The notes under the pieces: generated by a model
The model's database searches: none
Seen by the model: only the letters and a program-made list of their open reading frames with translations
What the model was told of the DNA's origin: nothing
Assembly: GCA_017355425.1 (NCBI GenBank)
Contig: CP070233.1
Span: 102,501 to 166,500 of the forward strand
Direction of reading: 5' to 3'
Length of the DNA: 64,000 bases
Source of the DNA: Dolichospermum sp. DET69
GTDB taxonomy: Bacteria; Cyanobacteriota; Cyanobacteriia; Cyanobacteriales; Nostocaceae
Translations under genes and position numbers: made by a program
Part shown: positions 1-64,000 of the stretch, piece after piece
Numbering within the stretch: the stretch's first letter is position 1
Layout of the letters: the number at the start of each line of letters is the position of its first letter

Positions 1-1070
<1,070 letters not shown>

Positions 1071-1227
1071 ACATTTCTTTTTGTCTGCTGTGATGAAACA
1101 TTCTCATGTTTCACGTCTGCGCTGCTAATTCTCTTTCTCTTATGCAGTTTTCAAGGTTCTGGCTGGAATTTAACCCAGCATTCAAAAACTATTTTCATAG
1201 TTTCAGGTGCTATCTTTTTTCCAAATG

Positions 1228-1300
1228 TGGAGGTTAGCGGACTCGAACCGCTGACATCCTGCTTGCAAAGCAGGCGCTCTACCAACTGAGCCAAACCCCC
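1228..1300 (-). tRNA. tRNA-Ala (anticodon UGC)
   Basis: The 73-nt cloverleaf is readable on the minus strand. The acceptor strands GGGGGTT and AACCTCC pair (one G-U), the D arm contains GGCTCAGTTGGTAGAGC, the anticodon loop holds TGC between CTGCT and AGCAG, the T arm contains GGTTCGAGTCC, and the discriminator is A. CCA is not encoded. It lies in the 16S-23S spacer after tRNA-Ile, as is usual for cyanobacterial rrn operons. Confidence 0.97.
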
Positions 1301-1343
1301 AAAAAGAACTCAAAATTTCTAGTCATGCTTCAAAAATATTTAC

Positions 1344-1371
1344 TTTTGACTTTTGACTTTTGACTTTTGAT
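1344..1371 (-). repeat. Short tandem heptamer repeat in the rRNA spacer
   Basis: Four head-to-tail units of TTTTGAC (the last ends in T) lie between the two spacer tRNAs. Such heptameric repeats are characteristic of heterocyst-forming cyanobacteria and vary in copy number between operons and strains. Confidence 0.85.
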
Positions 1372-1381
1372 TTCCTTCAGG

Positions 1382-1455
<74 letters not shown>

Positions 1456-1578
1456 TAATCGAACCAAATCATAGTTTGAAAGCTTTACTTCAAGTCTGCG
1501 ACCGACCTAGGTTAGACCAATTTAGTTTCTGTTGATAATTTTCATTACCTTCGATTTCTAAATGGATTAGGTCTCCCT

Positions 1579-3066
<1,488 letters not shown>

Positions 3067-3235
3067 GGTTCGTCTGTTATAAGCTCTTTCAACCGTTTTT
3101 ACAACCACGGTCAGGTTATTTTCTTTTTCTGACGCAGGGTACTTGTTGTATTCTGGCTTTCAAACTATAATATTTTCAAGGTTCGGTGCGACTTTCGGCG
3201 TTGCTTTTGTTTCGCTTCGCTTCAGGCACTTACTT

Positions 3236-3264
3236 AATATATCGAACCTCCTTTGGTTTGTCAA
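3236..3264 (-). promoter_or_regulatory. rRNA operon promoter
   Basis: On the minus strand, TTGACA (3259-3264) and TATATT (3236-3241) are separated by exactly 17 bp, a near-consensus sigma-70/SigA promoter. It sits about 170 nt before the 16S 5' end and points into the rRNA operon. The rest of 3067-3453 holds the 16S leader and the upstream region of the divergent nadC gene. No other gene is seen there. Confidence 0.85.
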
Positions 3265-3453
3265 CTACTTTTTCAATCTTTTTTGAAATTTGTTTTTCAT
3301 TTTGATAAAAATCCTTATAGAGCAAGGTCTGTGGGCGTTAAAATTTCTGATTTTTCTATATTATATAATCAGGAGTTAATGAACCACGTATCCCTGACGG
3401 GACCGGAGGGATATAGGTACGAAGGACACGAAGGAAGAAAGAGAAGGGTTTAT

Positions 3454-4320
3454 ATGAAGAGTTCAAGGGCTGTACTACCACCGTTTTTGGTGCTGGATCA
3501 ATTATTGCAAGGTTGGTTACTGGAGGATATTGGTAGGGGAGATCGCACTACTCAATCCCTATTATCCCCAAATTCTACGAAAGGACAGGCTCGATGGATA
3601 GCGAAAGCACCAGGGATAATTGCTGGTTTACCAGTCGCTGCTAGGGTATTTCAGCTTTTGAATCATCAAGTTGATTTTGTGAATATCACGGCTGAGGGGG
3701 GAAAATGTGAACCAGGACAGGTGGTAGCAGAAATTAATGGTTCACTGGATACGCTGTTAATGGGGGAACGGGTGGCTTTGAATTTGGTGATGCGGTTAAG
3801 TGGAATTGCTACTCTGACTAATATATATGTGGAGAAGATAGCTGATTTACCGGCTCAGTTGGTGGATACGCGCAAAACTACACCAGGGTTGAGAATTTTG
3901 GAAAAGTACGCAACTGCGTTGGGTGGTGCGATTAATCACCGAATGGGATTGGATGATGCGGTGATGATTAAGGATAATCATATTGTTGCTGCTGGGGGAA
4001 TTAAGGAAGCTATTACCCGCATTCGTTCTCAAATTCCTTATCCTCTGACGATTGAGGTGGAGACGGAAAATTTAGAACAGGTGCGGGAAGCTTTACAGCA
4101 CAAGGCTGATATTATTATGTTGGATAATATGCCTTTGTCAATGATGAGTGAGGCTGTTTTATTAATTCGTCAAGAAGATAGTCGGGTGAAGATTGAGGCT
4201 TCTGGTAATGTGACGCTGGAAACTATTTGCGCTGTGGCGGAAACTGGTGTTGATTATATTTCTAGCAGTGCGCCTATTACTCAGTCTAAGTGGTTGGATT
4301 TAAGTATGAGAATGGGTTAA
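3454..4320 (+). CDS. nadC: Nicotinate-nucleotide diphosphorylase (quinolinate phosphoribosyltransferase)
   Basis: NadC converts quinolinate and PRPP to nicotinate mononucleotide, CO2 and PPi in de novo NAD synthesis in the cytosol. The 288-residue product matches the family length. It shows the N-terminal LEDIGRGDRTT-type segment, the substrate-binding stretch VDTRKTTPGLRILEKYA, HRMGLDDAVMIKDNH, an EVE motif and IMLDNM, all typical of the barrel active site. I chose ATG 3454 because the open frame extends 67 codons further upstream into low-complexity intergenic sequence (GGTACGAAGGACACGAAGG) that is not protein-like. The stop overlaps the stop of the convergent aminotransferase by three bases. 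Confidence 0.95.
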   Translation: MKSSRAVLPPFLVLDQLLQGWLLEDIGRGDRTTQSLLSPNSTKGQARWIAKAPGIIAGLPVAARVFQLLNHQVDFVNITAEGGKCEPGQVVAEINGSLDTLLMGERVALNLVMRLSGIATLTNIYVEKIADLPAQLVDTRKTTPGLRILEKYATALGGAINHRMGLDDAVMIKDNHIVAAGGIKEAITRIRSQIPYPLTIEVETENLEQVREALQHKADIIMLDNMPLSMMSEAVLLIRQEDSRVKIEASGNVTLETICAVAETGVDYISSSAPITQSKWLDLSMRMG

Positions 4321-5522
4321 TGGAGAAATTTAGAAATTCTCTCGACTGCGGTTTCTAGGATTTCCGGTTTCTGCACTAATGCAAAACGAACGTATCCTTC
4401 ACCAAATTGACCAAAACCTACGCCGGGGGAAGCAGCTACGCCTGTTTGTTTAACTAGTTCGGTGCAGAATTCTATGGAATTATGACTCCACTGTGGGGGT
4501 AATTTTGCCCAAATGTACATTGTGGCTTGGGGTGTGGGAACGCTCCAACCTATACTATTTAAGGCTTTAATGAAAGCATCACGGCGTTGACGAAAAATAT
4601 CTACGGCAAATTTTACACCGTCTTGTGGTCCTGTGAGTGCGGCGATCGCTCCGTTCAAAATGCCCAAATATTGGTTAAAATCAACGGTGGCTTTGATCTG
4701 TTTTAAGGCTTGAATTAATTGGGGATTCCCAATTGCATAACCGATGCGGAAGCCACCCATATTATACGATTTAGACAGGGTAAAAAATTCTATGGAGACG
4801 CTTTTTTCAGGATCTGCTTGCAAAATTGAGGGAACAAGGGATTTTAGATGTTGGATTTTGGATTTTGGATTTTGGGTTTCTTCTGTGAAAACCAAGTCTA
4901 CGTAGGGGAAGTCGTGAACGAGAACAATATTATGTTGTTGACAAAAAGTCACGGCTTCTTGAAAGAAGGATAATGGGGCGATCGCACTGGTAGGATTATG
5001 AGGATAGCTTAATACCATCAACCGCGACTTGGCTAAGACAGTGACGGGAATATCACTAAAAACTGGTAAAAAATCATTTTCTGGTTTTAATGGCATTGGG
5101 TAAATTTGACCATTGGCCAAATATACTCCACCTGCATGGGAAGGATAACCAGGATCTAATAATAAAGCAAAATCGCCGGGATTGAGTACCGCTAAAGGTA
5201 TATGGGCTGTTCCTTCTTGAGAACCAATTAAGGGTAAAACTTCTGTTTCTGGGTTAACTGGGATACCGAATTTTTGCTCATACCATTGGGCTGCGGCTTG
5301 ACGGAAATTTTGAGTACCACGAAATAATAAGTAACCATGAGTGCTAGGATCATGGAGAGATTGAGCGATCGCTTCTAGGACATGATTCGCAGTCGGTAAA
5401 TCGGAAGAACCCAAAGATAAATCAATTAATTCTCTTCCAGCAGCCAATGCGATGGTCTTGGCTGTGTCCATATCGGCAAATACGTTGGATTTTAAGGGTT
5501 GTAATCGGGTGGCAAATTGCAT
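4317..5522 (-). CDS. PLP-dependent aminotransferase, class I/II (LL-diaminopimelate aminotransferase-like)
   Basis: A 401-residue fold-type I aminotransferase. Recognisable pieces are the PLP-phosphate region GSQEGTAHIPLA, DPGYPSH, the SYPHNPTS segment, and SKSYNMGGFRIGY, whose lysine forms the Schiff base. A C-terminal segment ending YVRFAL is typical of the family. The overall pattern is closest to the DapL/aspartate aminotransferase group, but the true amino donor and acceptor cannot be read from sequence. Near residues 215-225 there is an odd NPKSKIQHLK insert encoded by three GGATTTT heptamers, which looks like an intergenic repeat absorbed into the gene. It is convergent with nadC. Confidence 0.85.
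   Translation of the reverse strand: MQFATRLQPLKSNVFADMDTAKTIALAAGRELIDLSLGSSDLPTANHVLEAIAQSLHDPSTHGYLLFRGTQNFRQAAAQWYEQKFGIPVNPETEVLPLIGSQEGTAHIPLAVLNPGDFALLLDPGYPSHAGGVYLANGQIYPMPLKPENDFLPVFSDIPVTVLAKSRLMVLSYPHNPTSAIAPLSFFQEAVTFCQQHNIVLVHDFPYVDLVFTEETQNPKSKIQHLKSLVPSILQADPEKSVSIEFFTLSKSYNMGGFRIGYAIGNPQLIQALKQIKATVDFNQYLGILNGAIAALTGPQDGVKFAVDIFRQRRDAFIKALNSIGWSVPTPQATMYIWAKLPPQWSHNSIEFCTELVKQTGVAASPGVGFGQFGEGYVRFALVQKPEILETAVERISKFLH
4853..4873 (-). repeat. Heptamer tandem repeat inside a coding region
   Basis: Three GGATTTT units (AAAATCC on the coding strand) lie inside the aminotransferase gene and keep its frame. The same kind of heptamer is otherwise intergenic in this window. Confidence 0.75.
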
Positions 5523-5597
5523 TTTAATTATTATTCATTGGTCATTAGTCATGAGTGAGTGATCATAAACTATGGAGTTTTGATCACTGACGGGTAA

Positions 5598-5933
5598 CTA
5601 ATTATTATTTAAATGCTTATCCAAAAAACTGAGTAATTTATCTTTACCAATTACTCCCTCAATAGATTCTAATACTTCTTCTCCTCTTAGCAGTCTCAGA
5701 GCAGGAAGACCTTCTACTTGATATTCTTTGACGGTGAGTGGATTGGGGTCAGTTTCTATTTTAACAATTTTTAGGCGATCGCTATATTTGTTAGCAGCTA
5801 AATTAATAACTGGTGACATCAGTTGACAAGGACCACACCAAGAAGCCCAAAAATAAACCAATACAGGCTGCTCGGCTTTTAATACTTCCGTTTCAAACTC
5901 AGCATCAGTGATATTGATTACACCCTTATTCAT
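5598..5933 (-). CDS. trxA: Thioredoxin
   Basis: An 111-residue thioredoxin with FWASWCGPCQLMSP: the WCGPC redox centre lies near residues 31-35 and the cis-proline loop near EGLPALRL. It should act as a soluble dithiol reductant. I chose ATG 5933 over an upstream frame start at 6008 because GGAG precedes it by about 6 nt and the length then equals normal TrxA. The upstream extension shows no conserved sequence. Gln replaces the more common Lys/Arg after CGPC, as in some cyanobacterial thioredoxins. Its target set is unknown. Confidence 0.92.
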   Translation of the reverse strand: MNKGVINITDAEFETEVLKAEQPVLVYFWASWCGPCQLMSPVINLAANKYSDRLKIVKIETDPNPLTVKEYQVEGLPALRLLRGEEVLESIEGVIGKDKLLSFLDKHLNNN

Positions 5934-6632
5934 TATAATCTCCATTAGGCGGTATTGATCAAAGTTGACACACAGAATAGAGAATACTTTATCCCAATCT
6001 GTTCCCACTTCACTATTTATAGCAGGCAGAGGGAAATGTTTATTTCGTTTTACTCAAAAATCAGAAAGTACAAACTATATAGATTTGAAAAATGATTGTG
6101 AGACAACAGAGGATTTCTCACCTATGCCTACTTGCTTATAATTGTCAAGTATCCAATACTTAAAAAAATCTGTTATTTTATCAGGCAAACATTATTACAG
6201 CATATTGCAGGTAAATAAAAGACAAAATTTAGTGATAAAGCTATGTGGCTGTAGAGGTTGAGTCATGCTGTAATGTCAGTATTTATAAAAATATTTTCCC
6301 TGCTTATTGCAAATAGTTGACAATAATAGCTATAAAGACTTATGCTATATTTTGTCATTAACTACACTAATTAAATATCTTAATCAAAATCACTAGTCAT
6401 GAAAATTCTTGACTAGCAAGCTTTTCATGAAAAATACATAAGTATTTTAGTGGCAGAGAAACAAATAAATTTTGGAGAAGATTATTTAGTTAATGCTAAA
6501 AGATATCAAAGTAAGCATCGGAAAAGATGAAAATTGTTTTGAGAAAGTTTTCTAATACTTGGACTGAAAGCTTATTGAGAATTGTTGTAAATAGATGTGT
6601 AACTGTAATTTACCTGAATGGAGGATTACCTA
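5934..6632. other. AT-rich intergenic region with candidate promoter
   Basis: About 700 bp without a credible gene. A sigma-70-like pair TTGACA (6317-6322) and TATGCT (6341-6346), 18 bp apart, points towards the downstream membrane-protein operon. An inverted repeat CATGAAAA...TTTTCATG spans roughly 6398-6429. If the promoter is real, the 5' leader is close to 290 nt. Confidence 0.4.
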
Positions 6633-7256
6633 ATGATGGAAGAAAAATATACCGATTTAGTCAGCACAGAGTTTCCTAGACAGCTAGATATCGCCAAAAT
6701 CAGCGTTTATGGCTTAAGTATTCTTTCAGCAGCATTGTTTCTTTCTCTGCCTTTTTTTAACATCTTCAATCCTAGTCCGTGGCAAAGATGGATAGGTACA
6801 GTACATGGCTTCGGTTCTTTACTGTCCACAGTAGTTGCAGTGTATACAGGACATTTAGCCTTTCCCTTGCTGCGGGGAGGGAGTAAAATTTTACCGCAGA
6901 TGCGGACTTTAACATTTTGGTCAACAGCGATCGCATTTTTAGGTATTGCCACAGGCAACTTAGCATATATGCGCTACCGAGCTAATATAGAATTTGGTGG
7001 CGCTCGTGCGTGGTTAATAGAAAATACACCATTAGGACAATACATATTAATGGAATATCACGAATTTACCGTGTTATTTACATTGCCAATAGGTGTAGCT
7101 TGTACGTTGATTTTGTGGCAATATGGCGACTCAATTTTAGAAAAAGAAAATCGCCCAGTTTTAACAGCAACTTGTGTGGCTTTAATGGCAATGATGTTTT
7201 TTGCAATGGGTGGACTAGTCACCGGACTTAGTATTGCAAAACTTCATACTTTGTAA
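6633..7256 (+). CDS. DUF4079-like membrane protein, cytochrome b561-like
   Basis: A 207-residue integral membrane protein with about five hydrophobic helices (around residues 22-42, 55-75, 95-112, 138-158 and 173-195). The arrangement, with histidines in or near helices (GTVHGFG, YTGHLAF, MEYHEF), resembles DUF4079/b561-type haem-binding proteins. Haem binding is inference. ATG 6633 is preferred because GGAGG at 6620-6624 sits 8 nt before it, whereas the earlier ATG 6618 overlaps that ribosome binding site. It is the first gene of a three-gene operon with the two membrane proteins downstream. Confidence 0.7.
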   Translation: MMEEKYTDLVSTEFPRQLDIAKISVYGLSILSAALFLSLPFFNIFNPSPWQRWIGTVHGFGSLLSTVVAVYTGHLAFPLLRGGSKILPQMRTLTFWSTAIAFLGIATGNLAYMRYRANIEFGGARAWLIENTPLGQYILMEYHEFTVLFTLPIGVACTLILWQYGDSILEKENRPVLTATCVALMAMMFFAMGGLVTGLSIAKLHTL

Positions 7257-7295
7257 GTTTTTCAATGTTAACTATTAACCAATAAAAATCAGAAA

Positions 7296-7769
7296 ATGAC
7301 TAAAGATCTATCACGGGCATCTGAATTTAAAACACAGCCTATCTATGGCAAAATTTGGAGTTCATTGAAAAGATTTCCTGGTGTTTTAGCTAAAGGAGCA
7401 AACAAGCCGCCTGCAACTTCTGGTCCTGCTGCCGCAGCATTAATTAGTGGAGGAATAGGATGTTTTACGATGATGGTGGCACATCATTTATCAGACACAT
7501 CTAAACAGCGAGAAAAAATACTTAAAGACCTTGGCGGTTGGATACCCGGAAGCCATAATCCTAGTAAACTTTGGGGAAACATTGGCAGCTATGCCGGCAA
7601 AGAAACTATGTTGCTGATTGGTTGGCTGGTCAGTTGGGTGATTCTTTACTTTTTGTGGAAAGACAAACAAATTAAATCTAAAACCATCTTTTTCTGGATA
7701 TTTTTCCTATTTGTTGCGGCTACAGCTATGAGTTGGCATCCCCTGTTTCCATATTTACCTTTGCATTAA
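7296..7769 (+). CDS. Membrane protein of unknown function
   Basis: I do not recognise the family. The 157-residue protein has a basic, soluble N-terminal 45 residues and about three hydrophobic helices (roughly 45-66, 103-122 and 130-150), with paired histidines (MVAHHLSD) at the end of the first. It lies 39 nt after the DUF4079-like gene and 18 nt before the next small membrane protein, so co-transcription and a shared membrane complex are plausible. The histidines and the b561-like neighbour make a redox role possible but unproven. Confidence 0.65.
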   Translation: MTKDLSRASEFKTQPIYGKIWSSLKRFPGVLAKGANKPPATSGPAAAALISGGIGCFTMMVAHHLSDTSKQREKILKDLGGWIPGSHNPSKLWGNIGSYAGKETMLLIGWLVSWVILYFLWKDKQIKSKTIFFWIFFLFVAATAMSWHPLFPYLPLH

Positions 7770-7787
7770 AGATTGAGGAATTTAAAA

Positions 7788-8015
7788 ATGCTACAAACGC
7801 CAAGAGACGTTCTTGAAAAAAGAATGCACAAGTATGTTTTTGGTTTAGTAGGAGTGTTTCTTTTGTTTGCAATTACCTTACCGATTGCTTGTTTAAGAGT
7901 AAAGCAAGATAAAAGACTTATTAACTACAACTTCCATTTAAAGTCTTTAACTTTGGAAGGTAAATTAGTTGAACCCTCTAGTCCATCACAAGAGACTCAG
8001 CCACAGAAGCATTAA
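7788..8015 (+). CDS. Small single-span membrane protein
   Basis: A 75-residue protein with one transmembrane helix (about residues 18-36, YVFGLVGVFLLFAITLPIA) and a hydrophilic Pro/Ser-rich tail. No family is recognised. ATG 7788 is used because GAGG at 7775-7778 is correctly spaced. The frame opens five codons earlier with a TTG that overlaps the ribosome binding site. It is the last gene of the 6.6-8.0 kb operon and could be a small subunit of the complex formed by its neighbours. Confidence 0.6.
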   Translation: MLQTPRDVLEKRMHKYVFGLVGVFLLFAITLPIACLRVKQDKRLINYNFHLKSLTLEGKLVEPSSPSQETQPQKH

Positions 8016-8285
8016 AAAATGAAAAAACTACAGAAATCAAGAGACCCACCAAGCGGTTTAAACTCTTGATTTGGTAACCACAAGATTTTGTTGTTGGTTT
8101 CTAATCCGTTAAATATTGTCAAATATCTGGAACATCTTTGCATTCATATTTTGACCCCAGAATTTTGCTTCAGTTGAGCGATGGCACTTCGTGCTGGCTA
8201 AGGGCGATATCACTTCCCAGATTGCTTGCAGACTGGGGAGGATTTTATGGGCATTTACCACACCAATTTTTAGGAAATTTTCTCA

Positions 8286-10229
8286 ATGACATTCAACGCA
8301 AATGACACATCTTCTCTGCTTCCAGGCAGCACCGCCTTTGCAATAGGTAATTTATCCGACCCATTATTACCCCTAAATCCCCCACCCCTCGGCTCTGCTG
8401 CCCCTATCTATGGCACAGGGGCGGATGATGTGATCAATGCCGTAAGCAAAGTTGTCGTCTACGCTGGTGATGGCAACAACGTCGTTCTCACGGGCAACTA
8501 CAGTGATGTGATTTATGCTGGCTTTGGTCGGGACATTATTGATGCAGGCAAAGGCAACAACTTCATTTCTGCGGGAGAAGGAGTAAACCTGATCACCACT
8601 GGGTTGGGTAATGATGTCATCTACTCCGGTGCGAGTGGTGATTTTATTGATGGGGGTGCTGGGAATAATGTCATCTTTGCAGGGGAAGGCAACAACCGCA
8701 TCCTGACGGGTAAAGGCAACGACACAATTTATGCCGGGGCAGGGAACGACACGATCTACTCTGGTAAAGGCAACGACACAATTGATGCCGGGGCAGGCAA
8801 CAATGTGATCAACGCAGGTACTGGCAATGACTCGGTGTACCTCGGCAGCACCGGCAAAGACAAGCTAATCCTGGAAGGCGGCACAGGTTCCGTCGCTGTG
8901 TGGGGGTTCAATACCACGTCCGACAAAGTGCGGTTGGGGGAAAGCTTACTGGGTAAATCCCTCAGCTTTACCAGCAGCAATGGCGACACCTTGGTGTATG
9001 CGGGTAATGATCTTCTCGCAACGCTCAAAGGAGTGGCATCTGGATCTCAGGCTTTGGTGGACAACGGACCACTCTACCGTTACGCAGCAACTGATTTGGG
9101 TTCTCTCAGTACCAACCCTAATGGTTCAGTCAACGCAGCTTCGATTAACGACTTCGGACAAATTGCCGGACGCTTTGACACAGGCGCAACATTCACCAAT
9201 ACAAACGCCACTACGGGTGTAGTCAACACTAACAACGTCCGTCAAGGCTTCATCTGGGAAAATGGCGTGCAAACTGCCATAACCAGCACTGGATTGAAAA
9301 ATGGTCAGTCCGATTTTGGTGCAGCAAATGGCGCAACCGTCACCCTGCTCACGCCCAACGTTAATACCATCAGCGATCGCGGTGTCATCTTGGGAACGGC
9401 TGATGAAGTGCGACAACCGAATCCTCTAGCCACGGACCGCGCCCTAGTTTGGGAAAAGAACGGCAGTAGCTACAACCTGACAATCAACGACTTTGGGGGC
9501 GTGGAGAGCTACTTCTTGGACATCAACAACAGGAACCTCATCTCTGGTCGTAATATTGAAGCATCAGGTTACGACAACCCGCTTTACTGGGAAAATGGCG
9601 TGGTAACTGCCTTGACAGATCTGGCTGTGAGCGGCGACGGCGGCACAGCCCGTGGAGTCAACGGTAATGGTCAAATCGTCGGATATGTGGACAGCGACGG
9701 AGTTTTGGATGGATCTGCCAAGAACACCGCCATTGTGTGGAATAAAGATGCCAACGGTGTATATCAACTCACTGATTTAGGCACTTTTGGTGGAGACCAA
9801 GCTACCTTGCGAGACATCAACAACGCGGGTCAGATTATTGGTTCTTCAACTAGTGGTAGTGGCAGCACCGCGACTAGTACGCCATTCTTGCTCCAAGCAG
9901 ATGGTACATTCACTGCGATCGGTAGCTTAGGCGGTAACACCGGTTCTGTTAACGGAATCAATGAATTTGGTCAAGTCGTAGGGGCTTCTCAAATCGCCGC
10001 AGCTACAAATCATGCCTATGTTTGGAGCGGCGGTGTGCTGTCTGACTTGAACAACTTGCTGACCACACCGCTTACCTATAACGGTGCGACTGTAACTTTG
10101 ACAAGTGCCACTAGCGTTAACAACTTCGGACAAATCGTGGCGACTGGAACCTATACTTACGTGGATAACTCAACTGCAACTCCAACCACTAAAACAGGGA
10201 CTCGATCCTACGTGCTGAATGTTGCTTAG
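8286..10229 (+). CDS. RTX-type calcium-binding protein with HAF repeats
   Basis: The 647-residue protein has two repeat parts. Residues about 55-195 carry glycine/aspartate-rich nonapeptide-like units (GNDTIYAGAGNDTIYSGKGN and variants), the RTX beta-roll that binds calcium and is usually exported by type I secretion. Residues about 268-630 carry at least five HAF-type units, for example DLGTFGG followed by INNAGQIIG, and INEFGQVVG. No signal peptide is seen, which fits C-terminal type I export, but no transporter gene is adjacent. The gene is visibly GC-richer than its neighbours, which suggests a different origin. A surface or extracellular role is inferred. Confidence 0.85.
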   Translation: MTFNANDTSSLLPGSTAFAIGNLSDPLLPLNPPPLGSAAPIYGTGADDVINAVSKVVVYAGDGNNVVLTGNYSDVIYAGFGRDIIDAGKGNNFISAGEGVNLITTGLGNDVIYSGASGDFIDGGAGNNVIFAGEGNNRILTGKGNDTIYAGAGNDTIYSGKGNDTIDAGAGNNVINAGTGNDSVYLGSTGKDKLILEGGTGSVAVWGFNTTSDKVRLGESLLGKSLSFTSSNGDTLVYAGNDLLATLKGVASGSQALVDNGPLYRYAATDLGSLSTNPNGSVNAASINDFGQIAGRFDTGATFTNTNATTGVVNTNNVRQGFIWENGVQTAITSTGLKNGQSDFGAANGATVTLLTPNVNTISDRGVILGTADEVRQPNPLATDRALVWEKNGSSYNLTINDFGGVESYFLDINNRNLISGRNIEASGYDNPLYWENGVVTALTDLAVSGDGGTARGVNGNGQIVGYVDSDGVLDGSAKNTAIVWNKDANGVYQLTDLGTFGGDQATLRDINNAGQIIGSSTSGSGSTATSTPFLLQADGTFTAIGSLGGNTGSVNGINEFGQVVGASQIAAATNHAYVWSGGVLSDLNNLLTTPLTYNGATVTLTSATSVNNFGQIVATGTYTYVDNSTATPTTKTGTRSYVLNVA

Positions 10230-10685
10230 TAGTATTTAGGAAGTCACCAGAATTAAAAGGGGTCTCTGACTCCCGATGGGAACAGTAAATAGGAAAAACT
10301 GTTCCCTAATTTATCAATAATTTAGCAATTACCTTATCATTAACTGTGGTAGCTTAGAGGATGTTTTAAAAGTTTTCAAGGTATAAATTAACCCCTCTTG
10401 TAAACCTCTCCCCGAAGCGGGGTGAGGCTTTGAAACCCCCCTTCCCTACGAGGGAAGGGGGGTAGGGGGGTTAGGTTTTTGGAGATTATTGGTTTTATTT
10501 AATACTTTTCAAACACCCTCTTAGATGTTACCGTGAAAATTTGGCGATCGCATAGATTATAGATATTGAAATTAAGCCTTTTTCAGATATTTACAATTAT
10601 CCTTTTGACAGCAGTTTTCATATATATGAAAAATCCCACACAAATCAGATGTGTGGGATTAACTGCATGGAATTATCTGCAAAAA
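10230..10685. other. Intergenic region carrying a MITE
   Basis: A 456-bp gap between the convergent RTX/HAF gene and vipp1. It holds the mobile element at 10357-10520. A perfect inverted repeat around AATCCCACACA...TGTGTGGGATT near 10624-10661 may end transcription. No gene is seen. Confidence 0.6.
10357..10520. mobile_element. MITE family A, copy 1 (3-bp TSD TTA)
   Basis: A 164-bp non-coding element bounded by imperfect terminal inverted repeats (GAGGATGTTTTAAAAGT left; inverted right end GAGGGTGTTTGAAAAGT). TTA at 10354-10356 and 10521-10523 forms a 3-bp direct duplication. A second copy lies at 37398-37581. The TNA-type 3-bp duplication is like that of IS5-family (IS1031-group) transposition, so an IS5-like parent is inferred. 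Confidence 0.85.
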
Positions 10686-11477
10686 CTACAGATTATCCAA
10701 TTGTTTACGGAGGGCTTCCAATTCAGCATCAACTGGTTGAGCAGGTCTAGCTGTACTGGTTGGTTGGACTGGAGTGGAGGGGCTAGGTTGTTCTGGGGTG
10801 AGTAGTTTTGGTTCTGGTGCAGGTGCTAGGGATGCTTTCATAGCAGCTAATTCATCATCAACATCACTACCAGACTCCAATTGTGCAAATTGGTGATCTA
10901 AATCTGCACTTGCTAACTCCGCTCCTGACTGAGCGCGAGCTTCTTGTATTAAGACTTTTTCTTCCATCCGCTCAAAAGCAGACATGGCACTGCTGGTATT
11001 CATGCCACTAACCATACCTTGGAGTTGCTCCTGGGCTTTGGCCGCAGTAATCCGGGCTTTGAGCATTTCTTTCTTGGTTTTTGCCTCAGAAATCTTGCTC
11101 TCTAACTGGATTAAACTCTTCTTGAGACCGTCTACTTGAACATTTTGCTGATCTAGACTAGTTTTTAATGCTGTAGCGGTATCAGTATAAGTTTTCTTGC
11201 GCTCTAATGCTTGACGGGCTAGGCTTTCATCACCTTTTTGTAGGGCAAGTTGGGCGTTGCGCTGCCACTTATTAATTTCATTCTGTCCTTCGTTATACTG
11301 CTTCTCTGTCCGTTTTTGGGCTGCTATTGCTTGAGCTACCCCTTGACGTAGCTTGACCATATCCTCTTGCATTTCCAGGAGTGCCTGCTCCAGCATTTTT
11401 TCTGGATCTTCGGCTTTACTGACCAAATCGTTTAGATTAGCACCAACTACGCGTTTAAGGCGATCAAATAATCCCAT
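10686..11477 (-). CDS. vipp1: Vipp1/IM30, PspA-family membrane-remodelling protein
   Basis: A 263-residue, almost wholly helical, coiled-coil protein of the PspA/IM30 family. It starts with the amphipathic helix MGLFDRLKRVVGANLNDLV followed by AEDPEKMLEQ. It also has the C-terminal extension ending DAELEALRKQLDNL, separated by a Pro-rich linker, which distinguishes Vipp1 from PspA. Vipp1 supports thylakoid biogenesis and membrane protection. ATG 11477 is chosen because it begins exactly at the conserved amphipathic helix. The frame is open 42 codons further upstream but that part is not family-like. The upstream gene at 11871-12581 is a paralogue in the same direction. Confidence 0.93.
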   Translation of the reverse strand: MGLFDRLKRVVGANLNDLVSKAEDPEKMLEQALLEMQEDMVKLRQGVAQAIAAQKRTEKQYNEGQNEINKWQRNAQLALQKGDESLARQALERKKTYTDTATALKTSLDQQNVQVDGLKKSLIQLESKISEAKTKKEMLKARITAAKAQEQLQGMVSGMNTSSAMSAFERMEEKVLIQEARAQSGAELASADLDHQFAQLESGSDVDDELAAMKASLAPAPEPKLLTPEQPSPSTPVQPTSTARPAQPVDAELEALRKQLDNL

Positions 11478-11639
11478 AAATTTATTTTTCCTTTCAAGGT
11501 TTACACTCTTGGTTAGATAGTTAGCTTTTTTAGTATTTAACGGGTCATGGAAGTCCCCAGCATTTTCTGGTAAGATAGGTATTGTCTTGACCATCAATGC
11601 CACAAGCGAAAACCAAGCTAATAGGTATATGTCGCAAGA

Positions 11640-11770
11640 AGAAGATTTGGGTCTTGGGGACCAGGACTCCTGCCCAGTGAGGGAATGTCAGACCAAAAAA
11701 ACTACGGAGTTTTTGAGGCTATTCCCGATGAATTGGGAAGCCCCGTCCGTCTTACGGCGGGGTAGTTCAC
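11640..11770 (+). mobile_element. Possible IS200/IS605-type right-end remnant with hairpin
   Basis: A GC-rich hairpin at 11741-11762 (CCCCG-T-CCG, loop TCTTA, CGG-CGGGG) is followed by TAGTTCAC. It is preceded by a structured stretch containing ATTCCCGATGAATTGGGAAG. In my recollection this closely resembles right ends of IS605-type elements that carry tnpB in cyanobacteria, where the same DNA encodes the guide-like RNA. No tnpA or tnpB frame is present here, so at most it is a solo end. The 393-bp gap from 11478 to 11870 otherwise holds only the vipp1 leader. Confidence 0.35.
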
Positions 11771-11870
11771 TAGCTACCTATTCCAATGTAGTCTTTCCAG
11801 TCTGGATGACTATCTTTTTTTTCTATTCTGAATCATGAACCTATTAATTAGCTATATTAATCAAGCAAAG

Positions 11871-12581
11871 TTATGGTTCTGGTGTTTTCGGTAAATTTAT
11901 ATGTGGCTGAGGATTTTCTCCTTGATCTAGCATATCAGTTTTCATGGTTGCCAGTTCTGTATCAATATCATTATAAGAGTCCAAGGATGCAAAGCGTTTT
12001 TCCAGATCATCACTACCCAGTTGGCTCATAGCTTCTGATTGTGCTTCTATCTGTAAAACTTTTTCCTCCATTCGTTCTAATGCGCCCAAGCTAGATGTTG
12101 TAGAAGTTCCAGTCAACATTTCTTGAAGCCGATAAGAAGCTTCAGCCGACCGGGCGCGAGCGATATACATATCTTTTTTGGTTTTGATCTCAGCAAGTTT
12201 TAACTCTAGAGTCCGCATATCCTGCTTTAGTTTGGCTACTACATCTTTTTGCTGCTGAATTTGGCTAATTAAGGTTGTCGCAGTTTCTTGGTAAAATTTG
12301 CGTTTGGTGAGAGCTTCCCGTGCTAAAGATTCATTACCCTGTTGGAGGGCTAATTGGGCGCGACGATACCATTCTTCACCTTGGGATTCTCCAGCGGCTG
12401 CTTGGCGTTCTGTGCGCTTTTGGGTGGCGATCGCTTGAGCTACTCCTTGACGCAATTGTACCAAATTCTCCTGCATTTCCATAAAAGCTGTTTCTAGAAT
12501 CTTTTCTGGATCTTCTGCATTGCTGATTAGACTATTGAAATTAGCACGAATCACCCGCAGAATACGCTGGATAACTTCCAT
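11871..12581 (-). CDS. PspA/IM30 family protein, Vipp1 paralogue without C-terminal tail
   Basis: A 236-residue helical coiled-coil protein aligned over its whole length with the downstream Vipp1: IRANFNSLISNAEDPEKILE, LRQGVAQAIATQKRTERQ and ALERMEEKVLQIEAQ. It lacks the Vipp1 C-terminal helix and ends in a short Pro-rich tail, so by architecture it is PspA-like. Both genes point the same way with a 393-bp gap, which suggests a tandem duplication followed by specialisation. PspA-type members counter membrane damage. A role distinct from Vipp1 is inference. Confidence 0.88.
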   Translation of the reverse strand: MEVIQRILRVIRANFNSLISNAEDPEKILETAFMEMQENLVQLRQGVAQAIATQKRTERQAAAGESQGEEWYRRAQLALQQGNESLAREALTKRKFYQETATTLISQIQQQKDVVAKLKQDMRTLELKLAEIKTKKDMYIARARSAEASYRLQEMLTGTSTTSSLGALERMEEKVLQIEAQSEAMSQLGSDDLEKRFASLDSYNDIDTELATMKTDMLDQGENPQPHINLPKTPEP

Positions 12582-12657
12582 GTTGGCTCTACCTTGACCA
12601 TTTATCGGACTTTGAGATTTGTGATATTGCTATCCTAAATCATCTAACTATTTTTGA

Positions 12658-13836
12658 TTATGGCTGTTGTAATCGTCCTTTAATCCCTTTTGCTTCTAGT
12701 TCCTGCAACCTGCGCTTAATCTCATCCTTAGTTTTTAAAGCACCCAAATAAATAAATTTTTGATTTGGTGATAAATAAGCATCAGGAACTACTTGCCGTG
12801 CTGCTGTTAAATCCTTATTGCCTTGATTATCAGCAATAATATAATAGTACCCATTGGCTGAAGGTTTAACATCTGCTGCTAGAGGTGATGAGGTAGCGGT
12901 AGGCTCTGCTAAGGGTGTAGGTAGAATCCTAGATAGTGGGGAAAGGGTTGGTAATGGAGAAATAGGAGTTATGGGTGGTTGAATAGCTAGGGGAGTTGAT
13001 GTGATTTGGGGAGTTAGTTTAACTTTCGGTGTTAAATCTACGATATCTTTAGGATCTCTAACTTGGCGAAATTCTTGGGTAGCTAAATTAGGATATTTGG
13101 CTATGGTAGTGATTTTTGGTTCAATAACCAGTTGAGAATTATTTTTTATTACTTCTGTATTTTCCGCAGTCGGTGATGAATTACTGTTGAGTAAGTTACT
13201 GAAATTCAATTTAGGCAAATTTTTGGGATTTAAGACTACATAGCCTAAAGTCAAACTTGCCAATAATAACAACAGCATTGAACCAATACCGATAGGTGAC
13301 AGCACACTGTCACGGGAATTGGGGGAATTAGGAGAATTAGGAGTTTGTATTTTTTCTGCTGTCAAACTTCGCAATAGTGCTTCACTAGATTCTAAATAAT
13401 CATCTGGTTGTTTAGGAGGATTATTTGTGGACAGGAGGGTTTGGTTTTCAGGAGGTTGAATTTTAGTAAGAACTATACTGCTACTGGATTTTTCTGAATT
13501 TGGAGGAGTTGGATTTTCCTCTATGTCTGAGATAGCAAACTCTTGGGGAAAATTAATTGCTTCCGTCTCCGTCGTCAGGAACGGATTTTCCACAGGAATG
13601 GTTATAGGAGGAACTGCTGGTAATTGAATATCGTTCAACAGGGCTGTTTTTCTTTGTCTATTGTAACTTTCTCCACTTCCTGATGTTTGTTGCTTGGATG
13701 TTTTGCGGGTGCGTCTGTATCTGGTTAATTCTTGATCTAACTGTACTTCTAAACTAGCTAGTGCTGTAGTCAGGGCAGGGTTTAAACCTGGTGTTTGAGA
13801 GGATTTTGTAGAATCCATCAGAGGATTTTGATTCAT
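12658..13836 (-). CDS. Single-pass membrane protein with SPOR-like C-terminal domain
   Basis: A 392-residue protein with a disordered Ser/Pro/Thr-rich N-terminal half, one transmembrane helix near residues 185-205 (IGIGSMLLLLLASLTLGYVV), a Pro/Thr-rich linker and a C-terminal domain of about 70 residues. That domain (GYYYIIADNQG ... AYLSPNQKFIYLGAL ... LEAKGIKGRL) resembles SPOR domains, which bind denuded peptidoglycan glycans at division sites. The topology fits a cytoplasmic tail and periplasmic SPOR. ATG 13836 is taken over the frame start at 13905 because the first 23 codons look like leader DNA. It is divergent from the DciA-like gene. Confidence 0.65.
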   Translation of the reverse strand: MNQNPLMDSTKSSQTPGLNPALTTALASLEVQLDQELTRYRRTRKTSKQQTSGSGESYNRQRKTALLNDIQLPAVPPITIPVENPFLTTETEAINFPQEFAISDIEENPTPPNSEKSSSSIVLTKIQPPENQTLLSTNNPPKQPDDYLESSEALLRSLTAEKIQTPNSPNSPNSRDSVLSPIGIGSMLLLLLASLTLGYVVLNPKNLPKLNFSNLLNSNSSPTAENTEVIKNNSQLVIEPKITTIAKYPNLATQEFRQVRDPKDIVDLTPKVKLTPQITSTPLAIQPPITPISPLPTLSPLSRILPTPLAEPTATSSPLAADVKPSANGYYYIIADNQGNKDLTAARQVVPDAYLSPNQKFIYLGALKTKDEIKRRLQELEAKGIKGRLQQP

Positions 13837-13908
13837 TGTTAAGATGGAGTCAGGGTAGATGATTAAATTAATTTTTAACAGTTTTGCGTAATTCCCCACC
13901 CTCAATAT

Positions 13909-14454
13909 ATGTCTTTTAAGTCAATTGATCATGTTTTAGGTAATATTCAACGTTCACCAGAATGGCAAAAACAAGTATTTCCGCGTTTGGTGAAGTGTTG
14001 GGTAGAAGTTGTGGGAACTCCGATTGCTGCTCAAACTCGTCCTTTGTCAATTCAGCGTGATGTTGTCTGGGTAGCAACGTCTAGCGCTGCTTGGGCGCAA
14101 AATTTGACCTTTGTCCGGAAAAATATATTGGTAAAATTAAATCACAAGCTGTCTACGTCTTTGGTAGATATTCGCTTTTCGACAGCGGAGTGGAAAAATT
14201 CATCCACAACTGGAACACAAATAACTGTTTCTGCATCAGAACATCCTAGTTATGTAGCTGATGATCTAACTGCTGATAGCTTAGTTACACCTAATCTTGA
14301 CAATGCGCTAGGTGCTTTCGAGAATTGGGCTAAGATGATGCAAATGCGATCGCATCATCTTCCTTTATGTCCCCAATGTCAATGTCCTACTCCACCGGGT
14401 GAACTGGAACGCTGGGATGTTTGTTCTCTCTGCTGCACTAAGCTTTTAGGGTAA
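13909..14454 (+). CDS. DUF721 (DciA-like) protein with C-terminal zinc ribbon
   Basis: A 181-residue protein. Residues 1-95 match the DUF721/DciA fold (VLGNIQRSPEWQ, VKCWVEVVGTPIAAQTRP, VWVATSSAAWAQNLTF). DciA-type proteins load or operate the replicative helicase DnaB in bacteria lacking DnaC. A C-terminal CPQCQCPTPPGELERWDVC segment with further cysteines looks like a zinc ribbon, an addition often seen in cyanobacterial members. The role in helicase loading is by family only. The gene is divergent from the SPOR-like gene, with about 70 bp between start codons. Confidence 0.75.
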   Translation: MSFKSIDHVLGNIQRSPEWQKQVFPRLVKCWVEVVGTPIAAQTRPLSIQRDVVWVATSSAAWAQNLTFVRKNILVKLNHKLSTSLVDIRFSTAEWKNSSTTGTQITVSASEHPSYVADDLTADSLVTPNLDNALGAFENWAKMMQMRSHHLPLCPQCQCPTPPGELERWDVCSLCCTKLLG

Positions 14455-14806
14455 ATAATAAGTCCTTAATTAAAATATTTAACTATTCTGAATTATTGAG
14501 TAAACTAGATGCTAAGGAATGATTTTAAATCTATCTAAAGTAAGGTTTTTGAAAGATCAGCAAATCTAAAATCAAACTTTTAACCTTGATCCCCAATAAG
14601 TTTTAGACAAAAACAAGTATGTGAACACTTCGATGATCATTTACAAATATAACAAGAATCTAAAGACATAATAAAGTTTGTTTATAGCTAATAATCGCTA
14701 CAACCCGTATCCCATAATGACTTTTTGCCTTTTATCTCTATTTTGTTGAACGAGCAAGATATATAAGTGTGATAACTAGCTCCTCCGCTACTGAAGATTA
14801 AGGCAC
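14455..14806. other. Intergenic region, nothing recognised
   Basis: 352 bp of AT-rich DNA before the small Cys protein. I see no gene, repeat copy or convincing regulatory motif. Confidence 0.6.
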
Positions 14807-15118
14807 ATGAAATTAATTAAACGTTTAACATCTACCTGTCGTTATTGTCGTTATTACCAGCCACAGGGTCGCCGTGGTGGTATGTGTGAAAAGTTGAGCG
14901 CACCTGTCCAAGGGGTTTGGAAGGCTTGTCCTTTAGCTTTAGCAGCTTTTACACCTGCTTGGGAAACTTTAGAAGATGCTTGGATTTTACCAGTAGCCAG
15001 ACCTGTTTTTTTGTCTGCTCAAACTCTCCCAGCCGATTTAGATCATCTGCCAGTAGCTTCTGTTGAAATTCCTACTTCCGCTACACAAGAACTAAAAAAT
15101 CAGCGTGTAAGTAGGTAA
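14807..15118 (+). CDS. Small cysteine-containing cyanobacterial protein, unknown function
   Basis: A 103-residue protein whose N-terminal 45 residues contain CRYCRYYQPQGRRGGMCEKL and, further on, a fourth cysteine in WKACPLA. The spacing C-x2-C-x11-C-x14-C suggests a metal site (zinc or iron-sulphur). I recall similar small proteins in other cyanobacteria but no assigned function. The rest is Pro/Ala-rich and probably flexible. It stands alone, with a MITE inserted about 120 bp downstream. Confidence 0.6.
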   Translation: MKLIKRLTSTCRYCRYYQPQGRRGGMCEKLSAPVQGVWKACPLALAAFTPAWETLEDAWILPVARPVFLSAQTLPADLDHLPVASVEIPTSATQELKNQRVSR

Positions 15119-15237
15119 ATGGAAAATTTTAAAAGTATGTAACGGTATGTAAAGTTGTCTCAACGCGATATTCTGATTGAGTTTCAGCCATTTTACAAAA
15201 CGCAACAAATTTCGCTTTTATTATGTACACCTACTTA

Positions 15238-15485
15238 GGGTTTGCTGAATAAGTCTTTTCGTAAGGACTAGGAGTCACCGAGTCAGGAGGAATAAAGAGG
15301 AAGAAGAAGGAAGAATAAGAAAGAAGGAAGAGACGGTTGGACAATTAGTCCTCAAATTTACGCAATTATTTTTGGTGAAAATGCAAGGGTTTTAAACATC
15401 TATTGTCAATAATCTTGCACTTGTTTGGTTATAAAACCCTGCAAACCTTTATCTATCAACCCTTTTGCTTTCTTTCAGCAAGCCC
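15238..15485. mobile_element. MITE family B, copy 1 (6-bp TSD TACTTA)
   Basis: A 248-bp non-coding element starting GGGTTTGCTGAA and ending in the inverted form TTCAGCAAGCCC. TACTTA at 15232-15237 and 15486-15491 is a 6-bp direct duplication. The interior has a purine-rich GAAGAAGGAAG tract and a stem built from TGCAAGGGTTTTA and TAAAACCCTGCA. A second copy, about 90 percent alike by eye, lies at 32797-33068. No open frame is present, so it must be moved by an element elsewhere. Confidence 0.88.
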
Positions 15486-15611
15486 TACTTACTAATTTAA
15501 ATACTCATTATTACTGTCATCAATTTCTTGTCCACTTTAAAAAATTTGACTTACAAACGTTTAGATATCTAGAAATCGCACCTTCTTAACAAGTGCGATT
15601 TTGGTATAAAT

Positions 15612-16445
15612 TTAAGGCAACCAGGGAAAATCTCGAAAGTTAGGGGGACGTTTTTCTAAAAACGCTTGTTTTCCCTCTGCACCTTCTTCTGTCATGTAAT
15701 AAAGGAGAGTAGCGTTACCAGCAAGTTCTTGTAAACCAGCTTGTCCGTCACAGTCGGCGTTAAATGCTGATTTGAGACAACGAATGGCTATGGGACTTTT
15801 TTCTAAGACTTCTTGCGCCCATTTTATCCCTTCTGTTTCTAGTTGTTCTATGGGGACAATCGTATTAACTAAGCCCATTTCTAAAGCTTCTTGGGCATTA
15901 TATTGACGGCAGAGAAACCAGATTTCTCGGGCTTTTTTTTGCCCTACTATCCGCGCTAGGTAACTAGCACCAAAACCACCGTCAAAACTGCCGACTTTGG
16001 GGCCTGTTTGCCCAAAAATGGCGTTATCGGCCGCAATTGTTAAATCACAAATTAAATGTAATACATGACCGCCGCCAATAGCATAACCTGCGACTAGGGC
16101 AATGACTACTTTCGGCATGGAACGAATGAGACGTTGCAAATCTAAGACGTTTAAACGGGGGATTCCGGCATCATCTACATAACCTGCTTGTCCGCGCACA
16201 CTTTGATCACCTCCTGAACAAAAGGCGTACTTACCGTCTGTGTGGGGTCCTGCACCAGTAAAGAGGACTACACCAATACTAATATCTTCCTTGGCATCCC
16301 AAAAGGCTTCGTATAATTCAAATACGGTTTTGGGACGGAAGGCGTTACGTTTGTGGGGGCGGTTAATGGTGATTTTGGCGATACCGTCGGTTTTTTCGTA
16401 GATGATATCTTCGTAAATTTTGACGGTTTTCCAGTCAGGTTGCAT
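15612..16445 (-). CDS. menB: 1,4-dihydroxy-2-naphthoyl-CoA synthase
   Basis: A 277-residue crotonase-fold enzyme that closes the second ring during phylloquinone (vitamin K1) synthesis, the quinone of photosystem I. Family signatures are [29 protein letters not shown] with the oxyanion-hole glycines, [28 protein letters not shown] and the C-terminal NFRDFPWLP. The length equals that of other MenB proteins. The closest neighbours are unrelated, so it is probably monocistronic. Confidence 0.96.
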
Positions 16446-16798
16446 ACTTATAAGGTCGGCTGTTGTGTTTGCAAATTTTATCGCGGATATGAGGACATTT
16501 TTCCCAGTAATATTTTCGTTTTTTCTGATAATTTTAAGACTGAGGCAGAAAATGAAAATTCACAAAAAATTTGGTGTTGCTGAATAAAAGTATGAATTTA
16601 TCAGACTATGCCCCGCTATATTAACACGCAGAGTCACAGAGAATAAGAGTTTAGGAAATCGCAATTTTGAGTTTCATAGCTCAATTTAGCAACGCCAAAG
16701 ATTTAAAATTAAGTTATTTCATTTTTTCCAAAACTATAGGTTTTAATTTGGATGGGGTTAAACCTGATTAGTGCAAATACTTTACACTGGAGTTAAAA
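16446..16798. other. Intergenic region between divergent menB and xfp
   Basis: 353 bp holding the upstream regions of both divergent genes. Only a GGAG ribosome binding site 7 nt before xfp (16789-16792) is clear. No further gene is seen. Confidence 0.6.
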
Positions 16799-19180
16799 AT
16801 GACTATTGCCAGTATTCCACAGATAAAACCTTTAACAGACGCAGAATTACAAAAAATCAACGCCTATTGGCGTGCAGCTAACTATCTCTCAGTTGGACAA
16901 ATATACCTTCTTGACAATCCTTTACTCAAACAACCTCTCAAACAAGAACACGTCAAACCCCGACTATTAGGACATTGGGGAACTACTCCAGGGCTGAATT
17001 TGATTTACGCCCATTTCAACAGAGTTATTAAAAAATACGACCTCAATGCAATTTACATAGCTGGTCCAGGACATGGCGGACCCGGTATAGTTGCCAACAC
17101 CTACTTAGAAGGCACATATAGCGAATATTACCCTAACATCTCCCAAGATGAGGAGGGAATTCAGAAACTATTCAAACAATTCTCCTTTCCTGGTGGTATT
17201 CCCAGCCACGTTGCCCCAGAAACCCCCGGTTCTATCCATGAAGGGGGAGAACTGGGTTATGCTTTGGTACACGCCTACGGTGCTGTTTTTGATAACCCTG
17301 ATTTGATAGTTGCGGCGGTTGTGGGTGACGGAGAAGCGGAAACTGGACCCCTAGCTACTAGCTGGCATTCTAACAAATTTATCAACCCTGTTACTGATGG
17401 TGCAGTTTTACCAATTCTGCATTTGAATGGATACAAAATTGCGAATCCTACAGTATTAGCACGGATACCTCACAAAGAACTCGAAAGCCTATTTATTGGC
17501 TATGGCTATAAACCTTATTTTGTTGAAGGTTCAGATCCTGCTGAGGTTCACCAAAAAATGGCGGCAGTATTAGATACAATTATTCCTGAAATTCAAGGTA
17601 TCCAAAGAGAAGCCCGGATACATGGTTTCAAAGAACGACCGCAATGGCCGATGATTGTTTTACGCACTCCTAAAGGTTGGACTGGACCGAAGGAAGTGGA
17701 CGGGAAGAAAACAGAGGATTATTGGCGATCACACCAAGTCCCTTTTGCTAATGTTGTTGGTAATCCCGAACATCTGCAATTACTGGAAGATTGGCTAAAA
17801 AGTTACAAACCCGAAGAACTGTTTAATGAAAACGGTCAACTCCTTCCCGAACTCGCAGAACTAGCGCCTAAAGGTCAGCGTCGCATGGGAGACAACCCCC
17901 ACGCAAACGGCGGAATTTTGCTGCGTGATTTGAAAATGCCTGATTTTAGCGACTATGCGGTAGAAGTACCCAAACCAGGGACTGTTAACGCCGAAGCTAC
18001 TAAAGTTACTGGTAAGTTTCTCCGCGACATAATGAAACTGAATGACGAAAGCCGCAACTTCCGCGTTTTTGGTCCTGACGAAACCGCATCAAATCGTTTA
18101 GATCCTTTGTTTGAATTTACAAACCGCGCTTGGGATGCGGAAATTCTTCCTGAAGATGACCATTTATCACCTAATGGTCGAGTTATGGAAATCCTCAGCG
18201 AAACCAATTGTCAAGGATGGTTAGAAGGATATTTGTTAACAGGTCGTCATGGTTTCTTCTCCTGTTATGAAGCTTTTATTCACATCATTGATTCGATGTT
18301 CAACCAACACGCCAAATGGTTGAAAACAACTCGTCATATTACTTGGAGAAGACCAATTGCATCTTTAAATTATCTTCTCACTTCCCACGTTTGGCGACAA
18401 GATCATAATGGTTTCTCTCACCAAGATCCTGGTTTTATTGACCACGTAATTAACAAAAAAGCCGAAATTATTCGGGTTTATCTGCCACCTGATGCTAATA
18501 CTTTGCTATCAGTAACCGACCATTGTTTAAGAAGTCGGAATTATGTCAATGTTATTGTTGCTGGTAAACAACCTGCTTTGCAATATTTAGACATGGATTC
18601 TGCCATTAAACATTGCACCAAAGGTTTAGGAATTTGGGAATGGGCTAGTAATGATCAAGACAGTGAAACTGATGTAGTTATGGCTTGTGCTGGAGATGTT
18701 CCTACTTTGGAAACTTTAGCGGCTGTGGATATTTTACGGCAAAATTTCCCAGATTTAAAAGTGCGGGTTGTGAATGTTGTGGATTTGATGACTCTACAAC
18801 CACAAAGTGAACATCCTCACGGTTTAAGTAATAAATATTTCGATACAATTTTCACAACTGATAAACCTGTAATCTTTGCATTTCATGGTTATCCTTGGTT
18901 AATTCATCGTCTTACTTATCGGCATACAAATCACCCAAATATTCATGTACGTGGTTATAAAGAAGAAGGAACAACAACCACACCTTTTGATATGGTGGTG
19001 ATGAATGATTTAGATAGATTCCACTTGGTTATGGATGTGATTGACCGTGTACCACAATTAGGTTATAAAGCAGCCTATGTAAAACAAAAATTGCAAGATA
19101 AGCTGATTGAACACAAGCAATATATCCAGAAACATGGTGAAGATATGCCAGAAATCCGTGATTGGACTTGGCCATATTAA
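16799..19180 (+). CDS. xfp: Phosphoketolase (xylulose-5-phosphate/fructose-6-phosphate)
   Basis: A 793-residue thiamine-diphosphate enzyme that cleaves xylulose-5-P or fructose-6-P with phosphate to acetyl-phosphate plus glyceraldehyde-3-P or erythrose-4-P. Landmarks are [40 protein letters not shown] and the ThDP/Mg motif [18 protein letters not shown]. The C-terminal part has [14 protein letters not shown] and [16 protein letters not shown]. Full family length. It offers a carbon-conserving route to acetyl units beside the gap/pyk/tal genes a few kb away. The substrate preference cannot be told from sequence. Confidence 0.96.
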
Positions 19181-19200
19181 TAGTCAAGCTGATTTTATCG

Positions 19201-19396
19201 GTAGGGGTTTAGCATTGCTCATTGGTGTCAACTTAAGCTAAAGATGGCTTATTTGTTGGCTTCCACACCCACCCAGAAATGAATTTCCGGGCTAATAGCG
19301 AAAGTAAACTAAAGTTTACTCAAGAATTTCTGGGTTATTTAGTCATCTTTTAGATGACTTTTGCTATGAGACTGGGAATTCATTCCCAGTCGGTAT
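19201..19396. repeat. Repeat related to MITE family C, left part
   Basis: The segment from 19201 begins GTAGGGGTTTAGCATTGC and continues TCATTGGTGTCAACTTAAG, closely matching the terminal repeats of the element at 52479-52685. The remainder to 19396 contains paired inverted repeats (CCCAGAAATG/CATTTCTGGG type) but no clear right end. It lies directly before the truncated TPR gene and may mark the break point that removed its 5' end. Confidence 0.5.
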
Positions 19397-19556
19397 ATGG
19401 GTTATCAGCTAGTTGAATTAAAACGTTACGAAGAGGGCATCGCATCTTACAATAAAGCTATTGCTATTAAACCTGACAAACATGAAGCTTGGAATAACCG
19501 GGGTTGGTCTCTAGCGAAATTACAAAAATACGAAGAAGCGATCGCATCTTATGATA

Positions 19557-19832
19557 CAGCACTTCCTTTGTGTTATGAGTTACAAGAACCCCACCCCCAA
19601 CCCCCTCCCCGCAAGCGATGAGGGGGCTAAGATGTAGGCTGTTGACTTTGTGTGTTTTTGAGGGATTTTTCGGAAAATTATTCGTGTTATTTTTTGTTTG
19701 TGAAAAAAACCACTGCAACAGCCGTTTCCTCGCAAGAACACACGACATATTTTTTGCATGAAGCCTTATGGGGTAAAGGGTTCAAAGTCAACAGCCTAGC
19801 TAAGATGTACCTCATAAGAGCGAAAACTGCTG
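19557..19832. mobile_element. MITE family D (outer element, TA target) inside the TPR gene
   Basis: The element has imperfect terminal inverted repeats (CAGCACTT...TTATGAGTTAC left; inverted right end CAGCAGTT...TTATGAGGTAC). It is flanked by TA at 19555-19556 and 19833-19834, the target choice of IS630/Tc1-mariner-type elements. Without the nested inner element and one inner TSD copy it is 103 bp long. It has no coding capacity. Confidence 0.85.
19635..19798. mobile_element. MITE family E (inner element, 9-bp TSD), nested in family D
   Basis: A 164-bp element with perfect 16-bp terminal inverted repeats TAGGCTGTTGACTTTG and CAAAGTCAACAGCCTA. It is flanked by the 9-bp direct duplication GCTAAGATG (19626-19634 and 19799-19807). 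It lies wholly inside the outer element and therefore arrived later. No open frame. Confidence 0.9.
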
Positions 19833-20326
19833 TAAAGCCATTGCTATTAAACCTGACTTTCATGAAGCTTGGTATAACCGGGGGGTTTCCCTAGCGAAAT
19901 TACAAAAATACGAAGAAGCGATCGCATCTTATGATAAAGCTGTTGCTATTAAACCTGACAAACATGAAGCTTGGAATAACCGGGGTTGGTCTCTAGAGAA
20001 ATTACAAAAATACGAAGAAGCGATCACATCTTACGATAAGACTATTGTTATTAAACCTGATTATCATGAAGCTTGGTGTGGACGGGGTGTTTCCCTATGG
20101 TATTTACACAGATATGAAGAAGCACTAAAATCATACAAGAAGGCAATTAGTATTAAACCAGATTTTCAACCAGCAATAAATAATCACAATGATTTATTAA
20201 GACAATTGGGGCGTTTAAATTAGTAAATTATGCTTGTAAAGGACTAGCAAAAATAACAATTAATGGCAAATAACACTTAATAGATAACATAGTTTATTAA
20301 AATCAAAACGCAAAGATGCAAAAATA

Positions 20327-20590
20327 ATGATGGAATTTGAATTTGATGCAAACAAAAGTGCAACAAATAAAACTAAACATAACATTGATTTTATTGAAGC
20401 ACAAAAACTTTGGAAAGATCCGCATCTAGTAGAAGTAACCGCAAACACAACGGATGAACCCAGATTTTTAGTGATTGGCAAGATAGCTGATAAACATTGG
20501 TCAGCAGTCATTACCTATCGTAGTGATAAAATAAGAATTATTTCTGTTCGTCGTTCTCGTACTGAAGAGGTCAATATTTATGAAAGCTGA
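20327..20590 (+). CDS. brnT: BrnT family toxin
   Basis: An 87-residue protein with the BrnT pattern FDANKSATNKTKHNIDFIEA, followed by a beta-rich core and RIISVRRSRTEEVNIYE at the C-terminus. BrnT is a RelE-like ribonuclease that inhibits translation. The next gene, brnA, overlaps its end by 11 nt, the usual toxin-first order of type II BrnTA modules. ATG 20330 is an equally possible start one codon on. It sits in an accessory stretch after the broken TPR gene. Confidence 0.9.
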   Translation: MMEFEFDANKSATNKTKHNIDFIEAQKLWKDPHLVEVTANTTDEPRFLVIGKIADKHWSAVITYRSDKIRIISVRRSRTEEVNIYES

Positions 20591-20813
20591 AGAATTTGAT
20601 ACTAAGTTTGACAATGGTGAAGATATTACTGAGTTTTTAGACTTATCTCAAGTACATCATCCAGGGTATATACAAAAAAGAGTTAATATTGATTTTCCTG
20701 TTTGGATGATAGAAGCTTTAGAACAGGAAGCAAAACGTTTAGGTGTGACTTCTGATTCTATTATTAAATTGTGGCTTGCTGAACGTCTGGATAAGAAAGT
20801 AATTACTAGTTAA
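20580..20813 (+). CDS. brnA: BrnA family antitoxin
   Basis: A 77-residue protein overlapping brnT. The C-terminal half (KRVNIDFPVWMIEALEQEAK followed by RLGVTSDSIIKLWLAERL) is a ribbon-helix-helix DNA-binding domain as in BrnA antitoxins. The N-terminal part should wrap the toxin. BrnA is expected to neutralise BrnT and repress the shared promoter. Length and order are typical, so the module looks intact. Confidence 0.9.
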   Translation: MKAEEFDTKFDNGEDITEFLDLSQVHHPGYIQKRVNIDFPVWMIEALEQEAKRLGVTSDSIIKLWLAERLDKKVITS

Positions 20814-20900
20814 TTATTTCCTGCCAATCAAGCTGATGTTTAATTTTTGAAAAAATTTGATATAATTAGATCAAGCCTTTGCTTATAGGTTGAGATGATC

Positions 20901-21065
20901 ATGGAAACAATCACTAAAAGAAAATATATTTATTGGCAAGACGAGGATATGTTTATCGGTTACTTAGAAGAATATCCTGATTATTGGACTCAAGGAAATT
21001 CCTTAGAAGAACTCCAGGACAACTTATTAGACTTATATCAAGAATTTGACCATAATAATATTTAA
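20901..21065 (+). CDS. Orphan HicB-like antitoxin, small
   Basis: A 54-residue frame, METITKRKYIYWQDEDMFIG followed by YLEEYPDYWTQGNSLEELQD, with the compact fold pattern of HicB-like antitoxins (short strands, then a Gly-x-Ser/Thr-xx-Glu-Ala/Leu helix). An ATG two codons upstream (20895) could also be used. No HicA-type partner follows: the next codons stop within a few residues. It is therefore an orphan or a relic of a HicAB pair. It sits between BrnTA and the DUF29 array. Confidence 0.65.
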   Translation: METITKRKYIYWQDEDMFIGYLEEYPDYWTQGNSLEELQDNLLDLYQEFDHNNI

Positions 21066-21133
21066 AAATGCTGCAAAACTCTTAATTTTTCTTTGCTGAG
21101 ATTAATAAATTTTCAAATTGAGGTAAATCAAAT

Positions 21134-21652
21134 ATGACACAAGAATTAATAGACCTCAGAAATAGTATTGTAGAACAACGTTATACCGATGCTTTAGCTA
21201 TTGTTGATGAATTAGAGGGGATGAGTAAACAAGCGATTTTAAGGAATATTGAATCATTTTTAGTAAGATTGATGATTCATTTAATTAAAAATCAAGTGGA
21301 ACAGCGATTAACTAATTCTTGGGCTGCATTAATTGAAAGTTCAATTTTAGAAATTAAGAAATTGAATTTGAAAGAAAATAAAAAATTTTACTATCTGAAT
21401 ATTGATGAATGGGTGGAAATATTAGAGGATTCTATAGAATCGGCAATTCGTCCTGCAAGTTTAGAAATAATGAATGGAAAATTGCAAAGACAACAAATTT
21501 CCCAAATGTTAAACAAACCACAATTAATATTAACTGCAACTGAGTTAATTAACTTAACTTATAATTATCAAATTAGAGAATTGCCAGATATTATTGATGA
21601 TTATTTAGCTAATTTACCCAGTGGTGAAGATTGGAAGTTAGGGAAAAGGTAA
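21134..21652 (+). CDS. DUF29-like protein, tandem copy 1
   Basis: A 172-residue helical protein. The segment IVDELEGMSKQAILRNIESF, followed by LIHLIKNQVEQRLTNSW (copy-dependent), resembles the DUF29 core of cyanobacteria, whose function is not established. It is the first of four head-to-tail paralogues. GAGG precedes its ATG by about 9 nt. Its middle section (around residues 70-110, with FYYLNIDEWVEILEDSIESA) is the most divergent of the four. A soluble cytosolic protein is likely. The family assignment is by pattern memory, not by search. Confidence 0.72.
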   Translation: MTQELIDLRNSIVEQRYTDALAIVDELEGMSKQAILRNIESFLVRLMIHLIKNQVEQRLTNSWAALIESSILEIKKLNLKENKKFYYLNIDEWVEILEDSIESAIRPASLEIMNGKLQRQQISQMLNKPQLILTATELINLTYNYQIRELPDIIDDYLANLPSGEDWKLGKR

Positions 21653-21657
21653 TCAAT

Positions 21658-22176
21658 ATGACACAGGAATTAGTAGACCTCAGAAATAGTATTGTAGAAC
21701 AACGTTATAGCGACGCTTTAGCTATTGTTGATGAATTAGAGGGGATGAGTAAAAAAGCCATATTACGACAAATTAAATCTTTTTTAAAAGTGTTGTTAAT
21801 TCACTTGATTAAAAATCAAATAGAGAAAAGATTAACAAATTCTTGGGTTGCTTCTATTCGGAATTCATTAATAGAAATTCAAGATATTAATCTCAAAGAA
21901 AATAAAAAATCCTATTATATCAATCAAAATGAATGGGATAGTTGGTTAGAAGATGAAATTGAATTAGCCATAGCTGATGCTAGTTTAGAAGTAATGAATG
22001 GAAAATTTAAGCGCCAGCAAATTTCCCAAATGTTAAATAAACCACAATTAATATTAACTGCAACTGAGTTAATTAACTTGACGTATAATTATCAAATTAG
22101 AGAATTACCAGATATGATTGATGATTATTTAGGTAATTTACCTGGTGGTGAAGATTGGAAGTTAGGGAAAAGGTAA
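21658..22176 (+). CDS. DUF29-like protein, tandem copy 2
   Basis: A 172-residue paralogue of copy 1, beginning MTQELVDLRNSIVEQRYSDA and ending GGEDWKLGKR. ATG 21658 lies 5 nt after the previous stop, with AAGGT from the end of the previous gene serving as ribosome binding site, so translation is probably coupled. A longer frame starting at 21631 only re-reads the end of copy 1 in another frame. It is nearly the same as copies 3 and 4 over its central region (SYYINQNEWDSWLEDEIELA). Confidence 0.72.
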   Translation: MTQELVDLRNSIVEQRYSDALAIVDELEGMSKKAILRQIKSFLKVLLIHLIKNQIEKRLTNSWVASIRNSLIEIQDINLKENKKSYYINQNEWDSWLEDEIELAIADASLEVMNGKFKRQQISQMLNKPQLILTATELINLTYNYQIRELPDMIDDYLGNLPGGEDWKLGKR

Positions 22177-22181
22177 TCAAT

Positions 22182-22700
22182 ATGACACAGGAATTAATAG
22201 ACCTCAGAAATAGTATTGTAGAACAACGTTACACCGATGCTTTAGCTATTGTTGATGAATTAGAGGGGATGAGTAAACAAGCGATTTTACGAAATATTCA
22301 AGCATTTTTGAGAATTTTGTTAATTCATTTAATTAAAAACCAAATAGAACAACGATTAACTAATTCTTGGGTTGCTTCTATTCGTAATTCATTAGTAGAA
22401 ATTAAAAAAATAAATCTCAAAGAAAATAAAAAATCCTATTATATCAATCAAGATGAATGGGATAGTTGGCTAGAAGATGAAATTGAATTAGCCATAGCTG
22501 ACGCTAGTTTAGAAATAATGAATGGAAAATTTAAGCGCCAGCAAATTTCCCAAATGTTAAATAAATCACAATTAATATTAACTGCAACTGAGTTAATTAA
22601 CTTAACTTATAATTATCAAATTAGAGAATTACCAGATATGATTGATGATTATTTAGGTAATTTACCTGGTGGTGAAGATTGGAAGTTAGGGAAAAGGTAA
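22182..22700 (+). CDS. DUF29-like protein, tandem copy 3
   Basis: A 172-residue paralogue starting exactly 524 bp after copy 2. It shares with copy 4 an almost identical first 110 residues (differing at LVEIKKINL versus LIEIKKVNL) and with copies 1 and 2 the C-terminal part (QISQMLNKSQLILTATELIN). The 5-nt spacer and ribosome binding site arrangement repeat. It is best read as a recent duplicate. Confidence 0.72.
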   Translation: MTQELIDLRNSIVEQRYTDALAIVDELEGMSKQAILRNIQAFLRILLIHLIKNQIEQRLTNSWVASIRNSLVEIKKINLKENKKSYYINQDEWDSWLEDEIELAIADASLEIMNGKFKRQQISQMLNKSQLILTATELINLTYNYQIRELPDMIDDYLGNLPGGEDWKLGKR

Positions 22701-22705
22701 TCAAT

Positions 22706-23224
22706 ATGACACAGGAATTAATAGACCTCAGAAATAGTATTGTAGAACAACGTTACACCGATGCTTTAGCTATTGTTGATGAATTAGAGGGGATGAGTAA
22801 ACAAGCGATTTTACGAAATATTCAAGCATTTTTGAGAATTTTGTTAATTCATTTAATTAAAAACCAAATAGAACAACGATTAACTAATTCTTGGGTTGCT
22901 TCTATTCGTAATTCATTGATAGAAATTAAAAAAGTAAATCTCAAAGAAAATAAAAAATCCTATTATATCAATCAAGATGAATGGGATAATTGGTTAGAAG
23001 ATGAAATTGAATTAGCCATAGCTGACGCTAGTTTAGAAGTGTTGAATGGGATTTATAATGAATTTCAATTAGCAGAAATAGTCAATAGAAATGAAGTAAC
23101 TTCTATCGCTAGAAAATTTTTACAATTGACTTATATATATTCTGTGAAAGAATTACCGAAAACTATTGCTGAACTGTTAATTCAGTTACCTGGTGGTGAA
23201 GATTGGAAATTAGGGAAAAGGTAA
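22706..23224 (+). CDS. DUF29-like protein, tandem copy 4 with exchanged C-terminus
   Basis: A 172-residue paralogue. Up to about residue 110 it is almost identical to copy 3. The next 50 residues (VLNGIYNEFQLAEIVNRNEV and onward) are unlike the other three, before the shared end PGGEDWKLGKR returns. A mosaic of this type suggests recombination or gene conversion with an older array member. It is the last intact copy. Confidence 0.72.
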   Translation: MTQELIDLRNSIVEQRYTDALAIVDELEGMSKQAILRNIQAFLRILLIHLIKNQIEQRLTNSWVASIRNSLIEIKKVNLKENKKSYYINQDEWDNWLEDEIELAIADASLEVLNGIYNEFQLAEIVNRNEVTSIARKFLQLTYIYSVKELPKTIAELLIQLPGGEDWKLGKR

Positions 23225-23230
23225 CAAAAT

Positions 23231-23251
23231 ATGACACAGATACTTAAATAA
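23231..23251 (+). pseudogene. Relic start of a fifth DUF29-like copy
   Basis: Six nucleotides after copy 4, ATGACACAG reappears (MTQ, as in every copy) but the frame reads MTQILK and stops. It looks like the stub of a deleted fifth unit. Confidence 0.5.
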
Positions 23252-23368
23252 AGTATCTAAATGATCATAAATAACTAATTACCAAAAACTAAACCTTAAA
23301 ATATGCCAGTTAAATTCACTTTATGCCTTTTGTGACTGTAAGAATCAGCTAAGTCAGACTAGAATTAA

Positions 23369-24442
<1,074 letters not shown>

Positions 24443-24563
24443 GTAATGGGTAATAGGTAATTGGTAATAGGTAAGAATTTTACTAATGACTAATGACCAA
24501 TAACTAATGACCAAACCAGGGCTTAACGGGGTGTGCTACTGTACCGTTACTCCTTACATACTT

Positions 24564-25994
24564 ATGCGTCGCACTAAAATTGTTTGTACTATAGGCCCTG
24601 CTACATCTTCACCTGAGAAGTTAGAAGCTTTGGTAAGAGCGGGAATGAATATGGCGCGGTTGAATTTTTCTCATGGCGCACATGAGGTTCACGCCCAAGC
24701 TTTTCATCATCTGCGGCGGATTAGCAAAGATTTACACAAGCCAATTGCAATTATGCAAGATTTGTGTGGGCCAAAGATTCGGTTGGGAAAATTACCACCG
24801 GAAGGGCTAATGTTAGAAGCTGGGACTGAGGTGACTTTTGTTTTACAAGAGAAGGGCGAAAATATTAATGAGTTACCCTTACCTCTACCAACTTTATTCG
24901 CCATGATGCGATGTGGTGAACCCATTTTAATTAATGATGGTCGGGTGAAATTAACTGTTACCAGTCGTGACGCTGATAAAATCCGCGCCCATGTAAATAT
25001 TGGCGGTTTGATTTCTTCTCACAAAGGTGTAAATTTACCCGCAACTCCTTTACCTCTGAGTTCAATCACAGAAAAGGATTTGATGGATTTACGATTTGGG
25101 ATACAATTAGGAGTAGACTGGGTGGCGGTTTCCTTTGTCCGCTCTCCCCAAGACCTCGAACCCGCACGCCGCATGATTGAAGGGGCTGGCTCAAAAATTC
25201 GCCTCATTGCTAAAATCGAACGGGCGGAAGCTGTAGCCAACTTAGATGCTATCCTGGAAGCTGCTGACGGTATCATGATTGCCCGTGGTGATTTAGGGGT
25301 GGAAGTACCGATTTATGAAGTTCCCCTGATTCAAAAAGAAATTGCTCGTCGGTGTAATCAAGCTGGTAAACCGGTGATTACAGCTACCCAAATGTTAGAG
25401 TCAATGATTAGCGCCCCTGACCCAACTCGCGCTGAAGCCACAGACGTTGCTAACTCTATTTTGGATGGTACAGATGCCGTTATGTTATCTGGAGAAACAG
25501 CAATGGGTGAATATCCGATTGCTGCTGTCCAAATTATGCACAATATTGCCTTAAAAACAGAAACAGTCCTCCAAGAAGGAAATAGACATTCTTGGACTCC
25601 TACAGCGGGTAGTCTGACGGTGACAGAATCAGTATCTCAAGCGGTATGTCGCATTGCTTATGAAACTGGTGCTAAAGCGATTCTCTGCAATACTACCTCA
25701 GGAAGCACGGCTAAACTGGTTTCTAAATACCGTCCCAGCACGCCGATTATTGCCCTGACTTCGGATTGTACTGCTTACCGTCAATTAGCATTATCTTGGG
25801 GTGTAGAACCGCTGCTGATTCAACCTGTTCACAATGCTGAAGAAATGTTTGTGAATGTGGTTGATACTGTTGTAGAAAGTGGTTTAGTCCAGGAAGGAGA
25901 CAAGGTTGTGATTACCTCTGGTGTCCCCATTGGTCAATCCGGAACAACAAGTTTAATTAAAGTGCATTCTATTGGACAGCCAATTACGGCATGA
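24564..25994 (+). CDS. pyk: Pyruvate kinase
   Basis: A 476-residue pyruvate kinase (PEP + ADP to pyruvate + ATP). Motifs include RRTKIVCTIGPATSS, MARLNFSHG, MQDLCGPKIRLG, the catalytic lysine region LIAKIERAEA, IARGDLGVE, and TATQMLESM. The length is that of the short form without an extra C-terminal phosphohistidine domain. ATG 24564 is used. The frame is open 19 codons upstream but that part covers an intergenic repeat (ACTAATGACCAATAACTAAT). It follows gap by about 120 bp and precedes tal, suggesting a sugar-catabolism cluster. Confidence 0.95.
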   Translation: MRRTKIVCTIGPATSSPEKLEALVRAGMNMARLNFSHGAHEVHAQAFHHLRRISKDLHKPIAIMQDLCGPKIRLGKLPPEGLMLEAGTEVTFVLQEKGENINELPLPLPTLFAMMRCGEPILINDGRVKLTVTSRDADKIRAHVNIGGLISSHKGVNLPATPLPLSSITEKDLMDLRFGIQLGVDWVAVSFVRSPQDLEPARRMIEGAGSKIRLIAKIERAEAVANLDAILEAADGIMIARGDLGVEVPIYEVPLIQKEIARRCNQAGKPVITATQMLESMISAPDPTRAEATDVANSILDGTDAVMLSGETAMGEYPIAAVQIMHNIALKTETVLQEGNRHSWTPTAGSLTVTESVSQAVCRIAYETGAKAILCNTTSGSTAKLVSKYRPSTPIIALTSDCTAYRQLALSWGVEPLLIQPVHNAEEMFVNVVDTVVESGLVQEGDKVVITSGVPIGQSGTTSLIKVHSIGQPITA

Positions 25995-26006
25995 CGCATC
26001 TAAAAT

Positions 26007-26125
26007 GGGTAATTGGTAATTGGTAATGAGTAATGGGTAATGGGTAATTGTTACTCCCTATGCCCTGACCACTGACCACTGACAACTGACCACTGACCAC
26101 TGACAACTGACCACTGACAACTGAC
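26007..26125. repeat. Two adjacent heptamer tandem repeats
   Basis: Six GGGTAAT/TGGTAAT units at 26007-26048 are followed at 26066-26125 by eight units of TGACCAC or TGACAAC plus four bases. These fill most of the pyk-tal gap. They are typical short tandem repeats of filamentous cyanobacteria and not a CRISPR (no spacers). Confidence 0.9.
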
Positions 26126-26138
26126 TAAGGAATATGTT

Positions 26139-27140
26139 ATGCCTAAGAACTTACTAGAAGCACTACGGGCAGTAACCGTTGTGGTAGCAGATACTGGAGA
26201 CATCCAATCAATTGAACAGTTTAAACCTCAAGATGCTACTACCAATCCCTCACTGATTACTGCTGCGGCACAAATGCCGGAATATCAGGCTATTGTTGAT
26301 CAAACTTTACTCAAAGCTAAAAAAGATGCAGGCGCTGGTGCTAGTCAAGCACAAGTTGTATCTCTAGCTTTTGACCGCTTGGCTGTATCCTTTGGATTAA
26401 AGATTTTACAAATTATTCCCGGTCGCGTTTCTACAGAAGTAGATGCTCGCTTATCCTATGATACAGATGCTACTGTAGCTAAAGCCCGGGATTTAATCGC
26501 TCAATATAAAGCTGCTGGTATTTCCAAAGAGCGGGTTTTGATTAAAATTGCCTCTACTTGGCAAGGTATCAAAGCTGGGGAAATTTTGGAAAAAGAAGGT
26601 ATTCACTGTAACTTAACTTTACTATTTGGGTTGCACCAAGCGATCGCCTGTGCTGAATCTGGTATCACCCTAATTTCTCCTTTCGTTGGTCGGATTCTTG
26701 ACTGGTATAAAAAAGATACTGGCCGGGATAGTTACCCCGCAGCGGAAGATCCAGGAGTTTTATCTGTAACCACCATTTATAACTACTATAAGAAGTTTGG
26801 TTATAAAACTGAAGTGATGGGCGCTAGTTTCCGTAATATTGGCGAAATTACTGAATTGGCTGGTTGTGATTTGCTGACTATTTCTCCCGGTTTGTTAACA
26901 GAATTGCAAAATACTGTTACCGAATTACCCCGCAAACTTGATCCTGCCAAGGTAGCCGATTTATCAATTGCCAAAATCTCTCTTGATCAAGCTACTTTTG
27001 ATCAAATGCACAATGGCGATCGCATGGCTTCTGATAAACTCGCAGAAGGTATTGATGGTTTCACTAAGGCTTTGATTTCTTTGGAAAAACTATTAGCCGA
27101 AAGATTGGCTAGTTTAGAAAGTGAAAAGGTAACTGCTTAA
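26139..27140 (+). CDS. tal: Transaldolase
   Basis: A 333-residue TalB-type transaldolase of the pentose phosphate pathway (sedoheptulose-7-P + glyceraldehyde-3-P to erythrose-4-P + fructose-6-P). Seen are DATTNPSLI, the catalytic Schiff-base lysine in [21 protein letters not shown] and [12 protein letters not shown]. Length and order are normal. In heterocystous cyanobacteria transaldolase belongs to the oxidative pentose phosphate route that feeds reductant to nitrogenase, which fits this genome's diazotrophic signs. Confidence 0.95.
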
Positions 27141-27479
27141 TAATTGGTAATGGGTAATTGGTAAAATTCTTACCTGTTACTTATTACCTACTCTATCTAA
27201 TACAACCCTGTTAAAAATATCTTGTTTCAATTAATTAACTTTTCCTAAATCTTGACAAATAGCCATAAAACATAGTTTAATCACGAATTATCGCTAAATT
27301 CTAACTTTTTAACTTTTGCTAAATGAAAATAGTTTAAATCATTAAATATTAGGAAAAATAGGAAAAATTAGGAATAAAGCCGCTCAGTACAAGCATATCC
27401 TCAATATTCTTCAACTTGACTTTATCTAAACCTAGTGTAATAGTATTACTATATTTTTAGTGGGTAGCCTAATTCAAAT

Positions 27480-27594
27480 TCATGAAAGCTGAATTTGTAG
27501 CGGAGGAACCAAATATATGGGGCTAATCTTAATGAGAGACACCTTCCAGTCTTAGCCCGTCAGCTAACTCCGTCGGCAATGGAAGGAACCTCCA
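27480..27594 (+). ncRNA. Probable c-di-AMP riboswitch (ydaO/yuaA class)
   Basis: Within the 595-bp gap after tal there is a run of ydaO-class signatures in the right order: GCGGAGGAACCAAAT, then GGGGCTAATCTTAATGAGAG, then AGCCCGTCAGCTAACTCCG with TCGGC, and a closing ACCTCC that can pair with GGAGG. It is 140 nt upstream of the universal stress protein gene on the same strand. The class senses c-di-AMP and usually turns expression off. I matched it from memory of the consensus and could not fold or search it. The rest of 27141-27735 is AT-rich with nothing else recognised. Confidence 0.78.
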
Positions 27595-27735
27595 AAATCT
27601 TGGCTGTAATACCAGTTATGATTGGGGCTTCCTTAATAAATTTGAGATTTTGGATTTAAAGATAAATCTAAAATTTAAAATTGTCATCCCCCGCTTCTCA
27701 TTGATTAATCGTTTCAAGGGAGAGAAGTTAAAACT

Positions 27736-28395
27736 GTGAAAATTAAGCCAATTTTAGCACGTTTACAAAGTGCTATCGGTCGTGATGACCTAATTGAACA
27801 AATGGTATTAATACCAGAATCTCAAAAATCTTTTTCCAAAAGAGGTTCAAAGGCAAAATCAGCTAACTTAATTGTCGGCTATGATGGTTCACCTCAAAGT
27901 CATACAGCCCTAGATATTGCTTGTTGGATTGCCTACCAAACGAGTTTAGCCACTAACTCTCAAGTTACAGTTCAAGCCGTTTATGTAGTAGAAGAAAACC
28001 TCAATCATCAATCTTTTGATATATTCAATGTTGCTGGAAATAAACCTCCATTAGAATGTGAATTAAGCAATATATCAAAACCAGTGACATTGCGATTAAA
28101 TCAACCAAAAGGAACAGCAATTTTAACGCAGTTAGAAAGAGAATCTAGAATTTCTATCAAGGAAGCAGACAGAATTTTGTGGCAAGCAAAAACTCTAGCC
28201 GAAGAATGGCAAGGTTCGTTTAAATCTCATTTGCGGTTTGGCAATCTTGCTAAAGAACTAAAAAAAGTTGTGCAATTGGAAACTGCTGATATTCTCTTTT
28301 TAGGCTGCCAATCTAGTAATCATCCAATAATTGCAACACTAGGTAAGAATTTTCCTTGTGCAGTTTTGGGTATTCCCCATTGTATTGATGAATAA
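27736..28395 (+). CDS. Universal stress protein (UspA-fold) domain protein
   Basis: A 219-residue protein with one Usp domain. The strand-helix start LIVGYDGSPQSHTALDIA lies near residue 46 and the end (ADILFLGCQSSNHP, NFPCAVLGIP) is typical, although the usual nucleotide-binding GxxGxxxxxxGS(V/T) is degenerate. A basic N-terminal 45 residues precedes the domain. GTG 27736 is the start, preceded by an AGGGAGAG box. It probably lies under the c-di-AMP riboswitch, suggesting a part in osmotic or potassium-related stress. That is inference. Confidence 0.8.
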   Translation: MKIKPILARLQSAIGRDDLIEQMVLIPESQKSFSKRGSKAKSANLIVGYDGSPQSHTALDIACWIAYQTSLATNSQVTVQAVYVVEENLNHQSFDIFNVAGNKPPLECELSNISKPVTLRLNQPKGTAILTQLERESRISIKEADRILWQAKTLAEEWQGSFKSHLRFGNLAKELKKVVQLETADILFLGCQSSNHPIIATLGKNFPCAVLGIPHCIDE

Positions 28396-28459
28396 TCTTT
28401 GTTCTCAATTACAGTGATGGGAATTTAATTCAAAATGGCTTAATTGTTTGATTCAATAG

Positions 28460-28488
28460 GTAGGGGTTTAGCATTGCTAAACCCCTAC
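28460..28488. repeat. Perfect palindrome after the usp gene
   Basis: GTAGGGGTTTAGCA and its exact complement TGCTAAACCCCTAC are separated by one base. The arms equal the outer terminal repeats of MITE family C, so this may be a collapsed element. It could also act as a terminator between the convergent usp and immunity genes. Confidence 0.7.
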
Positions 28489-28510
28489 ACATCTAGGTTT
28501 TTTCGCAATC

Positions 28511-28897
28511 TTATAAAAGTTCAAGTCTCAGCCGTTTTGAGGATAAATGCAAACTACGCAAAGATTTTAATTCATTTATATCACTTACAACTTTACCTAA
28601 TGACTCACTGAAATAAACAACTTCATAATTAGGTGCAAGTTCTTTTTGCAGTTGCTTCCATAAACTAATACCTTCTTGTTCAAAAGCTGCTTCTTCTTCT
28701 GGACTCAAATCTGGTGAATTACCAGGATCTTGCCAATTTAATGTTGCATTATAATCAGTGGCCCATTTTCTCAAATGATTAATGGTTTCTTGACTGAGAG
28801 GCAATCGTGCTGGATCGATGTTACCAACTTTATCAGCATCTGCCCACCATAAAGGGTCGCACCCATAATCAGCCATTAGTTTGATTTTTATTGCCAT
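28511..28897 (-). CDS. Putative immunity protein for the adjacent nuclease toxin
   Basis: A 128-residue acidic protein: MAIKIKLMADYGCDPLWWAD, then GNIDPARLPLSQETINHLRK, a region rich in Glu around residues 62-82 and a C-terminal part with YEVVYFSESLGKVV. I recall similar small acidic proteins beside polymorphic toxins in cyanobacteria. Function is inferred from that and from position: it follows the toxin-like gene by 17 nt on the same strand. ATG 28897 is preferred to a TTG at 28942 inside the toxin gene, although neither has a strong ribosome binding site. Confidence 0.6.
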   Translation of the reverse strand: MAIKIKLMADYGCDPLWWADADKVGNIDPARLPLSQETINHLRKWATDYNATLNWQDPGNSPDLSPEEEAAFEQEGISLWKQLQKELAPNYEVVYFSESLGKVVSDINELKSLRSLHLSSKRLRLELL

Positions 28898-28913
28898 AGC
28901 TACTGAGGTGGAA

Positions 28914-29303
28914 TTATGGTAAAGAGGCCGGATTAGCTCCAACTATATAACCATTATCGCCTACCGTCACTGCTATATACTGCTTTTTTCCATTAAAATT
29001 TACTTCATAAATTTCTCTAGGGAGTTCTGTTGTTCCTTGATAGCCAAGAAGCGTTCCACTGGTTACAGCAGCCATGACAGCATCAGGGATTTGATTTTCA
29101 GAAATTCCACGCCTAGCAAAGTCATCTCGATGTTCTTTTAAAATGTGTGCAAGTCCACTTCCTCTTTTACCAGCTTTTCCATCTTCTAAAAAGACGATTT
29201 TACCATCTGCTTGTTTGGCAATCTGCACAATTTTTTCTGGGTTATGCTTAATGCCAAGTTCGGAAAGTTCGGCTATTAATGCTGCTTTTTCAGCACTATT
29301 CAT
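28914..29303 (-). CDS. Putative nuclease toxin (phage-Barnase/EndoU/ColicinE5-RelE-like type)
   Basis: A 129-residue protein. After a helical N-terminal 35 residues comes a compact alpha+beta domain: KIVFLEDGKAGKRGSGLAHI, LKEHRDDFARRG, then a beta-rich end REIYEVNFNGKKQYIAVTVG and GYIVGANP. This order, with the GLxHILxxH motif, resembles the BECR-fold RNase domains at the C-termini of polymorphic or phage toxins. Here it is free-standing with no long secretion or repeat region, so it may act as a toxin-antitoxin-like module or be a detached toxin tip. AAGGA lies 7 nt before its ATG. Confidence 0.62.
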   Translation of the reverse strand: MNSAEKAALIAELSELGIKHNPEKIVQIAKQADGKIVFLEDGKAGKRGSGLAHILKEHRDDFARRGISENQIPDAVMAAVTSGTLLGYQGTTELPREIYEVNFNGKKQYIAVTVGDNGYIVGANPASLP

Positions 29304-29373
29304 TTTGCTATCCTTAATTGCAGTAGATTATTTGATCTCATACCCACTCTAGCCACTATCCAAGTTAGGGCAT

Positions 29374-29482
29374 AGTCGAAAAAGTATATGAATTTGTATA
29401 CCTATTGCAACATATTTACGCAATTTTGCATATTTATTTAAATAAGTCGAAAAAGTATATGAATTTGTATACTTATTGCAAC
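29374..29482. repeat. Pair of 38-bp direct repeats upstream of the toxin gene
   Basis: A 38-bp unit occurs at 29374-29411 and 29445-29482 with a single difference (C/T at unit position 29). Each contains the interrupted palindrome GTATA-N8-TATAC. They are 71 bp apart start to start and lie upstream of the toxin/immunity genes, where an operator would be expected. Whether they bind a regulator is unknown. Confidence 0.8.
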
Positions 29483-29539
29483 TACTACCAGTAGTTTTGT
29501 TGAAGTAATAGTCAACCTATTCACTATGTAAAGATAAAC

Positions 29540-29572
29540 AAAATAAAAATAGGGCATCTATTTAAGATGCCC
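29540..29572 (-). terminator. Rho-independent terminator of chlB
   Basis: On the minus strand, GGGCATC and GATGCCC form a 7-bp stem around a 7-nt loop (29552-29572), followed by TATTTTTATTTTG. It begins 34 nt after the chlB stop codon. Confidence 0.85.
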
Positions 29573-29605
29573 TGTACGAGTCAATTAACGTCAATCAAAT
29601 ATCCT

Positions 29606-31132
29606 CTAAGCCCCTACAGACTCCTTAGCAGCATATAATACCTCAGCCGAGATATCTTTAAACCCACGTTCACGGGCAAACTTTTCGGTATTTCGCTTCA
29701 CCTTCCCACGCACAAAACCAGGAATTTTATTCAATTCTGCTTGGCCATCTTTTGTCCAATTCAAACCAGATTCAGCAGAAATTCCTTTGGTAATTACTTC
29801 CTTTGTATCGTGTCCACCAAAGATTTCTAATAAGTGATCTTCCATTCCCAAAGTGAAGGAATTGTAGATTAAATCGGTGATTTGATTTGTCCCTTCATAA
29901 CCCATAAAAGGTTTGTAACCAATAGGGAAATTCTGCACGTGAATTGGTGCAGCAATCACACCACAGGGAATATCCAAACGTTTACCTACGTGACGTTCCA
30001 TCTGTGTACCAAATATAGCAGAAGGTTCAACGCGAGCGATCGCATCCCCAATTTCACCATGATCATCTGTAATTAATACTTCATCGCAATATTCGCTTAC
30101 CTGTTCCCTAAACCAGTCAGCATCATACTTGCAATAAGTACCCGCCCACACCACATGAATCCCCATTTCCCGCGTTAGAATCTTCGTTAAAGCCGCCGCA
30201 TGGGTATTATCACCAAAGACTACAGCTTTCTTCCCAGTCAAATTCTGACAGTCAATAGAACGGGAAAACCAAGCCGCTTGGGATACGTGCAAAGTTTGTT
30301 CATTAATGAAGTTTTCATAATTAACCTCACCACCTTGAACATTAATTACCTGCTGAATTTTACGGATACATCTAGCGGTTTCCACCACACCCATTGGCGT
30401 AATATCTACGTAGGGAGTTCCAAATTGTTCTTCTAAATATTTAGCTGTAGTTAACCCCAATTCCCGATAAGGAACTAAGTTAAACCAAGCTTTCGGCAGA
30501 TTTTTCAACTCATGAACGCTTGCACCTTCAGGAATAACAGAATTTACCTCAATTCCCAAATCAGCCATTAACCGCTTGAGTTCGGTGCAGTCGTGGTTAT
30601 TGTGGAAACCCAGAGTAGAAATACCAAAGATGTTAACTGAAGGTTTGACAGTTTTTTCTGTGGGTAGTTCGCCTTTTTTGCGGGCTTTCTCAATGTAATA
30701 TTGGACGATTTGTTGGAAAGTTCTATCTGCGGCTTGTAGTTCGTTGTAGCGATAATGGTTCACGTCCGCCAGCATTACATCCCCTTTTGCGTCCAACTGC
30801 GCTCTTTCTACAAAGTTGTGCAAATCTTCTTGCAAAATACTGGAAGTGCAGGTAGGAGTTAAAACAATTAAATCAGGGTGTTCTTCAGCATCTTTGCGGA
30901 CGATGTTATCTACTACCTTTTCTTGAGAACCACGGGCTAAGACGTTTCTGTCAACGACGCTGGTTGTAACTGGGGTAAAATTCCTCTCCCGCGATAGCAT
31001 GGAACGCATGACGTTAAAGTAATCATCACCCAGGGGCGCGTGCATAATTGCATGAACGTTTTTAAAAGAACTGGTAATTCGTAACGTACCAATGTGGGCG
31101 GGTCCTGAATACATCCAGTAAGCCAATTTCAT
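29606..31132 (-). CDS. chlB: Light-independent protochlorophyllide reductase subunit B
   Basis: A 508-residue nitrogenase-like subunit that, with ChlN, binds protochlorophyllide and reduces its D ring in the dark using electrons from ChlL. The start [20 protein letters not shown] is diagnostic. Asp36 in APLGDDYF is the unusual fourth ligand of the NB [4Fe-4S] cluster. [13 protein letters not shown] and NHYRYNEL supply cluster and substrate contacts. Full length to the C-terminal domain ([18 protein letters not shown]). It is monocistronic here, with its own terminator. ChlL and ChlN are not in this window. Confidence 0.98.
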
Positions 31133-31441
31133 CTGGTTTTCTCCCTTTACAACTTAAATAACTATAAGTGCTTGATTATTAAATCGCTTCTGATTTTCTC
31201 AAACTTGATGGCTAGGAAAAAATAAGGTTTGTTGCGAGGTTATTTGGTGTAGGAAGGGATAAAACCTAGTAACTGAATGGGTTATGGCTGCTAATTTAAA
31301 TAATATTGATATTGTTTAAGTAAATAAATCTTAATGATTTGACATCAATCACTGTCCATAAATAATTACCATGATTGTCAATGGAAGTGACGCAAAAAAT
31401 GTTACTGTAAATAGCTTTAAAACATCCTATCGTTTATCAGT
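31133..31441. other. Divergent promoter region of chlB and murF
   Basis: 309 bp between divergent starts. Only general AT-rich promoter-like DNA is seen. No gene or repeat copy. Confidence 0.6.
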
Positions 31442-32797
31442 ATGCCAGTCTCTATCACTATTTCCCAACTGGTTGAAGTTCTTATCGCTGAACCTGTAAA
31501 TCTATCTGCATCTACCTTAGCTCGTTCCAGTACCGGGATACAAACAGATACCCGAATTTTGCAACCGGGTGAAGTCTTTTTGGCTTTGCGAGGAGAAAAG
31601 TTTGACGGACATGATTTTGTGCCAACAGCGATCGCTCAAGGGGCTATAGTTGCCATAGTTGATCATGCTTATGAAAATCCTGGCTTTCCGGTTTTGCGGG
31701 TAAAAGATACACTAAAGGCATATCAGCAAATCGCTAAATGGTGGCGTGAAAGCTTTGATATTCCTGTGATTGGCATCACGGGTTCGGTAGGTAAAACTAC
31801 AACCAAAGAACTAATTTCGGCAGTTTTAGCTACCAAGGGAAAAGTTCATAAAACCTATGGAAATTTCAATAATGAAATTGGTGTTCCTAAAACCCTTTTA
31901 GAAATGGGTAGAGAAAAGGACTTTGCTGTCATCGAAATGGCCATGCGAGGCAGGGGACAAATTGCTGAACTGACAGAAATTGCGAGGCCGACAATTGGGG
32001 TAATTACCAATGTAGGGACTGCACATATTGAATTACTGGGTTCAGAGGAAGCGATCGCCCAAGCTAAGTGTGAATTATTAGCGACCATGCCAAATGACAG
32101 TATCGCCATCCTTAATCATGATAATCGCCTATTAATGGACACAGCCGCGAAATTTTGGCAAGGGAAAGTGATTAGTTATGGTTTTGATGGTGGGGATATC
32201 CAAGGAAAATTAACTGATCATGAAACTGTAGAAGTTGAGGGAATGCATCTACCTTTACCTTTACCCGGTCGTCATAATGCTACTAATTTTTTAGCGGCTT
32301 TAGCAGTAGCTAAGGTATTAGAAATTGATTGGCAATTATTGCAATCAGGTATCATTGTGAATATGCCTACAGGTAGAAGTCAACGCTTCACTTTAGCTAA
32401 TGATGTGGTGATTTTAGATGAAACCTATAATGCCGCCCCAGAAGCCATGTTGGCAGCTTTGCAGTTGTTAGCGGACACACCAGGAAAGCGGAAAATTGCT
32501 GTTTTAGGGGCAATGAAAGAATTAGGAGCAAGATCCCCGGAACTACATCAAAAAGTCGGGGAAATGGTCAAACATTTACATCTAGATGGGTTGTTGGTCT
32601 TAGTTGATGGTAAAGATGCGGAAATTATGGCTAATAGTGCCGATAATATATCTTGCGAATGTTTTACAAACCATGCTGATTTGGTAACAAGATTAAAAAC
32701 ATTTATGCAAACAGGCGATCGCTTATTATTCAAAGCAGCCCATTCCGTGGGATTAGATCGAGTTGTTAATCAACTACGGGTAGAATTTCCTAATTAG
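31442..32797 (+). CDS. murF: UDP-N-acetylmuramoyl-tripeptide--D-alanyl-D-alanine ligase
   Basis: A 451-residue Mur ligase that adds D-Ala-D-Ala to the peptidoglycan precursor in the cytosol. It shows the ATP-binding GITGSVGKTTTKEL, the family stretch KTYGNFNNEIGVP, ITNVGTAHIELLGS, and VILDETYNAAPEAM in the C-terminal domain. The stop is TAG 32795-32797. The last base of that codon belongs to an inserted MITE. The duplicated target downstream (TAATTA) implies the original stop was TAA at the same codon, so the protein is unchanged. Confidence 0.96.
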   Translation: MPVSITISQLVEVLIAEPVNLSASTLARSSTGIQTDTRILQPGEVFLALRGEKFDGHDFVPTAIAQGAIVAIVDHAYENPGFPVLRVKDTLKAYQQIAKWWRESFDIPVIGITGSVGKTTTKELISAVLATKGKVHKTYGNFNNEIGVPKTLLEMGREKDFAVIEMAMRGRGQIAELTEIARPTIGVITNVGTAHIELLGSEEAIAQAKCELLATMPNDSIAILNHDNRLLMDTAAKFWQGKVISYGFDGGDIQGKLTDHETVEVEGMHLPLPLPGRHNATNFLAALAVAKVLEIDWQLLQSGIIVNMPTGRSQRFTLANDVVILDETYNAAPEAMLAALQLLADTPGKRKIAVLGAMKELGARSPELHQKVGEMVKHLHLDGLLVLVDGKDAEIMANSADNISCECFTNHADLVTRLKTFMQTGDRLLFKAAHSVGLDRVVNQLRVEFPN

Positions 32798-33068
32798 GGT
32801 TTGCTGAAAAAGTCTTTTCGTAAGGACTAGGAGTCAGGAGTCACCGAGTCACCGAGTCAGGAGGAATAAGGAAGAAGAAGGAATAATAAGCAAGAATAAG
32901 GAAGAAGGAAGAGAAGGTTGGACAATTAGTCCTCAAATTTACGCGGTTATAGAAGAGTGAAAATGCAAGGGTTTTAAACATCTATTGTCAATAATCTTGC
33001 ACTTGTTTGGTTATAAAACCCTGCAAACCTTTATCTATCAACCCTTTTGCTTTCTTTTATGCAAACCC
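32797..33068. mobile_element. MITE family B, copy 2 (6-bp TSD TAATTA), inserted at the murF stop codon
   Basis: A 272-bp copy of the element at 15238-15485, starting GGGTTTGCTGAA and ending GCAAACCC. TAATTA at 32791-32796 and 33069-33074 is the target duplication. It is longer than copy 1 mainly through extra GAGTCACC and GAATAAG repeats in the purine-rich section. Confidence 0.9.
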
Positions 33069-33264
33069 TAATTAAAGATTGAGTTTCAATGTGTTGTCTA
33101 ATTTCGGTATCTTTAGACAAAACAAACTTAATTAAGGCGGTATTTTTTGGGAAATTAAACCCCAAGCAAATGATCTATTTTGTGGAGATGTTGCATGAAA
33201 CATCTCTACTATATCTATTGATAGAAATCTAAACAATGAAAATTATCAGCTAATTGCCATAAAT

Positions 33265-35544
33265 CCCACATTCCGCACCCTTGACTGTCACAAACGGTGA
33301 TTACGGAGGTAAATTGATGAAGAAGGAGTAAAAGAATACATTGATATATAAAAAAACAAATTTTAGATAGGAAAATTGATTCAGATGTATTCTCAATAAG
33401 AAGCAATAAAGAATAAGGGTGGTTTCTGGCAAAAAATATAATATAATTTTATTGTTAGTCTATCAAGACTTAATCATAACTTATATCCTTCTAGAAATAA
33501 ACTTAAAAATAGCATTAAAACTTAAACTCATTAATAAAATTAATGAGTCAAATTGTATAATTAAACTATTAATAATGTTGATAAATCAACTTATATATCT
33601 GTAGTAATTACGGCAAGCTTCTGGGAGAAATAGAAGAATGTACTTCATTTCAGATGTTAAGTTATAAAAGTCTGTTTTTTGTTGAAAAGTAACAAGATGA
33701 ACTGATTGAAAACATTGAAATATCCACCGCATTGTTGGATTGTTGATGGCTTTGCCCAATTGATTTTTTACAGTATAGTTTAAGGATTTTAAAGCAGCCC
33801 TAATTTCTCTTTGTGCTAGAGTATAAACTAGCAGACATAACCCCATTATCATTGCTAATGCCTCTATTCTTTCTGGGCTTTTCAGGAAAATACTATCTGC
33901 TAAAAATAAAGGATTTTTGAGAAAACTAAATCCTCGTTCACAGGATTGCTGTGCTTTATATTCAGACAGCATTTTCTCTTTACTCAGTTCTTTTTCTGAT
34001 AAAACATTTGTGGCAATTATAAACCTTCCTGCACTTAATACTTCTTGGTCAATAGCATCTTTATTTTCAGCAACTGTTGCTAAGATTTGATAGCATTTTG
34101 ATTGATTTTCTTCTTTGATGTTAGGACTTTTTTCGATAACTTCGATATTTTCTACTTGATGATATTTAAATTCTTTACTTATTTTGATTAATTCTTTTCT
34201 AGCATCAGCAGCACAAGCAAATTTTTCTTGCAATAGGTTTTTTAACTTAGTTTGAGTATTAGTCAAAGCTTTTTCTATTTTCTTTGATAATTTCTTTAAG
34301 TCAGATTTTTTTCTATCTTGACTTTGCACAACTAACCATCTTTGTTCTATATCTCCATAAGTTATTTTCTTTTCGGCATAAGAATATCCTACTTTTTCAC
34401 TTTTAACAAATTCCGATTCTGCTAAACTCATCACTAAGTTTTTTGCTGATTTTATCGTTAAGGGTACTCTGGTTAACCATTTGAGACTCGACATTAACTT
34501 GATATTTGATTCTGTATATAATGCGCTATCTGCTACTATCAAACTATCAACTTGTATTCTTTTCTGATATTCAACTGCGATTTCTCCAAATTTTTTAGAA
34601 TCAACTTCATTCCCTGATACTGCTTTTATATATATTGGTATATCTCCATCTCCTGAACATACTAATTGTGTAATAAATTGTTTTAAATCTGGACGATGAT
34701 CTCTTGAATAACCATAGGTCAGCTTTATCGCTTGAGGTGATTGACTCTCTTCATTTTCTTTTTCCAATGAACCTGATTCTTTTTGATTTTTAAATATTAC
34801 TGATGGTAAACTATTTTCATATTCTCCATCTACATGAAATGATGTCGAATCCAAGTGTGATGATGAAAGTGATATCTGATATATTTTTACCGCATTTAAA
34901 CTGACTGCTAAAAATGTTGTATCTAGTCCTTTTATAAATAATTTATCTAATACTCTTCCCAGCTTATCATCGTTGAAATATTCTGGTTTTGCTCCTGCAC
35001 CAATTAAGTGTTCACAAGCGATTAATTCAAAGAATTTTGGGAACATATATAAAGGCTGTGACATCATGCTTAATCCATTTAAAATCATCGCCTTTACTAC
35101 CTGACCCGCACTGACTTTTTCTTCTGGTTCTGACCCTAGTAAATTATTAATTATTTCTACTATCCCAATTGAATCTACTATTCCTGCTACTATTCCTAAA
35201 TGGTCAATCTTCTTCAATTCAAGGTCTTTTATATTCAACATGACAACAGAAACTCCACAAAAGTATCTGTTTTGTATTTTCTCATTTTTCTGTTGAGTCA
35301 ACACATTTTTTTAGTTTTTTCATTGTCATTGAGGATAAACCTTTCAATGATTTTAAACTAAGTTTTCTATCAAAATAACCTAAGAACCAATAATTTCGTA
35401 CTTAGTCGTGAATATTTAACTGTATCTCTAACTTAATAGTAATAATTCCTATTTAGCTTTAACAAATCCTCTCAACATTTAGTTCTTATGTACTAAATAC
35501 ATCCGTTTGCTTGGGGTGTGACAGTTGTGGGTGCGGAATGTGGG
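33265..35544 (-). mobile_element. Complete IS1634-like insertion sequence (6-bp TSD ATAAAT)
   Basis: A 2280-bp element bounded by terminal inverted repeats CCCACATTCCGCACCC and GGGTGCGGAATGTGGG, extended inwards by CTGTCACA on both sides. ATAAAT at 33259-33264 and 35545-35550 is the target duplication. One transposase gene fills most of it. The intact ends, TSD and frame suggest a recent arrival. The flanking DNA is the tail of the murF intergenic region on one side and the precursor-peptide cluster on the other. Confidence 0.93.
33586..35241 (-). CDS. IS1634-family (IS4-like DDE) transposase
   Basis: A 551-residue transposase. The N-terminal region (KKIDHLGIVAGIVDSIGIVE) is the DUF4277 domain characteristic of this group. 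The DDE core includes HLDSTSFHVDGEY, a DSLIVADSALYTESNIK segment and the C-terminal SERGFSFLKNPLFLADSIFL-like part (here CERGFSFLKNP), containing the catalytic Glu. ATG 35241 is preferred, and the frame is open a further 21 codons. No frameshift, so it is potentially active. Confidence 0.93.
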   Translation of the reverse strand: MLNIKDLELKKIDHLGIVAGIVDSIGIVEIINNLLGSEPEEKVSAGQVVKAMILNGLSMMSQPLYMFPKFFELIACEHLIGAGAKPEYFNDDKLGRVLDKLFIKGLDTTFLAVSLNAVKIYQISLSSSHLDSTSFHVDGEYENSLPSVIFKNQKESGSLEKENEESQSPQAIKLTYGYSRDHRPDLKQFITQLVCSGDGDIPIYIKAVSGNEVDSKKFGEIAVEYQKRIQVDSLIVADSALYTESNIKLMSSLKWLTRVPLTIKSAKNLVMSLAESEFVKSEKVGYSYAEKKITYGDIEQRWLVVQSQDRKKSDLKKLSKKIEKALTNTQTKLKNLLQEKFACAADARKELIKISKEFKYHQVENIEVIEKSPNIKEENQSKCYQILATVAENKDAIDQEVLSAGRFIIATNVLSEKELSKEKMLSEYKAQQSCERGFSFLKNPLFLADSIFLKSPERIEALAMIMGLCLLVYTLAQREIRAALKSLNYTVKNQLGKAINNPTMRWIFQCFQSVHLVTFQQKTDFYNLTSEMKYILLFLPEACRNYYRYIS

Positions 35545-35709
35545 ATAAATAGCTAGACAAAAATATTTTAATTAAGTCTTATCTCTTAGTTTCAAAGCCT
35601 TGAACTTATAAATTATTTTTGAAAGAATAAAAACAAGGATTAGTCAATATCAAGTCTAATCTGATTTGTCTTTTATTGAGACAATACAATACATAAAAGA
35701 GGAATTATC

Positions 35710-35904
35710 ATGGCTAAGATTAAAATATCCGAACTACTTCCTGTAGGTTATGACTTATTGAATGATGCTCCTAGTTTTCTGAATGAATTAGCTACCGATG
35801 AAGTACAAAACGTTCTTGGTGGAGGTGGTGGCTGGGGACGTGGTGGCTGGGGAGGTGGAGGTTATGGCTGGGGAGGTCGTGGCTGTTGTTGCTGTTGTTG
35901 TTAA
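35710..35904 (+). CDS. Bacteriocin/RiPP-like precursor peptide 1, poly-Cys core
   Basis: A 64-residue peptide. Residues 1-37 form a leader (MAKIKISELLPVGYDLLND then SFLNELATDEVQNVLGG) with a double-glycine end like leaders cut by C39 peptidase-ABC exporters. The remaining 27 residues are Gly/Trp-rich with two Arg and one Tyr and finish in six consecutive cysteines. AGAGGAATTATC precedes the ATG. It shares its leader with two following genes. No cyclase, dehydrogenase or exporter gene is adjacent, so any modification must come from elsewhere. Metal binding by the Cys run is an alternative. Confidence 0.78.
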   Translation: MAKIKISELLPVGYDLLNDAPSFLNELATDEVQNVLGGGGGWGRGGWGGGGYGWGGRGCCCCCC

Positions 35905-35926
35905 TAGCTAAAAAAATAGCTATTAA
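35901..35926 (+). terminator. Hairpin over the end of precursor 1
   Basis: TTAATAGCTA and TAGCTATTAA form a perfect 10-bp stem around AAAAAA and overlap the stop codon. Similar AATAGCTGTTA stems follow precursor 2, so the hairpin was duplicated with the gene. There is no long T run, so attenuation or RNA stability is as likely as termination. Confidence 0.6.
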
Positions 35927-36040
35927 CTAGCAACTATAGTAATCCTAAATTATTCGTGAACAAAGAATTTAACTCTTGCAATATTCACAAATGAAATAGG
36001 ATTACTAGATTAAGACAATATATAACAAGGAGGAATTATC

Positions 36041-36232
36041 ATGGCTAATATCAAAATATCCGCACTACTTCCTGTAGGTTATGACTTATTTAATGATGCT
36101 GCTAGTTTTCTGAATGAATTAGCTACCGACGAAGTACAAAACGTTCTTGGTGGAGGTGGTGGCTGGGGATATGGTGGCTGGGGAGGTAACAGCGGATGTT
36201 ACAATCCCTGTTGCTGCTGGAGTTGTTGCTAA
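36041..36232 (+). CDS. Bacteriocin/RiPP-like precursor peptide 2, Gly/Trp/Cys core
   Basis: A 63-residue peptide with almost the same leader as precursor 1 (MANIKISALLPVGYDLFND then SFLNELATDEVQNVLGG). Its core of 26 residues keeps the GGGWGYGGWGG start but ends NSGCYNPCCCWSCC, giving six spaced cysteines. AAGGAGGAATTATC is a strong ribosome binding site, and the preceding 20 nt are also conserved among the three genes. The same-leader, different-core pattern is typical of RiPP precursors processed by a shared enzyme. Confidence 0.78.
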   Translation: MANIKISALLPVGYDLFNDAASFLNELATDEVQNVLGGGGGWGYGGWGGNSGCYNPCCCWSCC

Positions 36233-36240
36233 TTAAAAAA

Positions 36241-36319
36241 AATAGCTGTTAATCAAACTAACAGCTATTACCAATAGTCAGAATAGTAGTTTTTATTTTT
36301 TACTACTATTCTGACTATT
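36241..36319 (+). terminator. Double hairpin after precursor 2
   Basis: A first stem of AATAGCTGTTA and TAACAGCTATT (36241-36269) is followed by a second of 18 perfect base pairs (36273-36290 with 36302-36319) around a T-rich loop. The second hairpin recurs, with a 13-bp stem, after precursor 3 at 36671-36716. Confidence 0.75.
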
Positions 36320-36361
36320 AATTTATCTTTAATCAACACGATAGATAAAGGAGGAATTATC

Positions 36362-36634
36362 ATGGCTAATATCCAAATATCTGGACTCCTTCCCATAGGT
36401 TATGATTTATTTAATGATGATGCCAGTTTCCTTAATGAACTAGCTACCGAGGAATTACAAAATTTTGGTGCTGGTCACTATGGAGGTTTTAGTAGCGGTT
36501 TTAGTAGCGGTTTTAGTGGCAGTGTTAGTGGCAGTGTTAGTGGCAGTGTTAGTGGCAGTGTTAGTGGCAGTGTTAGTGGCAGTGTTAGTGGCAGTGGTAG
36601 TGGTAGTGTTAGTGGTAGTGGCTTCTGGTGTTAA
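36362..36634 (+). CDS. Bacteriocin/RiPP-like precursor peptide 3, Ser-Gly-Ser-Val repeat core
   Basis: A 90-residue peptide with the same leader family (MANIQISGLLPIGYDLFND then SFLNELATEELQN) but ending NFGAG rather than VLGG. The core starts HYGGFSSGFSSGFSG, continues with six SGSV units encoded by perfect 12-bp repeats (36515-36586), then SGSG/SGSV variants, and ends GFWC with a single cysteine. AAAGGAGGAATTATC precedes the ATG. The core is unlike precursors 1 and 2, so the module has been re-used with a new payload. The Ser/Gly repeat would be easily lengthened by slippage. Confidence 0.75.
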   Translation: MANIQISGLLPIGYDLFNDDASFLNELATEELQNFGAGHYGGFSSGFSSGFSGSVSGSVSGSVSGSVSGSVSGSVSGSGSGSVSGSGFWC

Positions 36635-36670
36635 AATTTAAAAAATAGCTGTTAATTAAAGGCTATTACA

Positions 36671-36716
36671 AATAGTCAGAATAATAATTTTTATTTTTAA
36701 TTCTATTCTGACTATT
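36671..36716 (+). terminator. Hairpin after precursor 3
   Basis: AATAGTCAGAATA and TATTCTGACTATT form a 13-bp stem with a T-rich loop, a shorter version of the hairpin after precursor 2. Confidence 0.7.
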
Positions 36717-36774
36717 TATAAAAAAGCTAAACACCGAGTTTTTGGTACTTTTGAAATTCTGACTTTTGTTGTAA

Positions 36775-37104
36775 TCACTTACCAAAAGAAAACAACTGTA
36801 GGGAATTTCTCCGTAACACAATTACCAAAAGATTAGTCACTAAACAGGTAACTGCTAGAGATAATAAAATATAAGTTGGTGGCATGACCACACCAATCAT
36901 AAACCAAGTATAAACGTGCAGCATCATGATACTAGCAAATGTACAAGCAAACCCTATAGATATCCACACCTGACCCATGGGACGATTTAGAAACGTGAGG
37001 ACAAGCGTTGATAAAGTTGCCAGAATATTGGCTGGAACAAGAAAGGCACAGATGCCTATACAATTGTTGTGGGAAAACTCAATTAAGGTGTTGAAATCTA
37101 ACAT
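36775..37104 (-). CDS. Small membrane protein of unknown function
   Basis: A 109-residue protein with about three hydrophobic helices (approximately 17-38, 45-66 and 75-98), a short acidic N-terminus (MLDFNTLIEFSHNNCIGICA) and a basic C-terminal tail. No domain recognised, although similar small proteins seem common in Nostocales. It is convergent with the precursor cluster. A link to peptide export or immunity would be speculation. Confidence 0.6.
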   Translation of the reverse strand: MLDFNTLIEFSHNNCIGICAFLVPANILATLSTLVLTFLNRPMGQVWISIGFACTFASIMMLHVYTWFMIGVVMPPTYILLSLAVTCLVTNLLVIVLRRNSLQLFSFGK

Positions 37105-37689
37105 TAATTTTTGGGGATAATTGTAGGTGATGATTATTAGGTTTTTATTATAAATACATTATATTCTTAAGATAACTAAACTAATCTTACCTTAAAAGTG
37201 AGTATTCACACCATTTATGTTACATTTTTTAAAGAACTAGCCCGATAAACTAAGTTTATTAATTATAGAGACGCTAATAAAACGTCTCTACAAGATTTGC
37301 CAAATCAAAAAAATCAGATGAGAGAACTACACAAAAAAGATGAACTGCTCGCAGCAGCGCTAGTTTCCTCCGGGACGCTCTTACGTTCGCTATCTAAGAG
37401 GATGTTTTAAAAGTTTTCAAGGTATAAATTAACCCCTCTTGTAAACCTCTCCCCGAAGCGGGGAGAGGCTTTGAAACCCCCCTTCCCAGCCTTCGGCACG
37501 CTGCGCTAACGTAGGGAAGGGGGCAGGGGGGTTAGGTTTTTGGAGATTATCGGTTTCATCTAATACTTTTCAAACAACCTCTAAGGAATGTGGGATGGGC
37601 ATCTGGTCCCTCCTTATATTATTAGGGGACCAGATGCCCGCACCACAAAAAATTTTGGGATATTTTTTAATTGGAAGTCTCTTATTGGC
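37105..37689. other. Repeat-rich intergenic region
   Basis: 585 bp with no gene. It contains a hairpin TAGAGACG-N9-CGTCTCTA (37266-37290), the MITE at 37398-37581 and a hairpin with 14-bp perfect arms GGGCATCTGGTCCC/GGGACCAGATGCCC (37597-37639), downstream of the fasciclin gene on the minus strand. Confidence 0.7.
37398..37581. mobile_element. MITE family A, copy 2 (3-bp TSD TAA)
   Basis: A 184-bp copy of the 10357-10520 element with ends GAGGATGTTTTAAAAGT and (inverted) GAGGTTGTTTGAAAAGT, flanked by TAA at 37395-37397 and 37582-37584. It is 20 bp longer because a second small repeat (AGCCTTCGGCACGCTGCG type) sits inside its central stem. Confidence 0.87.
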
Positions 37690-38091
37690 TTAACCCATTA
37701 AAATTACCGTATCAATAACGTGAATCACGCCATTATCAGCATCAATATCCGCTGCTAAAACTGTAGCATTTTTCACTTCAAACCCATCATCACAATTAAT
37801 TTTAACAGGAGAACCTTCCACAGAAGTTACTGTACCAAGTTTTGCCAAATCAGCCTTTGTTAACTTGCCAGGTACAACGTGATAGGTTAATATCCGTGCT
37901 AACTGGGGAATATTTTGTAATAAAGTAGTAATTGTACCAGGGGGTAACTTGGCAAAAGCGTCGTCAGTTGGCGCAAATACAGTAAATGGGCCGGGACTTT
38001 TTAACGTTTCCACCAACCCAGCAGCGGACACAGCGGCCACTAAAGTTTTAAACGCATCATTACTAACTGCAATATCAACAATATCAGGCAT
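37690..38091 (-). CDS. Fasciclin (FAS1) domain protein
   Basis: A 133-residue protein made of one FAS1 domain: [23 protein letters not shown], here shown by [17 protein letters not shown] (H1 motif), [11 protein letters not shown] (the YH motif) and the end [14 protein letters not shown] (H2). FAS1 domains mediate adhesion. There is no signal peptide, as in many short cyanobacterial members, so location is uncertain. It is divergent from the PanE-like gene. Confidence 0.93.
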
Positions 38092-38211
38092 TGATTTTAC
38101 CTCGTATCTACCAAAGGTTCTAAAAGATAGTAAATCATGTTTAAGTTTGATTAATTAAAATTCTGGTAGAATATTATCTAATGATTTTACTAAGACTTTT
38201 CTATACATAAA

Positions 38212-39150
38212 ATGAATAAACGCACTTATGCAATATTGGGAACCGGCGCATTAGGCGGATTTTATGGTGCAAAACTCCAAAAATCTGGTTTAGAAGTTCA
38301 CTATTTACTTAAAAGTGATTATCAACAGGTAAGCGAACAGGGTTTAATTATTGAGTCTAAAGATGGTGACTTTACCCTCCCTCAAGTTAATGCCTATAAC
38401 GATGTAAACAAGATGCCACAGTGTGATGTGGTTATAGTATCACTAAAAACTACCCAAAATCAACTTTTATCCAATTTATTACCACCAATAGTTAAAGATG
38501 ACGGGGTGGTATTAGTATTACAAAATGGTTTGGGTATCGAAGCAGAAATCGCGGAAATTGTGAGTAATGTCCACGTTATTGGGGGTTTATGTTTTCTCTG
38601 TTCTAATAAAGTTGCACCAGGACATATTCATCATTTAGATTATGGACAAATTACTTTAGGTGAATATACATCTAATTATCAATCAACTGGCATTACTAAA
38701 AAAATGCAGGAAGTTACCGCAGATTTTGAAAATGCGGGTATATCAATAGAACTATTAGAAGATTTACTATTAGGACGTTGGAAAAAACTAGTTTGGAATA
38801 TTCCCTATAATGGCTTATCTGTGATTCTTGATGCGAGAACTGATGAATTAATGACGGATATGCACACTGGTGAATTAGTAGAAAGTTTGATGTGGGAAGT
38901 AGTTGCAGGGGCAAAAAGTACAGGCAGAATTATTCCTGAAAGTTTCATTCAAACCATGTTAGATTACACCGTGAAAATGAAACCTTACCGCACCAGCATG
39001 AAAATTGATTTTGATGAAAAACGTCCTTTAGAATTAGAAGCAATTTTTGGTAATCCATTAAGAAAAGCAGAATTAGCAGGTGTGAATTTGCCACAAATTT
39101 GTTGTTTATATCAACAATTGAAGTTTTTGGATCTGAGAAATAGAAGTTAA
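38212..39150 (+). CDS. 2-dehydropantoate 2-reductase-like (ApbA/PanE family)
   Basis: A 312-residue protein with the NADP-binding start YAILGTGALGGFYGAKLQKS, VIVSLKTTQNQ, the conserved LVLQNGLGIE, and GRWKKLVWNIPYNGLS before the C-terminal helical domain ending MKPYRTSMKIDFDEKRPLEL. This is the ApbA/PanE fold that reduces ketopantoate for pantothenate synthesis. Family members have also been assigned other roles, so I leave the gene symbol blank. Standalone gene. Confidence 0.85.
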   Translation: MNKRTYAILGTGALGGFYGAKLQKSGLEVHYLLKSDYQQVSEQGLIIESKDGDFTLPQVNAYNDVNKMPQCDVVIVSLKTTQNQLLSNLLPPIVKDDGVVLVLQNGLGIEAEIAEIVSNVHVIGGLCFLCSNKVAPGHIHHLDYGQITLGEYTSNYQSTGITKKMQEVTADFENAGISIELLEDLLLGRWKKLVWNIPYNGLSVILDARTDELMTDMHTGELVESLMWEVVAGAKSTGRIIPESFIQTMLDYTVKMKPYRTSMKIDFDEKRPLELEAIFGNPLRKAELAGVNLPQICCLYQQLKFLDLRNRS

Positions 39151-39286
39151 ATCTAAATCCTGACTCATCCTATCCAAAAAATGGACAAATCAACTATCTT
39201 TATAGGTGTTATTTAAAGGGACAAAGGCAAGAAAAAACCTTTACCCCTATGAGAATTTTGGGCAAATCAGGCAAGGCAAATAGTAT

Positions 39287-39844
39287 TTATTTGACAACAT
39301 TCTCCTTCACTAATCTTTGGTCAGATGCTACTGCCAGAAGTTCTTCCATAATATCCCAAGCTGCTGCACATTCACGAGAAGAATCGCCCTTAGTTGCACA
39401 AATTGTTCTCGCTTCTTCCCGTGCAACTTCTATTTCGTCTTCAATAAAGATGCGTTTTGGATTTTCAAACAAATCACTTTTTCTGAGGATATCGGTAATT
39501 GAGATGATTCCTAACAGCTTACCTTTAATTACAGGGGCGCGACGGATGCCTGTATTGGCAAACAAGCGAGCTACATACTCCACACCAAGCTCAGGATTGA
39601 CGACAATACAAGGCTTAGTCATAATTTCATAAACTCGCACTTGTTTGGAGTCTTTACCATAAGCAGCAACTTTATAGACAATATCAGTTTCACTGACCAT
39701 GCCATAGGGGTCATTTTCTGTCCGAGGTTCCACAATTAAAGAACGCAAACCTTTATATTTCATCAAATCCACAGCTTCGGCTACGGTTGCTGAACCACGA
39801 ATTGTAATCACTTCTGTGGTCATTATGTCTTCAGCTTTCATCAT
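39287..39844 (-). CDS. CBS-CP12 fusion protein
   Basis: A 185-residue protein. Residues about 1-120 are two CBS motifs (MKAEDIMTTEVITIRGSATV and MTKPCIVVNPELGVEYVARL), which bind adenine nucleotides. Residues about 135-178 are a CP12-like segment, EVAREEARTICATKGDSSRE then CAAAWDIMEEL, with the N-terminal cysteine pair but no C-terminal pair. CP12 scaffolds GAPDH and phosphoribulokinase when oxidised. CBS-CP12 proteins are known in cyanobacteria and may tie Calvin-cycle enzymes to energy charge. It is third in an operon with a Zn-ribbon protein (2-nt gap) and a thioredoxin. Confidence 0.92.
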   Translation of the reverse strand: MMKAEDIMTTEVITIRGSATVAEAVDLMKYKGLRSLIVEPRTENDPYGMVSETDIVYKVAAYGKDSKQVRVYEIMTKPCIVVNPELGVEYVARLFANTGIRRAPVIKGKLLGIISITDILRKSDLFENPKRIFIEDEIEVAREEARTICATKGDSSRECAAAWDIMEELLAVASDQRLVKENVVK

Positions 39845-39846
39845 GG

Positions 39847-40200
39847 TTAAAATCCTGAAAGTAATGGGTATGAGTCTGTGGGACTTTGATTGGGTAAATG
39901 TCTAAATATGGAGCAGATGGAAATAGATTCACTCATTTCTAATATTTGCTGCTTAGACACTTCTGGAGAAAGATTAGATGTAGTTAATGGTTGAAAATTA
40001 CTTGATATTCCGGGTGCGTAAGCTTCAATGACACTTCCATCCAGAGAGCGCATTACCATCAGGTAGTCACAAACTGGACACTCTGTGCGGATAATTTGAT
40101 TCATCAAAGAATGCTTGTGAGCTAGTTTTCCATCAGTTAAAAACTGACGTTTTGCTTCACTACCGCAATTAGGACATGGAAATATATACGCTCTCTGCAT
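39847..40200 (-). CDS. Small zinc-ribbon-like protein
   Basis: A 117-residue protein. Two CxxC pairs (FPCPNCGSEAKR and TECPVCDYLM), 28 residues apart, form a probable zinc ribbon. The C-terminal 55 residues (GSVIEAYAPGI onward) are not recognisable. It lies 12 nt after the thioredoxin gene and 2 nt before CBS-CP12, so translation is probably coupled. The position suggests a redox or metal-linked accessory to the CBS-CP12 protein. Its function is unknown. Confidence 0.7.
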   Translation of the reverse strand: MQRAYIFPCPNCGSEAKRQFLTDGKLAHKHSLMNQIIRTECPVCDYLMVMRSLDGSVIEAYAPGISSNFQPLTTSNLSPEVSKQQILEMSESISICSIFRHLPNQSPTDSYPLLSGF

Positions 40201-40212
40201 GGAGAAACCCCC

Positions 40213-40572
40213 TCAAGAATGTTCAAGTATTTTGTTTAAAGCTGTGGTGAATTTTTCATAGGGAACTACCCCAACAACTATTTCTGATAATTCGCCATGA
40301 TTGAAAAACATAACTGCGGGAATACTGCGAATACCGTACTTTTTAGCAATGCTTTGATTTTCGCCATCACCAACATCTAACTTGACTACTTTTACCTGAT
40401 CTTTGTATTCTTGGGCTAGTTTATCCATTAAAGGAGCAACCATCCTACAAGGTCCGCACCAAGTTGCGGTGCAGTCCATGACAAATAATTCTTTCTCCTC
40501 TAAGAGCGATTCAAAGTCTGATTTTTGGATATATTGAACAAGAGTTTCATTCGGACTTTCAGAAGTAGCCAT
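40213..40572 (-). CDS. Thioredoxin
   Basis: A 119-residue thioredoxin. After an N-terminal strand-helix it shows FVMDCTATWCGPCRMVAPL (redox WCGPC near residues 38-42), then VKVVKLDVGDGE, and the cis-Pro in GIRSIPAVMFF. It is distinct from the thioredoxin at 5598-5933. As the first gene of the operon with the zinc ribbon and CBS-CP12 it is the natural candidate to reduce the CP12 cysteine pair. That is inference from context. Confidence 0.93.
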   Translation of the reverse strand: MATSESPNETLVQYIQKSDFESLLEEKELFVMDCTATWCGPCRMVAPLMDKLAQEYKDQVKVVKLDVGDGENQSIAKKYGIRSIPAVMFFNHGELSEIVVGVVPYEKFTTALNKILEHS

Positions 40573-40782
40573 AGGTTTTTCCAGTAAAAATTAAAATTGG
40601 TGATTATTTGGTTGGGAAATGGGAAATTTTCAAGGATAGAATGGAATATCCATGAGTTAAGTTATTTGTTGAGTTAAAGCCAATCTCAGAAGTGCTATAA
40701 CCCTGATGCCATAGAAATTTCAATCTTTTGATTTTTCTTTTATTTCGCATAAAATACTCAGGACTTTTACTTTATTTTTGTG

Positions 40783-41439
40783 TCATGCAGATAAAATCTG
40801 TTTTCCTGCTTTGATTAATCTTTTCCTAGCATTTAAAGTTTTTTTGTTTCCTATTAAACGAGACTTAGAAAAAGAATCTTGTAAAAACTGAGTTACTATT
40901 TCGACTGGGCGATCGCCATTAATCACAGTTAAACAACCTTGTTGGCGATAATGCTGAATTAAGGGATTAGAATGCTCCTGATAGACTTCTATTCGCCTAT
41001 AAATAACCTCATGATTATCGTCTGAGTGACCTCGTTGCAGTAACCTTTGTACCAAAACATCAATTGGGACATAAAAGCTAAAAACTTGGTCGTAAAGCTG
41101 TTCTGATAATGCAGTGTTGCCTTTAGCCCGGATTTCTAATAGTAATTGATCAAGAAGTTTCACCTGGGATAAATTACTAGGAAATCCATCCAGAATCCAA
41201 CCCCGTTGGGCAGAGGAATGACTGAAGTGTTGGCGGATGATATCAAGAATGAAATCATCTGGAACTAAATCACCTCTTTCTATATACGGCTTGACTTTTA
41301 AGCCGAAAGAAGTCTCTTTAGCGATCGCCTGACGGCATATATCATCCATGGAAATATGCGGAATTTGCCATTGGCTTGACAGTGCTGCCCCCTGGGTACT
41401 CTTGCCAGCACCCGGTACTCCTAAGAAAATCAATCGCAT
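40783..41439 (-). CDS. adk: Adenylate kinase family protein
   Basis: A 218-residue P-loop kinase (2 ADP to ATP + AMP). It has MRLIFLGVPGAGKSTQG, HISMDDICRQAI, ERGDLVPDDFI and GWILDGFPSNLSQ. The lid is short (QRGHSDDNHEVIYRRIEVYQ) and the C-terminal 30 residues are basic and unusual (KKTLNARKRLIKAGK). It is probably a second adk beside the housekeeping copy normally found in the ribosomal protein cluster. It lies 210 bp upstream of the thioredoxin/CBS-CP12 operon on the same strand, notable because CBS domains sense AMP/ATP. Confidence 0.88.
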   Translation of the reverse strand: MRLIFLGVPGAGKSTQGAALSSQWQIPHISMDDICRQAIAKETSFGLKVKPYIERGDLVPDDFILDIIRQHFSHSSAQRGWILDGFPSNLSQVKLLDQLLLEIRAKGNTALSEQLYDQVFSFYVPIDVLVQRLLQRGHSDDNHEVIYRRIEVYQEHSNPLIQHYRQQGCLTVINGDRPVEIVTQFLQDSFSKSRLIGNKKTLNARKRLIKAGKQILSA

Positions 41440-41572
41440 TCAAACACCCCCTATTTCCAACTGAAAATGAGATGAAATCAACAACCAATACAATCCCCAA
41501 ATATAGGATTCCTCTAGGAATAGCCAATATTTGAGATATCATATCTACAGAGGTGATTGAATTCTGAAAACT

Positions 41573-41914
41573 ATGGCAACTGAAAAATCAAAAGACTCTT
41601 ACCTGTGGGAAAAGCTAGACCAAGCCAGGAAAGCGAAAGCTGCCAGTGGCGGCTATGCCGGCTATGGTTCACCTGCTTTTGGTCAACAGTCAGTTAATGG
41701 TGAACTAGTAGAGAATCCGTCTGAACAACAGATCATTGAATTAATTCGCCGTCACCACAAGTCAGGAAAATCACTTCCACAAATTGCCGCGTGGCTTAAC
41801 CAGCAAGGATATACAACCAAGCGAGGCAGTCAGTGGCAACCTGTATCAGTTAAAAGGGTTTTAGACAGGCTGTATGGTAAAATACAAAGAATTTCCGGCA
41901 TGGACGAAGACTGA
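41573..41914 (+). CDS. Recombinase-domain (helix-turn-helix) small protein
   Basis: A 113-residue protein. Its C-terminal half (EQQIIELIRRHHKSGKSLPQ then IAAWLNQQGYTTKRGSQWQP) resembles the Recombinase DNA-binding domain of large serine recombinases, but the catalytic resolvase domain is absent. The N-terminal 50 residues are Gly/Ala/Ser-rich. It could be a domesticated DNA-binding protein. Divergent from adk. Confidence 0.6.
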   Translation: MATEKSKDSYLWEKLDQARKAKAASGGYAGYGSPAFGQQSVNGELVENPSEQQIIELIRRHHKSGKSLPQIAAWLNQQGYTTKRGSQWQPVSVKRVLDRLYGKIQRISGMDED

Positions 41915-42158
41915 TGCCCACATTGGCTCTGATTTAGAACCACAAAGTAAAAATGTTTTCTTTGCCCTATTTGAATAGACAACTTTAAATTTTATCCCAT
42001 ATTTACCTTTTGAGCATTCAATCCTTTATATATAGGCTGTTTCCTCGATTTATCCTTTACATTCCCCGTATCATAACTGAAATTTGTAGAAAATAATATG
42101 TATATGACAAAAAACTTTATAAAACTTCATAAATTAACTTTATCAGCTATTGTCAACC

Positions 42159-43343
42159 ATGCAAATTGATGACCCACTCATTGGCGTTCCCTGCTTAGAA
42201 GAGGCGATAGATAGGCATCCACTGGTTGTTGCGCCCCATACTTCCCTAATTAATGTTGTGAATTTAATGAATCAGACGCGAGGTAATAGTTGTTTATTAC
42301 CTGATTTTGATTTAGAAATTGGCTTTAATTCCATGCAAGGCACGCGTTCAAGTTGTGTTTTAGTCATGGAAGAAACAGAACTATTGGGTATTTTTACAGA
42401 ACGAGATATTGTCAAATTCACAGCAATGGGTACAGACTTTACTGATGTGAAAATAGCTGAAGTTATGGTAAATCCAGTCATAACCTTGACAGAAAAGGCA
42501 TTTCAGGATGTATTTGCAGCATTATTTTTATTTCGACGATATCGCATTCGCCACTTGGTGATAGTCAATGCAGAGGAACAAGTAGTAGGAATCGTCTCCC
42601 CAGAAAGTATTAGACAAATTTTGCGCCCTACCAATTTACTGAAAATGCGGCGGGTGTCAGAAGTAATGACCACTCAGGTAATTCATGCACCACCTACAGC
42701 CTCCGTACTCAGTTTGGCGCAGATGATGGCGGAAAATCGAGTTAGTTGCGTGGTGATAGTAAAAACAGATTCCTGGAACGATGTCTTATCAGCTTTTAAA
42801 CCAGTAGGAATTGTGACAGAAAGAGACATCGTCCAATTTCAAGCATTGGGATTAAATTTGGCTCAAATTGAGGCAAAAACAGTGATGAGTACACCCTTAT
42901 TTTTGCTAAGTCCAGAAGATTCCCTCTGGTCTGCCCATCAAGAAATGCAGCAGCGACGAGTGCAGCGATTAGTTGTATCCTGGGATTGGGGAGCAAAGTT
43001 AGCTATCGTCACTCAAACCAGCTTGTTGCGAATATTTGATCCACTGGAGATGTATGGAGTCATAGAAACATTACAAATAACTGTAGCTCAATTAGAAACC
43101 GAGAAAGCTAAATATTTCCATAGCCAAACTAACTCCACCGAACTACCACTACAGCCAGACTTAAAGCAGATCCAGAAACAACATATAGTTGTTGACGAAA
43201 ACTTAGATAACTTGATTGCTACTGTGCAAAGCCGGATAGAACATTTGATCAAAAACCCTGATTTATCCAGAGAATTACAGCAAATGTATTTAGGTTTAGC
43301 GACAACGGAGATGCAAAAAATCCGCCATTGTCTTCATAGCTAA
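42159..43343 (+). CDS. Protein with four CBS domains
   Basis: A 394-residue cytosolic protein made of two tandem CBS pairs: segments such as GIFTERDIVKFTAMG, VMVNPVITL, GIVTERDIVQFQALG and VMSTPLFLLSPEDS occur in order, followed by a C-terminal helical region of about 95 residues. CBS pairs usually bind adenosine nucleotides and regulate an attached or partner enzyme. No catalytic domain is present. The start is ATG 42159. The frame can also open three codons earlier with TTG. Confidence 0.85.
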   Translation: MQIDDPLIGVPCLEEAIDRHPLVVAPHTSLINVVNLMNQTRGNSCLLPDFDLEIGFNSMQGTRSSCVLVMEETELLGIFTERDIVKFTAMGTDFTDVKIAEVMVNPVITLTEKAFQDVFAALFLFRRYRIRHLVIVNAEEQVVGIVSPESIRQILRPTNLLKMRRVSEVMTTQVIHAPPTASVLSLAQMMAENRVSCVVIVKTDSWNDVLSAFKPVGIVTERDIVQFQALGLNLAQIEAKTVMSTPLFLLSPEDSLWSAHQEMQQRRVQRLVVSWDWGAKLAIVTQTSLLRIFDPLEMYGVIETLQITVAQLETEKAKYFHSQTNSTELPLQPDLKQIQKQHIVVDENLDNLIATVQSRIEHLIKNPDLSRELQQMYLGLATTEMQKIRHCLHS

Positions 43344-43497
43344 AAAATCCTCACAAATTAACAAATTCCTAACAAATAACCCGAAGATTGCAACACACTT
43401 AAATAAAAATTACTTTCTCGTTCACGCAGTAACCCAAGTAGCACAGCAAAGTATTTTACCCTGATAGAATTGCGTTCAATTATTTTATTTTCAGATA

Positions 43498-45039
43498 TTA
43501 TTCAGAATAATCATTGCCAGAACCAAATTGCCATTTATCTATTAACCGATGCCAGTAATATTGTTGTTGAATAGATAAATTATTAATTAATAATTTAATC
43601 ACTGGAGTTACCAAAAACAAACCATTATAAAGGCATAAATTAATATAATGTAATATCCAATCCAATAAACTCAATAAACCAACTTGGGGAATAATCTTCG
43701 CAACTAATAAAGGATGAGATAAACCTGTTTTTAACAAAGTTTGTGTCAACGCCCCAACCTGGACGATATCTTGTAAAAAAGGTTTTAACACAGGTGTTCC
43801 TAACTGCTGCATTTCGGCAAATACAGCGGAGAGTAATTGATTAATTTGATTTGGGTCAATTTTTTGATTTACACCTACACTCATGGCTTTTTGAAATAAC
43901 CAAGTTACACTTAAACTCGGTTGATAGGGTTGGAGAATCGCCAAAGATTGGGCAGATAATTGATCAGTTTTTAATGCCTCCTCAATTCCTAAGGTTAACC
44001 TGTGTAAATGACGCACCATAGCCCCAAAACCGCCAAAGCTTAAAGGTGATTGATTACCGCTACTATCTCCCACTGGCAAAATTCGATGCCAAGGGGTTTG
44101 CAGAGGACTTTGACGATAGCTGGGAAAGAAACCAAACAGCGCCCTTTGAAAATTTAGGCGATTAATTTCTACACCTTGATATTTTGGTAACAGGCGTAAA
44201 TATTCATCAAATAAATTTTCTAAGCTTAAGCGTTGTGGTTCTGCATCCATATATGTAAATAGATAAGTGGTTCTCCCATCTTTAGCTGGAAAAGCTTCCC
44301 AAAAATATTGACATTGATTTTCCAAAGGCGTGAAAGATAACAATAAGTCACCTGAGTTATTTTCCGGAAATCCTTTAGCACAACTTCCCACAACTAAACA
44401 AAGTGCATCTGGTTTTTTTTCTTGACGCGCTTGTTGGCTAATTGGGGAAAGATTTCCCATGGCATCCAATAACAATTTCGCTGTAAATTGATTGTTTACT
44501 ATCACGCCATTTGGGTGAACTACGGCATCACTAAATGGTGTATTTTCAAATAACATTCCCCCAGCATTAAGAAAGCGAGTTTTTAAGGTTTCGAGTAAAT
44601 AAATAGGATTAACGCCAATATTTAAAACGTCTTCTACCCAAACTTCTGTACCACCTTGAAAACTGACTCGTGCGGGGTTATATTTAGTTACGATAGCTGC
44701 TTCTAATTCCTGTTCTGTCAGCAATTCCAATTCCCGAAATACTTCTAACTCTTTCCGGGAAATATTCCATTCCTGTTCTCTTCCTCGCAAAATTCCCCTT
44801 TCTAGCAACGCTACGCGCACACCCCGCACAGCTAAAGCCGCAGCGATTAAAATTCCCAAAGTTCCACCACAGATAATGACATCAAATTTCACAGAGTCTA
44901 AATTCTCTGAATTTTCTTTAACTCCGTTGGGTATGGGTGCGTTATCAGTTCGCAGGGATGTTAATATAGTGTCAGTGCGACGCAAAGCGCCTAAAACATC
45001 GCCTGGTAGTTGGGAAAGAATTTCTTCAGTTTGTGACAT
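43498..45039 (-). CDS. cruP: CruP-type lycopene cyclase-like flavoprotein
   Basis: A 513-residue FAD-dependent protein. The dinucleotide fold VIICGGTLGILIAAALAVRG lies near residue 55, followed by VALLERGILRGREQEWNISR. The mid part contains LLDAMGNLSPIS and the C-terminal part LPVGDSSGNQSPLSFGGFGA. This pattern matches CruP, a CruA paralogue found across cyanobacteria and plants. CruP has been linked to carotenoid-related protection against oxidative stress and its cyclase activity is debated. ATG 45039 matches the conserved start better than the frame start at 45111. Confidence 0.85.
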   Translation of the reverse strand: MSQTEEILSQLPGDVLGALRRTDTILTSLRTDNAPIPNGVKENSENLDSVKFDVIICGGTLGILIAAALAVRGVRVALLERGILRGREQEWNISRKELEVFRELELLTEQELEAAIVTKYNPARVSFQGGTEVWVEDVLNIGVNPIYLLETLKTRFLNAGGMLFENTPFSDAVVHPNGVIVNNQFTAKLLLDAMGNLSPISQQARQEKKPDALCLVVGSCAKGFPENNSGDLLLSFTPLENQCQYFWEAFPAKDGRTTYLFTYMDAEPQRLSLENLFDEYLRLLPKYQGVEINRLNFQRALFGFFPSYRQSPLQTPWHRILPVGDSSGNQSPLSFGGFGAMVRHLHRLTLGIEEALKTDQLSAQSLAILQPYQPSLSVTWLFQKAMSVGVNQKIDPNQINQLLSAVFAEMQQLGTPVLKPFLQDIVQVGALTQTLLKTGLSHPLLVAKIIPQVGLLSLLDWILHYINLCLYNGLFLVTPVIKLLINNLSIQQQYYWHRLIDKWQFGSGNDYSE

Positions 45040-45307
45040 AACGGTTAATTTTAGGAAAGTTCTATATATTGATACTATCTTTGCTTGATACATAAACCAA
45101 GAAAGTTTCATTTATAAAAATTGCAGGTTAGGTAAAACGAGGAGAAATTTACTATTTATGTGAGTTGATTGGGTTTTAACCCAAACTTGTATTTTAAAGG
45201 TAAAGTGGTTGTCACAGAGTTAAAAACTGGAAACTTAATGTATTTGATGATATACTAGGTTTATAACTATGTGATAGTTAGTTGGTTAATGAAATTATCT
45301 AGTAAAT

Positions 45308-46675
45308 ATGAAGTCTATATTTTTACCAATATCAAAACAAATAGAATTGCCTTTACAATTAGTGACGCACCAAAAACAATTCACTTTTATTGATCTTTTT
45401 GCTGGTATTGGTGGATTTAGAATTGCTTTAAGTAAATTAGGTGGTCAATGTTTAGGATATTCTGAAATAGACAAACAAGCAATTAAAGTTTATCAGCAAA
45501 ATTTCATTAGTTACTTTAATAAACATGAAATTGAATTAGGAGATATTACAAACATTAGTGAACTTCCACCTAATATTGACATAATTGTTGGTGGTGTTCC
45601 TTGTCAACCTTGGTCTGTTGCTGGTTGTTTAAGGGGATTTGAAGACAAGAGAGGAAAATTATGGTTTGATGTAATTCGACTAGTGAATAAAAATCAACCG
45701 AAAGGATTCATTTTTGAAAATGTTGGTGGATTAGCAAGTCCTAAAAATCGGGATAATTTGGAACTGATTCTTAACGAATTAGCAAATACAGGATATTGCG
45801 TGAAATGGAAAGTTCTTAATGCTTACGATTTTGGTTTACCTCAAAATCGGGATAGAGTTTTTATTGTTGGGATTAGACGGGATATAGAAAGATGTCAAGA
45901 GTATAAATTTCCTAAACCTTTGAATATTCACCCAAAAGTTCTAGATATTTTGGATGAATTTAAAAATATTAATGTTGTTGAAAAAGTTAAACTAGATGCA
46001 AATACTTTATTTAAAGGTGTAATTCCACCATCAAGAACGAGATTTCAAAAAGATGATGAGTTAAATGATTTTTTCATTTTTTCTGATTTAAGGAATGGAC
46101 ATACAACAATTCACTCTTGGGATATTATCAATACGAGTGATAGAGAAAAAATGATTTGCTTAACACTTCTTAAATATAGAAGAAGTAAAAAATATGGAGA
46201 TAAAGATGGTAATCCTTTATCTTTTGAAAATTTCCGAGAAATTATCACGGATATAGAGATCAATGAATTAAATAAATTGCTTGAAAAAGGTATATTCCGG
46301 TTAACTGCTGATCATAAGTATGAATTTGTGAATTCTAAAAATATGACAGGTATTAATAATATTTATAGAATAATTTTACCTACTGCTGAGATTTTCCCAA
46401 CTTTAACTGCTACTGGTTCTAAAGACTATATCGCAACTGTATCTATTCATGCTAGTCATCCACAGGAATATAAAAATCTTTTCTTAGAAAAAATTTATCA
46501 ACCGCAGAAATATATACCCATTACTGCAAAACACGCTTGTAAGTTACAAGGATTTCCTATAGATTTTGAATACCATACAAAAGATGAAGTAGCTAAAAAA
46601 CAGTTTGGTAATGCTGTTCCTGTACCTGTGGTTGAATATGTAGCTAAAGAATTACTAAGGATTCTTGATATCTAA
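45308..46675 (+). CDS. C5-cytosine DNA methyltransferase (type II)
   Basis: A 455-residue m5C methyltransferase. Ordered motifs are I (FIDLFAGIGGFRIAL), IV with the catalytic Cys (GGVPCQPWSVAG), VI (FIFENVGG), VIII (GLPQNRDRVFIVGIRR) and X (QFGNAVPVPVVEYVAKEL). The target-recognition region lies between about residues 190 and 370. It faces the restriction enzyme gene tail to tail with adjoining stops (46675/46676). By partner it probably modifies the inner C of GGNCC. This is inference. Confidence 0.95.
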   Translation: MKSIFLPISKQIELPLQLVTHQKQFTFIDLFAGIGGFRIALSKLGGQCLGYSEIDKQAIKVYQQNFISYFNKHEIELGDITNISELPPNIDIIVGGVPCQPWSVAGCLRGFEDKRGKLWFDVIRLVNKNQPKGFIFENVGGLASPKNRDNLELILNELANTGYCVKWKVLNAYDFGLPQNRDRVFIVGIRRDIERCQEYKFPKPLNIHPKVLDILDEFKNINVVEKVKLDANTLFKGVIPPSRTRFQKDDELNDFFIFSDLRNGHTTIHSWDIINTSDREKMICLTLLKYRRSKKYGDKDGNPLSFENFREIITDIEINELNKLLEKGIFRLTADHKYEFVNSKNMTGINNIYRIILPTAEIFPTLTATGSKDYIATVSIHASHPQEYKNLFLEKIYQPQKYIPITAKHACKLQGFPIDFEYHTKDEVAKKQFGNAVPVPVVEYVAKELLRILDI

Positions 46676-47476
46676 CTAATTTGGATAAAAAATATCATGA
46701 AATTCCTCTGCAAAGTTTTCTTGTCCTAATTCAACAAAAAGTGATTGTAACTCCTCAAATGTATTTTCTTTTCCCGAACAAAAATCCCAAAATTCATTTT
46801 CAACCCATATATCTTGGGTAATATCTAGAGGAGAACTAGATAACATACTTTTTTTCTCTTCATACCAAGATTTTTTAAAAGGATTAAAAGGAATAGCAAT
46901 ACGCGTTTCTACGTTAGCATCAGGATGTTTAGCAAGTCTGTAAGCATACCATTCCAGCATTTGTTTGTTGAATTTTTTAAAATCACCTTGATTTGATTGT
47001 GTAGTTTTAATGTCAAATATATACTCAATTCCATCTTTAGACAAATGAAGATCAACTCCAGTTCCCGTTGAAGGAGATATGTATTTCTTGATGTCTTGAG
47101 GATTTATTTTTAAAGCAGCATTTTTTAGACTTTGTATACATTCTTTTGTTGAAATTCTCCTATTATTAGGCTTATTTTCTCGTTCGGACACTAATCTATC
47201 TAATTCACTCTGTAAAGTTTTGGGAAATGGAGTTGGAATTACTATTTTCTCTTGAATGATTTCAAATCCATTTAACTCTGCTAAAGTTTTAGCTATAGGT
47301 TCCCAACAAGTTGTTCCTAAACTTGTTTCTAGTCCACCAATCAGAGAACGTATGCGTCTTTCTTTGGGGAAAATATCATCTAATACTTGGTAATTTTTTA
47401 TTTTCTTACCTTTGAAAAAATTCCTAATTGATTTCTTGAGATTTTCTTTAATTATCCGTTTAATATGCTTATCCAT
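46676..47476 (-). CDS. Type II restriction endonuclease, TdeIII-like
   Basis: A 266-residue protein. RIRSLIGGLETSLGTTCWEP, followed by IAKTLAELNGFEI, is the signature I associate with the TdeIII/MjaII-type family (GGNCC cutters). A probable PD-(D/E)xK core is GVDLHL followed by YIFDIKTTQ, with Asp, Asp and Lys in order. Then KQMLEWYAYRLAKHP and IAIPFNPFKKSWYEE. It is convergent with the methyltransferase and forms a complete R-M pair. Specificity is inferred from the family. Confidence 0.82.
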   Translation of the reverse strand: MDKHIKRIIKENLKKSIRNFFKGKKIKNYQVLDDIFPKERRIRSLIGGLETSLGTTCWEPIAKTLAELNGFEIIQEKIVIPTPFPKTLQSELDRLVSERENKPNNRRISTKECIQSLKNAALKINPQDIKKYISPSTGTGVDLHLSKDGIEYIFDIKTTQSNQGDFKKFNKQMLEWYAYRLAKHPDANVETRIAIPFNPFKKSWYEEKKSMLSSSPLDITQDIWVENEFWDFCSGKENTFEELQSLFVELGQENFAEEFHDIFYPN

Positions 47477-47784
47477 AATTCAATTAGTATGATGTGTTTG
47501 TGGAATTGTTCGCGCATAAGCTAGATTAGACAAACATATGGCTTTGGCTAATTTTGTCATGTAAGAAAACATTACATTAGTTATGCGATTTCTGTGGACT
47601 GCTGAACGCTACCGCTTTGATCCCTTTTAAATTAAACATATTAATTTATTAATTTAGTGATATATACGGTCATTCTCGTTATCTTATCAGCTTTGGATAT
47701 ATTTTGGCAAATGAAACTGATCTCAGAATTTATGCCAATCTAGATATAGAAGTCTCTCAATAACTTAATTTGTAGGAAACACCC
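47477..47784. other. Intergenic region after the restriction gene promoter
   Basis: 308 bp of AT-rich DNA. It carries the upstream region of the restriction gene and of the small membrane protein. No further feature is recognised. Confidence 0.5.
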
Positions 47785-47979
47785 ATGAACAGTTCTCAGA
47801 TAGTTGCAATTATTACAGGGGCAATTTCTATACTTCTGGCGATTGCATACCTAATTGTTGTGCAAATTATTGATTACCGGGATATGAAACCAGCGCCTAT
47901 TAGCGAACTTACCCCAGTCGTAATCATTGCGACAAGTAATTTACCTAATTTACAGTTTGACATAATTGCTAAAGTGTGA
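47785..47979 (+). CDS. Small single-span membrane protein, unknown
   Basis: A 64-residue frame with one N-terminal hydrophobic helix (about residues 7-27, IVAIITGAISILLAIAYLIV) and a short soluble tail of about 35 residues. AGGAAAC precedes the ATG by about 6 nt. No family recognised. Coding status rests on the ribosome binding site and the clean helix only. Confidence 0.5.
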   Translation: MNSSQIVAIITGAISILLAIAYLIVVQIIDYRDMKPAPISELTPVVIIATSNLPNLQFDIIAKV

Positions 47980-48200
47980 AACAGATGGGGTAGATGATTC
48001 TGCCCCTACTCTATGATAGAAAGATAATCCATAGACTTAAACCAATAGTTGTTATTTAATAATTCAATTGATGGAAATATAAGAATTCTTTACAGAAAAT
48101 ATCGTAAATTTGTTTAATTAAATAATTCCTTTTTGGCATGGATAAAGGTAAGCTATTGATAACAATATTAAATAAAGATAAATTTTCATTATCTGTCATG

Positions 48201-48226
48201 ACTAGGTTGATAGGGATCAACGCTAG
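48201..48226. promoter_or_regulatory. Inverted repeat upstream of the CO2-uptake operon
   Basis: ACTAGGTTGAT and ATCAACGCTAGT form an imperfect palindrome around AGGG, 48 bp before the ndhF start. Cup operons are known to be repressed by a LysR-type regulator (CcmR/NdhR) in other cyanobacteria. Whether this is its site is a guess. Confidence 0.4.
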
Positions 48227-48273
48227 TTAGTGTGTTTTCTTTAAGTTTTGCTGCAAACTATAGAGGTAATTGA

Positions 48274-50133
48274 ATGAATCAGTATTTATTAGATACTGTT
48301 TGGCTGATTCCTGTTTATGCTTTAATAGGTGGGCTTTTAGCCATACCTTGGTCGCCGGGAATCATTCGCAAAACAGGCCCTCGACCAGCCGGATATGTCA
48401 ACGTGGTTATGACCTTGTTCTCCTTTTTTCATGCTGTCTTGGCTTTTCCAGGGACTTGGAATCATCCAGCTAAAGAAGTATTTATTCCTTGGTTATCTAC
48501 CGCAGGTTTAAATCTGACTATTAATTTAGAAATTTCTGCTATCAGTGTAGGTGCGTTAATTATTATTACCGGCTTGAATTTGCTGGCGCAGATATACGCT
48601 ATTGGTTACATGGAAATGGACTGGGGTTGGGGACGCTTCTTTTCCTTATTGGGATTATTTGAAGCAGGTCTTTGTGCCTTAGTTCTGTGTAACAATCTCT
48701 TCTTTACCTATGTAATTCTAGAAATCCTCACCTTGGGAACTTACTTATTAGTAGGTTTGTGGTTTAGTCAGCCTTTGGTAGTAACTGGGGCGCGAGATGC
48801 TTTTTTAACCAAACGGGTGGGAGACTTGTTTTTATTAATGGGTGTCTTGGGACTTTGGACACTTTCAGGAACTTGGAATTATACGGAGTTAGCTGCATGG
48901 GCGGCTAGTGCCAATGTTGACCCCACAATTATTACTTTAGTATGTTTGGGTTTAATTGCCGGACCAATGGGTAAATGCGCCCAGTTTCCCTTGCATTTGT
49001 GGTTAGATGAAGCAATGGAGGGACCCGTTCCCAGTACAATTTTGCGGAGTTCGGTGGTAGTGGCCAGTGGGGCATGGGTATTAATTAAATTGCAACCTGT
49101 GTTTAGTTTATCACCTGTGGCATCTTCGGCGATAGTGGCGATTGGGGCGGTGACAGCTATTGGTGGGGCGTTAATTGCGATCGCTCAAATTGACATTAAA
49201 CGCTGTTTATCTTATTCTGTCAGTGTTTACATGGGGTTGATATTTATTGCGGTAGGTACACAGCAAAATGAAGCAGCTCTATTATTAATCCTCACCCATG
49301 CCCTCGCTGCTGCATTATTAGTGATGAGTACGGGGGGAATAGTTTGGAATAGTGTTACCCAAGATGTTACCCAACTTGGTGGATTGTGGTCACGTCGTCC
49401 CATGTCCGGTTTAGCCTTCATTGTCGGGACATTGGGTTTAATTGGTTTTCCCCCTTTAGGTAGTTTTTGGGGGTTGTTTAAATTAGCTGATGGTTTATGG
49501 GCAACACACCCGATTTTAGTAGGAATAGTTATTGTTGTTAATACCTTAACTACATTTAGCTTAACTAGACAATTTGGTTTAATTTTTGGTGGTAAACCCA
49601 AACAAATGAGTGAACGTTCTCCCGAAGCTATTTGGTTGATGGTTTTACCAATGATGATTTTATCGGGCTTTGTTTTACACCTGCCTTTAGTGTTGCAAAG
49701 TCTATCATTACTACCTGACTGGGCAACATTAAATAAAGATGTGGCACTGCTATTAATTTGGTCAAGTATCTTTGGTTGTAGTATTAGTAGCATCATCTAT
49801 TTAGGTAATATTCCTAAACCAATTCGTCTACCCTGGCAAGGATTACAAAATTTATTTGCTTACGATTTTTACACCCCTCAAATTTACAAAATTACCATTA
49901 TTTTCGGCGTTGCTCAACTTTCTAAATTTGCCGATATGCTGGATAGATTTGTAGTAGATGGTATTGTCAACTCTGTGGGTTTATTCTCTCTATTAGGTGG
50001 TGAAGGCTTGAAATATAGTAACAATGGACAAACTCAATTTTATGCCTTAACAGTTCTGTTAGGAGTCGGTTTTTTAGGTGCTTGGGTGACATGGCCTTTC
50101 TGGGGAATTCAATTCATGAATTTAATTTTCTAA
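48274..50133 (+). CDS. ndhF: NAD(P)H-quinone oxidoreductase chain 5, CO2-uptake type (NdhF3/F4)
   Basis: A 619-residue polytopic protein (about 14-16 helices) of the NuoL/MrpA antiporter family. It has conserved lysines and the segment GPMGKCAQFPLHLWLDEAME, then GPVPSTILRSSVVVASGAWV, and QIDIKRCLSYSVSVYMGL. With ndhD and the cup gene downstream it is one of the divergent subunits (NdhF3 or NdhF4) that make the thylakoid NDH-1MS complex convert CO2 to bicarbonate. GAGGT lies 6 nt before the ATG. First gene of the operon. Confidence 0.93.
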   Translation: MNQYLLDTVWLIPVYALIGGLLAIPWSPGIIRKTGPRPAGYVNVVMTLFSFFHAVLAFPGTWNHPAKEVFIPWLSTAGLNLTINLEISAISVGALIIITGLNLLAQIYAIGYMEMDWGWGRFFSLLGLFEAGLCALVLCNNLFFTYVILEILTLGTYLLVGLWFSQPLVVTGARDAFLTKRVGDLFLLMGVLGLWTLSGTWNYTELAAWAASANVDPTIITLVCLGLIAGPMGKCAQFPLHLWLDEAMEGPVPSTILRSSVVVASGAWVLIKLQPVFSLSPVASSAIVAIGAVTAIGGALIAIAQIDIKRCLSYSVSVYMGLIFIAVGTQQNEAALLLILTHALAAALLVMSTGGIVWNSVTQDVTQLGGLWSRRPMSGLAFIVGTLGLIGFPPLGSFWGLFKLADGLWATHPILVGIVIVVNTLTTFSLTRQFGLIFGGKPKQMSERSPEAIWLMVLPMMILSGFVLHLPLVLQSLSLLPDWATLNKDVALLLIWSSIFGCSISSIIYLGNIPKPIRLPWQGLQNLFAYDFYTPQIYKITIIFGVAQLSKFADMLDRFVVDGIVNSVGLFSLLGGEGLKYSNNGQTQFYALTVLLGVGFLGAWVTWPFWGIQFMNLIF

Positions 50134-50206
50134 ATATTTATGATTTAGATTGCTGATAATAATTTAAAATAATAATTACCATCTAAATCATATTAGGGAT
50201 AATCCA

Positions 50207-50905
50207 GTGATTAAGAAAAACCTTTCTCGCCGAAATTTACTCCAATTAGGTACAGGTGTAATTAGTGCCGGAGTAGCTGTCGCGGTGTCTTCCAATTTAG
50301 CTACACTCGAACCAGCCACGGCTAAAAACATTGTTAAACCTGACGAAGCACTCAAAGCATTACTCGATGGTAATGATAGATTTGTTAACCAAAAGCGTCG
50401 CTATAAGAATCAAGGTTCTGCCCGCTTACAGGAAGTTGCTAAAGGACAAAACCCCTTTGCTTCTATCCTTGGCTGTGCCGATTCTAGAGTCCCCGGAGAA
50501 ATAATTTTTGATCAGGGTTTAGGCGATTTATTTGTTTGTCGAGTTGCGGGTAATATTGCCACACCAGAAGAAATTGGTAGCCTAGAATTTGGGAGTTTAG
50601 TATTAGGATCAAAAGTGATTATAGTACTAGGACATGAAAGATGTGGTGCTGTAGATGCCACAATTAAAGGCGCACAAGTACCAGGGCAAATTGGCAGCTT
50701 ATTAGAGGCAATTAAGCCCGGTGTCGAGAAATCTCAAGGACAACCAGGAGATAAATTAGAAAACGCTGTTAAAGCTAACATTTTGGTGCAAATTGAAACA
50801 TTGAAATCATCACCAGTTCTAGCTGAATTAATCAATGCCAACAAACTTAAAATAGTTGGTGGTTATTACGACTTAGATACTGGCAAAGTCAGTTTAGTTA
50901 GTTAA
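50207..50905 (+). CDS. Beta-carbonic anhydrase with Tat signal (EcaB-like)
   Basis: A 232-residue protein. Residues 7-15 hold a twin-arginine motif (SRRNLLQLG) followed by a hydrophobic stretch ending near ATA. The enzyme part has both zinc motifs of beta-carbonic anhydrases, ILGCADSRVPGEIIFDQG and VLGHERCGAVDAT. The signal suggests export to the periplasm or thylakoid lumen. The start is GTG 50207. It lies between ndhF and ndhD in the same direction (73-nt and 63-nt gaps), so it is probably co-transcribed with the CO2-uptake complex. EcaB of Synechocystis is the closest named analogue in memory. Confidence 0.93.
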   Translation: MIKKNLSRRNLLQLGTGVISAGVAVAVSSNLATLEPATAKNIVKPDEALKALLDGNDRFVNQKRRYKNQGSARLQEVAKGQNPFASILGCADSRVPGEIIFDQGLGDLFVCRVAGNIATPEEIGSLEFGSLVLGSKVIIVLGHERCGAVDATIKGAQVPGQIGSLLEAIKPGVEKSQGQPGDKLENAVKANILVQIETLKSSPVLAELINANKLKIVGGYYDLDTGKVSLVS

Positions 50906-50968
50906 TTCATCATAAATCAGTTGGTAATAGCTAATCTATTACCAATTACTAATTACCAATTAATAAAT

Positions 50969-52462
50969 ATGTTGAGTGTTTTAATTTGGCTACCAATTAT
51001 AGCCGCTATAATCATCGGTTTTTATCCAGCAAAAAATGTTCCTGCGAGTCAGATTCGGTTAGTATCTTTAATCGTCACAGGTTTAGTTTTGCTGTGGAAT
51101 ATTTTCATTTTGTTAAAATTTGATATCAGCAATCCAGGGATGCAGTTTACCGAATATCTACCTTGGAATGAAACATTAGGTTTGAGTTATCAATTAGGAG
51201 TTGATGGATTATCAATATTAATGTTGGTGTTAAATAGCTTACTCACTTGGATTGCTATTTATAGCAGCAGTAAAGATATAGAACGTCCTCGGTTATTTTA
51301 TTCCCTGATTTTGTTTGTTAGTGGTGGCGTTGCTGGTGCTTTCTTATCAGAAAATTTGCTTTTGTTCTTCCTATTTTATGAATTGGAATTAATTCCATTT
51401 TATTTACTAATCTCCATTTGGGGAGGAAAAAAACGGGCTTATGCAGGGATGAAATTCCTGATTTATACAGCTATTTCTGGCGCGTTTATTTTAGCCACAT
51501 TTTTAGGAATGGTGTGGTTAACAGGTTCTCATAGTTTTGCCTTTGATGCTGTGGCTACACAAAACATTTCTGCGGGAATGCAATTAGTATTATTATCAGG
51601 AATAGTTTTAGGTTTTGGCATTAAGATTCCTTTAATTCCTTTCCATACTTGGCTACCTGATGCTTACGTTGAAGCTTCTGCACCTATCGCTATTTTGTTA
51701 GGTGGAATATTAGCAAAACTGGGAACTTATGGATTATTGCGATTTGGACTGGGAATGTTTCCCCAAACTTGGCACATTATCGCCCCAACTTTAGCAATTT
51801 GGGGGGCAATTAGCGCGATTTATGGGGCAGTTGTAGCGATCGCTCAAACAGACATAAAACGCATGGTAGCATATAGTTCTATCGGACACATGGGCTATAT
51901 CTTACTAGCAGCCGCAGCAGCCACACCATTATCATTAGTTGGTACAGTTTCCCAAATGTTTAGTCATGGAATTATCCTGGCTATTCTCTTCCATTTAGTT
52001 GGAGTTATTGAAACCAAAGTTGGGACAAGAGAATTAGACAAACTTAGTGGTTTAATGAGTCCTATTCGCGGTTTACCATTGATTAGTGCTTTACTAGTTT
52101 TAAGTGGTATGGCTAGTGCAGGTATTCCTGGTTTAACAGGTTTTATTGCTGAATTTATTTCCTTTCAAGGCAGTTTTTCCACTTTTCCCATTCCCACACT
52201 TTTATGTGTAGTAGCATCTGGTTTAACCGCAGTTTATTTTGTAATTCTTCTCAACCGCACCTGTTTTGGTAAACTGCAAAATAACTTAGCCTATTATCCT
52301 AAAGTATTTTGGGCGGAAAAAATCCCTGCATTAATTTTAGCATCTCTAATTGTTTTCTTAGGAGTACAACCAGTTTGGCTAGTGCGTTGGAGTGAAACCA
52401 CAACTACCGCAATGGTAGCGGCAATTCCTACTACCGAAAAAACCGTAATTGCCTTGAAGTAA
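50969..52462 (+). CDS. ndhD: NAD(P)H-quinone oxidoreductase chain 4, CO2-uptake type (NdhD3/D4)
   Basis: A 497-residue polytopic NuoM-family subunit. It shows LLFFLFYELELIPFYLLISIW (the conserved Glu-containing helix, here FYELELIPFYL), IPFHTWLPDAYVEASAPIAI and QTDIKRMVAYSSIGHMGY with proton-channel lysines. ATG 50969 is used. The frame is open 16 codons earlier across a heptamer-like repeat (TTACCAATTACTAATTACC). It pairs with the upstream NdhF in the NDH-1MS proton-pumping arm. Confidence 0.93.
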   Translation: MLSVLIWLPIIAAIIIGFYPAKNVPASQIRLVSLIVTGLVLLWNIFILLKFDISNPGMQFTEYLPWNETLGLSYQLGVDGLSILMLVLNSLLTWIAIYSSSKDIERPRLFYSLILFVSGGVAGAFLSENLLLFFLFYELELIPFYLLISIWGGKKRAYAGMKFLIYTAISGAFILATFLGMVWLTGSHSFAFDAVATQNISAGMQLVLLSGIVLGFGIKIPLIPFHTWLPDAYVEASAPIAILLGGILAKLGTYGLLRFGLGMFPQTWHIIAPTLAIWGAISAIYGAVVAIAQTDIKRMVAYSSIGHMGYILLAAAAATPLSLVGTVSQMFSHGIILAILFHLVGVIETKVGTRELDKLSGLMSPIRGLPLISALLVLSGMASAGIPGLTGFIAEFISFQGSFSTFPIPTLLCVVASGLTAVYFVILLNRTCFGKLQNNLAYYPKVFWAEKIPALILASLIVFLGVQPVWLVRWSETTTTAMVAAIPTTEKTVIALK

Positions 52463-52478
52463 TTATCAAAAACCATGA

Positions 52479-52685
52479 GTAGGGGTTTAGCAATGCTCAT
52501 AGGTGTTAATTTAAGCCCTGGCAACTGGAAGTTGCGGAACTACACAAACAAAGTCCACCTTCGCGGACTAAGGAAAAATTAATTGTTTGAAACCCACGCA
52601 GGTGGGTTTTGCCTGTGTAGGTGCGGTTTCTAACCGCCGATTTAATATTAAGTTGACACCAATGAAGCTCTTGCTTTACCCCTAC
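52479..52685. mobile_element. MITE-like element, family C
   Basis: A 207-bp non-coding element between ndhD and cup. The ends are imperfect inverted repeats of about 37 bp, GTAGGGGTTTAGCAATGC and (inverted right end) GTAGGGGTAAAGCAAGAGC, both continuing TCAT(T/A)GGTGT(T/C)AA. The interior has several small stems such as ACCCACGCAGGTGGGT. Related sequence is at 19201 and a collapsed version at 28460. No clear target duplication. Confidence 0.7.
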
Positions 52686-52744
52686 GATTTCTAAAAAAAT
52701 CTTTTCCACAATCAAAACATTTATTAATCAACAGAAAAAATATT

Positions 52745-54067
52745 ATGGTACAAACTCCAGAAAAACAAACTACCAAAATTCCCCCTTCTAAACACGAATT
52801 TGCAGAAATTATTCATCGCTTAGAAGCTGGTGGTTCAATGTTGCCAGATACACCAGAAAATTTAATGCAAATCATCGGTATTTATAAAGCTTATGCTGTA
52901 CCGATGGATTTCTATTGGCGAGATTTACTTTACATTGCTGAACAAGTATTTTTAGATCCTTTACCAGCGTTTAAATATTTCTTACCCCAAGAATATTTAG
53001 ACCTACATAATCATTATGCTGGTGATGATGCTGATTTAAGAATTTGGCGGGGTGTAGCTACTGCACATCCTGAACTTTTGGCATTTATGGAAAAAGGTGA
53101 AACTGGAAAAATGCCCAAGATTTTCCATCATTTATTCCATGACAGAATTAACATGGAATTTGCAGAAGCTTGTATGCAGGCTATGCTATGGCATCGCAAA
53201 ATGTACGCCCCAGTTAATCAATTTGATGCTTATTTAGATTCGGAAGAATATAAAGCTAATGCGGATAAGGCAATTAAAGCTTATTTTCGGAAAAATCCTT
53301 TAATGTCAGGACTTTACAAACTGTTTCCTGAGATGTTCTTGGAACAGTGCCGGATGATGTCCTATTATTCTAATTTAGGACTTTTCTGGGAAGTCATGGC
53401 ACCTGTGTTTTTTGAAATGTCAGATATTTATGATGAAGGTGGTTTTAAGGGTGTACCTGATGCCATGGACTTTCTCGTAAATGGTATATTTGCAATTGCT
53501 GGTCGTCCGATTTATCATCATGTTTATATTGATGGTGAATGTTATGAAATCATCCCCAAATCTAAAGGTTTTACCTGGTTATATGAAGCGGCATTACCCT
53601 ATGTAGAAGCTGTTTTTTATCGCACAGCACCATTTAGAGGGACAAAGTCTTATAATGCCCAAGCAGGACAAGTTCCAGCAGATCAAAAAGACTTTCATTA
53701 TGGGATTCTTTACGCTGATGTCTTTCCTGTTGGTACAGCAGGTATTCCTCCTACATTATTAATGCAAGATATGTTGCACTTTTTGCCTCAATATCTTGTT
53801 GATTATTATCAAGAATATTGTCGAGGAGAAGAGGATATTTTGATTCAATTGGGAATTACTTTCCAACGTTCCATGTATAATGTCACATCTGCGGTAATTC
53901 AAGCTTTGAGAACGGCTCTTTTATATCCTTTAGATGATGAAAATCCGAAGCATTTACAAGCAAATCGGGAATTCTTTGAAATGCAGCTAAGTCGTTTTAC
54001 TCGCACTGATTATGGTATGCGTGATGCTGCAAGGTTACGGGATATTCAAAGACAGGATTATAGATGA
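52745..54067 (+). CDS. cupA: CO2 hydration protein of the NDH-1MS complex (CupA/ChpY-like)
   Basis: A 440-residue soluble protein of the Cup/Chp family, which converts CO2 to bicarbonate on the NDH-1MS complex at the cytoplasmic side of the thylakoid. Recognisable parts are YKAYAVPMDFYWRDLLYIAE, IFHHLFHDRINMEFAEACMQ, the Cys/His region FLEQCRMMSYYSNLGLFWE, and YHHVYIDGECYEII. The length is nearer to CupA (about 440) than to CupB, so NdhF3/D3/CupA is the likelier set. The stop TGA merges with the first bases of the following MITE. Confidence 0.9.
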   Translation: MVQTPEKQTTKIPPSKHEFAEIIHRLEAGGSMLPDTPENLMQIIGIYKAYAVPMDFYWRDLLYIAEQVFLDPLPAFKYFLPQEYLDLHNHYAGDDADLRIWRGVATAHPELLAFMEKGETGKMPKIFHHLFHDRINMEFAEACMQAMLWHRKMYAPVNQFDAYLDSEEYKANADKAIKAYFRKNPLMSGLYKLFPEMFLEQCRMMSYYSNLGLFWEVMAPVFFEMSDIYDEGGFKGVPDAMDFLVNGIFAIAGRPIYHHVYIDGECYEIIPKSKGFTWLYEAALPYVEAVFYRTAPFRGTKSYNAQAGQVPADQKDFHYGILYADVFPVGTAGIPPTLLMQDMLHFLPQYLVDYYQEYCRGEEDILIQLGITFQRSMYNVTSAVIQALRTALLYPLDDENPKHLQANREFFEMQLSRFTRTDYGMRDAARLRDIQRQDYR

Positions 54068-54141
54068 TCCCCCTAAATCCCCCTTAAAAAGGGGGACTTT
54101 AACTCTAGTTCCCCCCTTTTTAAGGGGGGTTAGGGGGGATC
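54066..54141. mobile_element. Small palindromic MITE-like repeat (GATCCCCC type)
   Basis: A 76-bp unit whose ends GATCCCCCTAAATCCCCC and (inverted) GATCCCCCCTAACCCCCC are near-perfect inverted repeats, each extended by the stem CTTAAAAAGGGGG. AT on both sides could be a 2-bp duplication. Repeats of this type are widespread in filamentous cyanobacteria. It directly overlaps the last two bases of the cupA stop codon. Confidence 0.75.
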
Positions 54142-54168
54142 ATCACTAGTATCTCAATCAAATGAAAA

Positions 54169-54543
54169 ATGTCTGAACAAAAAAACTTACTTCAATCAGA
54201 TTTTCACTTACCCTATAACCAAAAGCTTGTAGCAAGAGCAAAAGAACTAAGAAAAAATATGACACCCGCAGAGAAAAAGCTGTGGAATGAATATTTAAAA
54301 AATTTTAAATTTCGCGTTCTTAGACAAAGACCTATTGATAATTTTATTGTTGACTTTTATTGTCCAAGTTTGAAGTTAGTGATTGAGGTAGATGGTGATA
54401 GCCATTTTACCTCTGAAGGTAAAGATTATGACTTAGAAAGAACAGATATATTAAAAGGACATGGATTGGAAATAGTTAGATTTACTAATAGTGAAGTTTT
54501 GAATAATTTTGAAAGCGTATGTCAAATACTAGAAAATATATGA
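54169..54543 (+). CDS. DUF559 (Vsr-like endonuclease fold) protein
   Basis: A 124-residue protein with the DUF559 signature: RAKELRKNMTPAEKKLWNEY, FKFRVLRQRPIDNFIVDFYC, LKLVIEVDGDSHF and GLEIVRFTNSEVLNN. The fold is related to very-short-patch-repair and restriction-like nucleases, with the acidic residues in VDFYCPxxKLVIEVDG. Biological role unknown. It stands alone between the MITE and a hairpin and is probably accessory. Confidence 0.88.
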   Translation: MSEQKNLLQSDFHLPYNQKLVARAKELRKNMTPAEKKLWNEYLKNFKFRVLRQRPIDNFIVDFYCPSLKLVIEVDGDSHFTSEGKDYDLERTDILKGHGLEIVRFTNSEVLNNFESVCQILENI

Positions 54544-54566
54544 AAACTTTTTTCTGTAGTATTTTT

Positions 54567-54595
54567 CTCGTTCCCAATCAGAGACTGGGAACGAG
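54567..54595. terminator. Hairpin between convergent genes
   Basis: CTCGTTCCCA and TGGGAACGAG form a perfect 10-bp stem with a 9-nt loop between the ends of the DUF559 gene and the convergent nitrogenase-associated gene. It is a common cyanobacterial intergenic hairpin and could end both transcripts. Confidence 0.6.
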
Positions 54596-54626
54596 GGAAT
54601 AGAGAAATAAAGAGGCTTTTTGATGG

Positions 54627-55115
54627 TTAATGCTGGTGTTCTTTTTCGTGATTTTTACAACCACCTTTACCATGATCATGGTCGTGATTGTGTCCATTAG
54701 CGCAGCCTTGGAGGTTTTGCTGCATGAGTTTTTCACTCATTTCTTTAAAAGAATCATCTACAGCTTTTAAGCCTATCCATGCGTCAATTTTATCAACATC
54801 AAAACCTACTTCTCTTTTATCCCCTACTTGGATTAAGGGACGACGAATTAATAAGGGATCTCTTAACATCATGACTAAAGCATTTTCAGCGTTGATGTTT
54901 TCAGGATTCACCTCTCCTGATTTTACTCTAGGTGCGGCTTTATTAAACCATTCTATCACTGGGCGATCGCCAAAAAATGATCGCAATTTTTCCACTGTCC
55001 AAGGTTCTGTTAATAGGTTATATACTACTACCTCATGACCTGCGGCTGTGAGCAAAACTTTTTGCTTTATACCACCTTTACAGCCTGGTTTTTCATAGAA
55101 AATTACTCTGGCCAT
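54627..55115 (-). CDS. Nitrogenase-associated ArsC/Spx-like protein with His-rich tail
   Basis: A 162-residue protein. Residues 1-115 form an ArsC/Spx thioredoxin-like fold (VIFYEKPGCKGGIKQKVLL with Cys12, then FFGDRPVIEWFNKAAPRVKS and MLRDPLLIRRPLIQVGD). This is the pattern of the nitrogenase-associated subgroup found with nif genes. The C-terminal 25 residues are rich in His with Cys (GHNHDHDHGKGGCKNHEKE), a likely metal-binding tail. AGGAGAAA precedes the ATG. Its presence near hyp genes supports a diazotroph. Metal storage or delivery is inference. Confidence 0.85.
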   Translation of the reverse strand: MARVIFYEKPGCKGGIKQKVLLTAAGHEVVVYNLLTEPWTVEKLRSFFGDRPVIEWFNKAAPRVKSGEVNPENINAENALVMMLRDPLLIRRPLIQVGDKREVGFDVDKIDAWIGLKAVDDSFKEMSEKLMQQNLQGCANGHNHDHDHGKGGCKNHEKEHQH

Positions 55116-55245
55116 TGCGATTTCTCCTATAAGGTTCTGGTTTGATTTATGGATAGGAAATAATTAAACGCGGATAAACGCAGATAAACGCAGATATTAT
55201 TATATTTATCACAATAATCTGTTATTGATGTTTTTGCCATTACTT

Positions 55246-55857
55246 TTAAAATTTTTTAGCAATGTGGTTAATTACATCAAATTCAAATCTCTGTTTTGGA
55301 TTGGTTTCTCCATAAATATTAAATGTTACTGTTGGTTTGTCTCCAATGGATTCAACTTGATGTATTGTTTCGGGGGTAAAGCTGACAATATCACCGGGAG
55401 ATAAATTTATTTCTCCTACTTTTTCCAGTTTATCAGGAAAATCTGGGTGGGAACTCCGTCGCCAAAATGTGTTTTTTTCCTGACCTTTTAAGATTGCGAC
55501 TACTCCCCATGTTCCATGATTATGAATATTAGAAGTTGTCCCTGGTGCAAATTTCACTGTTTGTACAGTTAAGGGAAATCCCAATTCATTATATAATAGT
55601 AAAACCGAGAATCCTGTTTTTGAATCTGGTTCTAAAGATTGACTTTGTACCCAATAGGAATTGATAATTAACCGTCTTACTAACATTCTCATATCTGGAA
55701 GTCGGGTTGATTCATCTTCAACATTTTTGAGAACATCTTCAACTTCAGTTAGAAAGCGGTACAACCGATAATTATCACGCAATAGATCCCATTCTCTTGC
55801 TGATTTACAGATTTGATGCTGTCCATTTTCAGCAATAAACCAATCGTTACCTTGCAT
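55246..55857 (-). CDS. Cupin-type cysteine dioxygenase-like protein
   Basis: A 203-residue protein with a cupin barrel in its C-terminal two thirds: motif 1 FAPGTTSNIHNHGTWGVVAI (metal-binding His pair) and motif 2 LSPGDIVSFTPETIHQVESI (third His). The arrangement is near to cysteine dioxygenase type I, but substrate contacts cannot be confirmed. The gene begins 2 nt after the stop of the upstream helical-repeat gene, so the two are translationally coupled. Confidence 0.78.
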   Translation of the reverse strand: MQGNDWFIAENGQHQICKSAREWDLLRDNYRLYRFLTEVEDVLKNVEDESTRLPDMRMLVRRLIINSYWVQSQSLEPDSKTGFSVLLLYNELGFPLTVQTVKFAPGTTSNIHNHGTWGVVAILKGQEKNTFWRRSSHPDFPDKLEKVGEINLSPGDIVSFTPETIHQVESIGDKPTVTFNIYGETNPKQRFEFDVINHIAKKF

Positions 55858-55859
55858 AA

Positions 55860-56345
55860 TTAATCATCATCTTCTGTTGGACGGGTTAAAATATCTAGGA
55901 GAATACCAGCACCAAAATCATTTTTTTCATCAATACCTTTTATTCTGGTACTGATTTCCTTAGCTTGCTCTATTTTTCCTAGTTTAGCTAATACCAAACC
56001 AGAAGCAGCATAAGCATTTAAGTACAATCTGATTTGGGGTTCTTCGTGGCGTTTAACGAGAATAGGTTTCAGTTCTTCCCAAATCTCAGGTAGACTTTCC
56101 GCTTTCTTAATTTTAGCGGTTATTTTCTCTGCTGTTGTCAGTGCGAGAATATAATTATTTTTGTAATAAAAATATCTATAAGCTGCAACTAAAACATCTG
56201 TGTTATCTGCTGTTTTAGCTAAAGCCTGTTGCATATATTTTGTAGATTCTTCTGTATTTTCCCAAGTATGTGCAGCTAATATTAATAATTCTTTGACATC
56301 ATCTGCTACATCAAACCATGAAAAGCTATTTGTATCAATTTGCAT
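55860..56345 (-). CDS. TPR-like helical protein, unknown
   Basis: A 161-residue helical protein with degenerate tetratricopeptide-like repeats (AHTWENTEESTKYMQQALAK, VLVAAYRYFYYKNNYILALT, and AYAASGLVLAKLGKIEQAKE) and an acidic C-terminus. It is immediately upstream of the cupin gene in one transcription unit. In my memory cupin plus small TPR-like pairs occur near nif or hyp genes of diazotrophs. I cannot name a function. Confidence 0.65.
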   Translation of the reverse strand: MQIDTNSFSWFDVADDVKELLILAAHTWENTEESTKYMQQALAKTADNTDVLVAAYRYFYYKNNYILALTTAEKITAKIKKAESLPEIWEELKPILVKRHEEPQIRLYLNAYAASGLVLAKLGKIEQAKEISTRIKGIDEKNDFGAGILLDILTRPTEDDD

Positions 56346-56482
56346 AATAGGTAATTAATCCCATTTGTTCTGGAATATTGGGGATTTCCCATATTTACTA
56401 TTTAACAATTAAAATTGTAGTTAGTTAGATAAATTTAATTATTTTATCACTTTGGTAAAATGAGAGAAAATAACGTAACGAT

Positions 56483-56986
56483 TCATTTTTGTACCTGTCG
56501 CTGTTGCTGAAAACGATCTAAAATTTGATTTACAAATGTTTCACCGTCAATAGGTGCTGTGTGTTCTGAAATCGCAATAGCAGCATCAATTTTTTCGCGC
56601 ACTTCCTTAACCCATGCTGTCTCAGAAGGATCATACTCATCTAGTAACTTGAGAGCGATTTCTAGAACTTCTTCTACAGAATGGTATTTTCCAGTTTGCA
56701 GCTTTGTTTCAATAAAGCGTTCTTGCTTAGGTGTGAGACTAATGCTCATTCCCTCCTCAGTGCCATCATGTTGAATCCAAACCTTACCATCAATTAAATC
56801 AAGATGTAATAAAGTTCCATATATCCGATAACCATTTTTCCAACCAGTTTCTACTAATAAATAACGATCATTTTTTTCATCTAACACCAATTCAACTTTA
56901 ACTTGTTCATCATTACCAAAAAAATCCGCATATTCTTCGATAATTTTTTGAATTATTTGACGATATTGATTAGTTAAGGAATCCAT
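56483..56986 (-). CDS. Chimeric protein: truncated XisI domain fused to a ParD-like antitoxin
   Basis: A 167-residue fusion. Residues 1-75 are XisI-like (QYRQIIQKIIEEYADF ... LVETGWKNGYRIYGTLLHLD ... VWIQHDGTEEG). At that point the XisI sequence stops and a ParD/CopG-type antitoxin begins in frame: MSISLTPKQERFIETKLQTG, then KYHSVEEVLEIALKLLDE, continuing to a charged C-terminal arm that ends in QQRQVQK. A canonical XisI continues differently after the DGTE motif (compare the neighbour at 56994-57329). It starts 7 nt after that XisI gene. No ParE toxin follows. ATG 56986 is chosen. Confidence 0.88.
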   Translation of the reverse strand: MDSLTNQYRQIIQKIIEEYADFFGNDEQVKVELVLDEKNDRYLLVETGWKNGYRIYGTLLHLDLIDGKVWIQHDGTEEGMSISLTPKQERFIETKLQTGKYHSVEEVLEIALKLLDEYDPSETAWVKEVREKIDAAIAISEHTAPIDGETFVNQILDRFQQQRQVQK

Positions 56987-56993
56987 TTGACAA

Positions 56994-57329
56994 TTACCCC
57001 ACAGCAAACCCCGTATATTGCCTCACCAAAGGTTCATGAAATGCCAAAACAATATCTGAATTTGGTACTCCCAACTTCACTAATTCATTAGCAATTCCAA
57101 TTTCTGTACCATCATGCTGTATCCAAATTTTCTCACCTTTAATATCGAGATGTAACACACACCCATAAACAGGTTTTCGATTTTTCCAACCCGTATTCAC
57201 AACTTGATAATGGTCGCGTTCAGTATCAAAAATTAGCTCCGTTTCAGCTTCATCATCGGATTTACTCAGTTTGGCATATTCGCTCAATAGGGCTTTAATA
57301 CAACTGCGATAGAGTTCTAACTTTTCCAT
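56994..57329 (-). CDS. xisI: XisI family protein
   Basis: A 111-residue protein of the XisI family (element excision controlling factor): LYRSCIKALLSEYAKL, YQVVNTGWKNRKPVYGCVLH, IWIQHDGTEIGIANELVKLG, and the C-terminal FHEPLVRQYTGFAVG. It overlaps xisH by 13 nt. XisH and XisI were first described as required for fdxN-element excision in Anabaena heterocysts. Many cyanobacterial genomes hold numerous copies unrelated to that element, so the name need not state the role here. Confidence 0.95.
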   Translation of the reverse strand: MEKLELYRSCIKALLSEYAKLSKSDDEAETELIFDTERDHYQVVNTGWKNRKPVYGCVLHLDIKGEKIWIQHDGTEIGIANELVKLGVPNSDIVLAFHEPLVRQYTGFAVG

Positions 57330-57730
57330 TCTAAAACCACCTCATCTACTGGATCATAAATGATTAATGTAATTTGAAACCGTTCAATAATAGTACAGAC
57401 AAATGGTAGAAAAAAGAACTTACGATGTACACCAATCGGAACAGCTAAATATAAAATACGTTCAGGTTGTTGTTCTTCCAAGGCTACCCGATAATTAATA
57501 AATTGTCCCACAGCAGTGTGAAATTCAGAAATATTTGATGCACCAATAAAACTTTTAACTTCAACAGCGATTTTTTCCTCTCCCCTTTCTGCGGCAATAA
57601 CCTTTTCTGCACCCAAGTCAATTTGCATATCAGCCCCACCAGCCTTAATCCTCAATGGGTCATCTGTAATCACCCAACCATCCTTTTCTAAACCCTTTTT
57701 AACTGCATTATGAAAAACATCTTTAGCCAT
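57317..57730 (-). CDS. xisH: XisH family protein
   Basis: A 137-residue protein. MAKDVFHNAVKKGLEKDGWV begins it, then ADMQIDLGAEKVIAAERGEE, KIAVEVKSFIGASNISEFHT, and AVGQFINYRVALEEQQPERI. The D-(x)n-EVK arrangement is that of a PD-(D/E)xK nuclease-like fold. It is the first gene of xisH-xisI-xisI::parD. The operon has the compact, overlapping form of a toxin-antitoxin module. A nuclease activity kept in check by XisI is a hypothesis. Confidence 0.95.
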   Translation of the reverse strand: MAKDVFHNAVKKGLEKDGWVITDDPLRIKAGGADMQIDLGAEKVIAAERGEEKIAVEVKSFIGASNISEFHTAVGQFINYRVALEEQQPERILYLAVPIGVHRKFFFLPFVCTIIERFQITLIIYDPVDEVVLEWKS

Positions 57731-57872
57731 TGAATGAGCAACCTGATCATCTAAAATAAATTATTTCTACCACCTATGAATATAGTAACAAAATTTTTAA
57801 TTATCAAGAAATATCTAAACTAATTATTCCTAACTTTCTCATTGTAACTTATTGTATATAAATTTACGATAA

Positions 57873-58010
57873 ATTACTGAACACAGTAAATTACAAAACT
57901 GTAATTTAAACGGTGCAGCTACTAAATTAAACATCACTGAAGACAATTTAATTGAGGCTTTGGGACTCCCTCCCCGTCCTCCTGGTGACTGTTCACAAAA
58001 GAAAGAATAA
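57873..58010 (+). pseudogene. Relic 3' end of a small gene upstream of the hyp cluster
   Basis: The frame 57873-58010 has no start codon but reads as protein-like (NGAATKLNITEDNLIEALGL then PPRPPGDCSQKKE) up to TAA 58008-58010. The motif KLNITEDNLIEALGLPP resembles the C-terminal helix of small cyanobacterial secreted or calcium-linked proteins. The 5' part is gone. The rest of 57731-58083 is AT-rich plus an 8-bp tandem repeat. Confidence 0.5.
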
Positions 58011-58019
58011 GATGTCTCA

Positions 58020-58059
58020 CGCAAAGGCGCAAAGACGCAAAGGCGCAAAGACGCAAAGG
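58020..58059. repeat. 8-bp tandem repeat
   Basis: Five units alternating CGCAAAGG and CGCAAAGA lie 24 bp before the PqqD-like frame. This is a typical cyanobacterial intergenic low-complexity tract. Confidence 0.85.
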
Positions 58060-58083
58060 AAGAAATAAATTCAGTAATTACTC

Positions 58084-58315
58084 ATGAACACAAATACTCA
58101 TACTACCCATTCTTTAAGTATCTCTGCGGATGGATTTGCTTTTGATTCGGCTACGGTGGAAAGTTATACGCTTAATTCCTGCGGCTGTTTTATTATTCAA
58201 CAGTTACAAAAACAACAAAGCAAACAAGAAATTATCAATTTAATTACCTCTGAATTACGAAATTGTCACTGATTCCACACCATTACAAACTCTAGTTACT
58301 TTAGGAGAACGGTAA
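58084..58315 (+). pseudogene. PqqD/HPr-rel-A-like small gene, apparently frameshifted
   Basis: The first 57 codons (LSISADGFAFDSATVESYTL, then IIQQLQKQQSKQEIINLITS) match the PqqD-like peptide-chaperone pattern. The frame then ends early with RNCH. If one T is removed near 58255 the sequence continues TSEYEIVTDSTPLQTLVTLG and stops at 58313-58315, which restores the expected SEY(D/E)V continuation. So this is a one-base frameshift in the genome or in the read. It lies among relics upstream of hypF. Confidence 0.6.
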
Positions 58316-58316
58316 A

Positions 58317-58522
58317 ATGCAAAGCTATCAAAAACCCACAATTCAAAAATTACAAACTGGCTTAATGAATAGGTTTGCTGGTGTTAATAGCCTAAAACTG
58401 CCAAGAGAGAATTATCTACTGAGGAAATTAACCAGTATCAAAAAATTGTTATTGCTTTAACAGAAACTTTATGAAAAATGCAGGAAATTGATAGAATTAT
58501 TCCAGGTTTTCCAATAATCTAA
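58317..58522 (+). pseudogene. Degraded small gene
   Basis: ATG 58317 begins MQSYQKPTIQKLQTGLMNRF and stops after 47 codons. In another frame the sequence further on is protein-like (ELSTEEINQYQKIVIALTET, stop, then KMQEIDRIIPGFPII). One frameshift and one in-frame TGA separate the pieces, so this is most likely one or two decayed genes. I cannot name the parent with confidence. Confidence 0.5.
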
Positions 58523-58527
58523 GTAGA

Positions 58528-58657
58528 TGAGGTTGACGCAAGGAAACCCAACATTTTCCAAACTTTGTTGGGTTGCGCTATCGCTTAATCCAACCTACAA
58601 TTTTGTTAACTAAACCGTATTGGAGTAAATAGCGTAAATATTAATTCCCTATCTACA
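58528..58657. repeat. Dispersed hairpin repeat before the NHL gene
   Basis: AACCCAACATTTTCCAAACT and TTGGGTTGCGCTATCGC belong to a widespread cyanobacterial intergenic repeat (inverted GGTTG...CAACC arms). It fills the gap upstream of the NHL-repeat gene and may have replaced its original start. Confidence 0.6.
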
Positions 58658-59818
58658 TTGCAAACCCAAAATATCCCTCATTTACTTTTATTTACTGACG
58701 GTGCAAAAATAATATTAGGAAACAATATTACACCAGAACAATTAGTAATTCCTCTTGCACCCACTCCGACAACAATGTTTGGACCTCGTGCAGCTTGTTT
58801 ATTATCACCAACTGGACCATTATGGGTAGCAGATACAGGACATCATCGTTTATTAGGGTGGCAAAATTTACCCACAGAGGATAATCAACCTGCTGACTGG
58901 ATAATAGGACAACCAGACTTTTATACCGAAGGACAAAATGCTAAAGGTACACCAGGAAAATCTACATTTAGTGTACCCACAGGTATTTGTAAATGCGGTA
59001 ATGGTTTAGCCGTTGCAGATGCTTGGAATCATCGCGTTTTAATCTGGTATAATATCCCAAAAGATAGTCATATTCCCGCAGATTTAGTATTAGGACAAAG
59101 TAACTTTATTGATAATATACCTAACAGGGGAAGTCAACAACCTGCGGCTAATACACTACATTGGCCTTATGGTATTTTCTGTTATGAAAATAAATTATTT
59201 GTAGCTGATACTGGAAATCGTCGGTTATTAATTTGGAATCAATTACCAACAGAAAATGGCCAACCTGCGGATATTGTTTTGGGACAACCAGATATGATAT
59301 CACGCAATGAAAATGGGGGAGGTTCTCCTACGGCTTCTAGTATGCGTTGGTGTCATGATATCACCCTTTGGGAAGATAATTTAGTTGTCACTGATGCTGG
59401 TAATAACCGGGTGATGATTTGGGAGGGAATACCAACAGAAAATAATGCTCCTTGTGCGGTGGTTTTAGGACAAAAAAACTTTAATTTTGTGGAATTGAAT
59501 CAAGGGGTTTATTTCCCGACTGCAAGTAGTTTAAGTATGCCTTATGGGGTAGATATTACAGGAGATTGGTTAATAGTTGCTGATACTGCTAATTCCCGTT
59601 TGTTAGGATGGAAGAAACAAGAATCTATTTTATTATTGCAGGGTGCGAACGCTGATGGTGTGATTGGACAAGATAACTTTACAAATAAAAGCGAAAATCG
59701 TAATTTTGGACTACCAACAAGACAAAGTTTAAATTGGTGTTATGGAATTAAGGTTTGTGGGGAAACTGCGGTGGTTTCTGATTCTGGAAATAATCGCGTT
59801 TTGATTTGGAAGTTTTAA
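58658..59818 (+). CDS. NHL-repeat beta-propeller protein of the hyp region
   Basis: A 386-residue protein with six NHL-type blades, each with a signature such as VADTGHHRLLGW, VADAWNHRVLIW, VADTGNRRLLIW, VTDAGNNRVMIW, VADTANSRLLGW or VSDSGNNRVLIW. This is a scaffold fold. No ATG is available: TTG 58658 is the best start, and the frame is closed by a stop at 58607. It lies 31 bp before hypF. In Nostoc/Anabaena an NHL gene upstream of hypF belongs to an extended hyp operon suspected to help mature the uptake hydrogenase. Confidence 0.85.
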   Translation: MQTQNIPHLLLFTDGAKIILGNNITPEQLVIPLAPTPTTMFGPRAACLLSPTGPLWVADTGHHRLLGWQNLPTEDNQPADWIIGQPDFYTEGQNAKGTPGKSTFSVPTGICKCGNGLAVADAWNHRVLIWYNIPKDSHIPADLVLGQSNFIDNIPNRGSQQPAANTLHWPYGIFCYENKLFVADTGNRRLLIWNQLPTENGQPADIVLGQPDMISRNENGGGSPTASSMRWCHDITLWEDNLVVTDAGNNRVMIWEGIPTENNAPCAVVLGQKNFNFVELNQGVYFPTASSLSMPYGVDITGDWLIVADTANSRLLGWKKQESILLLQGANADGVIGQDNFTNKSENRNFGLPTRQSLNWCYGIKVCGETAVVSDSGNNRVLIWKF

Positions 59819-59849
59819 TTATCTCACGCAGAGGCACGAAGGAGGAAGA

Positions 59850-62195
59850 ATGAGAATAGAAGAGGTGAGGGTTCGTGGGATTGTTCAAGGTGTAGGTTTT
59901 CGTCCTACTGTTTATCGTTTGGCGAGAGTTTTGGGGCTAAAGGGTGATGTTTGTAATGATGGTGAAGGGGTATTAATTCGGGTTTCTGGTAGTGAGGAGG
60001 AAATAACGGATTTTGTAGGGAAATTGTATCAGGAATGTCCTCCTTTGGCAAGAATTAATGAGGTGATTAGAAGTCTTTATTTAGGGGAGTTTGATTTTGA
60101 TAACTTTGTGATTTCTCCCAGTATTAATAGTGTGGTAAAAACTGAAATTTCTCCTGACGCTGCAACTTGTCCCCAATGTCAAAAGGAGATTTTTGATCCT
60201 TTTAGTCGTTATTTCCGTTATCCTTTTACTAATTGTACTCATTGTGGTCCAAGGTTGAGTATTATTCGGGCTATTCCTTACGATAGAAATAACACCAGTA
60301 TGGTGAATTTTTCGATGTGTAAAGAATGTGAAAAGGAATATCAAGATGTAGAAAATCGTCGTTTTCATGCCCAACCTATCGCTTGTCATGTATGTGGACC
60401 TCGTGCATGGTTGGAAAGGTCTGACGGTAAACCAGTTATCTCTGATATGTTTTCTATGTTGGATGATGTGGATGCTGTTTGTACGTTATTACAAAAGGGT
60501 GAAATTTTTGCTATTAAAGGTTTAGGTGGGTTTCATTTAGCTTGTATTGCAACTTTAGAAAATGCAGTTAAAAAACTCAGAAACCGCAAACAACGTGATC
60601 ATAAACCTTTGGCTTTAATGGCAAAAGATATTAATATTATTTCTGAATATTGCCATATTAATGATTTAGAAAAAGAATTATTAACCAGTCCTGCTGCACC
60701 AATAGTTTTATTAAATATTAAAGATAATAGTAAGTTAGCATCTGCCATAGCACCAGGACAAAATACTCTAGGTTTTATGCTACCTTATACGCCTCTACAT
60801 CATTTAATTCTGAGAAGAATGAAAGTACCAATAGTATTAACTAGCGGCAATATTTCTGATGAACCACAATGTATAGATAATGAAGATGCAAAAGATAAAT
60901 TATCGAAAATAGCTGATTATTTTCTGTTTCATAATCGAGATATTGTGAATAGAGTAGATGATTCAGTTGTCAGAGTTAATGATAATCAAATTCAAATCCT
61001 CAGACGTGCCAGAGGATATGCACCAGTACCAATTAAATTACCACCTGGATTTACCAAAATACCACCAATTTTAGCAATGGGTAGCGAGTTAAAAAATACC
61101 TTTTGTTTATTAGGAGAAGGTGAAGCAATTTTATCACAACATTTAGGAGATTTAGAAAACGCAGCCGCATTTAACGCTTATCAAGAAACGCTGAATTTAT
61201 ATTTAAACTTATTTGCCCATAAACCAGAAATAATTGCTATTGATAAACATCCAGAATATCTATCATCTAAACTTGGTAAAGAACTAGCAATAGGTAACAA
61301 AATTAAATTAGAGAAAATTCAACATCATCACGCCCATATAGCGGCTTGTATGGCAGAAAATCAAATTCCTTTAAATACAAAACCCATTTTAGGAATAGCA
61401 TTTGATGGTTTAGGTTATGGTGAAGACGGTAAATTATGGGGTGGAGAATTTCTATTAGCAGATTATCAAAGCTTTCAACGTTTAGCGACATTTAAACCAA
61501 TGGCAATGATAGGAGGAGAACAGGCAATTTATCAACCGTGGAGAAACACATACTCTCAACTAATTAATGCTTTTACTTGGGAAGAAATAAAAGAAAAGTA
61601 CGGTGATTTAGAAATAATCAAATTTCTAGAAAATAAAAACCCCAAACTACTCAACCAAATCATAAAAAAAGGGATTAATTCCCCCTTAACATCATCAGTA
61701 GGGAGATTATTTGATGCAGTAGCAGCCGCAATAGGTATTTGTCCAGAAAAATGCAGCTACGAAGGACAAGCAGCTATAGAAATGGAAGCTATAGCTGATA
61801 TAAATATCTTAAATAATGATAAAGAAACTCTAAATTATTCTTTTAACTTAGAAAAATCAGATAATATATATTATATAGATACATCTCCAACATGGCGAGA
61901 AATTATCAATGATATCAAACAGCACATTTCATCATCAGAAATAGCTGCAAAATTTCATAAAAGTTTAGCAATTGCCATTGTCACAACAGTTAAACAACTG
62001 AGAAAAGAACATGAATTTCATCAAATAGCATTAACAGGAGGAGTGTTTCAGAATCAAATCTTATTACAACAAGTAAAAATGCGACTAGAAAAATTAGAAA
62101 TTAATGTATTAACTCATAGTATAACACCTGCAAATGATGGAGGATTATCACTAGGACAAGCCATAATTGCAGCCGCTAAATACTTAAAGAAATAA
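59850..62195 (+). CDS. hypF: Carbamoyltransferase HypF
   Basis: A 781-residue enzyme that makes the thiocarbamate on HypE used for the CN ligands of [NiFe] hydrogenases. Domains in order are acylphosphatase (VRGIVQGVGFRPTVYRLAR, residues 6-90), two zinc fingers (CPQC, CTHC, CKEC, CHVC, about 105-190), YrdC-like (about 205-385, KGLGGFHLACIA, LRRARGYAPVPI) and a Kae1-like carbamoyltransferase part with HHHAHIAACMAE and AFDGLGYGEDG. All key motifs are intact. hypC follows after 54 bp. Confidence 0.97.
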   Translation: MRIEEVRVRGIVQGVGFRPTVYRLARVLGLKGDVCNDGEGVLIRVSGSEEEITDFVGKLYQECPPLARINEVIRSLYLGEFDFDNFVISPSINSVVKTEISPDAATCPQCQKEIFDPFSRYFRYPFTNCTHCGPRLSIIRAIPYDRNNTSMVNFSMCKECEKEYQDVENRRFHAQPIACHVCGPRAWLERSDGKPVISDMFSMLDDVDAVCTLLQKGEIFAIKGLGGFHLACIATLENAVKKLRNRKQRDHKPLALMAKDINIISEYCHINDLEKELLTSPAAPIVLLNIKDNSKLASAIAPGQNTLGFMLPYTPLHHLILRRMKVPIVLTSGNISDEPQCIDNEDAKDKLSKIADYFLFHNRDIVNRVDDSVVRVNDNQIQILRRARGYAPVPIKLPPGFTKIPPILAMGSELKNTFCLLGEGEAILSQHLGDLENAAAFNAYQETLNLYLNLFAHKPEIIAIDKHPEYLSSKLGKELAIGNKIKLEKIQHHHAHIAACMAENQIPLNTKPILGIAFDGLGYGEDGKLWGGEFLLADYQSFQRLATFKPMAMIGGEQAIYQPWRNTYSQLINAFTWEEIKEKYGDLEIIKFLENKNPKLLNQIIKKGINSPLTSSVGRLFDAVAAAIGICPEKCSYEGQAAIEMEAIADINILNNDKETLNYSFNLEKSDNIYYIDTSPTWREIINDIKQHISSSEIAAKFHKSLAIAIVTTVKQLRKEHEFHQIALTGGVFQNQILLQQVKMRLEKLEINVLTHSITPANDGGLSLGQAIIAAAKYLKK

Positions 62196-62249
62196 CATAA
62201 AACCTCTGTGTTCTCTATGGTTCGTAAATCTTAAAAAAGGAAAATCCAA

Positions 62250-62510
62250 ATGTGTTTAGGAATACCCGGACAAATAACAGAAATAACCAATCATGAACAC
62301 AAACTAGCAATAGTCAATATTGGAGGAGTCACAAGACAAATAAACATAGCTTGTATAGTAGACGAACAACACCCCCCAGAAAAATGTATAGGAGATTGGG
62401 TATTAGTTCACGTTGGTTTTGCAATGAATAGAATCAACGAACAAGAAGCAGCAGAAACATTACAATTACTGCAAGAAATAGCAGCAGCCCAAACAGTCAT
62501 TAGTAGTTAA
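62250..62510 (+). CDS. hypC: Hydrogenase maturation chaperone HypC
   Basis: An 86-residue protein with the essential N-terminal Cys2 in MCLGIPGQITEI, the beta-barrel core VNIGGVTRQINIACI and the C-terminal helix EQEAAETLQLLQE. HypC works with HypD to assemble and deliver the Fe(CN)2CO group to the large subunit. AAAAAAGGAAAATCC precedes the ATG. Confidence 0.97.
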   Translation: MCLGIPGQITEITNHEHKLAIVNIGGVTRQINIACIVDEQHPPEKCIGDWVLVHVGFAMNRINEQEAAETLQLLQEIAAAQTVISS

Positions 62511-62515
62511 ATTCT

Positions 62516-62550
62516 CTTCTTCCTTCTTCCTTCTTCCTTCTTCCTTCTTC
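62516..62550. repeat. Heptamer repeat CTTCTTC between hypC and hypD
   Basis: Five perfect tandem CTTCTTC units followed by CTTCGTG/CTTCGTC variants occupy the 81-bp hypC-hypD gap. Copy number could vary among strains. Confidence 0.9.
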
Positions 62551-62591
62551 CTTCGTGTCCTTCGTCCCTTCGTGGTTTATTAAAAATTAAT

Positions 62592-63743
62592 ATGAAATAT
62601 GTAGACGAATTTCGCAACCCAGAAAAAGCCCAAGCTCTCCAAAAAGAAATTCAAAAACTCAGCCAACAAATAGACAAACATATAAAAATAATGGAAGTAT
62701 GTGGAGGACACACTCATGCTATTTTCAAATACGGAATTGAAGAACTATTACCCGATAATATCGAATTAATTCATGGGCCTGGTTGTCCAGTTTGTGTCAT
62801 GCCTAAAGGGAGAATAGACGATGCGATCGCCCTTTGTCAAAACCCCAACATCATCTTCACCACATTTGGCGACGCAATGCGCGTACCCGGTGCAAAAACC
62901 AGCTTATTGCAAGCCAAAGCCCAAGGTGCAGATATTCGCATGGTTTATTCACCCTTAGACAGCCTCAAAATAGCCAAAGAGAACCCCAATAAAGAAATAG
63001 TCTTCTTCGGTTTAGGCTTTGAAACTACTGCCCCCAGTACCGCATTTACCATCCTCCAAGCAGCCGCAGAAAATATAACTAACTTTAGTATGTTTTCTAA
63101 TCATGTATTAGTAATTCCCGCCCTCCAAGCATTATTAGAAAACCCAGATTTACAACTTGATGGTTTCGTTGGGCCTGGTCATGTAAGTATGGTCATAGGT
63201 ACAGAACCTTATGAATTTATTTCCCAAGAATATCATAAACCAATAGTTATTTCTGGATTTGAACCATTAGATATATTCCAATCAATTTGGATGTTATTAA
63301 AACAAATAGTAGAAAATCGTTGTCAAGTTGAAAATCAATATAATCGCTTAGTCGAACCAGCCGGAAATAAAAACGCATTAACAGCTATAAATCAAGTTTT
63401 TACAGTGCGAGAAAAATTTGCCTGGAGAGGTTTAGGAGAAATACCCAATTCCGGTTTTAAAATCCGCGAAGAATATGCCCAATTTGATGCTGAAGTTAAA
63501 TTTACAATTCCGAATTTACAAGTAGCAGATCATAAAGCTTGTCAATGTGGAGAAATTCTCAAAGGAGTTTTAAAACCTTGGCAATGTAAAGTATTTGGAA
63601 CAGCTTGTACCCCAGAAACACCCATTGGAACCTGTATGGTTTCCTCTGAAGGTGCTTGTGCAGCATATTACAAATATGGGCGACTTTCAACTATGGCTAA
63701 ACGAGATAAATCAGGTGTATCAACCGCACCTTTGTCAGTCTAA
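62592..63743 (+). CDS. hypD: Hydrogenase maturation protein HypD
   Basis: A 383-residue iron-sulphur protein with the HypD signatures KIMEVCGGHTHAIFKYGIEE, GPGCPVCVMPKGRID, FGLGFETTAPSTA, FVGPGHVSMVIG, and the C-terminal cluster ligands in the CQCGEIL ... CKVFGTACTPETPIGTCMVS region. It forms the scaffold with HypC for Fe(CN)2CO synthesis. Complete, and in line with hypF, hypC and hypE. Confidence 0.97.
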   Translation: MKYVDEFRNPEKAQALQKEIQKLSQQIDKHIKIMEVCGGHTHAIFKYGIEELLPDNIELIHGPGCPVCVMPKGRIDDAIALCQNPNIIFTTFGDAMRVPGAKTSLLQAKAQGADIRMVYSPLDSLKIAKENPNKEIVFFGLGFETTAPSTAFTILQAAAENITNFSMFSNHVLVIPALQALLENPDLQLDGFVGPGHVSMVIGTEPYEFISQEYHKPIVISGFEPLDIFQSIWMLLKQIVENRCQVENQYNRLVEPAGNKNALTAINQVFTVREKFAWRGLGEIPNSGFKIREEYAQFDAEVKFTIPNLQVADHKACQCGEILKGVLKPWQCKVFGTACTPETPIGTCMVSSEGACAAYYKYGRLSTMAKRDKSGVSTAPLSV

Positions 63744-63835
63744 ATTGCACAATTTGAGGAAAATTATAGGGCTTATGTAACTGTCCAAATTGCCTGTCAA
63801 AAATACAAAATTTATAGTTATAAAACAATTTAAAA

Positions 63836-64000
63836 ATGACAATTATTCCCAATCAAAATCCACTGTTTCAAAAAATTGAGCAAGTCCGTCGTCGGCAGGG
63901 AAAAGTCCGCGATACCCATATTAATCTCGCCCATGGCAGCGGTGGTAAAGCCATGCGTGACTTGATAGATGATGTATTTGTCAAAACCTTTGATAATCCC
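63836..64000 (+). CDS. hypE: Hydrogenase maturation protein HypE, N-terminal part (runs off the window)
   Basis: The first 55 codons of hypE. After a cyanobacterial N-terminal extension (MTIIPNQNPLFQKIEQVRRR) comes INLAHGSGGKAMRDLIDDVF, the conserved PurM-like start of HypE. The rest, with its C-terminal cysteine that receives the carbamoyl group, lies beyond the window. It is 92 bp after hypD on the same strand. Confidence 0.93.
   Translation, partial: MTIIPNQNPLFQKIEQVRRRQGKVRDTHINLAHGSGGKAMRDLIDDVFVKTFDNP

Follow-up and report, generated by a model that had tools for sequence, protein, structure and literature searches.

Three precursor genes between conserved neighbors

We find three short genes in tandem in the window (the whole stretch of DNA analyzed here, 64,000 nucleotides of a 6.04-Mb genome in two contigs). 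All three lie on the forward strand, and each encodes a leader followed by a core. Precursor 1 (64 aa; 35710..35904, +) has a leader ending in EVQNVLGG and a core, GGGWGRGGWGGGGYGWGGRGCCCCCC, that closes with CCCCCC. Precursor 2 (63 aa; 36041..36232, +) has the same leader ending and six cysteines in its core, GGGWGYGGWGGNSGCYNPCCCWSCC. Precursor 3 (90 aa; 36362..36634, +) has a leader ending in LQNFGAG and an SGSV-repeat core that ends in GFWC and in which a 12-bp unit occurs about 11 times. The same sequence, AGGAATTATC, precedes each of the three open reading frames (ORFs).

As DNA, the modules are direct repeats of one another: Over 168 nt, copies 2 and 3 are 93% and 72% identical to copy 1. 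Within the leaders, genes 1 and 2 agree at 108 of 114 bases, genes 1 and 3 at 90 of 114, and genes 2 and 3 at 94 of 114. Upstream of gene 1, the promoter or 5′ untranslated region and ribosome-binding stretch (35550..35709, +) was aligned with that of 12 genus relatives; these 160 bases have a mean column identity of 85% (13 genus sequences, including that of the window). Hairpins follow every gene: those 3′ of gene 1, in a stretch that also holds the ribosome-binding region of gene 2 (35905..36040, +; RNA fold z = −4.44), two 3′ of precursor 2 (36233..36345, +; z = −9.03), and terminal hairpins between precursor 3 and a convergent 109-aa gene (36635..36740, +; z = −3.85). The folding of all three stretches beats 200 of 200 dinucleotide shuffles. 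Similar hairpin stretches were seen by eye 3′ of most of 20 aligned copies from the genus and G051, with none 3′ of G005, G014, G002b, and G051b.

ORFs, repeat alignment, and RNA folding agree with the original prediction of three modules that share an upstream sequence, near-identical leaders, and downstream hairpins, and that differ in their cores (CCCCCC, six-Cys, and SGSV). The predicted double-glycine leader end in two of the three is likewise present, in genes 1 and 2, with NFGAG in gene 3. The three genes are confirmed as real; they are more than chance ORFs, since the leader is matched in 15 of 16 genus genomes and evolves under purifying selection. The further claim that the cores are unrelated holds only in part: they are divergent, but cores 1 and 2 both start with GGGWGxGGWGG, and in composition each of the three fits the orthologous family described below.

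The Pfam model of the L_biotic_typeA leader scores genes 1 and 2 at 18.9 and 21.6 bits, just under its cutoff of 21.7, and does not match gene 3, for which Pfam returns only weak matches below cutoff (Gly-zipper and other families). Against NCBIfam, genes 1 and 2 have no match and gene 3 has two, far below cutoff. An Rfam reading of the locus was dropped, as each of its six matches lies under the gathering score.

The genes sit between two syntenic markers. Upstream is a gene that, from its sequence, we take to be murF (31442..32797, +), and downstream is TM109 (36775..37104, −), the membrane-protein-like gene of 109 aa, which has no Pfam match and is found in 213 of 217 family genomes. Across the window and 13 genus relatives, murF flanks the precursors in 14 of 14 loci, and in 12 of these TM109 lies on the opposite side; the contigs of the two other loci stop before reaching the TM109 position. 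Beyond TM109, the next neighbor in most relatives is a fasciclin-domain gene (37690..38091, −; PF02469 in a Pfam scan), a fasciclin-like gene being present in 10 of the 14 loci and a gene that, again from its sequence, we take to be KPR-like in 9. Between murF and the precursors, the window also holds a transposase-like gene of 572 aa (33586-35304, −; DUF4277 and DDE_Tnp_1). It looks recently inserted, because the distance from murF to the precursors is about 2.5 kb shorter in the 13 relatives than in the window.

The gene on the murF side was found by search in 14 of 16 genus genomes. In another, G011, a run of N fills the interval and the 3′ end of a His-rich core is visible at its edge, so we count the gene as probably present. 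The leader matches of G013 lie only at other loci and are class V–like copies; its contig ends 246 bases past TM109. A search of the family for the same leader, along the lines that the original prediction had proposed for other Nostocales, recovered it with different cores. With those of the window, the syntenic peptides number 32, from 27 genomes in seven genera, each adjoining murF and/or TM109. Eleven loci are on named public contigs (Dolichospermum, Anabaena, Aphanizomenon, Cuspidothrix, and one uncultured metagenome-assembled genome). The gene is usually single between murF and TM109; the window strain has three copies. No leader-family gene lies between the two markers in nine loci from other genera in which both were matched. 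Its presence in relatives and its absence from these nine loci suggest that the gene was gained at this position once or a few times and then retained.

As originally predicted, no modifying enzyme or C39 exporter is close by. None of the marker proteins for exporters and RiPP enzymes has a match anywhere in the 64-kb window (E = 1e-5), where only the four local syntenic markers match.

A constant leader and a changing core

The leader, of about 38 aa, is under purifying selection (pN/pS = 0.35, a value that covers the leader alone, since the cores do not align). Among 91 pairs of 14 genus members, each represented by one peptide, leaders have a mean identity of 0.82 and cores one of 0.37, where the baseline with one core of the pair shuffled once is 0.31. 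Thus, the cores keep their composition but hardly their residue order. The proposed pairing of a constant leader with a variable core is borne out by these values, and no strongly conserved core was found.

Core composition is narrow. Gly, His, Ser, and Tyr make up 72% of core residues in the 32 syntenic peptides, and typical cores are rich in these four and end in aromatics or Cys: The last three residues include an aromatic or Cys in 32 of 32. A [SG]C[HWY] motif occurs soon after the leader end in 17 of the 32. Two of the window cores swap His for Cys. His and Cys fractions are anticorrelated across the family (Spearman −0.48, P = 0.005, uncorrected for kinship), and genes 1 and 2, with no His and six Cys each, sit at the Cys end of this range. 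Ser and Thr are missing from the core of gene 1 and from those of two relatives, and the cores of genes 2 and 3 have both Ser and Cys.

Tandem repeats are present in 17 of the 32 cores, with periods of 3 to 36 bp that are multiples of 3. Repeats within the leader, with periods of 8 and 18, were seen in G006 and G014. Slippage or unequal exchange is thus the likely engine of core change.

Leader family and a candidate remote exporter

Searched family-wide, the leader occurs in 163 of 217 genomes. The window’s own genome carries four tandem leader-family precursors at C1:5.514 Mb, followed by an LxmK-like protein and a HopA1 protein, and the window leader is 44% identical to these precursors over 48 aa. 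HopA1 is matched at 210 bits (cutoff, 22.7). The LxmK-like protein, of the choline-kinase/APH type, reaches 83.6 bits against a cutoff of 315, and its relationship is therefore distant.

We sorted 145 leader-family peptides from 56 fetched loci solely by core composition; peptides with fewer than 10 core residues were dropped, and nine loci (L220-L228) are outside these counts. This separates 107 peptides with ordinary cores (23 loci) from 38 with low-complexity cores (33 loci). The residues AVILMTP account for 52.5% of ordinary cores versus 1.5% of low-complexity cores, and Thr is present in 98 of 107 versus 3 of 38. A LanK/HopA1 gene lies within 10 kb at 22 of the 23 ordinary-core loci versus 0 of the 33 low-complexity loci (Fisher P = 1e-14), and a CRP-C39 exporter at 18 of 23 versus 0 of 33 (Fisher P = 2e-10); the loci were chosen by leader similarity and are not independent, and low-complexity flanks are sometimes shorter than 10 kb owing to short contigs (e.g., L058, L060, L064, L114, L122, and L216). 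The 33 low-complexity loci represent four chromosomal positions, or six with L217-L219, which came from a low-complexity-core query. Counted by position, the comparison is 0 of 6 versus 22 of 23 (P = 1.5e-5), a value that mixes levels because the 23 ordinary-core loci are not collapsed to positions. With neither LanK/HopA1 nor CRP-C39 in the fetched flanks of any of the 33 low-complexity loci, the original suggestion of a modified (RiPP) product, or of a bacteriocin with antimicrobial activity, is unsupported. On the leader tree, the two core classes need four label changes (two to four over bootstrap trees, from few alignment columns), and a single origin is possible.

Solitary low-complexity leader-family genes also occur at five other chromosomal positions (L107, L116, L118, L124, L121, and L216-L219), with no enzyme or exporter markers in the available flanks. 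Two loci with LanK/HopA1 clusters (L211, 3320-3665, and L213) encode cores of alternating beta-branched residues (e.g., LLGITLTITVTITITITL), an odd lanthipeptide-type substrate. A putative radical-SAM-like gene, recognized from its sequence, lies near LxmK/HopA1, AKR, PpiC, and leader-family precursors in L066 (14844-16094) and has relatives in L125, L126, and L210.

The window’s genome holds eight C39 matches over cutoff, six of them strong, and one of these is a CRP-C39 of the leader-family type. It is a 906-aa exporter with an adjacent HlyD at C1:3.316 Mb, and some 3.2 Mb of the contig separates it from the window genes. A C39-bearing frame of 906 to 912 aa is present in 16 of 16 genus genomes. 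Seven of these genomes have HopA1 and C39 matches on a single contig, separated by about 6 kb, and were fetched for that reason. In all seven, the exporter is 88 to 91% identical to that of the window’s genome and is clustered with HlyD, PpiC, HopA1, and LxmK; a leader-family precursor with a strong score is also present in five of these clusters. The nine remaining genus genomes, the window’s own among them, have this exporter and HopA1 widely separated or on separate contigs, and G009 carries a second exporter (L066) next to HopA1. Since the exporter is clustered with HopA1 and LxmK in seven relatives, the window’s genome very probably encodes a leader-matched exporter at this distant site. 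The assignment draws on leader relatedness and on neighborhood in relatives, in a genome with five other good C39 matches. The genome-wide search agrees with the original view of an orphan locus that would lean on remote machinery.

Two further arrangements were observed in this genome. Its class V–like cluster is split in two halves 2.2 Mb apart, with the exporter and HlyD at 3.316 Mb (L008, 10253-14661) and the precursors, LxmK, and HopA1 at 5.514 Mb (L044, 6484-10840). On the plasmid-like contig C2 (200 kb), a LanM-sized gene with a LANC_like match (L048, 6263-9559) has as neighbors a C39 exporter and a small precursor with a GG motif.

Modification, export, and possible roles of the cores

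The genes might encode orphan RiPPs whose related leader is recognized in trans by the cell’s own LanK/HopA1 (class V–like) or LanM enzymes, which would form lanthionines from Ser and Cys. We consider this unlikely. On the premise that a required enzyme must occur wherever the gene occurs, we searched for YcaO (heterocycle, or TOMM, peptides), SPASM (radical-SAM cyclophane peptides), LANC_like, MNIO (Cys-modified peptides), and LanK/HopA1. YcaO is present in 8 of 16 genus genomes (the window’s genome has one, remote from the locus) and absent from 7 of the 14 in which the gene was found; SPASM is matched in 7 of 16, in the window’s genome at C1:1.08 Mb, away from the locus, and absent from 8 of the 14. 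LANC_like is missing from 12 of 16 genus genomes, present in 4, and absent from 11 of the 14, and MNIO (DUF692, PF05114) is found in 0 of 16. HopA1 is present in 16 of 16, so the argument from absence fails for this family, and modification in trans is possible for the Ser-bearing cores 2 and 3. The kinship of the leader with precursors of the same-genome LanK/HopA1 cluster points the same way, as do the two LANC_like frames (1092 and 1101 aa) that the window’s genome encodes and a stand-alone Prochlorococcus LanM that seems to serve remote clusters (PMC3140520). Yet there is no class V LanK/LanY (HopA1) beside a precursor in the 64-kb window or in the fetched flanks of the 33 low-complexity loci, and Thr is as rare in these cores as described above. 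Measured against class V, the leader is related, genes 2 and 3 carry both Ser and Cys, and the core of gene 1 offers neither Ser nor Thr. The window genes share the export logic of known GG-leader systems, with a GG (or GA) leader end, conserved acidic and hydrophobic positions, and a C39 exporter in the genome, yet they lack the neighborhood of class V genes. Patchy or absent enzymes and Ser/Thr-free cores thus favor peptides that are not enzymatically modified, contrary to the original prediction; disulfides or bound metal are possible.

Two other functions have been weighed for the peptides. If they were bacteriocins or other antimicrobials in an arms race, their Gly/Tyr/Trp/His-rich cores would hit competitors and diversifying selection would drive core change. 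A hypervariable core behind a constant leader at a fixed locus is what this would produce, and Gly-rich antimicrobial peptides of animals may resemble the cores in composition. Against it, core change resembles repeat turnover inside a fixed composition, and no dedicated immunity gene was seen next to the precursors; TM109 is not one, since it occurs throughout the family, also where no peptide adjoins it. We therefore rate an antimicrobial role as rather improbable. The cores could also be extracellular metal-handling peptides (for Cu, Zn, or Ni) that use His and Cys interchangeably as ligands. The inverse relation between His and Cys, with genes 1 and 2 as its His-free, Cys-rich extreme, is consistent with this, as is the presence of at least four His plus Cys residues in 29 of 32 syntenic cores. 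Only two such residues occur, however, in gene 3, G002b, and G058, and a non-syntenic low-complexity core (L216) has neither His nor Cys; dedicated metal handling appears quite unlikely to us.

The explanation that we favor, and to which we give an even chance, is that the genes encode GG-leader peptides that are exported in trans, are probably unmodified, and act as matrix, surface, or metal-binding peptides similar to EbfG. A remote C39 peptidase–ABC exporter would recognize the constant leader and cut after GG (after GA in gene 3); the likeliest candidate is the 906-aa CRP-C39 at C1:3.316 Mb, together with its HlyD partner. The released core of 25 to 53 aa, a low-complexity stretch of Gly, aromatics, His, and Cys, would probably be disordered and free of enzymatic modification. 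Its most likely role would be extracellular, that of a surface, matrix, or metal- or disulfide-crosslinking peptide. In-frame tandem repeats would allow fast core change; this strain has three copies, two with Cys replacing His.

A more specific form of this explanation is possible, though we hold it only tentatively: a nonenzymatic, low-complexity “sticker-and-spacer” secretome would have captured a leader of the lanthipeptide type. The genes would be solitary and would borrow a remote bacteriocin exporter, and the released Gly/Tyr/Trp/His/Cys peptides would condense or crosslink on the cell surface through metal, disulfide, or aromatic contacts. Composition rather than sequence would be conserved, with rapid, strain-specific turnover of in-frame minisatellites. 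Aromatics should be evenly spaced in a sticker-and-spacer polymer, and the tendency is only weak here: 9 of 37 cores fall below the 0.1 quantile and 2 above 0.9 (median, 0.34).

One leader family would accordingly have two fates, with enzyme-linked cores that are aliphatic and Thr-rich versus orphan low-complexity cores that are conserved in composition. Bloom-forming cyanobacteria appear to maintain a fixed, fast-evolving locus for secreted peptides that enzyme-first genome mining would miss. If the matrix or metal-binding role is true, many “orphan bacteriocin precursors” may belong to a structural secretome.

Among the titles and abstract openings returned by searches of the open-access PMC literature, none was seen to describe this locus. 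Precursors of the microcin B17 type, and others that form heterocycles, have a Gly/Ser/Cys-rich core behind a leader. The window-type gene differs from these in that half of the 14 genus genomes bearing it lack YcaO.

Closer parallels come from cyanobacteria. GG precursors with very little core conservation, and long CAP_ED-C39 exporters, have been described there, with group I clusters averaging 0.35 nearby precursors (PMC3140520), and class V candidates with LanK/LanY have been termed “type-B” LanA (PMC9486802). Judged via the LanK/HopA1 clusters found here, the window genes share with the “type-B” LanA and with the group I/II clusters the leader family, the GG motif, and the long-type CRP-C39 exporter. 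They differ in having no nearby enzyme or exporter and in cores that are nearly free of Thr and aliphatic residues.

EbfG1-4 of Synechococcus elongatus are GG/GA-leader peptides required for biofilm formation, and their efficient secretion depends on the peptidase-exporter PteB (PMC4997328). EbfG1-3 form amyloid, and EbfG4 is located both in the matrix and at the cell surface (PMC9981879). The locus numbers of ebfG4 and pteB are consecutive; in the window’s genome, by contrast, some 3.2 Mb of contig separates the genes from their proposed exporter, and the EbfG peptides quoted in these sources are not low-complexity sequences of Gly, His, Trp, and Cys. What the two systems have in common is small adjacent genes with GG/GA leaders and secretion aided by a C39 peptidase-exporter, which for the window peptides is predicted; the mature parts of EbfG are reported to have no homologs in other cyanobacteria (PMC4997328, PMC9981879).
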